Shown here one piece after another: positions 1 to 64,000 of a stretch of DNA of 64,000 nucleotides (its first letter is position 1; every line of letters begins with the position of its first letter). A program made the position numbers and the translations under genes. The stretch comes from Centroberyx gerrardi (lineage: Eukaryota > Chordata > Actinopteri > Beryciformes > Berycidae). The notes beneath the pieces were generated by a model, which made no database searches, was not told the origin of the DNA, and was given only the letters and a program-made list of their open reading frames with translations. The stretch lies in the NCBI RefSeq assembly GCF_048128805.1, contig NC_136012.1, positions 27,706,582-27,770,581 on the forward strand, given 5' to 3'.

Positions 1-38
1 TGGGAAATAAAGCGGGAAAAGGGCAGAGGAGGGGAGGT

Positions 39-40
<2 letters not shown>

Positions 41-82
<42 letters not shown>

Positions 83-101
83 CGTGTGTGTGTGTGTGCT
101 G
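41..101. repeat. (GT)n microsatellite
   Basis: An almost pure GT dinucleotide run of about 60 bases, interrupted once by 'gagc'. Confidence 0.95.
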
Positions 102-819
102 CATATTCCACTCACTGAGCCTATAGTGTAAAGCCTCTGCATGGGAACATTTGTGCCAATATACATTAACATTACTACTAATATATAGTTAAACAAGTAA
201 TAATTCAACATAGTGAATAACTCCAGAGCGTGATTTGCTTCTGTGTGTTGACGTATTTCTGAATGAAACAGAAAGTTACGGCGGGAAGCGGCAGTGGGAG
301 GGGCTTATTTGAATATTAATGAGATATGCAGGAAGTGGGCGGACAGCAGGAGGAATATTCCCCGCCTCCGTCGCCCGTCTGGGAAAAGAGTTTTAAGGGG
401 AAGCAGCCAGAAACAAAAACACTCCTTCATCCATGTTGCAGCTGAGCTGAGCTGCATGCTGGGAAAAAATTGCGGGGGATGGGGGGGGGGGGGAATAATT
501 CCAACGGTTATCAAAATTTGATTGGATGAAATGTTTGTCTCCGCCCCCGAGTGCAGGATGAGTCACCAATAGAAATGAGCTGTTTACTGGAAAGAGACGC
601 TCTGTTCATTTCCTAGAAATAATTTTTTTTTGTCATTTTTTTTACCCGTATTGGTGAACAGGTGAACACTAAGTCCAGCAACATCAGCAAAAAGGTAAAA
701 GAAAAAAAAGGTTGTTTTTCATTTCATGGGGTCTTTAAACTAGGCTACACCCGAACTGTCCAATCAACATCTAGAGCTGGAGCCTCCTACCCCCCCGACA
801 TATAAACACAGAAACAGCA

Positions 820-1083
820 GATATTCCTTACAAAAAACCCACGTGTGAATTCAAAGCACACGTGCTTTTTGGACACACATTGGTTTTCACAAAGTTTCCA
901 CATGTGAAACAAATATTGACATATCTAACGGCAGGTGGGAAACGTGGCAGAACGTGGAAAAAAAAACCACATCTTCATTTAGAAATGAAGATGTGAGATT
1001 AGAGATGAACTTGTGTGCAGAAAACATGTGCTTTGAATTCACATGTGGGTTTTAACATGTGACTTTCTTGTAAGGGATATCTC
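820..1083. mobile_element. Palindromic MITE
   Basis: The left end (gatattccttacaa, then acccacgtgtgaattcaaag) and the right end read on the opposite strand (gatatcccttacaa, then acccacatgtgaattcaaag) match over about 60 bases. This makes terminal inverted repeats around a smaller internal palindrome (cttcatttagaaatgaag). There is no open frame. This is the structure of a non-autonomous DNA transposon; the family was not determined. Confidence 0.75.
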
Positions 1084-1086
1084 CAG

Positions 1087-1088
<2 letters not shown>

Positions 1089-1119
<31 letters not shown>
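1089..1119. repeat. (AC)n microsatellite
   Basis: Pure AC dinucleotide run followed by a C-rich stretch. Confidence 0.9.
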
Positions 1120-1122
<3 letters not shown>

Positions 1123-1845
1123 CTAACCCCCCCCGCCCCCCTCCGGTTCCCATGCCGCCTGTCACCCACTTCCAGCTAATGAATAAAAATGTTGTGTCTG
1201 TGAAAGGAGAGTCCTGGGAGCAGAGAGCAGGAGGCAGGATGGACGGTCCGCCTCTTCCTGTCCAGACAGAGAGAGGAGGGGTGATGATTTAATGGAGGGG
1301 GTGGGGGGGTGGGGGGGGGGGGGTTCACCTGTATGGGACCAGGTAAGTCTACTCTGTTTAACTCTGTTTATGTTGTGCTGCTTGGACGCTCCGGAAATAT
1401 GCCAGAGGAAAATAATACATCCTCTCTCTCTCTCTTTCTGTCTCTCTCTCTCTGTCCACGCTCTCATGCTGCGTTCATGTCACATGGGCGTTACCGTAAT
1501 TTTAAGCTTCCGAATGGGGAAAAAACATTCAAGTCAACCTTCTGAGTGGTCACTCCGATTAGGAAACTTTCTGAAGACCTGACGGTAAAAAAACACAGAA
1601 GTGTGTCAATGCTACAATAACTCCGCCCCTTTCCACTTTGGCTCCGCCCTTTGCTTCTCTTTGGCTGCTCCAGCTCCAAAAAATTTGAAAACATGGCAGT
1701 GACTGTAAACACAATCTGCAGCTTCAGAAGATGATGGAGGAAGACTATGAACATCAGAGTCGGTGGTACAACCTGCCTCTCCCCAGTTTAAAGTAATAAT
1801 AAGTTATTTTCCTCTAACTGTCTGTCTGTCCTGCTCCTCTCTCTC

Positions 1846-1878
<33 letters not shown>

Positions 1879-2848
1879 TTCTAACTCAACACTGATCCAA
1901 CCTATATCCAGTTCTTAAGTCTTCTCCTCTGTCTGTTCTAAACAGCCGGTGTCTGGTAGCTCTTTCCTGGGAAAAATCCTCTGCTGCACAGGAAGTGATG
2001 CATTTTACGTTTCAGTTTTGTTTGGAATCAACAGAAGAAGAAGAACTGGGTAGTTAGCATGAGCAGTGATAGCCACCATGACTGAACAGACAGAGAAAAG
2101 AGAAATTCAAACTGCATCAACAGAAATATCCAAGCTCCGCCCACACTGTTTGATTGACAGGTGATCTGTGGGAAGAGCAGTGCAGAAACACCACAGTGAG
2201 GCTGAGGGACAAAGATGGAGACTGAATAAAAACAATGAGGAACTGGAGGATTACCACTTTAAAGAGCTGCTGACACTAAAAGAATTTCATCAGTCTGGTT
2301 TCAGTGGAGAGTTTTAGTTTCCCATGATGCTCTGAATGTTTCAGAGACGTTTCCATCCTGATGAGAAGAAAACTCTGGGAGAAACACTGAATATTTGTCA
2401 TAATTTGGAATTTTTCAGCATGAAAAAAGCCTAATTTACAGATTTTGAATATTGGCACAAGCTCTGTGCATGCCCAGTGCATGCTGGGATAGAGAATGAA
2501 TGAATGAAATATCGGACCAAAATCAGCAGCTTCAATCTTAAACGATCAGTATCAGTTATTGATCAGATCAGTCGTCCTGCTCTCTCTCTCTCTCTCTCTC
2601 AGTCTTTCAGTCCTGTCTGAACACAGAATAAGGCGCTATGGAAAATGAATGAATGAATGAATAAATGAATGAATGAATTCATGAAATATCAGCCCAAAAT
2701 ATCGACCATATCAGCAGCTTCAACCCTAAACGATCAGCATCAGTTTTGTCCCTCAGCAGCTCAGATCAGTCGTCAGTCTGAACTCTCCTGTCTGTTTTTA
2801 CAGCCACTGGACACCAGCAGCAGAGAGAGGATCTGACCCCCCCCCCCC

Positions 2849-2880
<32 letters not shown>

Positions 2881-3279
2881 TTGAACAAAAGCCTCTAATC
2901 TGCCATCTGAAGGAGAGGGGTGGGGGGGTGGGGGGGTAAAATAGCTACACCTGGGACCAACATGGCGTCCGTTTACCCAGGTTTCCAGGTTTTAGCGCCT
3001 GACTCTGGGTTTGGAAACTGATTCCCAGTCGATGGTGTTGGACCGCCAGATGAAGCCCTGCGGCCCGTTCTGGGTCCAGAGCCACGGCTTTATAAACTAG
3101 ATACTAAGTGTTTTTTTTGTTTTGGTAGAAAGGAGAGGATATGTGGAAATTACTGTAGGCTATATAGAATTATATATAGAGAAATAGAATGTGTGTGATT
3201 TCTGGTTTTAAAATGAATAAAATGAATAAAATGTTGTGATTTTATAAGGGAAAGTACTATACAAATAAAGGTAGTATTA

Positions 3280-3280
<1 letters not shown>

Positions 3281-3327
<47 letters not shown>
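3281..3327. repeat. (ATT)n microsatellite
   Basis: Trinucleotide run of about 15 units. Similar runs lie at 4503-4577 and, as AAT, at 7406-7471. Confidence 0.95.
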
Positions 3328-3328
<1 letters not shown>

Positions 3329-3579
3329 TGTAATTTTTTATTGTTTATTTTCTTATTTATAATTATTATTATTTAATAATGCAATAAATGTTCCTCGACC
3401 GTAGAATTCTAGCTTAATAAAATGGTTGAAATTTGACGATAAAAAAATATATCAGCTATTGGAAATAAGTATATGTTTCATTTTATAAGATATTCAGTCA
3501 GTCTGCAGATCTAAAGAAACTGATGAAGATGTTTATGTTTTGTTCAACATGGCAGCCGAGTTTAAACTGTAATGTGAGC

Positions 3580-3770
3580 GAACTGAACTGAACTGAACCG
3601 AACTGAACTGAACTGAACTGAACTGAACTGAACTGAACTGACCTGAACTGAACTGAACTGAACTGAACTGACCTGAACTGAACTGAACTGAACTGACCTG
3701 AACTGAACTGAACTGACCTGAACTGAACTGACCTGAACTGAACTGAACTGAACTGAACTGAGCTGAACTG
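3580..3770. repeat. (GAACT)n pentanucleotide repeat
   Basis: About 37 copies of the 5-bp unit gaact, with regular variants (gacct, gaacc, gagct). The frame on minus stays open because the unit has no stop codon in any frame, but it is not a gene. The same pentamer lies within degenerate text near 18520 and 19020. Confidence 0.95.
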
Positions 3771-4502
3771 ACAGCTGATGCTCTGCTGGTGTTTTCTATT
3801 CACATCTTAGACCTTTAGCTCTTAATCTGTTATCTGAAGAAACAGCTTTAATTCCTCGATCAGCAACATTACAAGCAACCATAGTAAAGGGGTGAAGGGT
3901 CAGAGGTCACAGCATCCTGACAAGAGATGGAACAAATATCCCTGTGAGCCTGAAATGATCTTGGAAGAAAGAGAAGAGACGCGAAATAACAGCGGAGGAG
4001 AAACTTTTCCCTTCAGTGATTCTGCCGCTGATTCTGTCAACAGCCGCTTCCTTCAGTTCATAGAAAAACTGAGTTCCTATGAGAATATTATAGAAATATT
4101 ATAGTGATACAAAAAAAAAGTACCATCAAGTCACTATAAAGTCATTATAGACTATCATAGACAGACTGTAAGTGAATATTATAGGAATATTATAACATCA
4201 TATAAGATAAGAAGTGTTACCATAAAGTCATTAGACAAGAAGTATTATAGGAATATTACAGGAATATTATAGTGACACCGCAGGAGATACAAATACCATA
4301 AAGTACCACAAGGTCAATTCACTATAGAGTATCATAGACGCACTACAACTAGGCTTATTATATGAATATTATAGGAATATTGTAGTGGTTTAAAGCCTGA
4401 GAAGAGAAACTAAAGACACTGAAAGTTAATGTGAGTTTCTGTCTGCTGTTTTGGTTTGAACACAGTTAATTTTCTCCTGCAGGCCTGAACCAGTAAACTT
4501 CC

Positions 4503-4566
<64 letters not shown>

Positions 4567-4577
4567 CATTATTATTA
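4503..4577. repeat. (TTA)n microsatellite
   Basis: Trinucleotide run of about 24 units with two interruptions (catt) at its right end. Confidence 0.95.
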
Positions 4578-7405
4578 TCATGGTGAGATGATGAGATGTG
4601 GATAAACAGGCCAACCTGACGAAAAACATTTAACACTAACGGGACGAATCCTCTTTTAATATTAAAGCTAAAGAAAACTAAAGCAAATCAATAAAGTGAA
4701 GGGAAGTCGAGGAAAATAAAAATAAACTCTGAGTTCCAAATAGAAATCCATATGAACAGAAATCAATTCTACTTTCAGAAAATCATGAACTGCCGCATTT
4801 CCCCTTCAGAAAGCCTTTCTGGTTTAAACTCTAATAAACTCTGTTCCTGCAGATGAAAAGCGGGTAAAGTGAGTTTCTATCGCTGCTTTTAGCTGCGCGT
4901 TCCTTCAGATTCAGTCAAATCATTTATTTCCCCTAAAATATGATTCTAAATACTTTAATAGTAATATTGTAAACTAATTATTATGCGACTCAGCTGCAGA
5001 AAGTCAGATTTCACTCTGTATCTGACACCAGCGGGATTTTTTTTTACTCGTATTTGTTATTATTTGTGCATGTAATATTTTTTTTATTCTATATCACTGC
5101 ATCTAATGTAAGATTTTATTAAAACTTATTTTTTCACACACAATGTTGGCTATTTTTTAGAGCGAAAACGCGGCTGGTATTTATAAAGAAAGGCATATTG
5201 CTTCGCTTTTTGCATAAAGATCATTTTGACTTATGGCTGGACAATAGAAATGACTAACTAGGTCATTTTAGGTTACAGCAGATAATTATAAGGTGTGAGG
5301 TGTGAGTCAATATTTTCCATCATCCTCAGGGTGACTTCTGGTTTGCAATTATGAAAAACTACCAGCAGTTAAAATGCTGCAGAATATCAGACACAAAAAG
5401 CTTTTACTAAAAACGAAAAGCGCAGAAAGCCCAACATAATGAACATCGTGTCTTTGCACATTTTTATCGTATTTATTTCCTCTGGAGACATAATGATTTT
5501 TTCTGGATTATTCCCCCGGGCTTTGGGCGGACCGAAGCAGAAACATCACAACTTTATTCTATAATTCCTCTGAAAACAGTTTCATACCGAATGATGAAGA
5601 CTGTTTGCAAAACACTTTATTTCGTGGAAGATCAATTCTCGTTAAAACAGACGCACGTGGCAAAGCAGTTTGCCTCCTAACCCGCACCCTCTCCTTTTAA
5701 TTATTTAAAGTAAAAGTTTTTATTCAAAACTGTGATTTTTTTGCCACCAGGTTCAGTTTTTTCTGTTTTAATGTTCGTCTCGTGCAGAAGGCCTGCTGCC
5801 AGAAGACTCCTCACCTTCTGATCAGATCATGACCTGAAATGAACACGCGGCCCTTCAGACGAGACGTTCTCTAATCAATCAACAGAGATCAATAAAGAAT
5901 TCAACTTGAACTTTTCCTAAAACCTCATCCTCATTATTTTACATGAATCCCGTAAATTTCAACACACGAACACTGAATATTTCTGACGACATGCAGCTCC
6001 GTCTGCTGAACATCCCGAAGGAAAAAATATCTAGTATTCCTATAATGCATTCCAGCAGGATACTGTACAAATATCACAACAAAACTGCAAACTATATATA
6101 ATAACCTACAGGAATATAGTGAAACCATAGGAAATAAAAAACACCATAAACTCTCTCCTGAGTCACTATAGGAATATTATAGGAATATTATACCATAGGG
6201 GAATTATAAACACCATAAAGTAGGCTACAGTAAGGTCACTAAACTCACTACTGAGCACCGCAAACACTTCACTATAGGAATATTATAGGATTATTATAGG
6301 AATATTATAACTGCCTGACTCCCAACGCGTTCTTAATGAACTCGCCTGATTGAATGAGAGTTTAAACAAAGCCTCTCGGGCATCATGGGATATTATGGGC
6401 TGTACAGCATCACTCATTGTTTTACTGTGCAGCTCATGCAAAAAAAAAATCAAATCAAATAAAAAATAAAAATCCTCCACATTGTTAAATGACTGCTATG
6501 TTAAAGGTAGAATCAGTGGGGAAAACAGCTGCTATTTCCTCACATTAGATGAAATGAAACTTTAATGAATCTCTTGAGGGAAAAGAGTGCATACAGAGAG
6601 GAATAAGACAAATAGAGTTTAATATGTAGGCCTAATTACGGAAAATGAAAACAAATTGAGAATAAACCGATAGATAAAGGAGAGAAGATAAAGCGTCTCC
6701 CTGCACGCTGCTGCTGCTGCTGCTGAGACCTTTGACCTCTTCACTGTAATGTAACGGAACTGATTCTGGATCAGAACACAGTCCGTCCTGTTCAGGCCTC
6801 CAGCTGCTCAACTGGACATGAACAGTAGGCTACCCCAAAACAATTACCACGAAATGAAAAGTTCCTGCTTCAGATGTTTATATGAATCTCTCTGTATAGA
6901 AATGATTTGGAACTGAAGCTCATATTCTGCTGTTGCGCTCATTATAAATCACCGAGAAAAGACCAGCAGCTAAATGCCGAAGAAGTGTCATTTTTCTACT
7001 ACTGCCAATAGCAACAAATATTATACTATCACTACAACTACTACTACATTAGGATATTAGCATCATTATTATTATTATTATGATTATTATAATGATTGAT
7101 AGCACTAGCCTACTACTGGAGGCCTAATAAAAATAATTTTAGCAGTAGTAGCCTATTTATTATTACCCTTGCTTACCTATTTTTTTTTATCTTTCTTTCT
7201 TGTTTAATGTTATTTTTCTAGACAATTTATATATTTTTTGTGTTTTATGTGAAGCACATTGAATTTGCCTTGTGTATGAAATGTGCTACAGCCTATAAAT
7301 AAAGTTTGCCTCGCCTCGCCTATTAAGTCGTAGTAAATTAGAAAATTAAATTAGCCTAATAAAATTAAATGACGCCAATAGCCTAATAATAATAGCCTAA
7401 TGATA

Positions 7406-7414
7406 ATAACGATG

Positions 7415-7471
<57 letters not shown>
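7406..7471. repeat. (AAT)n microsatellite
   Basis: Trinucleotide run of about 21 units, about 190 bp downstream of the emx3 exon 1 donor in the direction of transcription. Confidence 0.95.
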
Positions 7472-7657
7472 TAGTAGAGTATAGAAGATAATACAACCAG
7501 TAATTTAAAAAATGAAAATAGGCTAAATGAATAAATAAATAAATAAATAAATAGGCTATTGAGGAAACCTGAACAGATAAATGAGTAAAGATGCATCTTA
7601 TTTCTGTTCATATATTTACTCCCTCTTGTGGAACCCCCCTCCACCCCTCCAGCTCAC

Positions 7658-8015
7658 CTGTGAACCGGTGGCCCAGGTATCTGTTCCGCAGCACCCACGG
7701 GTAGAAGCTGAGCGCCTCCCGGTGCTGCGGGCTGAAGAAGCTCTGCGGGGGGATCTGCAGCGGGTGCAGCGGCAGGCCGGCGGGGCTCTGCGTGTGCGTG
7801 CCCGGATCCTGCAGCACCATGTCCGGCCCGGAGTACAGAGTCCTCCCGCTGCCCTGGAAGCAGGAGCCGAAGGGCCCGGCGGGGTGCAGGGACTCCGGGA
7901 ACCGGAGCGCCGTCGGCCGGATGGGCTCATCCCCCGAGCCGCTGCTGTTGCTGTTCGCCTCCTTCCCAACCAGAGACTCTATGGTGAAACATTTCTTATT
8001 GCTGTGCTGGAACAT
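7658..8015 (-). CDS. emx3: Emx3-like homeobox transcription factor, exon 1 (partial gene)
   Basis: First coding exon of an empty-spiracles homeobox gene, a nuclear DNA-binding factor that patterns the dorsal telencephalon and olfactory system. It encodes 119 residues. The N-terminus is MFQHSNKKCFTIESLVGKE, where FTIESLV is the EH1-like (Groucho-binding) motif of EMX proteins. IRPTALRF follows near residue 35 and the hexapeptide-region block FYPWVLRNRYLGHRF closes the exon. It ends with a phase-1 donor (CACAG then gtgag), the conserved EMX exon 1 boundary. The start was chosen at 8015 because EMX proteins begin MFQ. RTLYS and LQIPPQSFF favour the fish paralogue emx3 over emx1 or emx2. The residue before the junction is Thr where I recall Gln in relatives. 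Exons 2-3 with the homeodomain must lie left of the window. Confidence 0.88.
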
Positions 8016-8560
8016 GGTAAGCACTTGGATCGGAGCAGGAAGGTCAGGGTAAAACAGATAGAAGTGGAGGCAAGAAGGAACAAATCGGCGTCCTGTAAGT
8101 CCAGTTTGTGGAACTCGGAGAGCTCAGATTCCCAGCTTCCCCCGGAGATCCATAACTCTCCCCAAGAGTCCGCTTGTGCGTAAAAGCCGTGCGCAAATCC
8201 CGGTTTTGCACCTGGAAACGGGAGACTCTCCCCTCTCACCTGCGGTCGGAAGGTGTCGGTTCGCTCTTCTCCCCGATTCGGCTGCTTTAAGTTTCACAAT
8301 CTGGGCGCAAATCCTCCGCGGCGGCCGGCTGGAGAGCAGAGAAGAGCGGGCTGCTGGGCTGAGATCAGTCGGTGTTCATGCCTCCTCCCGCCGCATGTTG
8401 GAGTCTGAGGATCCGAGAGTCTCTCTGTCACTCAACAGGCTTCAGCGCGGTACCTGCCCTCCCTGACAGAGGTGTGCTGAGCATGCGCAGACGCCACCTC
8501 TCGCAGCCCCTGACAGCCATTTTGTTAACTGAGTGGATGACGGTGAAGGGAGGAGGAGGA
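8016..8560 (-). promoter_or_regulatory. GC-rich 5' flank / CpG-rich promoter region of emx3
   Basis: The stretch directly upstream of the emx3 start is clearly richer in G+C and CpG than the surrounding DNA (for example 8215-8470). This fits a 5' UTR plus a CpG-island promoter. No TATA box is placed convincingly, so the transcription start is not defined. Confidence 0.55.
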
Positions 8561-8575
8561 AGAGGAGAAGGAAGG

Positions 8576-9065
8576 TGAAGGTGATGAGGATGATAAGAGT
8601 AGGCTAATAATAATCATGATGAGGAAGAAGAAGATGATGAGGTTGATAATGATTATAATGATGAGGAGGAGAAAGATGAAGTTGAGGTTGCTAATGATGA
8701 TAAAGAAGATGATAAAGAAGGAGGAAGATGAAGATGGTGATAAGGATGAGGATGATGATGAGGGGGGGGATGATTATGAAGGTGATGATGATGAAGAAAA
8801 TGAGGAGGAAGATGATGACAAGGATGAGGAGGAAGACAGTCATGAAGATGAAGATGATGATGATAAAAAAATTGATGAGGAGAAAGCTGATGATGATGAA
8901 GAGGAGGAAGACAGTCATGAAGATGATGATGATAAAGGCAATGAGAAGGGTGATGATGAGGATGATGATGAAGATGGAGAGGAAGAGGATGAATATGATG
9001 ATGAGAAAGATGAGGAAGATGATGTTTATGATGATAATGAGGAAGATGATGATGATGATAATATT
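8576..9065. repeat. Degenerate GAT/GAG/GAA purine-rich repeat
   Basis: About 490 bases almost free of C on the plus strand, built from gatgat, gaggag and gaagat words. Two plus-strand frames stay open (one Asp/Glu-rich, one Met/Lys-rich), as expected of such a repeat. There is no start context, splice structure or domain, so it is called a repeat and not a gene. Confidence 0.85.
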
Positions 9066-10129
9066 GCTGAAGGCCTATTCACTCTGAATTGATGAGCTCA
9101 TTCAAACCAAATGAAAAATCCCTATAATATTCCTATAATATTCCTGTAGGAATATGATACTCAGTACTGAGTTTATAGTGACCTTGTAGTATTTTATGGT
9201 TTTTTTTATCTCCAGTGGTATAGGATTTTCTATGGTATACTTTTGTGACCTGTGGTAGCTGCATTATATTTTTATATATATTGTATATATTAAAATAAGA
9301 AACTAGTGATGTGTCAGTCATCATGCAACCAAACCAGGGACATGAAGTGTTGAGAGAAGAAAGACAGAACTTAGTAAAAGGTGGAATCTTATCCAGGAGC
9401 CAAACGCATCTCATTTTTCCAGGAGGCACAAACACACACCAGCAGATCCACCATGCAAACCAACAGAGAACACAAAGAACATAACGCTGCTGTCAGGTGA
9501 AAACCTCATAACTCCAATTTTGGTGATTTTCATGTTATAAATTCAGCTGAAGGAGGAGGAGACAATTCTACAACTCTCAGCTTCATGAAAGCCTTTCCAA
9601 ACAATTATATAAAGTCAGAAAGTAGCTGGCAAGATAAAAACAACGCTGCTTTTCTTTCTGGTGTCAAGTTACTAGTGCAAGCAATGAAAACATGCAGATT
9701 ACTCAGGTATGATCTATTATACAACTATAATCATCATGACTAAATATTACAAGTGGAAAAAAAATAGCTACCTGTTAAGATCTAAATTTAAATGCCAGTT
9801 ATGAAACATCTAAGGTATATAAATATTAATGATCTTAACAACATGAGAATTATTCACATTTCACAATATGTAACATTTAATATTAAGAGGAAAAGCATTT
9901 TTAAATGATTTTTTTTTTTTTTTAATGTTGAGTCCATGCTGTTTTTCTATTCATTTTCCTGTCTTATTTTGACACAAAATTCACACCAAATCTGATGATG
10001 TCATGTCTGATTTATCCAATTTATCACCCAATGTATGAATTTAAATCACGTTTCATCTAAAGTGTAAATATAACTGATAACTGGCCTCCGGTGTGTTGCA
10101 GGTATAAATAGTTCTGCTTCTCTCAGAGG

Positions 10130-10131
<2 letters not shown>

Positions 10132-10175
<44 letters not shown>

Positions 10176-10192
10176 GTGTGTGTGTGTGTGTG
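10132..10192. repeat. (GT)n microsatellite
   Basis: GT run of about 60 bases with one 'gc' interruption. Confidence 0.95.
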
Positions 10193-10374
10193 GGAGGGGA
10201 GGGGGGGTTATAGCCGACTGAATGACAGGTCAATTGACACAGAACAAGCCAATTGACCCCGGAGGTCAAAGGTCAGAGGAAACCAGTCTGGTGTCCAGGG
10301 AGCCCCCTCCCCCCCCTCCCTCCCTCTCACCTCAACTCTTTATCCGGATGATGTCACCTGCAGTTTTTAAATCA

Positions 10375-10495
10375 CAACACACAACATGCAACATACAACA
10401 CAACAAATAGCATACGACATACAACACACAACACATAATACAAAACATACAACACAATACACAACATACAACACAACATACAACATGCAACATAA
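10375..10495. repeat. Degenerate (acaacatac)n repeat
   Basis: Irregular tandem words acaac, acatac and acaca over about 120 bases. Confidence 0.8.
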
Positions 10496-11109
10496 TTTCA
10501 CCTCCAATCAGGATTTTCTACAAAATTCAGATGTTATTACATTATTATGTGACGTTTTCATGGCTTGGTTGCTGGAATGAGCGATGTAGCTGTTGTAAGT
10601 GTGTGTGTATGTGTGTGTGTGTGTGTAAGTGTGTGTGTGTGTGTGTGTGTGTGCTTTGTATGCTGCACAACAAACTGCCTCATCCAGGACACTTGTCTCT
10701 GTTCACACTGCAGCTGAAAGTTTCCAAACTCTGATTTTCCTCCTCATGTGACTCAGATCTGATGTTTTCCCAGTTTGTCTGATTCCCATCTGGACCGCAG
10801 GGATCTGAGCTCCAACATCAGAGCGGAGCAGTTAACAGGACGTCTTAATGTGGTCCTGCTTACTGCAACTATGACCTTATTCAGGTTAAGATAATCAGAA
10901 AATGCTGTTTACATGACATCTTCTTATTCAGACTATTGTCTTAATCGGGTTTATATCGGATTATTACTGTCCATGTAAACGTAGTCACTGTTTTGAACTT
11001 TTTTCCTCAAAAAACGGAAACTTCGCACTCTGGCGGCTCCAAGTGGCAGCGAGAGGTAACTGTTTGAATTTCTGAAAGTTTGGAGGACTTCATTACCCAG
11101 AAACAAATG

Positions 11110-11235
11110 TCTTCTTCTTCGAATCCGACCCAGGACCTTTGTCGCATGTCTTCCCCTCTCTCTCTCTCCCAATCTTTCCTGTCTGTCTCTACTTTCAACT
11201 GTCAAATAAAGGTGAAAATTCCCCAAAAAAGAATC
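11110..11235 (+). mobile_element. 3' portion of a tRNA-derived-type fish SINE
   Basis: The stretch starting cttcgaatccgacccagga continues to 'ctttgtcgcatgtcttcccc', a ctctctct tract, 'ctttcctgtctgtctc' and 'aataaagg' before an A-rich end. This is the wording of a very common teleost SINE tail, recognised from memory. The 5' part is not clear. Confidence 0.55.
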
Positions 11236-11829
11236 TAAAAATCTTCTTTAATAATAAGAAAAATTGTCGTAGTGAAATTTTGTAGTGAGAGGTCTTTTGA
11301 GCTATCCAGGAGATTTTTTAGTTGCTCTATTGACAGTTTTGCCTGTCTGGTGCCCTGTCTATTCAGGATTTCAGTATTGTAGTTTGTCCACCGCTACACT
11401 TTCACCACACAGTCCCCTGACCCCTGACCCCTGACCCCTGCCTCCTGCCCCTGTCACCTTCTCCTCATCTTCCTCCGCTGATCAGAAACCGTTTGGGCGT
11501 CTGACTCCGTGACCCCCGGAGCCGGAGCCCAGCTCTCCTGCCTGGCGCTCGCTTTTGAATTGAATTGGGGTTCGGGGCTCCGGAGCACCTGAGGGACCCA
11601 GAGGACAAATGCCGGTCCATTCAGAAGCGCCTAATCGCGGCCCGGGACGCCCCACAAAGCCCCCCTGCCTTCTGCTTCAATGGCTCGCTCTGCGGAGGCC
11701 CGTGTGAACCCGGCCGGCCAAAAACCCCCCCCCCTCCTCCCTCCCCATCCTGCCTCAGTATGTCAGTCTCCGCCCCTCAGTCTCAGCCTAGCTGGTCTAA
11801 CCAACCCACCCCCACCCCCCTTCACCCCT

Positions 11830-12230
11830 TCCCCTCCCCTCCACCGCCCCCCTAACATGATAATTAATAGGCCTTACTGGCGGATTTGGATCCCGCTCGG
11901 CTTTGATTGAAGACGGCCATTAGCATCTATTAATTTTGCCTCTGGCGTTTTATCGCCGGCTCTGAAAGGGGGAATTAAGCGGCTGGAGTTATTGTGAGGC
12001 TCGGGGTGCGAGGCTGAGTTAAAATGTGATTATTGTCCCAGCGGCCCGGAGCCAGCTAACTGCTGCTAAGCCCTCTTGAAAGTGAAGGGGCGACTCCTCT
12101 CATTCGCCGGTCATTAAAGAGGAACAAGGAAAGGATATTAACAGGAAATAACTGCAATTTTCTCCCACTTGTAATCTCTCTCTTTACATCGAGGTGAAAA
12201 GGACACTTAGAGATGTAAAGGGGGAAAACT
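11830..12230. promoter_or_regulatory. Candidate conserved enhancer block
   Basis: About 400 bases of non-repetitive, balanced-composition sequence in a repeat-rich desert, about 4 kb upstream of emx3. It holds many ATTA/TAAT homeodomain cores (gataattaatagg near 11860, catctattaatttt near 11930, aattaagcgg near 11975, cattaaagagg near 12110). It has the look of a vertebrate conserved noncoding element next to a developmental regulator. Conservation was not tested. Confidence 0.45.
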
Positions 12231-12944
12231 TGAGCGTGAGCTACAGGGCAAAACAATGAGAGCGGCGCTACAGTAGTTCAGCCTATAGCGCTTCATGTTG
12301 TCTGAGAGGTTTTTCAAAAAAAAACGCAAATTTAATCGGGCAACATCCTGAGGGAGAGTAGGTGCAGGAGTCTGGTTGGCTACTAAAACAGTGAAAGTGG
12401 CCGGTGGATTTTTGAATATACCAAAAAAAGCAAATTTCTTGAGCTGGGTGCAGGAGGAAGGAGGGAGAGACGCAGATAGAAAAATAGACTTCGGTTACAC
12501 TTTCATCACACATTTGGATTTTGCTCATATTGCTATCAGATCTTCAAAACCAGATATGTTAGAGGTCAGGATCACATGGTACGGAAGAGGATTAGGCCCA
12601 CGTGTGAAAAATGTATTTGAGCTCTGAGTTTAAAGTCACAATTCTGAGAATAAAGTCAGAATTTTGAGTTTAAAATCACAATTCTGAGATTAAAGTCACA
12701 ATTCTGAGAAAAAAACTTCTGAGAATAAGTCTGACTTTATTCTAAGATTTATCAAGAGACTCACATTTTTCACATTAATCCTCTTTCGCTGTATTGTGAG
12801 CTGAATTCTACACAGTTTTAACACAATCCAGCTACAATGAGCATAAAAACAAAATGAAGAGAAGGAGAAGGATGGAGAAAGTAAAGCAGACACAGATTTA
12901 AAGAACAGTTCAGTCAGGATTATTCTGGTTTTCCAGAATAATTT

Positions 12945-13065
12945 TTCTGAACCAGAGTGGGAGAGTTGATTGCTGTATTTTTGTATTTGGTTCGTTCAGG
13001 TTCACACTGACTAATTGTAAACAAAAGTCACATGACTCACAAGCAGCTTGTTCATTGGACAGAGG
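12945..13065 (-). mobile_element. Fragment of the 14764-15333 MITE family
   Basis: Its sequence (gttcacactgactaattg, then gtcacatgactcacaagcag) matches the reverse complement of about 15160-15265 in the larger element, so it is an inverted, partial copy. Confidence 0.65.
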
Positions 13066-14059
13066 TTGAACCTGTCATCCTGCAGGTTACAGATGTGCAA
13101 CTGGCAACTTTTTCCAGTCATCAAGTCCCATCTTTAATAATCAGGACACTGATGAGGGAAGAAAACACTGGATCTGTCTCATCTGGTTTAATGTGTTTAA
13201 GATCAGATGAGATTCAGGATGTGTGTCTGAGTGTCTGCAGGTTTCAAAAAGCCAAATTTAAGACTTTTGAAGATGTTTTTAAAGCTGCCTGGAATTACAT
13301 TTAAGACAAATTTAACGACCAAAATAAAGAAAGCAAGCTGTCTAAAGCAGCTTGTTTCTGACTGAACAGCTAGTGAAAGTTGTGAAACTATAAACAGGCA
13401 GAATGAGACAAATGACAGCAGGAAATTAACTGTTAAGAAGAAGATGAAGATTGGACTCCTAACTCTGTTCTGGATTCATCTGAGAAACCTGACATTACAT
13501 GGTGAAAAAATAAGGCCTCAATTCACTGAAATTAAGATATTTGAATATTTTTTAAGGTCTTAAATTTAGAGAATATATTTTAGTGCTTTTACAGGTTCAG
13601 GATTTATGCACAGAATTTAATGTGGAGAATTTATTTTGCTGTAAAGAGGAGATTCACTCAAAAATGGAGGTTGATGGGTTTTGTTTTTTTTTTAATTTGA
13701 TTGACTTGCTGTTTCAGTGTCTGTCGCCCTCCAGTGGCTGTTTTACAGTGAGGCTTTATATTCATTTTACTGGTTAAATTACAAAATCACCTCTTAATTA
13801 ATTTGTACAGACTTGTTGTTTATGTAATGATCTTTTATTAATAATGTGTTCAACCTTCTTTTTATGGTTTACTCTTATATTTCCTTGCCTTGCTTTCATT
13901 ATTGCTTTTAGTGCTTGGGAACTATATTATGAAAAGGGCCATGTAAATAAAGATTATTGTTATTATGAATACAAAAGTGTGGTGTTATGTATTTATGCAT
14001 AAAATAACATGCATGTATTAGAATTTAGAATTATAATTAGACTTTATTCCTGCATGAAA

Positions 14060-14480
14060 CCGAACCTGCAGCCTGGTTCTGTCCCTCAGCGCTTTATTAG
14101 CCTCAGTGAATATTTTAATAATTTTTAGCTGCACTCATCTTTCCAGTTTATCATTTCTTTTTAGCTAATTACTCCATAATAGAAGCATAATCCCCCACAT
14201 TCATTAACAAAGGCTGAAAATAAAGTGTCACATCTGCTGCTCCCGGGGCCCTTCAGCAGATATAAACACCTGTGAACCTTTCCTTATTTATTACTGTACA
14301 ATTTCCATTATTATTTTATTACGGCAAAGAGAAGCCATTATAATCGCCGAGTGGGGAATTCAGAAAAAAATTAGCAGGAGCTGCAGGTTTACGCCGGCTG
14401 CTATTTGTGGCAGCGGAGAGGTGTTTCTTCCATCGCATTTGCTTAGAACAAAAAGGTGAAAATTGCACCCTGGGGGGAAC
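14060..14480. promoter_or_regulatory. Second candidate conserved enhancer block
   Basis: About 420 bases of non-repetitive DNA, about 6 kb upstream of emx3, rich in homeodomain-type cores (ctttattagcc, gctaattactcc, cattcattaacaaag) mixed with GC-rich words (ctgctcccggggccc, acgccggctgc). The transition to repeat DNA on both sides is abrupt. Called only on composition, position and motif density. Confidence 0.42.
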
Positions 14481-14763
14481 AGCTTTGAGGGGGAGAAAGG
14501 TGTAGTTACCCTCCATCCTCTCTTTATCTCTCTCTCTTTCTCTCTCTTTCTTTGGCTTGCCCCCAAAAAACCCAATATTATACTATTATACCATCAGTTC
14601 TGGTTTCTAACTGCTGGGACTCCACATGGGAACTGTAATGTGTTTTATGGGAAGAAAGAGCTGCTTTTTTTTTTAAACCAAAGTAGAGAGTTTCTCATTT
14701 TGGAACGACTGATATGTAGCCTACAGTGCTGCAGATAAACAGATAGTGAAATCCTTGTTTCAG

Positions 14764-15333
14764 GCTGCGTTCACACTCATCATGTTCTGATCTGTTCATC
14801 TGAACTCTGCAGTGTTTCCTCCTTCAGTTCAGCTGGTTTGTCCAGGTGAGAACGATGACCTTTGAACTCTGGTGGCACCAAATAACGGCAGCGAGAGTCT
14901 CAGTCCTCTAACAAGAGAACTGCGGTGCGGTTCGTTAATCCAGCCGACTACAGGAAACCACCCCGAGACGCAAGGGATTATGGGTAGAAGGAGACGGATG
15001 CTTGGAAAGCCTAGCAGAACAAAATGAAGTCTGGGCTGATGCTCATATTCAGCTGTTTCTTTGTGTGTTCTTAACTGGTATGAACACCACAGAAGAAGAG
15101 ACAGACAAGTCCATCATGCTGAGATAAAGATACAGAGACTGGAGTCAGATTGGTTTGAAAACTCTGTCCAATCAACAAGCTACTTGTGAGTCATGTGACA
15201 TTTGTTTACAAGTCCTGGTTGGCATGTAATTGGTCAGTGTGAACCTAAATGAACCAAAAACAAAATGCAACAAAGGAGGAAACACTGCAGAGTTCAGATA
15301 AACCGATCAGAACATGGTGGCTTTGAACGCAGC
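14764..15333. mobile_element. MITE with about 60-bp terminal inverted repeats
   Basis: The left end (gctgcgttcacactcatcat, then gttctgatctg and ctctgcagtgtttcctcctt) matches the right end read in reverse. The interior includes gggattatgggtagaaggag. A second partial copy of the interior lies at 24279-24470 and an inverted fragment at 12945-13065. It has no coding capacity. No clean target duplication was seen. Confidence 0.78.
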
Positions 15334-15601
15334 ATAAAGACAGAAACAGTCAAACACACAGTCATCCATACACCAGTCTCTCTCTCTCTCTCTCTCTGAC
15401 AGGATATGTAGAAGAAAAATGACTCTCAGGTTTGTTTTTTGTAGACTCAAAGCTTTATATAAATACTGAATATTGTACAAATACATGGTACCGCTGTATC
15501 TCCTTAAAATAAACATCATGGCTCATATATGGACAGAACGCTCGTTAAAACACATTAAACTGTGGCTGAACACCGAGACCGACACACAGGGAAAAGAGTA
15601 A

Positions 15602-16085
15602 TCTACAGAAGCCTACTGAGGACATAATTCATACATTTTATTTACGCCGTTTTCCATGATAACGGGTTCATTTTCTTTGTTTTCTTGAGATAGAGTTATT
15701 TATGTCATTATCTTGAGATAAAGTAAAGGGCATACAGAAACGTTGTTTTACCGAGATAACAAATTAATTTCTATTGTTCCTCATGATGCTGCTGTAACAG
15801 GTCTGCTGACTGCAATGTCTGGGTTTTGAATAATATGTTTTCCTTTGGGATGTTTGTTCCAAGCAGAAAATCTCACATTCTTCCAAAAAAAAAAAAAAGT
15901 GTTTTCCGAAGATAATAAGATCATTTTCTAATTACCTCGAGAAAACAAAATGTATAATCTGGAGATAATGACAAAAATAACTTGATATATTGAGACAGCA
16001 AAGAAAATAATCTCGTTATGACTGGAAAACTGCGTAATTAAAATGTATGAATATACAGTATGTCCTCAGTGGGCTTCCATAGTAA
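15602..16085. mobile_element. MITE with long inverted repeats
   Basis: The left arm (aagcctactgaggacata, then cattttatttacg and gttttccatgataacg) is matched in reverse by the right arm ending near 16083 (cagtatgtcctcagtgggct). The arms are about 150 bases each and include repeated 'gagataa' words. There is no open frame of note. Confidence 0.72.
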
Positions 16086-19000
16086 GCAACCCTCTGTAGT
16101 CTGAACAGAACAGAATAAATAGTCGAGAACTGTAACAGAAAACCGTTTCCTGTTTAAACCCTCCAGGATCTGAAGTTCTCAGGTTTCCACGCTCACTTGG
16201 AAATCCAACTCAAGGCCTTTTCAAGGACTTTCCAGGTTTTGTTCGCAGTTCAAGGATTCAAAATCGGCATGTTTTGGTGGTAAAGACATGGCATTAATCA
16301 GAACTGGACATCATAGAGTTTCATTTTTACTCCTGATGTGTTGAAATCCTTCATGTTAAACCTGCAGATCTCCATCACAGGGTTTTCCTCAAAGATCTGA
16401 GGCACACTGATGAATTTGGGTGATGTATTTTCATTTTTTTTTCATGCCATAAATAAAAGTTGAAAAGCAGATTCTTAGTTTTATTAACAGTCTGCATGTC
16501 AGGGTTGATTTTTTTGGCTTTTTTTTTTTAACTGCAGACTAGTTGACAATCGCAGATTTTGTCATTTCTTTTGCAGTGTGTGATGGGATTAATTGAAATA
16601 GTGAGTAAACCCTGGGTGGGTCTGTGATCCTGTAGTGGAAACCTGTTTGAAACACAAGGACAGAAATGCTACTGTAAAACATAAACGCTGCAGACAAACT
16701 GTAGAGGGCGCTGCTGTGGTTTAGAAACAGGAGCCTGGTGTGGAATATCTGGAGAGCGGTTGGGTACCGGTGGGTAGGAGGGACAAGCCGCCATGTTGGA
16801 AGAACGACTAAAGACACCTCCTCATCCCTGATGAAACAAAGAAAATGCCTAATGCGTGAGCACTTCTTCTTCTTTTTGCCTCAAATGTAAAGCCATAGGC
16901 CCCCCTATAATATGAAAAAAGAAAATGGATCTTACATATTTATTCTAAAGCCAAAGCTTTGTATAAAGACTGAATATTATATATTTGCATGGTACCATTA
17001 AGTTGTGTATTGCTAAAATAAAACTCTGACCATAACCAAAACTGACCATGTCTTTGTTTAAAACACGCATATTAAACCATGACTGCTGTCTATGAAACCA
17101 TAACCAACAGCCACAGTTAGTCTTCACCTAACTCATAATGGCACTTTTAACACTCCGTACTAATAGAACCATATAACCTGCCACAATACAGAAACTAGGC
17201 ACTTTCTTTGTGTTGCCAGGGAGGAAGAGGCCATTTTTTTTTGTTATCTCTATGTGTTTTGTATATACTTGTACAACACCTTGGTTGAAACCTGTTGTTT
17301 TTAAGTGTGCTTTATAAATAAAGCAAACTTGAACTTCATAAACCCATATGGGCCAAACCCTCGCCTCTGTGTCATCAATAGATGAAAAAGGTAAAATTTA
17401 AAAATAATAAATATCAACAATTGCCAATTTCAGCCTTCAAAAACCTGTATCAGTCAAACCCTAGTGGTGCTGTCTCTCATAACCACTGGTATCCACAATG
17501 GTCTCCAAACACTGGTTTTGAATGTTTTTTATCGCAGCGTCCAGATTGACGGAGCTTCCTCAAATGCCACACTGGCCATGAAACCCTGAAGCTTGGTTTG
17601 AGATCCAGTCACTTCTGAATGCAAGTCAGGCAGCTAAGAAGCAGTTCACTGATAAAAGATTAAAAAAAAATATATAATCTAAATAAAATGATGAAATAAA
17701 ATAAAATACATCAACAGAATATTTCTCCAATATAAATACATTCCCATCTGTTTTTCCTCTGAGATGCAAACTCTGGGTTTGAGGTCGTTCAGCAAGTTTA
17801 CCGCTCAGACTTTGGGACTACAGGCACCGGCACCATCATCATCATCATCATCATCCTCCTCCTCCTCCTCTTTTTGATCATCATCAACCTTGTCATAGTC
17901 ATGGTTACCATCCAGACCTGGGTCAAATAGGAGTTGTAAATATTTTTTTTCATGTGTATGGGATACAGGATGTGTGAGGTTTGCCGCATCAAGAAAATTC
18001 AGATATTTGTGGGAAAATATATTGCATTGACTTTCAAATACTTTTCTAGTTCTGTCTAAACCACAGAACTTGAATGTATAGAACGGTCATTTCCATTCAA
18101 ATCAACGGTCCCTGGCGGTCGGAGCGGCGGCCATTTTGCTCGGACTAGCTTCTGTATGAAGCGACTCACAGCAAGTCACTGAGCTGAGAGGTTTTACAGC
18201 AAGAACCAAAGCAGCTTCTCTGTCTCCTTGCTGCCATGGATTGCTAACATGCTAATGTTGACTAGAAGAGCTAGAGAGAGAAGTCCAGTCTGTCCCCACT
18301 TCCTGATCCATATTTGGGACAAACATCGTCCTTCCAGCAGGAAATGACTGGTAGGGAAAAGGGGGAATTTCAGAGGTATGGGTCTTCTCTTTAATGTTCA
18401 TCTCACAGATCCCCCCCTTCACTGCTGTTTTGGATGTCTGGGTAAATCTTTGTCTGCGGCTGCTAAGTTAAATCTACTGTGTCTTCTACTGTCAGTAGAT
18501 AAGGAGCGTCTGCTACAGTTCAGTTCAGTCCAGCCTGGTTCGGCTCGGTTTGGCTCAGTTACTTTGTAGAGAGACACGGAAACAATCCAGTTACGAGAAG
18601 ACTTTCAGTCTAAACTGAGATCTCCACCATTTGAAAAAAAATCTTTCTACAATTAAACTTTGACTGCTGGTATGACAGTAAAGCACATGATGGGATACTA
18701 TTAAGGTCTGTAGTCATCTTTAGACTTTTTCTTACAAAACATATCTGTTTTTGAGGAATCATCTGTCTTTTCGAAATACTGACTGATGAATTTCAGGTTT
18801 TTATATTTTTTTCAACATGGATATATGGTGTTTTGAACTGAAACTGCCTATTGATGTATGACATTTATATGGCAGACAGATACTAAACGTAATGAGGCAT
18901 GCTCCTCTACTCTCTCTGCTAAATTTGCACAAGCCCAGAGTGAAAAAATACTTTAAGTCTGCATACAGTCCAAGTCAACAAGTACCAATAAACTCTTACA

Positions 19001-20332
19001 GCTCCGGTTGTCTTAGTTCAGTTTAGCCTGGTTTGGTTTGGCTCAGTATGGTGTGAACGGGCCATGTAACAGTCCAAGTCCATCTGCTCTGGTAAGACAG
19101 TTTGGTCTTTCTCAGGTCAATTTAGCCGAGTTTCTCAGTTTAGTGTGGAAGGGGCGAGTCGGGTGGGGAAAGACCAGCAGCCACCGCCAAACGCTGATCA
19201 ATTCTGTCTTTGTTAACTTCTGATTCCCCGCTGCCCAGTCTGACAGGCAAGCAACTGTCATGTGGAGGTTTTAGTCCATTTTTATATTCTAGCTGGCTTG
19301 TAAAACAGTGAAATCAGCTGGCGATTTTTGAGGAGTACCTGCCACTGCAGCCGAAGGAAAGTTTAGTTTGTGTTGCTGGTTGCTGCCTGTAATCCTCGAT
19401 GGCATTAAAGCACCCATGAAATTAACTCCCATTCCTTTTACTTCGTGGAAAATGTGCATCTTCCATGGTGACCTCATGCTGCACCAGGAGGCCTAAATAT
19501 AAATTCCTAACCAATAAAACCATCAGATTTTTGAACTGTCCCGCCCCTCTGCACCCCTCCCAACTGCCTTTCTCTCCCTGACTCATATTCCATTGGTTTA
19601 GACTTTTGAATGATCCCTCGCTGCATTATGTGCCGCCCCAACATCCTGTTTCAACAGGAAATGCATCAAATCAAGGAAGTAAAGATGCTATTTCATGGGG
19701 TCTTTAAGCACCGTCTCCTTTTTCCTCTGGTTACGCCCACCACGGTTACATCCTGGTTCTGTTCGGCGCGGTCAGTCGGCTGGTTTGTAGAGGGGGGGTT
19801 AATCATCAGCGCCTGTCTGTCTGTCTGTCTGTTGGTACCAGTAAAAAAGCATCATGGCAGCCAGCTCTTGCCACAGTGTCCAGATAACTTCATTGCTGCT
19901 GCTCCGCTCAGTTCAGCCACATTTGGTTTGAATGGAGAGAATTTCGGTTGCACGTCTGCAGCTTCTCTCTTCTTTTTCCTCTTTGTTTTTTTTCCCCTCG
20001 CTGTTGCACGTTCCCGACGTCGCTGAGAGCTTAGCAGGTTTTCACAGCGCTAGAAGTAAAAAAAAAAAAATACTTTGACTTTTAGCTGAAGAGCGCTGGG
20101 ATTCGAACAGGTTTTCAATAGTCGCTTAGTAAGAACTAGAACCACGACCAGCGCTTCCCACAAGCATCCGTTTAGCACTGCTAGCTAAAAATAAACTAAT
20201 GGACACATGGGTTCAATTGTTCGTTTCCCTCCGTCCAGCAGACGACAAGGCGTTTAGGTCTTGGGTGACTTTTTTTTTTTTTTTTTTGGTTCCCACCGGT
20301 CAGTCCCGTCTCCGCCGCCCGTCCTGCGCCCG
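16086..20332. other. Intergenic DNA and probable b4galt7 3' UTR
   Basis: No protein-coding exon recognised. The part next to 20333 should include the b4galt7 3' UTR (minus), but I could not place a convincing AATAAA within the first kilobase. 16950-17035 is a diverged second copy of 15440-15540 (ccaaagctttgtataaagac versus ctcaaagctttatataaata). Simple repeats occur at 17825-17870 (cat/cct). Confidence 0.5.
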
Positions 20333-21979
20333 TCAGGCCAGCAGGCACCAGGGCGTCTCCGTCTGGTCACAGTCCAGTTTGATGTTGACGACGGTGCAGG
20401 GAGCGCCGCTGATGGTCACATCCTGTCTGGACTCCACCTGGTAACCAAGGTTAGTCAACCCGCCCTCCGGATCCACCTTAAACTGCTCCTACAGGGAGGA
20501 GGGAGGGAGGGAGGGAGGAAGAAAGAAAGAAAGAAGAGATTTAAACAGTTCAAACAGTTTTTTTTAAATCAACAGGTTTTGAAAAGTTACCTCTTGCTGC
20601 CATTTGGAGCCGCTCACGTGCAAAGTTGCCCAATGCCACTTTAACACTTTCTAGTGTTGACACTGGTGGTTATTTTCTCTATTTACGTTATGTTAAATAA
20701 ATGCTCTCTCCTTACTTACATTCTGTTTTTCTTTGCTGCATCCAGTTAATATTTTGCTGCTCCAACAACTCAGTTTCTCCGTGGGATCATTAAAGTTTCA
20801 TCTCGTCTTCTACAGAATAATTTGGACACCCTGCCAAAAACTGAGCATTTCACTGTGGTCGTGTGAAGAACTTGTAACTCTAATTTTGGTGATTTTTATG
20901 TTTTCACTTCACTTGTTTAAAAACCCATTGGAAAGCCATTGGATAAAGCAAAAAAATGAATTTGTCACCAAGCTAAAAACAAAGCTGATGACATTTTGAA
21001 GGTTTTCACACGACAGCGACAACTAGCTTAGTTTTATCAGGGAAGAAGCGATAACGTTACGATCTTTACTTTAGTTGTCTTCCAACATGGTGGCCTGTCC
21101 CTTTTACGTTGCTGACCGCTCTCCATGCAACATGTGACCGGCCTGTTTGATATAAATTTTATTTTATTATAAACATGTATAACTATCTGAAAGCACATAC
21201 CTGTTTCTGTGCTGCTACTCTCTTCTGGTCCCTCTTCCTCCAGGCCGGGTCGTGGATGTGCCGGAAGGTTTCATATCCTGTCTTTATTCCGCTGGGTCTG
21301 AACAGCTGCCGAGAGAACAGACCGGATTAATAGGAATCAATAATACTGATCAGGAATACTACTGATGAGTGATTTAGCTGATTATCCACTGGAGATGAAC
21401 TAAAGTAGCTGGTGGCCGGTTCAGATCCCTGACTGCCAGGGAAGCATCTGGGGAAGAGACTGAAAAGCTCAACCTGTTCTGCTGAGGTTCCCTTCAGCAA
21501 GGCAGCAGACTCAGACTTCAGACCTGCAGAGGTCTTTACCTGTAGTTCAGCTTTCCTCAGTCTTCTGTAGAACTCGTCGTCTTCTCTGCCCCAACCCCAG
21601 AACCGGTTCGACATGCCGTTACACTGCAGAGAGAGAGGAACAACTGATATTTACACTCTGTTATGCAGCCGATACAATACAGCCTTCTTTCTATGTCTAA
21701 CATTGTATTTTAGCAGTGTGTTTTCAATCATTTTGCATTAGCACTGTACAACTAAACTTAATAAAACAATACTTAAACTAATCCTAACCCAATCCAACTG
21801 TTATCTTACCTAACCTAACCAAACAACAGAAAGTTAAAAGGCAAAAATTTTCAGCAAGCATTAAAGGGATAGCCAACTAAAATAAGCAATTTCTCATTAA
21901 AACGTTTTTTAGCCATTGTTGGTGTAAAAAACAACATGAAAGTGTGAGAATCTGAAGTTCTTTCTACTCTGAGAAAAGC

Positions 21980-22010
<31 letters not shown>

Positions 22011-25000
22011 CCTCTCCCTCTCCCTCTCCCTCTCTCTCTCCCTCTCTCCCTCTCTCCCCCTCTCTCCCCCTCTCTCCCCCTCTCTCCCTCTCTCTCCCTC
22101 CCGTCCCCGGACCCTGTAAATCCACAAGAACCCGGTCACAGCAGATCCGTACCATGTGGTAGTGCTTCTTGGTGAGCAGCAGGATGCCGCCCACGTAGGT
22201 CTTGTAGTGGTAGAGCGGGTGCAGCTCGGGCGACGCCACGTGGAACGGCCCGTCCTCGGGGAAGCCGTAGTCCAGCGCGTCGTTCAGCGGCAGCAGGTCC
22301 ACGTCGTGCATCGCCAGGTAGTCCGTGTCGTTCCCGCTCTCCATGTAGCCCACGTTGATCAGAGACGCTCGGTTGAACCTGGAGCCAGGAAAACACTTTC
22401 TTTAATCTCCCCTCAGCTCGGATTTCTCTGAATTTCCTTTCCCCAGCACTTCTTTATCAGCCATGATCTTTCTATGGTCACAAGACTTTACTCCATCTAT
22501 TGTCAGGGAGCTGTGAGTTTAATACTACTTACTATAATATTTTCAGTTGAGTTTTATTAAAGTTACCTCAAGATTTATATCAACCTAAAAAGACAGGTAA
22601 ACTCTTCCTGCCAGGCTCAGAACAAAAATCGCCTTGAAAATTTATAAAATGGCTGTGAAATCAAAAATGAGGAGGCAAAAAAATGCACCCAATAATTAGG
22701 AATATCCTTTTTTTGCATTTCACCCTGTTCACATGTTTTCATTGAGTTGTCCTGTAGTCACAGGTGAATTTGACTACTGTCCCCTGTGGGCCACCATAGG
22801 TGAGTTGTGGGAGTCTGTGACTGGGCAAGTCTTTCCAGTGCATTCTGGGAGAGAAAAATGTATCGTTTTTTGATCAAAAAACAAGCGAGTTCGCAGCCTG
22901 AAGCAGCAGAAACTGTTGGCACCATGCAGCCAGCAGGAGGAGAAAACACCGACCAACACAAACCACTGAGTCAACACAAAATACCAAAAAACAATATGGT
23001 GAAAAAACAGATAGTAGAGGGAGGAAGAAGGACCGGTTAGGGACAGAGAGGCTTCTGGAAGGCCTGCTGCCAGTTTCCAGCAGTGGGAACGAAGTTAAAA
23101 CATGTTTATTTGCTTTATATTCAATGCAAATGTACTTAATAGTTCCCCCAAAAGCACCAAAATGTCCCTAAAAAGCAGATCAAGGGGACAAAACATGCCA
23201 TATGAAACAAAAGGTAACTTCCTAGCCTGCTTCCTGCAAATAAACATTTGGGGAAAGTGATTTTATTTGGATCCCCCCCCTCCCTTCCCCCTCACCTGTA
23301 GTGATCCACCTGGTTGATGATGAAGATCCTGTGGCGGATCTTCTTCTTGCTGAGGTAGGCGTGCATGAAGGGGACGAACACCAGCAGCTCCTCGAAGCGC
23401 TCCCTGAACGGGACGATGAGGGCCAGTTTGTGAGGCCCCCAGGTCGGGTCGTCCGCCGCGGACGCCTGACTGTCCGCCGGGCAGGGAGGCGGCGGCGGCG
23501 GCGGCGGCTGCTGATGCTGCGGGAGGCGGCCGCCCTCCAGCCCCGCGCCGGACATTTCCCCCGAACAGCTGAGCTGCAGCCAGAGCAGAGAGACGAGCAC
23601 CAGCACCATGCAGAGACCGAACAGCTTGTAGACCGTACACTTCCCCGACAGGAACCTGCAACACACACGCAATAGGGACGGGACGATATATCGCAATTGA
23701 ATATATCGTAATACAAAACTGTGACAGTACTTATGTTGTGTCAGGAACATGAATGGTGATATCAGCTCCATGTTATTCTGCTGTCAGGAACATGAATGGT
23801 GATATCAGCTCCATGTTATTCTGCTGTCAGGAACATGAATGGTGATATCAGCTCCATGTTATTCTGCTGTAGTAATCACTAACGAGACTCTTGACCATCA
23901 CAGTTCCACAAGCTCTCCATCCAAATTATATTATTGTCACTTTGTAATGACATTTTTAAATTGTTGTTTACATTCTAGCAGCCAATGGCATCGCTAGAAA
24001 GATTTGTGTCTCAGAAATAAACAGAATTCTACACAGTCAGACTTTGTCATGAACCCCATATCACGTATCGAATCGTATCGTGAGATAAACAGATCGCCCA
24101 TCATTCATTTCATTAAATTTAACTCATATTTAAAGAGGTAATCCACAAGATTCTTAACTGTTTACTTTGCTGTTGCTGCCAAGTGCTCATTGCTGCGGTG
24201 TTTTCTGTATTTTGTATTTTTGTCTTCATCTGTACCGAAAGTAATGTGTACCAACTACAGAAAACGACCGCAAAACGTAAGGGATTATGGGTAGAAGGAG
24301 ACGGATGTGGTTCTTCATGCTTGGAAAGTCTAGCAGAACAAAATGAAGTCTGGATTGATGCTCATATTCAGCTATTTCTTCATGTGTTCTTAACTGGTAT
24401 GAACACCACAGAAGAAGAGACAGACAAGTCCGTCATGTTAGATAAAGTTACAGAGACTGGAGTCAGATGACAGGCGACCAAAACTGTTGTTAACCAAAAC
24501 ATAACAAGGACAGGTGAGTTTTTGTTGGGAAACACAAATACAAACTGGAGAAGAAACTGACATGCAGAGCTGTGAGAACACACACTCCATCTTCATCTTC
24601 ATCTTCATCATCATCATCATCACTGGCAGTAAGGAGGCTTCAGCAACAGGTCTAGTAGTTAGTACTGGTAGGCTACTGGTGATTCATGCATCCAGACTAC
24701 AACCAAAACAAATGTCGCTGATGAATTGGTCTATTTTACAGGCTAACCTAATAACATCATTTGTTATATTTTTAAATATTTTTATGCTGCACATAGCCTA
24801 TTTACACATTTTAATTTATTTTCATATTTTTCAGTCATATTTCTTTGTCTCAGTATGCACTACTGCTATTTTTTTGCACATCCTCATAATGCTGTAGGCT
24901 AATTCATATATTTTCAAACTTTTCATTCATATATTTTTACTCATGATATTCCAAGGTGGTAATTGTCAGTTGCATTATGTGTAATACCAACCCAATTGTT

Positions 25001-26166
25001 ATATTCTTATTCACATCATACTTTTTTCTTTGCTGTATCCTATTAATATATGCTGCTGCAAAGACCCAGTTTCCCCACTGGGATCATTAGTTCAAGTCAA
25101 GTTCTATCGAATCTAATCTACTCTACTCTACTCTAACCTAATCTAAACTCGTTAGTGGCTGGTTAATTGAAGGTGTAGCTGGTTACTGTGGATAAGTCAG
25201 TTTCCTGTCTTGCATGCATTACACAGCCTGTCTGTATTTGACACCATGCCACCCAGAGACCGCCGTCAGCAGCTCCTCATTCAACAAACTGAACACACAC
25301 TCAGCATCAGGGTTCCCAAACTCTGTCCGGTCAGACCCAGATAGATTCACTTTACTACAGACCAGAGACCAGCTTTAAGCTTTACTGTCCGTTTCTACTG
25401 CAGGAGAGTCAAACCTCTGATCAGAGTGATCATTATTATAGACTGCATGAATAACATAACAGTGAAATTTAAATGAAAATCCTCCTCAGATCCTCTTCCA
25501 CTTTTACACATCCTCAGTCTGTGAAGTTGAATACATTAACACATCCTCATTTTGCCGGTGACCGCCTGAAACTCTTCCAGGACCTCTGGGTGCCCCTGGA
25601 CCGCAGTTTGGGAACCACTGGTCTGAGCAAATCTACTCACTTCTCAGTCTCTTCTTGACGAGGCAGTTTAGAGGTTTCACTTCTTCAGAGGCCAAGAAAC
25701 TGAGTTACTGGAGCGGTTTGGAACAAACTGATGCTTGTAGCTTCAATCTATTACTATTATTATTTTTGTTGCAATTACAGAATTATATAGAAGAGTAGCT
25801 AGACTGTTTAGACCTGAGTTATAATGGTTAAATTAAGGGCAAACGCTGAACACTCCACCAGCTTTGAAGCAACTATAGACAACATTAGCTCTAAACTCAA
25901 AGAAAACAAAAGTGCTTCCCTCTGTCCTCTTTGATTTCTCTTAAATGAGTCGTTAGAAAAATCCTGATGCTTGGTTTCTACTGCTATGACTGTTAATTTA
26001 TAGTACAGGATTATACTGAACAGTAAATCTAACCTAACCTAACCTACAACAAACTGAATTGATGAACCAGCTACCATTAGCTCTCATTTCAAAGAAAACA
26101 AAGAAGTGCTTACCTTCTCTCCTCTTTGAAGTAGAGGACAGGTTTTCTTCTCGATGAATACATCAT
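20333..26166 (-). CDS. b4galt7: Xylosylprotein beta-1,4-galactosyltransferase 7
   Basis: Golgi type II membrane enzyme that transfers galactose from UDP-Gal to xylose on proteoglycan core proteins (galactosyltransferase I), the second sugar of the glycosaminoglycan linker. Six coding exons: 26114-26166, 23296-23655, 22153-22378, 21540-21623, 21201-21305 and 20333-20488. All have GT/AG borders and compatible phases. The total is 327 aa, the same length as human. A short cytoplasmic tail ([18 protein letters not shown]) precedes a membrane segment at about residues 28-48 and a Pro-rich stem with eight prolines. The catalytic domain follows, with [15 protein letters not shown], the metal-binding D-V-D of HDVDLLPLN at 163-165, and WGWGREDDE at 222-230. 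It ends TPWCLLA. Exon 1 is short and lies 2.5 kb upstream; it was placed by phase and by similarity to the family N-terminus. The neighbour tmed9 lies upstream on the same strand, as in human. Confidence 0.97.
20660..20820 (+). mobile_element. LINE-like 3' tail fragment
   Basis: The words tgtttttctttgctgcatcc and cgtgggatcattaaagtttc recur near 24995-25100 (ttctttgctgtatcc, ccactgggatcattag). They resemble the 3' ends of fish non-LTR elements that close with 'gggatcaataaag'. It lies within b4galt7 intron 5. Confidence 0.4.
21977..22108. repeat. (CT)n / (CTCTCCC)n low-complexity tract
   Basis: Pyrimidine-only tract of about 130 bases in b4galt7 intron 3. On the transcribed strand it is a purine tract starting about 45 bases after the exon 3 donor. 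Confidence 0.95.
23672..24101 (+). mobile_element. Family D transposon copy 1 (b4galt7 intron 1)
   Basis: Begins gggacgatatatcgcaattg and ends near 'cagatcgccca'. It shares a 250-base core (for example ctagcagccaatggcatcgc, cattctagcag, ttgtcactttgtaatgac) with 32724-33052 and, inverted, 50150-50470. The left part holds three tandem 43-bp units (23739-23867) of the form gtcaggaacatgaatggtga. Its left end is only about 17 bases from the exon 2 acceptor. Confidence 0.8.
23739..23867. repeat. 43-bp tandem repeat, three copies
   Basis: Three near-identical 43-bp units inside the family D element. The inverted copy at about 50380-50470 has two units, so the unit number varies between copies. Confidence 0.9.
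24279..24470 (+). mobile_element. Partial copy of the 14764-15333 MITE interior
   Basis: Shares gggattatgggtagaaggag, acggatg, 'gcttggaaagtctagcagaa' and 'ggtatgaacaccacagaaga' with about 14980-15150. It lacks the terminal inverted repeats. Confidence 0.75.
25307..25622. mobile_element. Short element bounded by 'ggttcccaaact' inverted repeats
   Basis: The left end cagggttcccaaactctg is mirrored by the right end gcagtttgggaaccactg. The same vocabulary appears at about 48070-48135 (tggtggtccctggacccca). This is a common fish repeat type; it sits in b4galt7 intron 1. Confidence 0.55.
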
Positions 26167-27544
26167 TTTTTTCCAAAGCACAACTAATTACAGTTGAGTT
26201 ATGAAGTTGAAAACAACAAAAAACTAATTCATTAAAAAAAAGGTAATGGTGTTGATCAAGAGTCGTGTTGTTTTCCAGAATAAACCCAGGATTCTTCACT
26301 CCTCCATCCTCTTATTTCTTTAACCTGGAGCCTCTCATCTCATTTTAACTTTGATTCTGACGCCTAACTGTCCTCCATGTTAATGATTTTGTCTCGTTAG
26401 TTTGTACTCAAATCTACCGTTAACTTAAATAAGCGTTAAACACTGGGTAAGTAAAATAAAAAGTTAAAATTAGCTGTTGCTAACCGGTTTGCTCTGGATC
26501 CATTTCTGCCTGCTAGCTAGCCTCGCTTACATTACTGTTACTGTACACGTAGCATAGCGGTACATGGGAACGCGCCTCCTCTAAATTAACACTAAAACCT
26601 TTACTTGTATTTTATTTTCTCTGCGACAACATATCAGATAGACTCGTTTCTAATCGTTGCTTTCTAGGAAACGACAAATTCAACGGAAGAGGAACCGAGC
26701 AGAGTAATATTTTACGATAATTTCACGCTCGTAAATATCAGAAGCCGATTGTAATGCTGTCCGTCTTTTATGTAACTCCGGGTGGGAACGACGTCAATTA
26801 GTAAAAAGGGTTCCTACCAGGTATAAGCGTAATAACAATAGTTGTAACCAGTTAGCAGTAGTGGCAGTAGTAGTAAAATAAAAAAAAAATTAACGGAATA
26901 TTTGTGATGAAAGTCCTACTACTACCTTTTCAAAAACGTTTGAAAAGTGCTATATAATATATCTCAAACTTTCATGTTTTTAATTTGGTTTTTATATCCA
27001 ATTTTAATTTCCATCCCACTTTCTTTCTTTAATTTTTTTTAGTAGTAGTTTATTTTCACTGTTCAGGCTGTGCTTAGCTTGTAGTTTTTCGAAGATTCTA
27101 GTTTTTGTTTGGATTTTTTTTTTTTTTTTTAATTTAGTTTCTATTTCATTTTTGTGTTAGTTCTGTTAGTTCAGGGTCAATTAGGGGAAATGGCAGTGTG
27201 TGATGTTTACTACATGTTTAGGAAAGTACATAATTTTTTATATGATTTAAGGTGAATTCCCTGAATATCCATGAACATTTTTAGTTTTAGTTTTGCAACC
27301 AGGCAATACAACTTTTGGATTGGTTATAATTGTATTACTTAGTTTTGCTTTTATATTTATTTCATTTCATTTTTTTATTTATTTATTTTATTTCCCACGT
27401 TAGTTTACTCACAATTGTAACATTGGTCTGTAAAAAGGTCTCATTTATAACCTGTGTGTATCTGTGGAGTATATTACTGTATGTAATGTAATGTAAGATT
27501 CTGAGCAAAACTGTAAATCACACACTCAATCCATTAAACCAAAT
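26167..27544. other. b4galt7 5' flank
   Basis: Region between the b4galt7 start codon and the putative tmed9 3' end. The part nearest b4galt7 should hold its 5' UTR and promoter; a CRE-like tgacgtc lies near 26790-26797 on minus. 26880-27400 is AT- and T-rich with no recognisable element. Confidence 0.45.
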
Positions 27545-28173
27545 GTGACAAAACTTTATTTCGAGTGCAATTTTAGACAGATTTCACATGTAGAGAATCT
27601 TTCTAAAAAATATTCAAACCCCTCTCCCAGCCTAAACCTTCACCAGCTGATTCCAATTCCAACCCAGAAAAACAGTTTCTCATTTTACAACAAAAAAGGA
27701 ACAAAACCTTCAAGAGGGAGAAAAAAAAAATAAAGAAAAGAAGAACAAAACTTCCAATTTCTGTCATCCAGACCAACAGAGCTCAGACAGCCTTACAGAT
27801 CAGCACAGACTGACTTCTTGGCTTGTAACATCTGCATTTTTAAATCTGACTGTTGAATATATTCAGGTCTTTATGTCTTCAGAAACAGATTTATTCCACT
27901 GGTTTCTATTTAGTGAACTTGTACAGGAGCAGTTCAGAGGACAGCAGCTGTTTCCCTGCTTCTGTACCTCCAGGTTAAGCTAAATATTCAGCGACGCCGG
28001 TCTTAGAGAATGTAAATTTTCCACTTTGTACAAGAGTTTACAGTTACACACAGGACTGGATCAGTGTTTATTCTACCTGAAGTTTAGAGAGAAGAAGGGA
28101 AAACATCCAGGAGTGAAAAGGAGGGAAAACCACAAGCTAAAGATCGTCAGACCGGTTCCTGGAGCCCGAGGCG

Positions 28174-28225
28174 TTCACACACACACACACAGACACACAC
28201 ACACACACACACACACAGACACACC
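28174..28225. repeat. (AC)n microsatellite
   Basis: AC run with two 'agac' interruptions. Confidence 0.9.
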
Positions 28226-28399
28226 AACAGATCTGGTTCAGGATCCCAGGCTGAGCTTCAGTCTGAAGGAATTACTTAGCATTTTGAAATTTAGTGTTTT
28301 TCTTCACCGGCTCCTCTCACAGTGTGGGAGTGAGGGGTTTAGCACAGCTTTCAACACGTTAACACTGCAGCATTCCTCATTGAAATCAGTGGGTAACAC

Positions 28400-28737
28400 T
28401 AGAGCTGGGCGATACGGTTGAAATCAATATCACCATAATCATAAGGTTTTTTTTTTTCCAATATCTATACACATCATGATATGCCTCACGTCTGCAAAAT
28501 TACATAAAATAACCAAATTAATGTTCATCCCGTTGAAGCGAATGGTGATGTTAGGTGTGATGTCAAACAAAACTCAAATAATATTCCTTATATTCCTTGT
28601 AGTTTTTCAATAAAATTAGCTTGTTATCACCAGTTTGGACCGGTTTAGACAGAATTGTGTGTCACGATATCCCAAAATCACAATATGATTCCACTGAAAG
28701 GCGATAAGTGATGATATTGAATTATCGCCCAGCTGTA
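28400..28737. mobile_element. hAT-type MITE (family E) with 8-bp target duplication
   Basis: Terminal inverted repeats gagctgggcgata and tatcgcccagct bound an AT-rich, non-coding 338-bp element. The flanks ggtaacac (28392-28399) and ggtaacgc (28738-28745) match at 7 of 8 bases, typical of hAT insertion. A reverse-oriented copy lies at 38139-38475 and a partial one at 34474-34590. Confidence 0.75.
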
Positions 28738-29818
28738 GGTAACGCTACCAACAGATGGCAGCAGTCTAAACGTTAGAGAAACTCAAGGTTGCCGGTTCGA
28801 ATCCTGACTGACAGAAGACAGACAGACTGACTGGGCAGAGAAATAAGTCTTCAAAAAAACCTCCTGTCCTGCTGAAATAATGTTGGAACAGAAATAGACT
28901 GCACATCATTTGGTAGGATAAGTTTTGTCGATATGAAATCAAAACCCTAATCACTTCCTTTGACATTTAAAAACAGTAAAAAAAAAAAGAGAAGTCATTA
29001 CTGCTGTTTGTAGGACAGAGCTGCCAGTGTGAATGTGTGTAACTGAGTGAATGCGAGTCGATTTTAGCAAAAACCTGGTCCAGGTACAGAAAGTTGAACA
29101 GAACCCAGCTGCTGAACAAGCCGCTTCTGTGTTCACTTTCCTCTCAGCGCGTTAAGCTTTTCCTCCACTGGTGTCCGGTGAAGAAAAACAAACGGCTAAA
29201 TTCAAAATGTGACAGTAAATCCCTTCAGACAGCAGAAGCAGTAAAAAGCTCCGGCCGCTGCAGAGGAGCTCAGATGAAAAACTATGCAGGCCGACGGCAA
29301 CAAGACGGGACAAAGTTTCTCATCTGATGGGGATTAATGAGACGACTCCTGGGTCAAACAGACACTTAGAGATTTAAGGTGCCTCATGATCAATAATATT
29401 CATTCAGAATATTCCAGATGCCTTTCTACAAACTAACCCCCTGCCCCCTAAACAACCTATCCAGACTCAGACCGACAGAAACATACATTCAGTTTGGACA
29501 CAGTAAAAACAAACAGATCAGCTCGCACAAAATCACAAAGAAACTGATTCTCATTAGGTAGGATTTCACTGAGCCAGGCTTGTTCACAAAAAAAAACAAA
29601 AAAAACATTGAATACACAACTGAGAGCCAACAGCAGCGTTGTCACGGTTACCCAAATTTCAACACCACTACTACGATATCGTCGCAAAAGTCTGAATTCA
29701 ATATTTAATTTTTTTGAAACTTTCGATACTTTCAACGAATGTGTTCTGCAAGAGGAAATTACATTTCAACGTGGCTTCCAGAGGGTGAGAGCATGCAGAC
29801 TGGAAGAGCAAAAAGAAG

Positions 29819-29849
<31 letters not shown>

Positions 29850-31426
29850 GTATCAATGTACATTCTTGTGCGCTCGTGTCCTCCATGACTCTTTTGATGT
29901 GATATCTAATGACTGAAGTACGATTTCCAAATCAAAAGAACGAGAGGCTGGAGGACGGATAAAGATCACGGACGTTTACTTGTAAACCGAGGAAGCATCG
30001 GATGCTGAGTTGACTGTTGAGAACAAATGGGAAGTCCCAAGATTCAGTGTGGGAACGAGGTTGAATCAGACGGGAAAATGAACAGCTGTGCGTCTTAATT
30101 GATCGTGTGTGATGTCATGCACACAGTCCATCTGGAACTGTGAAGACGCTTCTCTGTGCTCGATCTCTGGAGAAGTTCTTGGGTAGATCTTTCTCCACAA
30201 GAACACCAGCATGGATCTGAGTCTCAGTCGACTGCAGCAGCTGAAAAACATTCGCCGGCCTCAAAAAGTCCAGCAGGAACTGGATCCCAGTCCAGCTGAA
30301 GTGGATCATAAACTGGTACCAGGAGCCAAATATGGAACCAGCGGAGCAGGTTGCATCACTGGTTAAACTAAAGCTGTGATGTTACTGATGGTTCATCTTG
30401 TTTGCTGTGGTATCGCTGTAGTTTTTAGATTTTAAACTTGGTATGAAAGTCAAAATCGTGGCATCGTGACAACGCTGGCCAAGAAACACGTAGAGCTGAA
30501 CAGTCAAGAAACTGACCGCTCTGCTTGAAGATTTAATTAACTGTGTAGGATTGTGATATTTTAGCAATAATCATTAATAATCAGAGCTTTTGGCAACACT
30601 GAAGCATTACATTTCACCTAATGTCATCCAGCACGGCCACTGCAGTTGAAAACAGCCAAACTGTTGATGCAAGATGCAAAAAGTGTGATCACAACACTCT
30701 GCTCTCCAAATCATGGAGACTAATTATCATGATTGCAATATCTAGCAAAATACCCAGGATTATCATATCAGCCCTACTTCAGAGGAGGAAAGAACCAATT
30801 GCATTTGCTGAAAACTGTCACCTGACTTTTCATGTAACCCTACCTATTCTTTCTTTATGTACGGCTCGAAACAACTCAGGCGATCTCTAGTGGCCAGTAA
30901 CACGTCATGTTCTCAGTACAGCGAGGAGCAGGGGAGAAAACGGGCGAATCGGTTTGACAAAACACCATGTGAAACACATCGGTCCGTCCGCCTGGCAGAG
31001 GATCACCGGATGGTTTTGCCTCCCGCTGCAGCAGAACTATATTTTATGGATTCAACAAACAGAAGAACTTGTTGAACAGCAGAAAGTGGTTTTAATACGA
31101 AGAACGCAGCCGGTTCCTCGTGACGAAATCCAGTCCAAATCAAAGGGGTAGAACCATTTTCCGCTCTACGTAAAATATAGCTGTGTAATAAATAGAATAT
31201 AACCTTTTTTTCTGATAGTCTGCTGCAAATATGAGGGACGTTTGACAAACAGGGGTGGTAAGAATAATAATAACAATAATAATAAAGAGCGTAATCGAAA
31301 CCAAGGCTGTTTTCGAGCCAGATCAACCGGGTGGATTTCTCTGCATCCCGTCTCCTCAGCAGTCGGCAGGTTCCTCCATCGACCGCTGCTGCTCAGTACT
31401 GCATGAATCAACAGAGACCAAACACA

Positions 31427-31466
31427 CACACACACACACACACACACGCACGCACACACGCACACA
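31427..31466. repeat. (AC)n microsatellite
   Basis: AC/GC-interrupted run immediately downstream (in transcription) of the tmed9 stop codon. Confidence 0.9.
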
Positions 31467-31471
31467 CTCCG

Positions 31472-31625
31472 CTACACCAGCTTCTTGGCCTCGAAGAAGC
31501 TCTTGAGGTGTCTCATCTGCCAGAAGCCGATGGCCACCAGGATGAGCGTCTGGACGATGGACCACCACAGGACCCGCTGGTTGGTGCTTTCACTGGTCTG
31601 CCGGAAACGCTCCTCGCGGTACTGA

Positions 31626-31669
<44 letters not shown>

Positions 31670-32455
31670 GTCTCACGTCAAGTCCCAAGTCTAAATGTAG
31701 ATTACCAAGTCAAGTCCATGTCATTAATGTCAAGTCTCAAGTCTAAATGTAGAACAGCAAGTCAAGTCAGAACAAATCAAGAGTCCAGTATCAATTTAAT
31801 ATCTTAAAGAAAACTAAATATCTAGGACTTTTCAATGCAATATGGTTTTAATAGGATAAAAACTTGGTAAGAGCATCATGAGTTTGATTTCTATAATCAG
31901 TTTCAACTTCAATAAATTCAATCATTCCATACAAATTCAGAAAACAGAATTTAAATTCGGTCGTCCGCTGGAACAAATCTCATCACTTTCAATCTAAGTC
32001 ATTTACACAAACACAAGATCTCAAGTCAAGACTTTAGAAACCTTTTCAAGTCATCAAAGTACAAGTCAGAGTCAAGTCCCAAGTCACCAGAACCCAAGTC
32101 AAGTCAAGTCTCAAGCAATTAAAACTCCAGTCCAAGTCATGTGACTTGAGTCCCACCTCTGGTTACAGCACACATCTGCTTTGCAAACACTGGAACTGTC
32201 AAAGAGTAGTTTAGGACATCCTAACATGGCCTTGGTCATTCGTAGATGTACTTTGTCAAAATTAGATGGAGCTGAGTCAGGTTTAGCTGTTGTGATGAAG
32301 GTTTGATGTCCATGACTGTGACACCAGGACCCTCCACTGCAGACAAACTCCATTCAAGTCTGACAAAAGACAGCTAAACCTGACTCAACTCCATCTAAAT
32401 TTGACAAAGTACATCTACGAATGACGAAGGTGGCTGAGGATGTCCCAACACACAC

Positions 32456-32537
<82 letters not shown>

Positions 32538-33964
32538 ACCCTCTGGTAGTTCTGCTCCTTCTGGATCTGGTCCACCTGCTCCACCAGCTGTCGGACTCGG
32601 AGCTGCAGCTCCGTCAGTTTGTCCTTGGCAGCGATCTCAGCGTAGTTGTTGGTGTGTTCTCCCACCTGGATGTCCAGGTGAACCCTCTGCACCCACAGGG
32701 AGGGAGGGGGGGGGTTAGGAAACTGGACTGATATAGTCGCATCTTTCGCAATATTAGCTCCATGTTATTCTGCTGTAGTAATCACTAATGAGACTCTTGA
32801 CCATGACAGTTTCACAAACTCTCCATCCAAATTATATTATTGTCACTTTGTAATGACATTTTTAAATTGTTGTTTACATTCTAGCAGCCAATGGCATCGC
32901 TAGAAAGATTTGCGGCTCAGAAATAAACAGAATTCTGCACAGTCAGACTTTGTTGTCACTGAACTTATATTTATTACATCATATCCTGGTTGTATTGAAT
33001 CCTGAACCTCAGATCACGTATCGGATCGGATCCTGAGAGAAGAGATCGTCCGGCTCTGCTGGACTCACCAGCATGCCTCCGGCGAACAGGGCGAACTTGG
33101 AGGAGTTGGAGTGCAGGCAGATCTGGTGTTCTCCTGGTGTGTGGGAGGTGAAGGTGAAGCGTCCCTCTGAGCCGTACTGCCGCGACAGAATCACCTGAGG
33201 AAACACACACACACACAACACTTTCAACCTGCAACTAAGGACTAAATTAATACTCTGATAATCTGAAGAAATTATCTCAATATTGATGTATTACAAGCAG
33301 AATTACACTTTAGGAATTGATGTTCATTGCACTGGACTGCATGGTAATCCCTTATTTGTTTCAGATCTCATTTTGTGAGACATTTTGATTAGTATTTTTT
33401 TTGCTTTTTATCAATAATTTAGTAGAAAGGTCATAGAAATTCCGCACACTGCCAAAAACATTCTTCTTCTACATTTTTATCAATAATTCAGACAACAGAA
33501 TTGTGTATCACAATAACTTGAAAACAGTACTTCATCACCATATGATTCTATTGAAAGACTATAGACTATGTGCAGAATAATTAATTCTGACACCAATTGA
33601 TGATTTTTACTTTCTGGCTCATTTTACTTTTAATGACTGGAGGAATATATATGCAAATATATTCATTATTTATAATAATCTTTATTTATATGGCACTTTT
33701 CCAAACAGTGACAAAGTGCTTCACAAATGAGTAAAAACAAAAATACTTGGACACCAAATTAGTCTGGTTTTTCTTTTTCTTTTAAGTTTACCAAACTGTT
33801 TTTAACACCTAGTTGTCGTCTTAGTTTTAGTTTGCTGTAACAGGCTCGGTCAGAACGAACCTTCTCATCAGGATCTTTGACTTCCACAAACATCCCGAGG
33901 CCCTGAGTGGCCGGCAGGTACTCCTCCTTCTGCTTATCATACAGCTGAGTCCGATAGTTACCTG

Positions 33965-34028
<64 letters not shown>

Positions 34029-35840
34029 AAAGAGAGAAAGAGAGAATGGGATGGGAGTTAGAGCTTTACTGATCCTGTTTGCAGGGTGGGGAACTCATTT
34101 GTTCTTTAGTTATTTTAGCCAGAAAGCAGAGTAGAGCCTCCAGGTGCTGGCTGGACCTGGTTACCTGCCACAGCCAAAGATTGACCAGCATTTGTCTGGT
34201 GTTTGATGTTAATTCCCCATCCTGCATGTAAACATCAGTCAAACAGATAAATGAGCATGTAATCACTGCTGTGTTCACAGTGAGCGCAACACAAACAGAG
34301 GCAGAGAGCAGACAGGTGTGTTAGTATTTACAGAGGCAGATAACGTTACCATTAATACTACTTCTACTATTACTATTACTGCTGCTAAGAATATTGTGAT
34401 ACTTATTGCTAATCAAAAGGGAAATCCTCTTTCCTTTTGCATCCCCCTCCACAGGGAGGTCAGAGGTCAAAGTAGGGCTGGGCAAGTTTTTCTTTTGATA
34501 TTGATGTAGGCGTATATCTGATGCAAAATCACATTTTGAATAATCAAATTGATATTTATCGCATTGAACTGAATGGTGATGTTAGGTGTGAGGGTTAGGA
34601 CACCTCAGCAGGGTGGGGTTTGAGACCCGGCTCCTCTGGGTGAAGGACGCCACCCTGCTGCCCGTGCATGCCACCAAACCATCAACCACAGATTCACAAG
34701 TTCACATTTTGTTCACTCTTGCATCTTCCATATCTGAAAATGAGGACACCCAGCTGTATTTACGCAACTAAATGAACCATTTAAGTGTGTTGCTCTAACT
34801 TCCTTCTCTGTTCAGTACAACTAACTGTTTGCAAGTTCTACCAGACGCGTTTTGAGAACGATGGTGTGATATCCAAACCACTTCCTAACAAGGTCGAGAA
34901 GAAAAACTGAACAAGCAGTCCAGGCTGTCTGCCTGCAGTCAGACTAGACCTGATTCATGCCTTTCTTTCTCTGTTTGCATGGGAGAGAGAGCGACAGGTC
35001 AAACTGCAGGTGTGTAATGCCTTGCTAAAGGGCAAACACACACCTTGCAGAACAAGACTTCAGGCCTTTTCCATATGGTTGGAGTCTTCTGGTAAGGTCG
35101 ACTCTGCATACATCTGATCCACCCAGCAGAACATATTAAGACAATTTCAACTTGTCCAGCTGCTCTGTCACTGTTACAAAACCAGTTCCCCATTCAGTGT
35201 GTATGGAGCAGCTCCAGATGGCACCACATATACCAGCTGGACATCTGCTTGCTAACCTCTGGTGATAACTGTTCATGTTCACAAAGATGGGACAAACTTT
35301 CCTAGGCCACTGAATTAAAATATGAACGTTTAAATTCAGTGTTACTCCGTCTTTAAGTGGACAAACACAGAGGAAGAGTGTTTCAGGCCGTGCAGACAGC
35401 CTGAACACAGTTAACTTGACCTCATCTGACAGCTTCAACTAGCTGACGTGTAGTAACGTTAACTAGCTAACAAGCATGAGAGTAAACAAACAGACAGAAA
35501 TGAGTGTCTGCTTGTGCCTAAGCGACTTTCCTACTCTAATATATAAAGCGACACATTAGGAATACACAGTGATTTGTGAAGACTTCCTGGAGGAGACTGA
35601 AAAGCTTAGAAGCTAGCCGATTAGCTAACTAGCTAAAGTTGGCGAGCTAGCAGCTAGCGTTAGCCCGTCACTTAATTCACCGATGCACTCACCGATGATC
35701 ATCGTTTCGTCCGGGATTTCCTCTATGAAACATTTCTTCTCGGTCTCTCCTATGTGAAAGTACAAGGAGGAGACGAAACTGTAGTAAACGTTCAAAAGTA
35801 AAACTGACAACACACACGACTGCATTTTGACGGCCACCAT
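31472..35840 (-). CDS. tmed9: Transmembrane emp24 domain protein 9 (p24 alpha-2)
   Basis: p24-family cargo receptor and coat adaptor that cycles between ER exit sites, ERGIC and cis-Golgi. Five exons: 35693-35840, 33861-33961, 33069-33194, 32540-32686 and 31472-31621. All borders are GT/AG and phases agree, giving 223 aa. Residues 1-25 form a signal peptide, with mature [25 protein letters not shown] domain follows ([20 protein letters not shown], then FALFAGGML), then a coiled coil ([20 protein letters not shown]) and one membrane helix (ILVAIGFWQ region). The lumenal/cytosolic end [13 protein letters not shown] carries the FF and the KKxx COPI-binding signal. Residues such as LYDKQ and [10 protein letters not shown] favour TMED9 over TMED4. 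A second in-frame Met lies at residue 6. It is divergently paired with tmem216. Confidence 0.97.
31630..31669. repeat. (AC)n microsatellite in tmed9 intron 4
   Basis: AC run directly beside the exon 5 acceptor: on minus the intron ends in a GT run then cctcag. A longer AC run (32444-32536) touches the exon 4 donor, so both ends of this intron are dinucleotide repeats. Confidence 0.95.
32444..32536. repeat. (AC)n microsatellite abutting a splice donor
   Basis: About 45 AC units. On minus the donor gtcagt is followed at once by the GT run. Confidence 0.95.
32724..33052 (+). mobile_element. Family D transposon copy 2 (tmed9 intron 3)
   Basis: Shares the core of the copy at 23672 (gctccatgttattctgctgt, ctagcagccaatggcatcgc, cagtcagactttgttgtcac, gtattgaatcctgaac). 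The intron is only 32687-33068, so the element makes up most of it and its end is about 17 bases from the donor. It lacks the 43-bp tandem units. Confidence 0.8.
33967..34056. repeat. (AG)n microsatellite in tmed9 intron 1
   Basis: Purine run of about 90 bases on plus starting 6 bases from exon 2. On the transcribed strand it is a long CT tract directly before the acceptor ctccag, so it doubles as an extended polypyrimidine tract. Confidence 0.95.
34474..34590. mobile_element. Partial family E element
   Basis: Shares gggctgggcaag and gaatggtgatgttaggtgtg with 28400-28737, then runs into unrelated sequence near 34590. It lies in tmed9 intron 1. Confidence 0.6.
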
Positions 35841-36310
35841 CTTCCTGCCGGGCGAGAGCTCTTCTGCGGCTGCGCAGACCCATCAGTGCCACGTAAACCA
35901 TCGTTTGTGTCTGGCCAATCAGCGCACTGCAAGAGACTGATGGGTGTTGTAGTTCTTGGTCTTAAAGATTTGGGGCCCTGCCATAATAAAGGAGACTGAA
36001 CACGGCTCAAACAATCTAATATCTCCAATATATATTATTATTTTATAGATTTGTTTTAACTACTAACTTGTAACTCTATTGTTACAGTGGCAATATCTGT
36101 GATTGTTTTTATATGTAAGAACCGGGTACGGACCATAGACTGTAAAAAAAAGAAAGAACTACCTTTTCAATAAAAAAGCTGTAACGTAAGATGTAACCTG
36201 TAGGGGGCAGCAAACCAACACCGCCGCACTCAGTCTGCTGGAAAATCAACAAACGAAGAAGAGGAAGTATTTGTCGCCACTTCCCCAAGCTGTTTCCATG
36301 GTAATCAATC
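35841..36310. promoter_or_regulatory. Bidirectional promoter between tmed9 and tmem216
   Basis: 470 bp separate the two start codons, which face apart. A YY1/ETS-like word gaagatgg overlaps the tmed9 start, and aatcatggcg at 36307-36316 overlaps the tmem216 start. There is no TATA box. The word ctgtagggggcagca at 36198-36212 resembles the CTCF core. Confidence 0.7.
36195..36213 (+). promoter_or_regulatory. CTCF-like site
   Basis: Core tagggggcag in the context acctgtagggggcagcaaa, close to the vertebrate CTCF consensus (AGGGGGCRS core). It lies in the shared promoter about 100 bp upstream of the tmem216 start. Confidence 0.4.
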
Positions 36311-37102
36311 ATGGCGTCTGGTGAGTAGCTGTGCATTTGTGCGAATATTGTAAAGATACTAAAACATTACCTTATTTTTATACCAACTAAACCTGTCGGC
36401 AGGTAACAAATTGTACCTGCTACAACATTTACTGCTGTTACGTTTCTCCACAAACCGCATCCGGCAGATATTTGATGCCTCCGCTAACATTACATAGCAA
36501 ACGTTAGCTGAAAAAAGTCCTGTTTTGCTTTATTGGAGTTTGGAGCTCGAGTTAGCATCATCTCTACTGCCACAACAGTGTTCATAATGTAGCAATTAGG
36601 GTTTGATTAATGTGGGTTTTTGATATTTAATACCCCAAAATCCAAGTATTCAGTGTTTCTTGTCAGGGTGGAAAAGCCTCTGAAATAGCATTTAGACCAT
36701 AACGGGACACTAAAACTCTCCACTGAAACCTGGGACACTACTACTATTACTACTACTATTACTACACTGCTACTAGGCTACTACTACTGCTACTACAACA
36801 ACTACTACTATTATTACTATCACTACTACTACTACTAATAAGAAAATATTCACGAATACTTGTGTAGAATCTGATCAAAATGTCTCATTAGAATCAGTTC
36901 TGGTTAAGTTCTTCTCATAGACAACCAGTGTAGTATTGATCAATCCTACAATAAATATGGAATCAATCAAACTGCATCATATACATATATCCAATATGGC
37001 CAGAGTCTAACCCTAACACCTGTATTTCCTCTTTTTCTTGTTTCATTGCAGGGAGGCAACCAATCGTATCCTTCAAGCTAAACAGCAATGTGGAGCCACA
37101 GT

Positions 37103-37157
<55 letters not shown>

Positions 37158-40087
37158 CTCTCATTTATCCTTGACTGTGTCTTCCTCAGCTGTCGTCCGC
37201 TCCGCTGCAGGTTCTCCTCTACCTCAACAGCTGGTATTTTGCAGCCTTCTTCCTGGCAGAAGTTCTCATGTTCGTCTATAAAGGTCTGGAAGCCGCAGCC
37301 ACACTGCTGCAGTTCATTTGCATTTAGTTGCATTGCGTTTCTGCATGAAGCATGAACCAGGCTTTAGACCCCCCGCTCCTCCAAAAGCACCAACAGGAAG
37401 ACTAATTTTTTATTACATTACATTTACATTATAGCAGGGCTGCAACTAATGATTATTTTCATTATCGATTAATCAATTATTTTTTAGATGAATCATTTAG
37501 TCTATAAAATGTCAAAAATACCCATCACAAGTTCCCAGAGCCCAAAGTGATTCTTCAAATTTCTTACTTAGTCTGACCAGCAGCCAAAAATGTTAGAATG
37601 AGATGAAACAGAGAAAAGCAGCAAATCTTAGCATCTGTGAAGCTGTAACCAGCAAATGTTTGGTATTTTTACTGAGAAATGACTGAAACGAATAATCAAT
37701 TATCAAAATCAGAATTGATTAATTTTCTATGGTTTGACGAATTGATTAATTAAGTAATTGATTAATCAACTAATCGTCTCAGCACTACATTCTAGACATT
37801 GAGCTGACACTCCTCTGCAGAGTGCGACAGTAGGATAAAGGATGCTTCGTGCTTCATGTGCAGACACGCGGCGGAGTGTCAAGTTTTCAGGAACGTAGAA
37901 AAATAGTCTTGTTTTTAACTTGATGACAGATGTGATCCTGGTGAAAACACAAACATCAAACTGGAGATGACTGTGTTACAGTGTGTGTTGCAGACAGAGA
38001 GCGTCCTGACTGACCTGAGGTCTGCTGTGTGTCTGCAGGAGTTTTGCTGCCGTACCCGTCTGATAACCTGGTGCTGGACGTGGTGCTGCTGCTGCTCTTC
38101 CTCGGCCTGGAGAGCCTCCGCATCTTCTATGGTGAGTGCAGGGCTGGCCGATAATTCAATATTATGGTTTATCATAATATCAGTGGAATCATATGGTGAT
38201 TTTGGGATATCATGACACAATTCTGCTGTCTGAACTGATGATAACAAGCAAATTTTATTTAAAAACTAAATGAGACAAAATGAGATTTGGTAGGAATATT
38301 ATTTATTTAAAAATGTCAGTTTTGTTTGACATCACACCTAACATTACCATATATTAATTTGATTATTTAACATGTGATTTTGCATATGTGAGCCATATTA
38401 TGATGTATATTGATATTGAAAAAAATCCTTATGATATATGATGTTATATTGATTTCAACCATATCGCCCAGTCTGACCTGACTCATCAGAAACTTTCACA
38501 GAATCTGATGGCTGCAACTAAAGATTAGTTTCATTATCGATTCATCTATCGATCATTTTTTCAATTAATCATTTAGTGTATAAAATGTCAAAAGTAATGA
38601 CAAATGCCCATCACAGTTCCCAAAGACCAAAGTGATTCTTCAAATTTGAACGAATGAGATGAAACAGAGAAAAGCAGCACATCTTTGCATCTGTGAAACT
38701 GTAACCAGGAAATGTTTGGTATTTTTACTGATAAATGACTAAAACGATCAATCAGATATCAAAATTATAATCAATTCATTTTCTGTCGATCAACTAATCA
38801 ATTAATCAACTAGATACGAGCACTGCCTTCAGTCTGTCAGACTGTTTCTGTTACATTTTCTTTGTCTCTGTATGTTCTACTGCTGTCATTTGGCAGCTCT
38901 GCATAAACTGTTAATTCATGTTTTTATGTAGTTTGCGATAACTATAAAGATAACTATGAACTGTAACGATACATTGTTGCTCAAGCATTCACACCACAGC
39001 GATATCGTCTTATTTAAAAAAATATATAGTTATAGTCATCATTTTGGATGTTTATAGTTGTAGTGGGAACACAGACATTCTATTTACTTATAACGATTGA
39101 AATCTTTTTATATGTATAGTTATCTTTATAGTTATCGTTGTAGATGTGGATGGGTGTTAAGCCTGTAGTAAGGTGTGTGTGTGTGTGTGTGTTGTGCAGC
39201 CTGGAAGGGGAACCTGTGTGAGCGCAGCCTGGCCTCCAGCCTGTCGCTGCTCGTCCTGCTGCCCTGCGCTGCGCTGGCTGTTTACTACCTGCTGCTGCAG
39301 ACCTTCGTCCTGCGGCTGGAGTTCCTGCTCTGCTGCGTCCTGCTGTGCTTCCACAGCCTGGAGCTGCTGCTGGGCCTGCTGGGCCTGTCCGCCTTCTCCA
39401 GGTACAACAAGAGGAGACATCTGCTGCTGCCCGGTGTGGGCCAGTGGAGGAGAGAGTACTAGAATGTCCTACTCAAGTAGAAGTACTGTTACTTGGCTGA
39501 TATTTTACTGAAGTAGCAGTAAAAGTACCGGTGTAAAAATCTCCTTCAGTAAAAGTAAAAGTGTCTGATTTAAAATGTCCTCAGAGTAAAAGTTCCTGAG
39601 TTCCTCTTTAGAACAGAGAACGTTGTTAGCTGTGATCTTTTCCATGTGATTCTAAAAGGAGAGAGGTCAGAGTTCAAACTAGATTCTTTTCACTGGAAAC
39701 ATTAGAAATGACAAAATAAAGTGCAGAAACAAAGTAAAGTCAGATTCCTCTTCTCACTGTGAATGGATCCACAGTTTGTCAGTTTCTGTTGATCCAGTTT
39801 CTGTTGCTGATGGAGAGACACAATCTGTTCTGTGATGGATGGGATTTAAAAAGTAGTGATGGACAAAACTGCAGGAGAAATGTACTTAAAACGTAACTTA
39901 AAAATAAAATTACTGACTTTAAAAAAATACTCAAAAAAGCAACTCAGTTACAGTAATGTGATTCCACCTCCCTCCAGTCTCCCTGCTGTATCCCTAGTAT
40001 CTGTAGTTAAATCTATAAATATTGAAATTCAAACTTTTTGTGTTTTTTCCCTTCTTTTTTTGTGTTTGTAGGTCGAAAGTGTATTGA
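36311..40087 (+). CDS. tmem216: Transmembrane protein 216 (ciliary transition zone)
   Basis: Tetraspan protein of the ciliary transition-zone (MKS/tectonic) complex. Exons: 36311-36320, 37052-37065 (14 nt), 37190-37283, 38039-38131, 39200-39401 and 40072-40087. Phases agree, giving 142 aa versus about 145 in human. The start MASGRQPILSSAPLQ parallels human MAPRGKRLSSTPLE, and KGVLLPYPSDNLVLDVV and YYLLLQTFVLRLE are family signatures. There are four hydrophobic segments at about residues 14-36, 45-66, 80-100 and 108-130. The end FSRSKVY requires the small last exon, whose acceptor has a strong T-rich tract (tttgtgtttgtag). If the exon 5 donor is skipped, the frame runs to 39462 and adds 22 residues ending RREY; I judge that less likely. 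A polyadenylation signal aataaa is at 40206-40211. Confidence 0.9.
36598..36735 (+). mobile_element. Dispersed repeat (family H) fragment
   Basis: Contains gggacactaaaactctccac and tgaaacctggg. The same words recur at 49735-49965 and, in reverse, at 2270-2350 and 60710-60760. It is a diverged interspersed repeat of unknown class. Confidence 0.55.
37103..37155. repeat. (CT)n microsatellite in tmem216 intron 2
   Basis: Pyrimidine run shortly upstream of the exon 3 acceptor (cttcctcag at 37181-37189). The intron is only 124 bp. Confidence 0.95.
37435..37790 (+). mobile_element. Family F interspersed repeat, copy 1
   Basis: Begins gggctgcaactaatgattat and ends near 'aactaatcgtctcagcac'. The core words gtcaaaaatacccatcac and 'ctgtaaccagcaaatgtttg' are shared with 38511-38826 (same strand) and 59785-60118 (opposite strand). 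This is a widespread fish DNA-element type. Confidence 0.75.
38139..38475. mobile_element. Family E hAT-type MITE starting 8 bases after a splice donor
   Basis: Reverse-oriented relative of 28400-28737: begins gggctggccgataattcaat and ends accatatcgcccagtc. The tmem216 exon 4 donor is at 38132, so the insertion lies just downstream of it. Confidence 0.72.
38511..38826 (+). mobile_element. Family F interspersed repeat, copy 2
   Basis: Same vocabulary as 37435-37790 (gctgcaacta, tttagtgtataaaatgtcaa, ctgtaaccaggaaatgtttg). It lies in tmem216 intron 4, next to the family E element. Confidence 0.75.
39456..39850 (+). mobile_element. Family G interspersed repeat, copy 1
   Basis: Starts about gtactagaatgtcctactca and runs to 'ctgttctgtgatggatggg'. 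An inverted copy lies at 62300-62690. It starts inside the tail of the alternative tmem216 reading frame, so that read-through stop (TAG at 39460-39462) comes from, or borders, the repeat. Confidence 0.75.
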
Positions 40088-40211
40088 AGCAGAGAAATCC
40101 GTTGTGACTTCACCTTAAACATCGAGAAGAAATCAACAGCAGGCTTCATATTCACCTCAGATGTACTAAAATGTACAAAGTTTTCCTCTGTTTTTTTTGG
40201 TTGTAAATAAA

Positions 40212-41090
40212 GATATTGTATATTTTTCTAATATTCAGATTTAGGAGTTTAGTATTGAACACTTTTTACTGTTGGTTTTGTACAGGCTGTTTGCACTCAT
40301 GCAAACATGGTAATAAACTGTTTTATGAGACTGTTGGACTTCAATTCTGTTTTATTCAGTGGAATGATTTTATTACACAGCAGAAACTGAATCGGTTTTA
40401 TTCACAATTTATAATGATCAGTCTTCCTATGTGAGGTCAGAGGTCAGAGGTCTTCATGCCAGAAATAGATTCCAAATATTTTTCTCAGTCAATTAAAACC
40501 AAATGAAAAAGGGGTTTTGTGTTCATTAATTTAGATTGTGAACGCTAAAAAATGAACATCTTTATAAAATTTTGGTAAGTTGGGTGGGGATCTGAAACAT
40601 AAACAATGATGTCAAAGAGTGAGATATCAATACCTGAACCCCTTTCTTTTATTCGGGAATATTTTTGATATTATGTCCAAAAGAGTTCACTGTAAATATA
40701 ATTACAAAGTAAGAGTTCAATAGGTTCTTGTTCCGCTGTAGAAAAGCTACATTTACGTGAGAAATATATTTGGACACGGTATTATTACAAGGAAAACACT
40801 GATGAAGAATTTTATACGAGACCTCTTTCACTTTTATTGTAATTATAATGGACAGACAACAAACAGGATCCGTTAATAATAAGTTAAAAAATAATTAGTT
40901 TTACTAGTTTTCCCATTGGCAGATATCTATTATTGACAAAATAATTTGGCGTTAGTAGTTAGCCGTTTGCTATGGCTAATAGAACAGGCAGTTTTGAACA
41001 GATCTAGTTATGTAATTATTGTAATATCGTAATAATCTTATTAAAAAAATATCGACACGCTACTAGAGACTTTTATTTTGTTTGACGCTG
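40212..41090. other. Intergenic DNA between tmem216 and the matrin-like gene
   Basis: After the tmem216 polyadenylation signal there is AT-rich sequence with no coding exon. Nothing recognisable apart from a short gaggtcagaggtcagaggtc triplication near 40434. Confidence 0.5.
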
Positions 41091-41251
41091 CCCCGGAAGT
41101 ACTTGGTTAGCTTCTGGCCACAGTTGACCTAGCTTGGAATAACTGTCTCTATTTGCTGTTAATTTCTTTCTCATTAACATAATTCCTATTAGTTACTATT
41201 GCTTATTAGCCTTATTAGGCGACTGGGCAATTTCTTTGATAAATATTTAAG
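41091..41251 (+). other. Candidate noncoding first exon and promoter of the plus-strand matrin-like gene
   Basis: A donor of good quality (atttaag then gtaagg) ends at 41251. Its natural partner is the acceptor ending at 42205 (gtctacag), which leads into the coding exon. An ETS-like ccggaagt lies at 41094-41101. The exact start is unknown. Confidence 0.45.
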
Positions 41252-42239
41252 GTAAGGCCGTTTCTGAAGATGTCATCCTGTTTACCGTTATCTGTTATTA
41301 TTAGCTAACTTTACTGTGATGCTAAGTTGGTTAGCTCGCGTTAGCCAACTGAAACTGAGAATAAATTCTACGGTTTAAGTTACATTTTAAAATAACGGTA
41401 ACGTTAAGGCTCTGGTGTTGTCTGTGGTTTCATCTGGTAAATGACAAAAATCGAGTTTGACGTTACATTGACTCATATGCTAAACTATTTTAGTGATTTT
41501 TCGGTTTCCCTCTTTTACAGCAACGGAACGAAAAACCGCTAAAATATTCTCATAATATTACCATAGTGGTTTACAGTGTGTGACTGTGGTGCACAACAGT
41601 GAGTTTATAGTGAACTTATCGTGCTTTGTGGTATTTTTATGTCGTATGGTATCAAAACATTCCTATAATATTCCTATGTTGACATGCTAGTATCATAGTA
41701 ATCCTATAGTCTTTTTTTTTATTATTATTATTATTTTTATTATTTTTTATTTTGATTACTATTAGAATTTCTATGGTATAATTCTTGACCTGTATAAAGC
41801 TGCGTGTTGTTGTGACACTTGTATGGTATCCTACATGCACTACAGTTCTTTTTTGTAAGGGGACACACAATTAACTTCTCATTTTTCCTTAAAACCTGCA
41901 TTTCATGTTTTGATAGAAGTGGAATTGTGTTTGAATTTTGCCGTCTGTGCCTCCTGCCTTGATTTCTGTTAACAAAGACCATCAGCCCCCTTGCATTTAG
42001 CTGTCATATTCTCTCTTCCTCACTTTCCATAGAGAAAAAGAGAGCACGGCACGGCATGTGTTGCCCTGCGTTCAGATGCCATGTTGTCAGCTGTAGCCCG
42101 ACATATTCTACAATCTTAGGATATACCCTATCATCAAAATTCTCTAATTCTCTTCTCTTTAAGCCATTTTTTACATCTCTCTTCCCCGGCAACCTCTGTC
42201 TACAGAAACCCAGTGCGTCTCTCCACAGCTCCTCCCATC

Positions 42240-45200
42240 ATGTCTCACTACCCGTACAGACGAGCGCCGCCCGCCGCAGACTCCCGGCCCGACCTGGGAA
42301 CTTACAGCTCGTCAGATCACTATCGTCCCTCGGCAGACCACGACTTTTACAGGCAACCTCACGAGCCGCCGTCTCACTTGGCATCCTCCTCTTCCTCCTA
42401 CCCGTCGTCTTCCTCCTCCAGAGCCTCGGGGGAGCCGTCGTTCTCGGCCGTGAGGCCGGACGGCGCTCTCAGCCTCCTCAGCAGCTGCGGTTTGGAACCG
42501 GACGACCTGGCTGTGCTGGCTGAGCTACCGGAGGACGTCCTGACCATTGAGTCGCTGCCCCGCCTCCTGGAGGAGATCAAGGGCAAGAAGGGTGCGAGCG
42601 AGCCTTACCCTTCGTCCTCCTCTCGTCCTGCCGGCTCAACCCGCCTGCCTGCAGCCAGGCCCTCCGGCGGCGAGTGGGATCACCTTCGCAGCCGGCCTGT
42701 GCAGTATCCACTGGACCACGCCTTCATAACGCCCAAGCCCCTCCCACCAGAGCAGGTTCAGGACTGGCAGGACCGCTGGGGGAATCCCAGGAAGACCGGT
42801 GCCGGAAGCTACAAGCCCTCCTCTAGTGCAGAGCCGCCACCATTATCATCACCATCACCATCACCATCATTATCATCATCATTTTCCAACTACGTAGTGG
42901 ACTACGACCACAGAGGAAGGCCTACTGAATATGGTAAGAAAGGGAGAGACGGCGGTGCGGTTTCCATGTATGACCGGCCCTCTTCCAGCTCAGCGGCAGC
43001 AGGGAGCGGCGACAGAAAGCCTTCCCGCTTCTCTCAGCCCAGATCAGCTGATTACAGGTTTGCGCCTTCTCCTGAGGAATACCGGCCCAAAGCTCGGGCA
43101 GAGCGCCGCGAGTCGGACGCTTCCTACAACAAGAAGAGCGGCGGCGGCAGGCTCAACACGGCGCTCAAGATGCCCTCCAAGAAAGCGGCGCTCGACTTCC
43201 ACGGGACGTCGCCGGCGGTGTTCCCGTACTCGTGCTCGCTGTGTGATATCACTGTTCTGTCGGAGAAGGTAAGTACCTCCATCTTTCCTTCCTCTTGAAT
43301 CTCTCTGCATTCCTACCAGAGTCTGAGGGGGCGGGGCTTCCCCGACTTCAGGGCGGGGTGGGAGGGGCAGGTACTACTCTTCCTCACTCATCAGTCTTTA
43401 TACAGCTCATCATTTGGCTTCTGGGTGCGGAGGGACGGCAGGTACGTTGATGCTCTGGCTGGACTGGAAACTGTGTTTCCCAGAAGCTCTGCTGCCTGAG
43501 TGACAGTTCAGTCTTTACATGCTTTGCTGTTTGTGTTGCAGTTCTGGGTTCAGCACATCAACGCGCCTCAGCATGCAGACAGACAGCTCACCCTGCTCCA
43601 GCTGTAAGTTTGAAGGCCAATTCAGATTTTCATTCCAACCAAACACTGCAGCAGCTGATTTCACTGATTAACACACTGAGTCTGAATTCCTCTCCGCCCA
43701 TCAAGCTCCAGCTGCTGCTAAAATTTGTCTTTGGCGGATAAAACAGTAAAGGTTTACTTTTTGAGACGATAACATTTGAAAGCCTTGGTTATATACAGTC
43801 TTTGGTCATGTTTTCTTAAATTTTGTCCCTGCTGGCCACCGTACACTCTCTCTGATTGTGAGCCAATCAAATCAAAGCAAAACAATGGCTCTGTATCAAA
43901 TAGGCTCCTGATTGGCTGCCTGTTACGCTGCTCTACACAAAGTGGTAGCGTCTAAATTTCCTGGATGTTAACTAGCCTAACGTTTGTAGAAACTTAATGT
44001 TATTCCAAAGTGGTGACACACAGCAGGTGGGAGGCCACTAAGAAGAAAAAATAAAGACCAAAACTAAAGAAAACTTAGTATAAATCTGCCCTTGCCTCTT
44101 TATTGAACGGAATGAATATTTGTTGCAATAGATGCAACAAATATTCCTGTAACCCCAGAATAATCATGGATGAAAGAGAAGTTCTGGGGAAAAATAAGAT
44201 CATAGTAGAAATGGTTCTCCAAGCCACTGTCACTTTTGACTTTTTGAGCTGAAACATCTCACCCTTCAAAATGACTTGTTCGATTTTCAAAGTCACGCAC
44301 AGAAATAGTAGTTAGAATCATATTTACTTCGGTTTACAACTTGTTGGCCTTCTCTTTCACCCCCTAAAACCATTGGCCTTTCTAGTGTTAAATCAGGTAG
44401 AGAAGAATAGTAATGTAATAATAGTGTAATAATTACGTTTTTATTTGTTGCCTTTTAGATTTGTGTGAATTGGACAAGAGTTTAAGGACTTTACGTCTCT
44501 TTCTTGATGTTCATTCAAGCCGCTTTTACCTTGTTGTGGTTTTCATGGCTCTGTTGTCTTCACGTCTCTTCTGCAGGTTTCCTGACTGGGACTGTCGCAT
44601 GGAGACAGCCAGCAGGTCAGTTTACGACACACTACATGTCTTATCTCACTAAATTTTCTTGGATTAAACATCAAGTGTGCGGTCTGTACAGTACACGCAC
44701 ATTTTAGCTGGCAGGTGTTTTGTTGATGAGGCTAAGCTAGATGTTATGACAGAGCAATGTGTCAAATAAAATCCATCCTGTCATTCAAGGGACGACCACC
44801 AACCGGAGAAGCCCAAGGATGAAGGAGCGCCCGCCCAGCAGCCCCAGACAGCCAGTCAGTCAGCCAGCTCTTGTAAAGCTATTTAATTGGTCTTTCTCTG
44901 TGATGTTCATGTCATTGTACTCATTATTATCGTGCTAACTGCTTTTTTTGTCCCACAGATCCACAGCCGAATAGAAAGCAGAAAAAGAAGGTACTGAGAA
45001 CTAAACCCTCTAGACTCCTCTATAAACACTTCTGTAGATTTGGTTCTTCTCCAGTGAGTTTACCTGAACACTAACTCATGTCTTGTGTTTTTACATGTCA
45101 TCAGTCTGGAGGCAACAGCAAAGTGGTTTGTGTGAAGTTTCCAGCCCATTCTGTGGATGAACAGCACCTGAGGAAGTTGACTGAACCATTTGGGAAAATA

Positions 45201-48200
45201 GTGAAAGTCATCATGTTTCCTTCCTTAGTAAGTCGAGTTCATTTTCTACCACGTTTGAACATATATTAGTGATACACACCCAAATATTTATCCATTTTAA
45301 TACAGTATGTATATGGTGTTGTATGGTTTCACATGTTAAAGGTTTAACGAGAAGCAATAACCTCATAACAATAATCTCAGGAGAAGCAATAATCTTTTTT
45401 GTTTTTTTTGTTTCTCAATCTGTTCAGATTGACTTCACTTTCAGATTATTTTTGTTCATTTTTTGTTTTTGTTTCTTAGTAATGCAGAATATAAAAGTGT
45501 ACAGCAGGTGTTTGGGCACCCGGGCCCCCCTGCCCTGCACACACCTTGTTAACATGATATCTCATGTAAACCCATCCAGGCGTTTGTGGAGCTGGGCTCC
45601 AGCGATCAGGCCAAGGACCTGGTGAAGTACTACACCAGCTCCCCTTCCTCCGTACAGGGGGAAAACATCACCTTCTACATCTCCAACACCTTCAACTTCC
45701 TCCAGGTAAACACTCATCCAGCCAGCGGTCAAAATCAACTCATCAGACTGAAGGGAAAAGTTTTCTAAAACAAATAATACTCAGATCATTTTTCTGTCCT
45801 GTCACTGTGGTACATGGTGACAGGACGTTATGTTGTCATGTTGGTGTCAGGCTGTTTGTCTGTGTGTTGACACATTCTTCTGAACACAATAACTGAAGAA
45901 TAACACATGATAGAAACTTCATACTGACACCATGGGTTCCCTTTATACAGTAGATGATGGGATTAGATTTTGGAGCACCTTGCTGCATATATTTGGAAAA
46001 TTTCCTGTCCTGTTTCACTGTTTTACCAGCAGAGTATGACTTCAGAATGACAGTTTGTTATCTACCAAAGTTGTTGGTAGAGTACACCAAAACAACCACA
46101 GCCATAATTTAAGAGCATTTGGCTGACGGTAACTTCCCACCCTGGGTTCACTTTCACGATTTTACCATCCAGCTAGATGTTTAGAATAAAACTTGACTCC
46201 AGATGAAGGTTTGTTACCTTGTTTTAAAAGCCAGAAATCTTGGTCTCATCTCACTGGTATTGATCAACAACCCATCAACCCCTGCAGATACAGTATATTA
46301 TGGTCATTTTGTGCTATAGGGAGAAAAAACCTTACTTATTGCCCCAACCAACATGTATATTGTAAAGTGGTTATGCGGTGTGTTTCCTCCCAGAGTTCCC
46401 GGGTGTTGAGCTTCACTCCCGCTCCGTCAGGAGACGACGGCCGCTCCGACCTCCTCAGCATCGCCAAGCGCTTCGGCTCGCCGCTCTACACGCTGTTCCT
46501 GCCTTCCATGGTGAGATCCAGATCCACCGCACCGCACTACAGCTCCGCTTGTTGGTGCAGTGATGAACCCACTGTGGTAGAAAACACGAAGAAGAGAACA
46601 TTTACTAATCTGTGCAGAGTCATGGAATTTCTGGAATATCGTGGGTATTTTTAGCAGTGTATTCCAGACAGGGAAAGTCATGGATTTCAGGGAGTTTGCT
46701 GAATGGGTACAGTAATATAGCAGAATGTAGCCTATTTTCAAACTTGGTTTCACACCTTCATTGCATTAGCTGGTTTTCACACTGAAAAAAACATGAACAA
46801 ACCAGGAAGGAAAACAGTTTCAGGTCATGGAAGTGCTTGGACTTAGCTCTGCAAAGTCATGGAATTTTACATCATGTGTGTAGGTGAGATTAAAAACCCC
46901 AAGGAACCTCTAAAAAATATTCACCTCATAGCAAACCAGAGAAGAAGGAAAGATATTAAGCAAAACAAAAGTAAAGATCAAAATTAAAAAATGATAAGAA
47001 AAGGCACAGCTGAACTGGATAACAGAATCTAAAACAGATTACAACACAGTGGAGCAACAATAAGATGCATGGAATGATAAGGGAATTGAGTGAAATATGA
47101 AAAACAAATCACATTGACATTGTCTGCTTTGTTTCTTTCATCTTTGTAAATGCAATATAACATTAACTTTCTCGTTATTTTCTCAGGCGTTTGTAGAATT
47201 GAAAGACGCTGCAGACGCTCAGAAGCTGGTTGACTATTATTCAACAAACATCCTGAGGATAAACGGTGACATTATAAAGGTCACCTACTCTGGAGAATAC
47301 AACACCCTCATGTAAGTATAATGTCTTCACTTTGTGACGTTTTCCCGGTATTCATAACATTTAGGATATCTTTATCTCTGCTACTAGCACTTTGATATTC
47401 AGTCTAAATGTAACTAGTGTGATGGATTCTCATATAATACCGATGTATCGATGACCTGTTTATCGGCTGATTGTCACTAGTGTCTGATTGATCCTTCCTG
47501 TCCTGTTCTGTCCTGCAGGCGGGTTTCATCAGCCAAGAAGTACGAAGAGGAAAGTTCTCCAACCAAGAGGACGAGGAGTCCCAGTCCGAGGAGGAGAGAC
47601 GAGCCAGCATCTTCCAAGAGGAGGAGGAGTGGAGAGAGGGAGGAGAAGGAGGTGAAGAGAGAAGGGAGTGAGAGGAGAACCAGGTCGAGGTCCAGCGATA
47701 AATCCAGTGATAGATCCTCCAGGGACAGCAGATCCAGAGAAAAGACCGTGGAACCGGACAAAACTCGGCAAATTAGTAAGAAAATACAAACTTACTGGAC
47801 AGCAAACACTGGAACAGGGGCTCCATTGGACCCAGTTAAACCCCATTAGATCCCATTAGATCCCATAGAGAACCATTGGACCCAAGGAACCCCATAGGAT
47901 CCAACCAGCCATCCTTATGCTTTCTCTCAATGTGTTAGCTGCTAGTAAGTTTGATAAGATAAGATTGCACTTTATTGATCCCCTGGGGGAAATTCAGGTG
48001 CCGCAGCAGCAATTGGCAGAAATTAAGCTATTTAAGGTATTTAGGTATTAAGTTATTCCTCATTTTGTTTGGGACCCACTCAAACCACCTCGGAGACCCC
48101 TGGTGGTCCCTGGACCCCACTTTGAGAGCCACTGATATACAGGACTTTCCGGCTAATTCCAGCTACGTTCTCTCTTGCCGACAGAAACCGAGTCCAAAGC

Positions 48201-49373
48201 CGACGAACCAGCGGCTCCCAGCTCCTCCAAACCTGAAACCAGCCAGAATGCACCGATCAAGGAGGAAGCAGTGTGAGTTTTTACATTTGTTGTGGCTGTC
48301 GAAATGGTCTTTCATTTCATTTAGAGCAGTCATTTCCAATCCTGGAGCAGTTTAACTCTTAGTTGGGTTGGTTTGGACGTATAAGAACACGGCAATCGGA
48401 TGAGACGACGTTTAAAGTCCAAATTAAAAAAGTAACGAGAGCTAGAAAAGTCCAAGACATCAGAAAATGGTCTGGACACCGGACTCCAGTTCCATGACTG
48501 AACCGATGGGTAAATGCAACAAAGCGGCAACTCGTCCCCTGATTTTAGACCAAAGCAGATGGACTATAGGTTTGTAAATGCCTGTGAACTAAACTCCCTG
48601 AAACCCACAGGTCGTCCGGGGAGGAGAGCGACATCGAGGGGATGGAGGTGATCGGAGAAGACGGAGAGAATCTGGAGGACCAAGATATGGAGATTCTGGA
48701 CAACACCGACGGAGAAGAGGAGGAAGAGGAGGAGGAGGATGCTGCTGCTGAGGAAGACGGTCCAGCAGAAACGACCGACTCTCCTGAGCAAGGTAAACAT
48801 TTAAACTATGATGAGTTGTTTCTGAAAGGTAGATGCTAAACAAAAGCTAGCAAGCTAGCATTGCCTGGAAAAATAAACTGAAAACAAAATTGAAAGTAAA
48901 TCACAAAACTTTTATAGTTCAAGAGAAGGAGATGAAGAGGAAGGAGGCCGGTGATCAGGAGAAAATTGTGAAGGAGGAGGAGGAGGAGCAGGAGGGAGAA
49001 AGGAGGGAGGAGGGTCCAGAGAAGGAGGCGACGTCTTGGATCAAGATGGAGGAGGAAGAACCAGAAACCAGCAGAGAACCAGTGGAGAATGAAGAGACGC
49101 AACCAGAGGAAGACGAGGTAGAGAGAGACGGCGCAAACCCGTTTCACAGTCAGAAAACCCTCATGTAAATTTCAATGTATCTTAAATAAAGGAGCTGTTG
49201 CACACTTAGATGTATCATCCTTCATCAGGATAGACCCAAGGAGCATTTCTTCTTCATGTCAAACATTTTTATAAAAGACCAAGAAGTAGATTTTTCTTTT
49301 TTTACCCCCAAGTTTCTGGTTTTCTGGACACACAACTCCCATTCACTTCAAATTTAGAGTTCCATTCCTAATC

Positions 49374-49467
<94 letters not shown>

Positions 49468-52400
49468 TCCAAGTCTACAGTGTCTGCTGTAATCACGGCT
49501 GCACAATTAATCTTGTTTAATTATATTGCGATTTTTTTTAGAATATTATCATATTGGCAATAACGAAGCATTTAATTTCACTTTGAGTGGCAGCTGTTCT
49601 TCAAAATAGTCAATATGTTGATGTGAGATGCAATAAGTGAAATAAAATAATTTTGTCCCTCAAATCATGGAGATTAATAATCGTGATTAATAATTATGAT
49701 CACAGTATTGAGTAATTGATCATCTTTCAGGGTGTTGAAGGCCGATACGAAACCAATGTTTTTGGATTGGAGCTGCCAATATTCAGTGTTTTGTGCCGAT
49801 ATTCAGTGTCTTTGAATTTGACCATTTTCATGCCAAAATACATTACAATTATTCAAATTACTAAGTATTATATATATGTTATTAAGTATTCAGTGTTGGA
49901 AAAGCCTCTGAAACAGCATTTAGAGCATGGGACACTAAAACTCTCCACTGAAACCTAGAATGATGGTCATATCCATCATGTCAGAGGTGGACGGCACTGA
50001 CCGGCTGATATCCGATATTCAATAAAGGGTCAATATCGACATATCTTCACTGTTCTCCCCCAGGAGGAACCAGATTTCCCAGTAGACCTTGAGAACTGCA
50101 TCACTCTGGACGAGCTGGAGGAAGACGAGTCCGATGACCAAGGTCAGCAGAGTTCAGGATTCAATACAACACGATACGATGTGATCAATAAAACTTCAGT
50201 GACAACAAAGTCTGACTGAGCAGAATTCTGTTTATTTCTGAGACACACATCTTTCTAGCGATGCCATTGGCTGCTAGAATGTAAACAACAATTTAAAAAT
50301 GTCATTACAAAGTGACAATAATATAATTTGGATGGAGAGCTTGTGAAACTGTGATGGTCAAGAGTCTCATTAGTGATTACTACAGCAGAATAACATGGAG
50401 CTGATATCACCATTCATGTTCCTGACAGCAGAATAACATGGAGCTGATATCACCATTCATGTTCCTGACTAATGTTTTGGTTTGTCTTTTACAGATGGGA
50501 AAGACAGAGATGAACCCAAGGTAAGGAGGAAATATATACATATTTTAGCAGAGTGGGTTTAGTTAGATTGACTAGACGCGATACTCTCTGCTGACATGAA
50601 GAAACATTTGAGTGATTAGGTGTTTTTGTTGTGTTTGTCCTCCAGTCTCCCTCCAGCAGAGTGATCTACCTCAGAAACCTCCCCCGCCGCTTCTACACCG
50701 ACTCCGACTTTGTGAAAGTCATGAAGGGCTTTGGGAAAGTGGTGCGATATTTCCTCATCCGCAACCGCCAGGAGGTCAGAAGACATCCAGCTGTTATTTT
50801 GTTATGTTATGTTAAATACTATATATTTATACACTGAACAAAAATATAAATGCAACACTTTTGGTTTTGCTCCCATTTTTCATGAGTTGAAATAAAAGAT
50901 CTAAGACTTTCTCTCAAATTTTGTTCACAAATTTGTTTAAATCCGTGTTAGTGAGCACTTCTCTTTTGCCAAGATAATCCATCCACCTGACAGGTGTGGC
51001 ATATCAAGATGCTGATTAAACAGCATGATTATTGCACAGGTGTGCCTTGGGCTGGTCACAACAAAATTTGAGAGAAATAAGCCTTTTGTGTGCATAGAAA
51101 AAGTCTTAGATCTTTTATTTCAACTAATGAAAAATGGGAGCAAAAACAAAAGTGTTGCGTTTATATTTTTGTTCAGTATACGTCTTATGTATTATGCTCA
51201 TAGGGATCATTCAAGTTTCATGTGATCTTTTGGCTGGTATTGGTACCAGAGTCATCATGTTGGTATCCTGACAGCATGCTGTGTGTGTGTGTGTGTTGCA
51301 GGGCTTCATTGAGATGTGCAGCTCTTCAGAGGCTCTCAGAGCCGTCAAGGAGTTCAACTGTAAACCCGTCGAGCTCAACGGCTCCAAGCTCAGCGCACAG
51401 ATTTCCCACAAGTATCAGAGGCTCACAGTAGCGTAAGAACCTCCATCACAAACTGTAATCTGTTGTGTGTTTACTGGATTCATACTCAGGTCTGGAAAAG
51501 GAATTTCATCATTTCCAGATTTTTAAAAGTGTGGAAATAAAGTCTGGAAAAGTATTGTTCAGTTGCAATACACATGAAATTATTTGTCACTGTCTATTCA
51601 CTGTTGTGTCACAAATTGTGATATTAGTTGTGTAGAGTAATGTTCAGCTACAGAGTGATATGGTCACTATAGCTTTTTTGATTTGGACTGGTATGATGAG
51701 TGTATTTTTAAATTAAAATCTTGCCCAGTGGTTAATATATACTGATATCTGTCTGTGCATTCCAAGTGAGACTAAAAACTAAAGTTCTGTTCTGTGCTAC
51801 TTAATTATATTGAATTTTGTTCTGTCGTATGTGATTTTTCATGGCAGGTGGAAGGTGCAGTCGGACTGCGAGTCGGACGAGGAGCAGAGGAGGGAGCGCA
51901 GGAGCCGGGGCGGCAGGAGGAGCGACAGGAGCAGCAAGTCCAAAACCTCCGAGAGGGACGAGTCCGGCAGGAAGAGCTCAGAGAGAGAGGAGACGAGCAA
52001 GAAGTCTGCTGAGAGAAAAGAGTCTGCAAAAAAGACTCCAGAGAAGGAGATAGTAGCTAAAAAGACTCCAGAGAAGGAGATAGTAGCTAAAAAGACTCCA
52101 GAGAAGGAGATAGTAGCTAAAAAGACTCCAGAGAAGGAGGAGTTAACAACTAAAAAGACTCTAGAGAAAGAGTCAGTGGCCAAAAAGACTCCAGAGAAGG
52201 AGATAGTAGCTAAAAAGACTCTAGAGAAAGAGGAGTTAACAGCTAAAAAGACTCTAGAGAAAGAGGAGTTAGCGGCTAAAAAGACTCCAGAGAAGGAACT
52301 AGTGACTAAAAAGACTCTAGAGAAGGAGGAGTTAGCAGCTAAAAAGACTACAGAAAAGGATTTAGCAGCTGAAAAGACTCTAGAGAAAGAGTTACCACGC

Positions 52401-52791
52401 AAAAAGACTCCAGAGAAGGAGTTGGTTAAAACGACTCAAGAGAATGAGACGTTGCTAACTCCAGAGAAGGAGTTAGAAGCTGAAAAGACTTGTGAGAAGA
52501 CGGAGTCAGCAGCTGAAAAGACCCTAGAGAAGGCAGAGTCGGCTAAAAAGACTGCAGAAGATAAGGAGACTCCCAAAGTGCAGGGAGTTAGTCCGGAGGA
52601 GGTGGAGATGGAGGATCCAGAGCCGGAGCAGATCAGAGACGAAGCCACAGACGAGGCAGAGGAGCAGCAGCAGTCTGAACCTGCAGGAGGCGCTGTGGAG
52701 CCGCACAAACCCACTAAACCTGTTGGTAAGAAACCAGTTCAACCTGCCAGTTACAGAGCTGCAGACTCACCTTCTGTCTTTCTTACTGTTT

Positions 52792-52824
<33 letters not shown>

Positions 52825-54283
52825 TACTATAGCAGCACGCAGCAATACAGCAACCGGGCTCAGTCTAGCCATTTAGTCCTTATGGGAGAAAAAAGGAAAT
52901 GTAATTTTTTTGTATTCATTCAGAAGTTTTTGTAAGCCTATATAAAAGCTTATAATAATAATATAAAAATAAACTTTATTTCCAAAGTGCTTTAACAGTC
53001 GCATTAAAGCAAACATGAAACTCCCAAAATGAATTAAAACAAGGCACCATAAGCATAAAAAAAATAATTGTAAAATCAAGAGGATAAAAGACGTCGCATA
53101 AAAGCATTTTGCCTTTGACAGCCAAATACCTGCTCTGACATCACTGATTGGGGCGTGGCCAAAAGTGCAAAATGCTTTAGAGTTTCCACCCACAGACAGC
53201 AGTGCAACAGGGATTTTTTGACCCGTGTGATTTAGTGTTGATTTGCTCTTTAAACTGCCTGTATCTACACTGTGTAAAGCCTGGCTGAGTGCTAGCAGAG
53301 CGGCTGACTGGCTGTGTGTTCTCTGTAGGGGCGGAGTTTGTGCGCCCGGTCGTCGGATACTTCTGTAACCTGTGTCAGGTGATCTACGCCGACGAGGACG
53401 AAGCCAAGCAGCAGCACTGCAGCAGCCTGGAGCACTACCGCAGATACCAGGTCAGCTTCCCCACATCTTCCCCCCAGCTTCCCTCCAGCTTCCCTCCAGC
53501 TTCCCTCCAGCTTCCCTTCAGCTTCCCTCCAGCTTCCCTTCAGCTTCCCTCCAGCTTCCCTTCAGCTTCCCTCCAGCTTCCCTCCAGCTTCCCCCCAGCT
53601 TCCCTCCAGCTTCCCTCCAGCTTCCCTTCAGCTTCCCTCCAGCTTCCCCCCAGCTTCCCTCCAGCTTCCCTCCAGCTTCCCTTCAGCTTCCCTTCAGTCC
53701 AGCATGGAGCCTTCTGTCTTTTCATGTCCAGGGTCAAAGCAAGACACATGGGCAACTTTTTCATGGTATCCAGCGGTTCTTAAAACGGGTGACAAAGTCT
53801 TAAATGATCTAAATTTAAGGCCTTAAAAGTATGAAAACGTCTTAAATAAAAGTTATTTTTCACCATGTAATGTCAGGTTTCTCAGATGAATCCAGAACAG
53901 GTTAGTAGGTAAATCTGCATCTCGTCTGCTTTACTAAACACAGCTAATTAACTATTAATCTCCTGCTGTCCTTCTTATTCTGCCCGTTTTGTTTAGATTC
54001 AGCATTTTCATCAGCTGTTCAGTCTGCTTTTGACAGCTGTGTTTCTTTATTCTGGTTTTTGAACCAAAATAAGGCAGCATTAAAAAGATCTTGGATGGAT
54101 ATAGCGCATTTTGGAAGGAACTTCATTTATATAACTGTATTTTCATGTAGTTTTACAGTCTGATCAGATGCTTGTTAATGCAGGTTTACATCTGCTGTAG
54201 CTCCTCCCACCTGATCCTTATGGAAACCCTTCTCTTCTTCTGTTTGTCAGGAACACACAGGGAAAGACCCGTGGACCAGCTGA
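42240..54283 (+). CDS. Matrin-3-like nuclear RNA-binding protein with three RRMs
   Basis: Twenty coding exons give 1286 aa: 42240-43268, 43542-43603, 44577-44615, 44790-44872, 44959-44990, 45105-45227, 45580-45705, 46394-46510, 47187-47311, 47519-47775, 48185-48272, 48611-48792, 48918-49117, 50064-50142, 50495-50520, 50646-50774, 51302-51432, 51848-52725, 53329-53450 and 54251-54283. Phases agree throughout. A matrin-family helix motif (LLSSCGLEPDDL, then LPEDVLTIESLP) spans about residues 78-115. A U1-like zinc finger has C332, C335, H348 and H354. RRMs cover about 416-498, 499-579 and 857-943. Between them are RS- and acid-rich regions. A (K-K-T-P-E-K-E)-type repeat covers about 1002-1170, and the second finger has C1248, C1251, H1265 and H1271. 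The tail is short (EHTGKDPWTS). It is convergent with a second matrin-type gene. Human MATR3 has two RRMs. A fish 'matrin 3-like 1' gene is the likely equivalent; ZNF638 is a more distant alternative. A signal aataaa is at 54663. Confidence 0.9.
47945..48140 (+). mobile_element. Non-LTR retroelement-type tail fragments
   Basis: Contains gcactttattgatcccctgg and ggaaattcag, the usual wording of a fish LINE 3' tail, next to a 'ccctggaccccactttgaga' fragment of another repeat. It is in the intron before the exon at 48185. Confidence 0.45.
49374..49468. repeat. (AGT)n microsatellite
   Basis: About 31 uninterrupted trinucleotide units in the intron between exons 49117 and 50064. Confidence 0.97.
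50150..50470 (-). mobile_element. Family D transposon copy 3, nearly a whole intron
   Basis: Inverted relative of 23672-24101 and 32724-33052, with two 43-bp tandem units at its right end. The host intron is 50143-50494 (352 bp), so only about 8 bases on the donor side and 24 on the acceptor side are not element-derived. Confidence 0.82.
50833..51181. mobile_element. Tc1/mariner-type MITE
   Basis: Terminal inverted repeats cactgaacaaaaatataaat and atatttttgttcagta, flanked by TA, with an inner inverted repeat catttttcatgagttgaaat / 'caactaatgaaaaatggga'. This end sequence is one I recognise as a very widespread mariner-like MITE. It lies in the intron that splits the third RRM. Confidence 0.8.
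52796..52823. repeat. (AAT)n microsatellite
   Basis: Short trinucleotide run about 70 bases after the donor of the repeat-coding exon. Confidence 0.9.
53454..53697. repeat. 11-bp minisatellite of acceptor-like units
   Basis: About 22 tandem copies of cttccctccag with variants ccttcag and ccccccag. The array starts 3 bases after the donor of the zinc-finger exon ending at 53450. Each unit is a pyrimidine run followed by CAG, that is, a 3' splice-site-like sequence on the transcribed strand. Open frames through the array are a by-product of its composition. Confidence 0.95.
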
Positions 54284-55160
54284 GAACTCTGCATGTTCAC
54301 CACGTTCCTCTGAGAACCGGCCGGGGGAACCAAGCCTCCTCAGCACCAGGAACTCCGGAAGTCTGTTCACGTTCTACAACCAGAGAAACTTTCATCCCAG
54401 GTTGACCTCGGTTGTTTCACTTCCTTGTTTGTTGGTGAGGAAACACTGACATCACCCATCAGCAGCCAATCACATTCTCTCACTGGTATCGTTTCCAACC
54501 CATCGCCGCCACATACTGGAGCTACAGTTAGCAATCAAGTGGCTCCAATCAGACATGAACTCAATCCTAACCGTCTGGATTATATATGGAATTATATAGA
54601 AACACTCTCAGAACCAGTTAATACAGTTCTTTATGGAAACATTCAGCAGCACATGAACACTTAATAAATAAACAAACTGCTGACACATTCCCATCCCTCT
54701 AATCACAATGTTAACTGGTCTTTGTTATTATTGATTTCTTTGTTTCAGACTTCAGGTTATGTTGAAGGAAAACACTACAGGCTGTAATTCCAGTTATTTC
54801 TGTTCTTGGTTGTTGAATTCAGATCACTAAGGGATTTAAAGTGGAAACTGAAAAGGATGTAAATTGTGCAAATGTATATTAAAGACGCGACTGTTCAATT
54901 TCAGGACATCCCTCTTTTTTTTTTACCAGTCTGCTGCTGGTTCAGTGCCTTGCTCAAAGGCTTTTTGACAGAAGTTAAGGCAGAGTTGAATTTCCACCTC
55001 AAACAGGATAAAATTGAGTTTTTATTGTGAACCTGATCACCAAACCAAATCACTTAATTTCAGATTGTACACAGTCTGATGATGCTTATCTTTTCACTTA
55101 GTGATGTTTCAGCGTAATTGTTCCCAAATAACGAAGCATCACATTCAAAAAGCCCAAAAG
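54284..55160. other. 3' UTR and convergent intergenic gap
   Basis: Plus-strand 3' UTR probably to shortly after aataaa at 54663-54668, then about 500 bases with no feature before the minus-strand gene's 3' end. No transposon ends were recognised. Confidence 0.5.
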
Positions 55161-55388
55161 GTCTGGAAACTGGATTTTTCTGCGTTTATTTTTAAAAAAA
55201 AAACATAAGTAACACATCAACATGAGATTCAGGCATGAGAAGACTCAGATCCAAACATTCAACGTCCTTTTTCCTTTTAGTGTGAGTGAACTGAAAAACA
55301 GCTGATCCAGTCCTGGAGGAAACAGAGAAACTCAAAAAACTAAATCTGGGTTGTTTCCATGCGTTCTGGGTGTTGAACTGACTCGTCG

Positions 55389-58300
55389 TTACGCAGAAGA
55401 AGTCTTTTTCACTTTCTTGCTGCTCTGTGCTTTGGCCTGTTCCTTCTCCAGATGTTTCTGGAAGAGAAGGAACATGAAGGAAGGTTATGTTGCAGCAGGA
55501 AAAACACATCCAGGCACTCTTCCCATACAAAAAGTAAAAAGTAGGGCTGTGAATCAATAAAAAAAAATCTACTTATCAATCGCACAATTTGCTGTGATTA
55601 ATCAATCTTTTTGAAGCTTGTAATCATAGATATTTAAATGTAGAATCACCAAATTAATGTAGAATCAACACAAAGGAAGTTTATTTTAAATCAAACACTA
55701 TTGTTTAATGGCATCTTTTAATTGAAAACACAGACTCTCTTGTGAACTACAGATCAGTCTATCAGAACCAATTGCGTTTTTTTGTTTTTTTTGTTACGAG
55801 TTTAACATTTCAAATGAATAGCAAAAATGAACGCGTTAATTATCACAGCCCTAGTAAAAAGCCTTTATTATTTATTGGTTAACGCATACTAGGGTTGGGC
55901 GATATGTCAAAATTTTCCTATCGGCTACCGTCAGCCCAACAACCGGCGATTGCCGATATAGTCGCCGGGTGTCAGAGCGGCTAAGATTGTCACTACAATG
56001 TGAATAGCTGGTCCACCTTAAAGGTCAGTCCACCTTAAGTGAGCCTGGTCAGGTTAGCCATTGTCGCTAACTTCGGGGCTAACCCCCTTCACTTTAATGA
56101 AAAACTCAACTTCTAGTATGTAACGTTAGCTAACTAGAGAAAATGTCCGCTAGCCGTGATGCTAATTTTCGCTATGTTCAACTCCATTGACTTATGCTAA
56201 AAACGTTAGCGATCTAAAAGTCCGCTAGCTGCAACGCTAATTAGTGCCAAATCCCATTTGATTATGCTAAAGTGTTAGTGACTTAAAAACTGGATCTGAA
56301 ATGGGTTTGTCGCTGCCCGATCTGAGTTGAACATACCGAAAACTAGCATCACGGGCTAGAAGTGTGTGACGGTGAGGTCACACACACGCATATATTTATG
56401 TTATATATAACTGGTTCTTCGGATCACGTCGGAAATCAAGTGTGTTTATGTTTATGGTTGTGTTAAACGCCACTCTGGAAGGCGGAGTGAAAAGGCAACT
56501 GTGATAGAGAGGGTGGAGACGTGATGTTTCAATACGGGATAACGGCGCCCAACTCCAACAGCCAGTTCCTATTCGCGCACGCTTTGAATTGCGCTTTACA
56601 GGTTAATTATTTACCATTAAATTAGCAAAATAAAATGACAAAAATCGCCCAAAAATGGATGGACTCAGCCCATCGCCGATATATTCGTCCTATCGCCCAA
56701 CCCTAACGCATACACGTTAAAAATGTTTTAAAAGCGTTGATGCGTTGCAGCCAAAACCACGGGTGAATTTTGACGCCAGTAAGGAAGTGGCTGAAAGCAG
56801 CAGTTCCTCTAACGTCCGCTAGAGTCCGGCTCCAAAAAGACGCCAAACTCCATGCAAGTCAAAAGACCGCAACCCAACTTCTCACTCAAAATATAGTCAA
56901 TACATTTTTTCGACAAGAGGTTTTGGTCTCAGTAGCTAGTTTCACTTCTTCTAATGTGTGTCCTTATGGCGATTTTCAAAATAATTTCGTTATTAACGGG
57001 ATATAACGGTTATAAAACGGGGTTATTTTTCGAGTGATTGACAGGTCGCCGATTCTGGACCAATAGCAGGCGGCGCTGTGGTCAACCCTCAGCTTCGCTC
57101 CGGCTCCAAAAAATTTCAACATGGCGGCGCTCGTAAACCCAAACGTTTGGCTTCAAAACGGCCCTTCAGAAACCTGTGGGTGACGTCACACTCACTACTC
57201 CATCTGTTTATACAGTCTGTGGCTGCAGCACACAGCCTTCCTCACAGTGCACCTAAACACAGTGATTCTGATGAGCAGCAGTCTTCCTCACAGTGCACCT
57301 AAACACAGTGATTCTGATGAGCAGCAGTCTTCCTCACAGTGCACCTAAACACAGTGATTCTGATGAGCAGCAGTCTTCCTCACAGTGCACCTAAACACAG
57401 TGATTCTGATGAGCAGCAGTCTTCCTCACAGTGCACCTAAACACAGTGATTCTGATGAGCAGCAGTCTTCCTCACAGTGCACCTAAACACAGTGATTCTG
57501 ATGAGCAGCAGTCTTCCTCACAGTGCACCTATATAAACTGATTCTGATGAGCAGCAGTCTTCCTCACAGTGCACCTATATAAACTGATTCTGATGAGCAG
57601 CAGTCTTCCTCACAGTGCACCTATATAAACTGATTCTGATGAGCAGCAGTCTTCCTCACAGTGCACCTAAACACAGTGATTCTGATGAGCAGCAGTCTTC
57701 CTCACAGTGCACCTATATAAACTGATTCTGATGAGCAGCAGTCTTCCTCACAGTGCACCTAAACACAGTGATTCTGATGAGCAGCAGTCTTCCTCACAGT
57801 GCACCTATATAAACTGATTCTGATGAGCAGCAGTCTTCCTCACAGTGCACCTAAACACAGTGATTCTGATGAGCAGCAGTCTTCCTCACAGTGCACCTAT
57901 ATAAACTGATTCTGATGAGCAGCAGTCTTCCTCACAGTGCACCTATATAAACTGATTCTGATGAGCAGCAGTCTTCCTCACAGTGCACCTAAACACAGTG
58001 ATTCTGATGAGCAGCAGACTTCCTCACAGTGCACCTAAACACAGTGATTCTGATGAGCAGCAGTCTTCCTCACAGTGCACCTATATAAACTGATTCTGAT
58101 GAGCAGCAGTCTTCCTCACAGTGCACCTAAACAGTGATTCTGATGAGCAGCAGTCTTCCTCACAGTGCACCTATATAAACTGATTCTGATGAGCAGCAGT
58201 CTTCCTCACAGTGCACCTAAACACAGTGATTCTGATGAGCAGCAGTCTTCCTCACAGTGCACCTATATAAACTGATTCTGATGAGCAGCAGTCTTCCTCA

Positions 58301-61300
58301 CAGTGCACCTAAACACAGTGATTCTGATGAGCAGCAGTCTTCCTCACAGTGCACCTATATAAACTGATTCTGATGAGCAGCAGTCTTCCTCACAGTGCAC
58401 CTAAACACAGTGATTCTGATGAGCAGCAGTCTTCCTCACAGTGCACCTATATAAACTGATTCTGATGAGCAGCAGTCTTCCTCACAGTGCACCTAAACAC
58501 AGTGATTCTGATGAGCAGCAGTCTTCCTCACAGTGCACCATATAAACAGTGATTCTGATGAGCAGCAGTCTTCCTCACAGTGCACCTAAACACAGTGATT
58601 CTGATGAGCAGCAGTCTTCCTCACCTGCAGCTTGTCATAGTGCGCCTGGCTGCTGCAGTGAACTCTCTTAGCCGTTTCTTCATTGGAGTAAAACAGGAAA
58701 CAGACTCGGCAGTAATAACCCATCTTCACGTGTTCCACACCTGCAGCGGCGACACGTTTACAGACAGAAACATCAGATGAAACATTTACAGACAGAAACA
58801 TCAGATGAAACATTTACAGACAGAAACATCAGATGAAACATTTACAGACAGAAACATCAGATAAACTTCATGATCCTGTGGGGAGTCGAGTCGCTGCAGC
58901 AGCAAACAGTCTCAGGATACAGCAGGACAGAAGAGAGAGAACAGCACACTGGGGCGACTAACACTAGAATGTACTGAGTCGAAATATGAGAGCAAAGTGT
59001 GAAATATGAATAGCAGCAGGTATGTTGTTATTCATATTTCATAAACTTAGTTTCATGTCATGATTTTGCCACTTAATCTTTCGTTTATGTTTTTACTTTT
59101 TAACCACTTTCTCCTTTGAACACTTGCTGATTTTTATCTTTTATTTTACTATTCTTGTTTTTATGCCTTTTTATGAAACTCTTTGTAAACTCTGCTTTTA
59201 GATAACTACTTCCACTTCTGCTACTACTACTACTACTATTACACCTACTATTACTTCTACTATACCCACTACTACTGCTACTACTATTACTGCTACTATA
59301 AGTACTACTATGGATACTGCTGCTACTTCTACTTTTACTATAACTACTACTACTTCTATTGCTACTACTACTACTACTTGAATTTCTGATAGCAGCTCCC
59401 TCATATTCATGATAAGCTGTGAATTTGCTTCCCTGTACATTTTCTAACAAAATATTCTATTACAATGTAGAGTTACTAGAGCACAAAACCAACAGAATAA
59501 AACAACAGTGTGATGTGTTCAGATCATGTTCCTCACCGATGGGCCTGTTGGGCTCGTAGGGAGCGAGCGGCAGACAGGCGGCGCTGGGTTTGGTGTCGGG
59601 GGGCGGAGCCTCCGTCTGTCCGTTCTGACCGGCAGACGCCGCCTCCTCCTTCTCCTGCTTCACCTCCTGCAATTTGCACAATTTTTTTTTTTTAAAAACC
59701 TGCTGCAAAACCTTCCATTTTTGTTCACACTGAAAGAGTGTCAATGGTGTGTGTATTTTAATTTTGGTGTATGTTTACAGTCAATTAGTGCTGACACGCT
59801 CAGTCAATTAATCATTTTGTTGATCAACAGAAAATTAATCTATTACAATTCTGACAATCGATTCCTCGTTTTAGTCATTTATCAAGTAACAATACCAAAC
59901 ATTTGTTTTTTACAGCTTCATAAATTCTAATATTTGCTGCTTTTCTTTGTTTCATCTCATTATTAAATGAAGACTTTGTGTTTTCTGGCTGCTGGTCAGA
60001 CTGAGGAAGAAATCTGAAGAATCACTTTGGACTCTGGGAACTGTGATGGACATTTGTCATTATTTTTCACATTTTATAGACTAAATGAATAGTTGATTAA
60101 TCGAAAAAATAATTGATTGATAATGAAAAAAATTAATAAGCCTATATGAGTGTTTTCATCCTCCTCCTCCATGTGTCACTCACAGCATCGCAGCTCTTCT
60201 TGTCCGAGCCGCTCGGCTGATCAGACGCTTCAGGAATCGTCTCCTTCGTCTCTTTCTCTGCCGACTCTTCCTCGCTCTTCTGCTCAGCGCCGGTCGCCTC
60301 GCTGCTCTCCTCCTCCTCCTCCTTCACGTCCGTCGTCGTCTTCTCCTCCTCCTTCTCCTCCTCCTCCTCCTCCTCCTCCTCTGCCTCTTCCTCCTCCTCC
60401 TCCTTGGCCTTCTTGGTTGGAGGTTCGTCGGTGTGTTTGGAGGATTTGCCCGGCGTTCCGCTGCTGTCTCTCTTCGACGGCTTCTTGTCTTCAGGCAGCG
60501 TGGGTCGCCGATGTCTGGACGGACAGACAGAAGTGGCAATTCTTCTCAGCACAAACTAGGCTTAGACAGAAATATTGGTTTGCTGATATTGTCCTTTATT
60601 CCAAATTTATTGTAGAATTGATTAATACTACGCTGGCTGTGTATGAGAAGACCTAAACTGATTGACATTTGATCAGAAAGTATGCATCAATATGTTTATT
60701 ATTTTTATCATCAGGGTTTCACTGGAGAGTTTTAGTGTCCCATGATGGTCTGAATGCAGTTAGTGGGCAGCAGCAGTAGGGAAGGAAACTAACTTCTGTC
60801 TCGTAAAACCAAAACTTCACCGGCCACTTTCACTGTTTTAGTAGCCACCCAGATGTTCAGAGCAGAAAAAGTCTCTGGTGTGTTTTCTCACCCATATTTG
60901 AGCTGTTTGTACTTCCTGCTGACGTAGACGTTCAGACGCCTCCCTTGGATTTTCGGCGGGCTCACTTTGTAATCTTCGGCCATTTTCTCCGCGTCTTCTG
61001 CGTTCTCCATCTCAACGAAACACTGGAAAACACAAACAAACGTCAGCAGAGAATTTTAAAACTTCCCGTCGGCCGTCGCTGGGTAGAAGAGGTTTTGCTG
61101 CAGTACCTCTCTCTTGATCCGGTTGAGGAAATACTTCCTCACTTTCCCAAAAGGCTCCGCCAGCTTCAGGACCGTCTCGTCCGAGTATTTGATGTTGGGG
61201 ATTTGACCGATGTACACGACTCGACTGGAGCCGCACTGCAGGAGAAACACACCGGATTTAACGGATGACAGATTAAATGACAACAATAAGGTCAATAAAT

Positions 61301-64000
61301 ATGGAAACGAACCCGTAGGCTCACAACTTCAGAGACAAGACGGTACGAAAACAGGTAGAAATGGTTAAATAGCTAAAAAGAACAAAAAAAACAACAACAT
61401 AAAAACTAAAAACACAGTTGTAATTTGCCTGGTTTAGGGAGTCGTCATGATGTACTGAGTGTTTCTGTTTTAAGACCGAGGATCACAATAAAAATCTTTG
61501 TTGATTTGTTAAAAAATTTCCAATAAACTAGATAATTAATTAGGTGAGGTTATATACAAAAGGTCAACTCTTTCCATGACCAATATATGGAGTTGTGGAA
61601 ATGCATTCAATTTCAATAAAGAGAATTTTGAATCGTGTTCTATTACACATTTCAGTTTGTGAATAAACTTCGGATGCAGTTACTTGAAAAATCCAAAAAA
61701 CAAAAATTCATTTTTTCAGTAATTTAGAAAAGCGGCTTATTTTCTCATTGACTCCCATGTATTTTTGAAATTATAACCATGGGGTTTCAACAGGCTTCAC
61801 TGGCCCAGGGGGCGAGAAACTCACTCAACACATAAAATGTCCAGCTGAAACTTAAAATCATGCCAAAAAAGAAGAGCAGAGGAAGAGCAGAGCAGGCGGG
61901 TGTCCTCACCTGGATGGTGGGATAGGTCATGGAGTGGCTGATCCTCACTGATCTGCCGCAGACGGACGCCGTCACGTTACTGTTGTAGAACTTGGCCATC
62001 GCTTTGGCTTCGTCTTCTGTAGCAAACTGCAGGTAAGCCTGTTGGGAAAGAAAAACAGAGTGATGCACACCACAAGCAATAAAGTGCAGATCAAGTAGAA
62101 AAGGACACACAGACCTCAAAGCCAAAGATGAAGATAAAACTTAATTATACCACAAAGGCTAAACATTAATCTTGTTTCATTTATGTTACTTTCCAACTTT
62201 GCCTGGACTAAATATCACCACGGCTGAAGAGTCGCTTTTTTGTGTACTTTTTTAAAGTCTACTATTTTTTAACGTCAGTAATTTTACTTTTACTTTACTT
62301 AACCCCATCCATCACAGAACAGATTGTGTCTCTCCATCAGCAGCAGAAACTGGATCAACAGAAACTGGATCAACAGTAAACTGACAAACTGTGGATCCAT
62401 TCACAGTGAGAAGAGGAATCTGACTTTACTTTGTTTCTGCACTTTATTTTGTCGTTTCTAATGTTTCCAGTGAAAAGAATCTAGTTTGAACTCTGACCTC
62501 TCTCCTGTTAGAATCACATGGAAAAGATCACAGCTAACAACGTTCTCTGTTCTAAAGAGGAACTCAGGAACTTTTACTCTGAGGACATTTTAAATCAGAC
62601 ACTTTTTTACTTCTGCTTCAGTAAAATATCAGCAGAGTAACAGTACTTCTACTGCAGCAGGACATTGTAGTACTCGTTCCTCCGCTGCATATCGCTGACT
62701 GTACAGAATCTGTCAGCAGCTCTACCTAACACTGGACAGATCTCGGCTGCAGGACCCGAGACGGACAGAGGAATAGCTTTTTAACTAAACTATAAAATGA
62801 TTGGATATGACGGCCGCTGTACCTCGGGTCTCAGGTCCAGCACCAGGTGTTTCACCACTTCCCCAAACGGCTTGGCGAGCGCCAGCAGCTCGTTCAGGAA
62901 GCCGTAGCCTCGCCTGAAGCCCACGACGTTCACCACCCGCATCCCCTGAGGAGAGCAGAGAGACGTAAAAAAAACAACTGGAAAACAACAAGGACAGACT
63001 TCACTCTCAGCCGCGATATCTCAGTTCCTGCTCTGATTTTTACACATTTACTACAGCAGTGACACCAGAGACAGCGCTCTTTGTTATGATAAATTGTACG
63101 ACAGTGGCTGAAATTACCGACTGTATATAAAAGTATTATGTGATACAGAAGTTATAGATACATACCCCTTTCCTGGACTTGTCTGCAGGGAAGAGGGAGA
63201 CACACACACACGCACACACACACAGGAAAGGATGAGTGTTAGTTGTAAGTTTCATTTTGACAGCAGGTAGAAGCCTCGTTTTGGTTTTTAAAGAAGATGA
63301 CATCATCATGATCAGGATGGGACATTAACACCAGACACTTTATCCACTTTGTCAGCTAACCAACAATCATGACCAATATCCAGTTCTATTAAAAACAGAC
63401 TTAAATGTCGATTCTATTAAAAACAAATTTAAACGTCCAATTCTATTAAAAACAGTTCCAGTGCTTGGTACATTTTGGGATTCAACAGCCACTATGGCCA
63501 GAAGACAAGTTGAAAGTTTACATTTCAAAAAGTTATATATTGCGTTTGTACAAAAAACTAAATCTTAGTAAATGACTAAGAAAGTCCATATGCTGGGTAA
63601 GAAAATGGACATAAAATAAGGCTTCTCTGGTGCATCGATTTCAAATAGGCTTAATTCAAGAATGAAAAAAAGGCAAATCTGCACTCTCATATCTTGATTG
63701 ATAAAAATAAAAAAATATGAAATACTTTTTAGCGTTTTTACTTTTTTGTAAGTAAATGGCAAAAAAAAATATATCAAAAAACTTGATATTCAATAGTGAG
63801 TTTTACTTCCATCCCAGAACTTCTTTATCTCATTTTGGGATGAAGCTGTTCAGTCTGTCCTGATCATGATCATCAGCACCGATCAATCGTCCTGATCGGT
63901 TAAACGAGGCGGTGCTTTACCGACGGGATCAGAGTGTTTGGCGTGCGACTCGTCCTCGTCCTCCGCCAGCTCGTCCAGAGTCACAAAGTCCTCCATGTTC
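55389..64000 (-). CDS. matr3: Matrin-3 homologue, C-terminal part (5' end outside window)
   Basis: Nuclear-matrix RNA-binding protein. Exons in transcription order: 63921-64000 (cut by the window edge), 63166-63182, 62823-62945, 61910-62038, 61107-61235, 60892-61022, 60184-60514, 59537-59666, 58625-58740 and 55389-55457. Phases agree; 417 residues are visible. An acidic [13 protein letters not shown] stretch is followed by RRM1 ([20 protein letters not shown], then [11 protein letters not shown]) and RRM2 ([52 protein letters not shown]). An E-rich region with KKAK basic patches comes next. The second zinc finger is [17 protein letters not shown] with [12 protein letters not shown]. The C-terminus is KKVKKTSSA. 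Similarity to human MATR3 RRM2 and finger 2 is strong, so the family is sure; fish genomes often carry matrin-3-like duplicates, so the exact symbol is not. A minus-strand AATAAA is at 55185-55190. Confidence 0.92.
55542..55853. mobile_element. hAT-type MITE with perfect 8-bp target duplication
   Basis: Inverted ends tagggctgtga and tcacagcccta bound a 312-bp AT-rich element. The 8-bp flanks gtaaaaag at 55534-55541 and 55854-55861 are identical, which fixes the boundaries. It lies in the last intron of the minus-strand matrin gene. Confidence 0.9.
55889..56704. mobile_element. 816-bp hAT-type element with 8-bp target duplication
   Basis: Inverted ends agggttgggcgatat and atcgcccaaccct, with identical flanks aacgcata at 55881-55888 and 56705-56712. 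The interior has repeated gctaact/gttagc words and no transposase frame, so it is non-autonomous. It sits about 30 bases from the preceding element. Confidence 0.88.
57233..58625. repeat. 46-bp minisatellite, about 30 copies, ending at a splice donor
   Basis: Tandem 46-bp units with two variants: A (cacctaaacacagtgattct) and B (cacctatataaactgattct). Both are followed by gatgagcagcagtcttcctc. The left part is A-rich; from about 57660 A and B mostly alternate. One unit has a 2-bp deletion (near 58130) and one is a hybrid (near 58540). On minus, each unit contains gtgaggaag, identical to the first nine intron bases at the exon 58625-58740 donor, and the array begins exactly there. Confidence 0.95.
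58755..58862. repeat. 28-bp tandem repeat, about four copies
   Basis: Units of the form cagacagaaacatcagatga plus aacattta, directly beyond the acceptor side of the exon at 58740. The intron before this exon therefore ends near another tandem array. Confidence 0.9.
59215..59385. repeat. Degenerate (CTA)n-type repeat
   Basis: Irregular cta/ctg/att trinucleotides over about 170 bases in a matrin intron. Open frames across it (Ser- or Val-rich on minus) are compositional. Confidence 0.85.
59785..60118 (-). mobile_element. Family F interspersed repeat, copy 3
   Basis: Inverted copy of 37435-37790, recognised by its shared core read on the minus strand, such as tgtccatcacagttcccaga (about 60035-60054). 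It is in the intron between exons 59666 and 60184. Confidence 0.75.
62300..62690 (-). mobile_element. Family G interspersed repeat, copy 2
   Basis: Inverted copy of 39456-39850 (ccatccatcacagaacagat, cattcacagtgagaagagga, aacaacgttctctgttctaa). It lies in the intron that splits RRM1 of the minus-strand matrin gene. Confidence 0.78.

What the first reader, a model, noticed from the sequence alone, without database searches (positions are those of the whole stretch)
57233..58740. Tandem array of about 30 copies of a splice-donor sequence starting exactly at the real donor
On minus, the exon 58625-58740 ends CTGCAG and its intron starts gtgaggaag. The same nine bases recur once in every 46-bp unit of the following 1.4-kb array, preceded by cact instead of gcag. 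The minisatellite therefore seems to have grown out of the 5' splice site itself and offers a ladder of decoy donors to U1 snRNA, 46 nt apart. Only the exonic side (CAG versus ACT) separates real from decoy. This could buffer or mislead splicing of the exon that encodes zinc finger 2.
Basis: partly seen in the sequence, partly recalled or inferred. Interest (0 to 1): 0.72.

Follow-up and report, generated by a model that had tools for sequence, protein, structure and literature searches.

The report
Minisatellite beginning at a splice donor
A 1.4-kb tandem repeat in a fish-like genome begins exactly at the start of an intron of a matrin-3-like gene and repeats half of the splice-donor signal about 30 times; the copies are weak donors and it is most likely a harmless intronic repeat, though another gene of the same genome has a more striking array.

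Summary
The ZF2 exon (58625-58740, minus) of a matrin-3-like gene ends CTGCAG and its intron starts GTGAGGAAG. That 9-mer occurs 31 times from 58624 to 57245: the real donor, then 30 copies, all preceded by TGCACT; 28 of 30 steps are 46 bp. The frame closes across three exons.

The functional reading is weak. Decoys score 5.4 bits against 11.3 and pair with U1 at -4.9 against -11.6 kcal/mol; three non-array GTs of the intron score higher. A decoy would end the protein at one stop in the first unit. Two of five paralogous introns have no array at the donor.

Donor-anchored arrays recur in this genome. Repeats start by +3 in 3 of 5 ZF2 introns against 0 of 80 control exon ends (post hoc). A PUF60-like intron has one from +5. 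A kinesin-light-chain-like gene has a boundary-spanning array with 27 perfect CAG|GTGAGG donors, of which only the first gives the normal frame. These resemble amphioxus 'mirages'.

Verdict: the given array is probably a neutral minisatellite; the class deserves a genome-wide count.

The parts
58625..58740 (-). Exon encoding the C-terminal matrin-type zinc finger (ZF2), 116 nt, acceptor GCTGCAG|GTGTGG, donor CTGCAG|GTGAGG
   Evidence: open frame across three exons; PDB sequence match to the U1-C zinc finger at E 0.012; four related exons in the genome
57233..58624 (-). 46-bp minisatellite, 30.3 copies, starting at intron base +1; each unit begins GTGAGGAAG
   Evidence: TRF; unit parsing
55458..58624 (-). 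Last intron, 3167 bp, 44% of it the array
55389..55457 (-). Coding part of the last exon, [22 protein letters not shown]
   Evidence: acceptor CTTCTCTTCCAG|AAACATCTGG and frame
58757..58866 (-). 28-bp array, 4 copies, ending 16 nt before the same exon (not required for the finding)
   Evidence: TRF; sequence
53453..53697 (+). 11-bp array, 22 copies, from base +3 of the intron after the ZF2 exon (53329-53450) of the convergent paralogue; a parallel case
   Evidence: TRF; sequence

Best explanation
This is an intronic minisatellite in the last intron of a matrin-3-like gene, most likely without effect on splicing. Its founder unit was the first 46 bases of the intron. It grew by slippage or unequal exchange between short direct repeats (the 9-mer GTGAGGAAG bounds the perfect copies on both sides), partly as pairs of two unit types. 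It did not spread into the exon because selection keeps the coding sequence and the CAG of the real donor. It is transcribed and removed with the intron, and the first donor is used because it alone has the paired exonic side. Shown: anatomy, frame, donor scores, absence at the donor of two paralogous introns. Inferred: mode of growth, neutrality and sole use of the real donor.
For: Near-perfect homogeneity over the whole unit, not just the donor part. Real donor 11.27 bits and -11.6 kcal/mol with U1; decoys 5.36 bits and -4.9; 323 of 7126 GTs outside the array (both strands of the window) score at least as high as a decoy (position weights recalled from human donors). The ACT before each decoy ranks 26th from the bottom of 64 trinucleotides. 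Two of five ZF2 introns have no array at the donor. The preceding intron starts with GTGAGGAA too and has no array there. A KLC-like gene carries 27 full-strength donors of which only the first gives the normal frame, so such arrays can persist in genes. Amphioxus arrays at exon-intron boundaries are reported not to disturb regular splicing. Folding of the donor plus units is weaker than shuffles (195 of 200 fold as well or better).
Against: The start at +1, and recurrence by +3 at 3 of 5 paralogous introns against 0 of 80 control exon ends, are more than uniform placement would give (one-sided Fisher 1.0e-4, or 0.0017 without the index case; the comparison was made after seeing the data). The far copy resembles the unit beyond the 9-mer only borderline (195 of 4000 random stretches as good), so the seed model is not proven. 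One source on amphioxus notes that repeated AG/GT signals could serve as cryptic sites.
Confidence: 0.8

Rival explanations
1. Decoy-donor ladder: array donors are sometimes used. A decoy retains array sequence and ends the protein at [12 protein letters not shown] in the first unit. The first decoy would escape NMD (stop 8 nt before the junction); the second lies at the recalled 50-55 nt limit (55 nt) and the next four examined at 101 nt or more, so the array would lower the normal C-terminus.
For: Positions +1 to +9 are repeated exactly; frame and stop distances. A human minisatellite with multiple splice donors is on record (title seen).
Against: About 6 bits and 6.7 kcal/mol weaker than the real donor, and below three other GTs in the intron. 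No transcript data. The whole unit is homogeneous, so the constancy of the 9-mer is no sign of selection.
Confidence: 0.07
2. Intronic U1-binding enhancer: the copies are not used as donors but bind U1 snRNP and help define the ZF2 exon, or shield poly(A) signals further down the intron.
For: A U1 site downstream of the PAH exon 11 donor enhances splicing at the natural donor (PMC5933811, abstract seen). Six AATAAA or ATTAAA hexamers lie in the intron downstream of the array.
Against: The copies pair weakly with U1 (-4.9 kcal/mol) and the real donor is strong; two paralogues lack an array at the donor.
Confidence: 0.05
3. Disarmed mirage: the founding duplication spanned the exon-intron boundary, so the copies first carried CAG|GTGAGG and later lost donor strength (CAG to ACT here; GTGA missing in the PUF60-like array).
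For: Exon tail AGCTGCAG resembles unit tail AGGTGCACT. In L113 the unit TTATCG-CTTTATTAACTTTAT resembles TCATCG|GTGACTTTAACAACTTTAT with GTGA missing (by eye). A boundary-spanning array exists in the same genome.
Against: The exon-tail similarity is not significant (520 of 4000 random 12-mers as good).
Confidence: 0.05
4. Assembly artefact: the array is collapsed, expanded or misplaced.
For: Near-identical copies are hard to assemble; no reads could be checked.
Against: Contig of 30 Mb, no N in the array as read, two interleaved unit types and private variants. The copy number may still be wrong.
Confidence: 0.03

Closest known systems
Amphioxus 'mirages' (Adh3, globins, TnC, PGBD5; PMC3087553 and PMC3902484, passages seen)
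   Same: Minisatellite-like arrays at intron-exon boundaries, on either side; homogenised centre, diverged edge; regular splicing reported undisturbed
   Different: Mirage units span the boundary. The index unit is intronic as far as can be shown. The KLC-like array of this genome does span it
Human interferon-induced transcript minisatellite that provides multiple splice donors (6-16/IFI6 by recall; Nucleic Acids Res 1995, 23:1854; only its title in a reference list seen)
   Same: A minisatellite at an exon-intron junction whose units carry donor motifs
   Different: Per its title the repeats supply splice donors; here the copies lack the exonic half and no use is shown
Repeats carrying AG/GT in the extra MHC class II B intron of perch-like fish and flounders (PMC4394517, passages seen)
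   Same: Fish intron length changed by short repeats that contain splice-site dinucleotides
   Different: 6- and 10-bp units, discussed as part of the growth of that intron
Minisatellites in sparid growth hormone introns 1 and 3 (mentioned in PMC3045353, passages seen)
   Same: Intronic minisatellites in fish genes, polymorphic in length
   Different: Position relative to the donor not seen by me

Membership tests
Intronic minisatellite | Head-to-tail units of roughly 10-100 bp inside an intron | tested here: met
Amphioxus-type mirage | Array at an exon-intron boundary | tested here: met
   starts at +1 of the last intron
Amphioxus-type mirage | Repeat unit includes exon sequence from across the boundary | tested here: inconclusive
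   exon tail against unit tail: 520 of 4000 random stretches as similar. Met by the KLC-like array on C6, which is not the index array
Amphioxus-type mirage | Normal splicing in spite of the array | not testable with these tools
   no transcript data
Multiple-donor minisatellite (IFI6 type) | Units carry competent donors | tested here: not met
   5.4 against 11.3 bits; U1 pairing -4.9 against -11.6 kcal/mol
Multiple-donor minisatellite (IFI6 type) | Several array donors used in transcripts | not testable with these tools
   no RNA data

The most novel reading that the evidence does not exclude
5' splice sites can nucleate tandem-repeat growth in this vertebrate genome, giving a class of donor-anchored arrays: the index array, its convergent paralogue, a third ZF2 intron, a PUF60-like intron and a KLC-like gene with 27 identical full-strength donors. 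If so, the spliceosome of these genes must pick the first of up to 27 equal donors by position alone, and the ZF2 intron of matrin-3-like genes is a hotspot.
Probability: 0.12. Interest if true: 0.65.

Novelty: new member of a known kind. Interest (0 to 1): 0.33.

Why it matters
The index array shows how the exonic half of a donor can set one real site apart from 30 intronic copies identical over +1 to +9. The KLC-like array found on the way is a stronger natural test: 27 donors with the same nine bases, where only the first keeps the protein. If donor-anchored arrays proved enriched genome-wide, they would link splice-site sequence to minisatellite birth.

Tried and rejected
CAGGTGAGG ladders genome-wide: the pattern CAGGTGAGG-GTGAGG-GTGAGG gave 237 + 322 hits against 1 + 1 for the reversed control. 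Hits overlap within arrays, the C4 array alone fills most of the printed part, and the list is cut off within C6. I fetched all 10 distinct loci of the printed part. One array (C6, L115) lies at an exon donor; this showed only after its flank was fetched, and I had first counted it as having no exon. Seven (L114, L116, L118, L119, L120, L121, L123) show no clear exon in the 150 bases before the first motif, though L114 has an open 50-codon frame there. L117 shows none before its first CAGGTGA. L122 follows what looks like an exon of a nucleobase transporter (recalled) but TRF reports no array.

Array edges in the window plus a 200-kb sample (264 kb, 3267 N; 190 arrays, 86 with period of at least 9, 11 of these with at least 4 copies): donor-like motifs of 7 bits or more at 11 edges with the intron side inward against 4 mirror edges. 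Eight of the 11 read GTGTGT, supplied by GT-rich repeats. Of five outside the window that I translated, none is a clear exon. Inconclusive.

Other: folding gave no unusual structure. Pfam gave nothing above cut-offs for the ZF2 and RRM pieces and nothing for the KLC-like exon. PMC4039745 and PMC2688266 (passages) concern C. elegans and Nothobranchius repeats and did not bear on donors here. One search missed the upstream exon and was replaced. Full-donor CAGGTAAGT ladders could not be counted.

Full report
What is there. The window lies on contig C16 of an unnamed 779-Mb genome in 278 contigs, fish-like by content (my judgement). On the minus strand runs a matrin-3-like gene (name recalled from its RRM and zinc-finger sequence). 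Three exons read in one frame...[12 protein letters not shown] ending at 59537, [38 protein letters not shown] at 58740-58625, and [22 protein letters not shown] from 55457. The only PDB sequence match of the last two is the zinc finger of U1-C, E 0.012. The last intron is 3167 bp, 44% of it array.

The array. TRF gives 57233-58624, period 46, 30.3 copies. GTGAGGAAG occurs 31 times there: at the real donor (after CTGCAG) and 30 times in the array (after TGCACT each time). Of 30 complete units 28 are 46 bp, one 47, one 44; 15 are of one type, 12 of another, often alternating, and 3 carry private changes. The far copy at 57245 diverges after the 9-mer. A 29-base part of the unit is found 29 times in the genome, only here.

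Are the copies donors? With position weights recalled from human donors the real site scores 11.27 bits and pairs with the U1 5' end at -11.6 kcal/mol; each decoy scores 5.36 bits and -4.9 kcal/mol. Of 212 GTs in the intron three outside the array beat the decoys (56614, 57195, 56336); 323 of 7126 GTs outside the array in the window do as well or better. Reading on past the real donor gives [12 protein letters not shown] within the first unit, so a decoy would end the protein there. The stop lies 8 nt before the first decoy junction, 55 nt before the second and 101 to 239 nt before the next four examined. The finger would stay intact, but the last 22 residues would be replaced by 12.

Relatives. 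A protein search found five ZF2-type exons in the genome (six matches, one of them the last exon of the index gene). The two C3 copies (L011, L014) have a donor and no tandem repeat in the first 220 intron bases (L011 has one 2-copy repeat about that far in). The convergent copy in the window (exon 53329-53450, plus) has CAG|GTCAGC and an 11-bp, 22-copy array from +3. The C23 copy (L010) has GAG|GTACAC with (AC)30 from +3 and a (TC)48 run near its acceptor. So 3 of 5 start a tandem repeat by +3.

Base rate. From the listed RRM_1 matches I took 80 of 87 eligible exon ends and searched about 220 intron bases each with the same TRF settings as for the five. A donor of at least 6 bits was found at 51 of 80; the rest are weaker or uncertain, and some are near-duplicates of each other. 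Arrays starting by +3: 0 of 80. By +15: 2 of 80, (AC)15 at +11 (L076) and a 20-bp array from +5 in L077, an exon of a PUF60-like gene (name recalled) whose codon closes on the next exon (TTCATCG|AGTATGAT) and whose array runs about 310 bp. One-sided Fisher values are 1.0e-4 with the index case and 0.0017 without. The comparison was made after seeing the paralogues and includes an AC microsatellite.

A stronger case elsewhere. A pattern search for CAGGTGAGG ladders led to G000:C6. There an exon reads MLSGEEILCSTQQ...SLERIELGLGEAQ, matching kinesin light chain 1 in the PDB at E 4.6e-10. It is followed in frame by VMMALSAHLGSLEAEKQKLRAQ after a 1241-bp intron. An array from 29502774 to 29501698 starts 34 bases inside the exon: its units repeat the exon tail plus the intron start, and CAG|GTGAGG occurs 27 times, 37 to 48 bp apart. 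Only the first donor gives the KLC frame; donors 2 and 3 shift it, and donors 4 to 27 retain a stop. All three paralogous KLC exons that one search found end at the same place (GGCACAG|GT or GCGAGGCACAG|GT) without an array in the bases fetched. This fits the description of a mirage, with full-strength donors. Which donor is used is unknown.

Origin of the index array. The perfect copies are bounded by the 9-mer on both sides, which fits growth between short direct repeats. The donor octamer alone is not enough: the preceding intron starts GTGAGGAA too (59536) without an array there. A boundary-spanning founder is not supported for the index array (520 of 4000 random 12-mers as similar; the far copy beyond the 9-mer, 195 of 4000).

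Literature. Known relatives are amphioxus mirages (passages), the interferon-induced minisatellite with multiple donors (title only) and fish MHC class II B intron repeats (passages). U1 binding downstream of a donor can enhance an exon (PAH, abstract). My searches listed no paper that I recognised as describing these arrays; subscription journals are mostly not held.

Judgement. The given array is most likely a neutral minisatellite, unusually placed, with weak decoys.

Noticed in passing
G000:C6:29502774-29501698 (-), L126, L115, L127: A KLC-like gene carries a boundary-spanning array with 27 CAG|GTGAGG donors 37-48 bp apart; only the first keeps the frame, and three paralogues lack the array.
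   Followed up: partly
window 53453-53697 (+): The 11-bp array after the ZF2 donor of the convergent paralogue is a ladder of acceptor-like motifs: six pyrimidines plus CAG occur 21 times, 11 nt apart.
   Followed up: partly
window 58757-58866 (-): Four copies of a 28-bp unit end 16 nt before the same exon, so it is bracketed by arrays on both sides.
   Followed up: partly
L113 215-524 (G000:C13:31421115-31421424): A PUF60-like exon has a 20-bp minisatellite from +5 of its donor; the unit resembles the exon-intron boundary with GTGA missing (by eye).
   Followed up: partly
G000:C4:1407153-1408423 (-): A 1.3-kb array of 9-bp units CAGGTGAGG/CAGGTGAAG, a ladder of donor-like motifs; no clear exon at its start, though a 50-codon frame is open there.
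   Followed up: partly
window 23739-23870 and 50382-50469: The same 43-bp tandem unit occurs in opposite orientation about 26 kb apart (3.1 and 2.0 copies).
   Followed up: no
window 55890-56705: Inverted TAGGGTTGGGCGATA ends bound an 816-bp stretch in the last intron, probably a DNA transposon or MITE.
   Followed up: no
window 59536, 58740 and 58624 (-): The preceding donor (GTGAGGAAC), the ZF2 exon start (GTGTGGAAC) and the ZF2 donor (GTGAGGAAG) are nearly the same 9-mer; perhaps protein and U1 constraint, not tested.
   Followed up: no
L010 1381-1477 and 1605-1664: The C23 ZF2-type exon is bracketed by (TC)48 near its acceptor and (AC)30 at its donor.
   Followed up: partly
window 52029-52558 (+): A coding repeat (KKTPEKE..., unit about 30 bp) in a plus-strand open frame near the convergent paralogue.
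   Followed up: no
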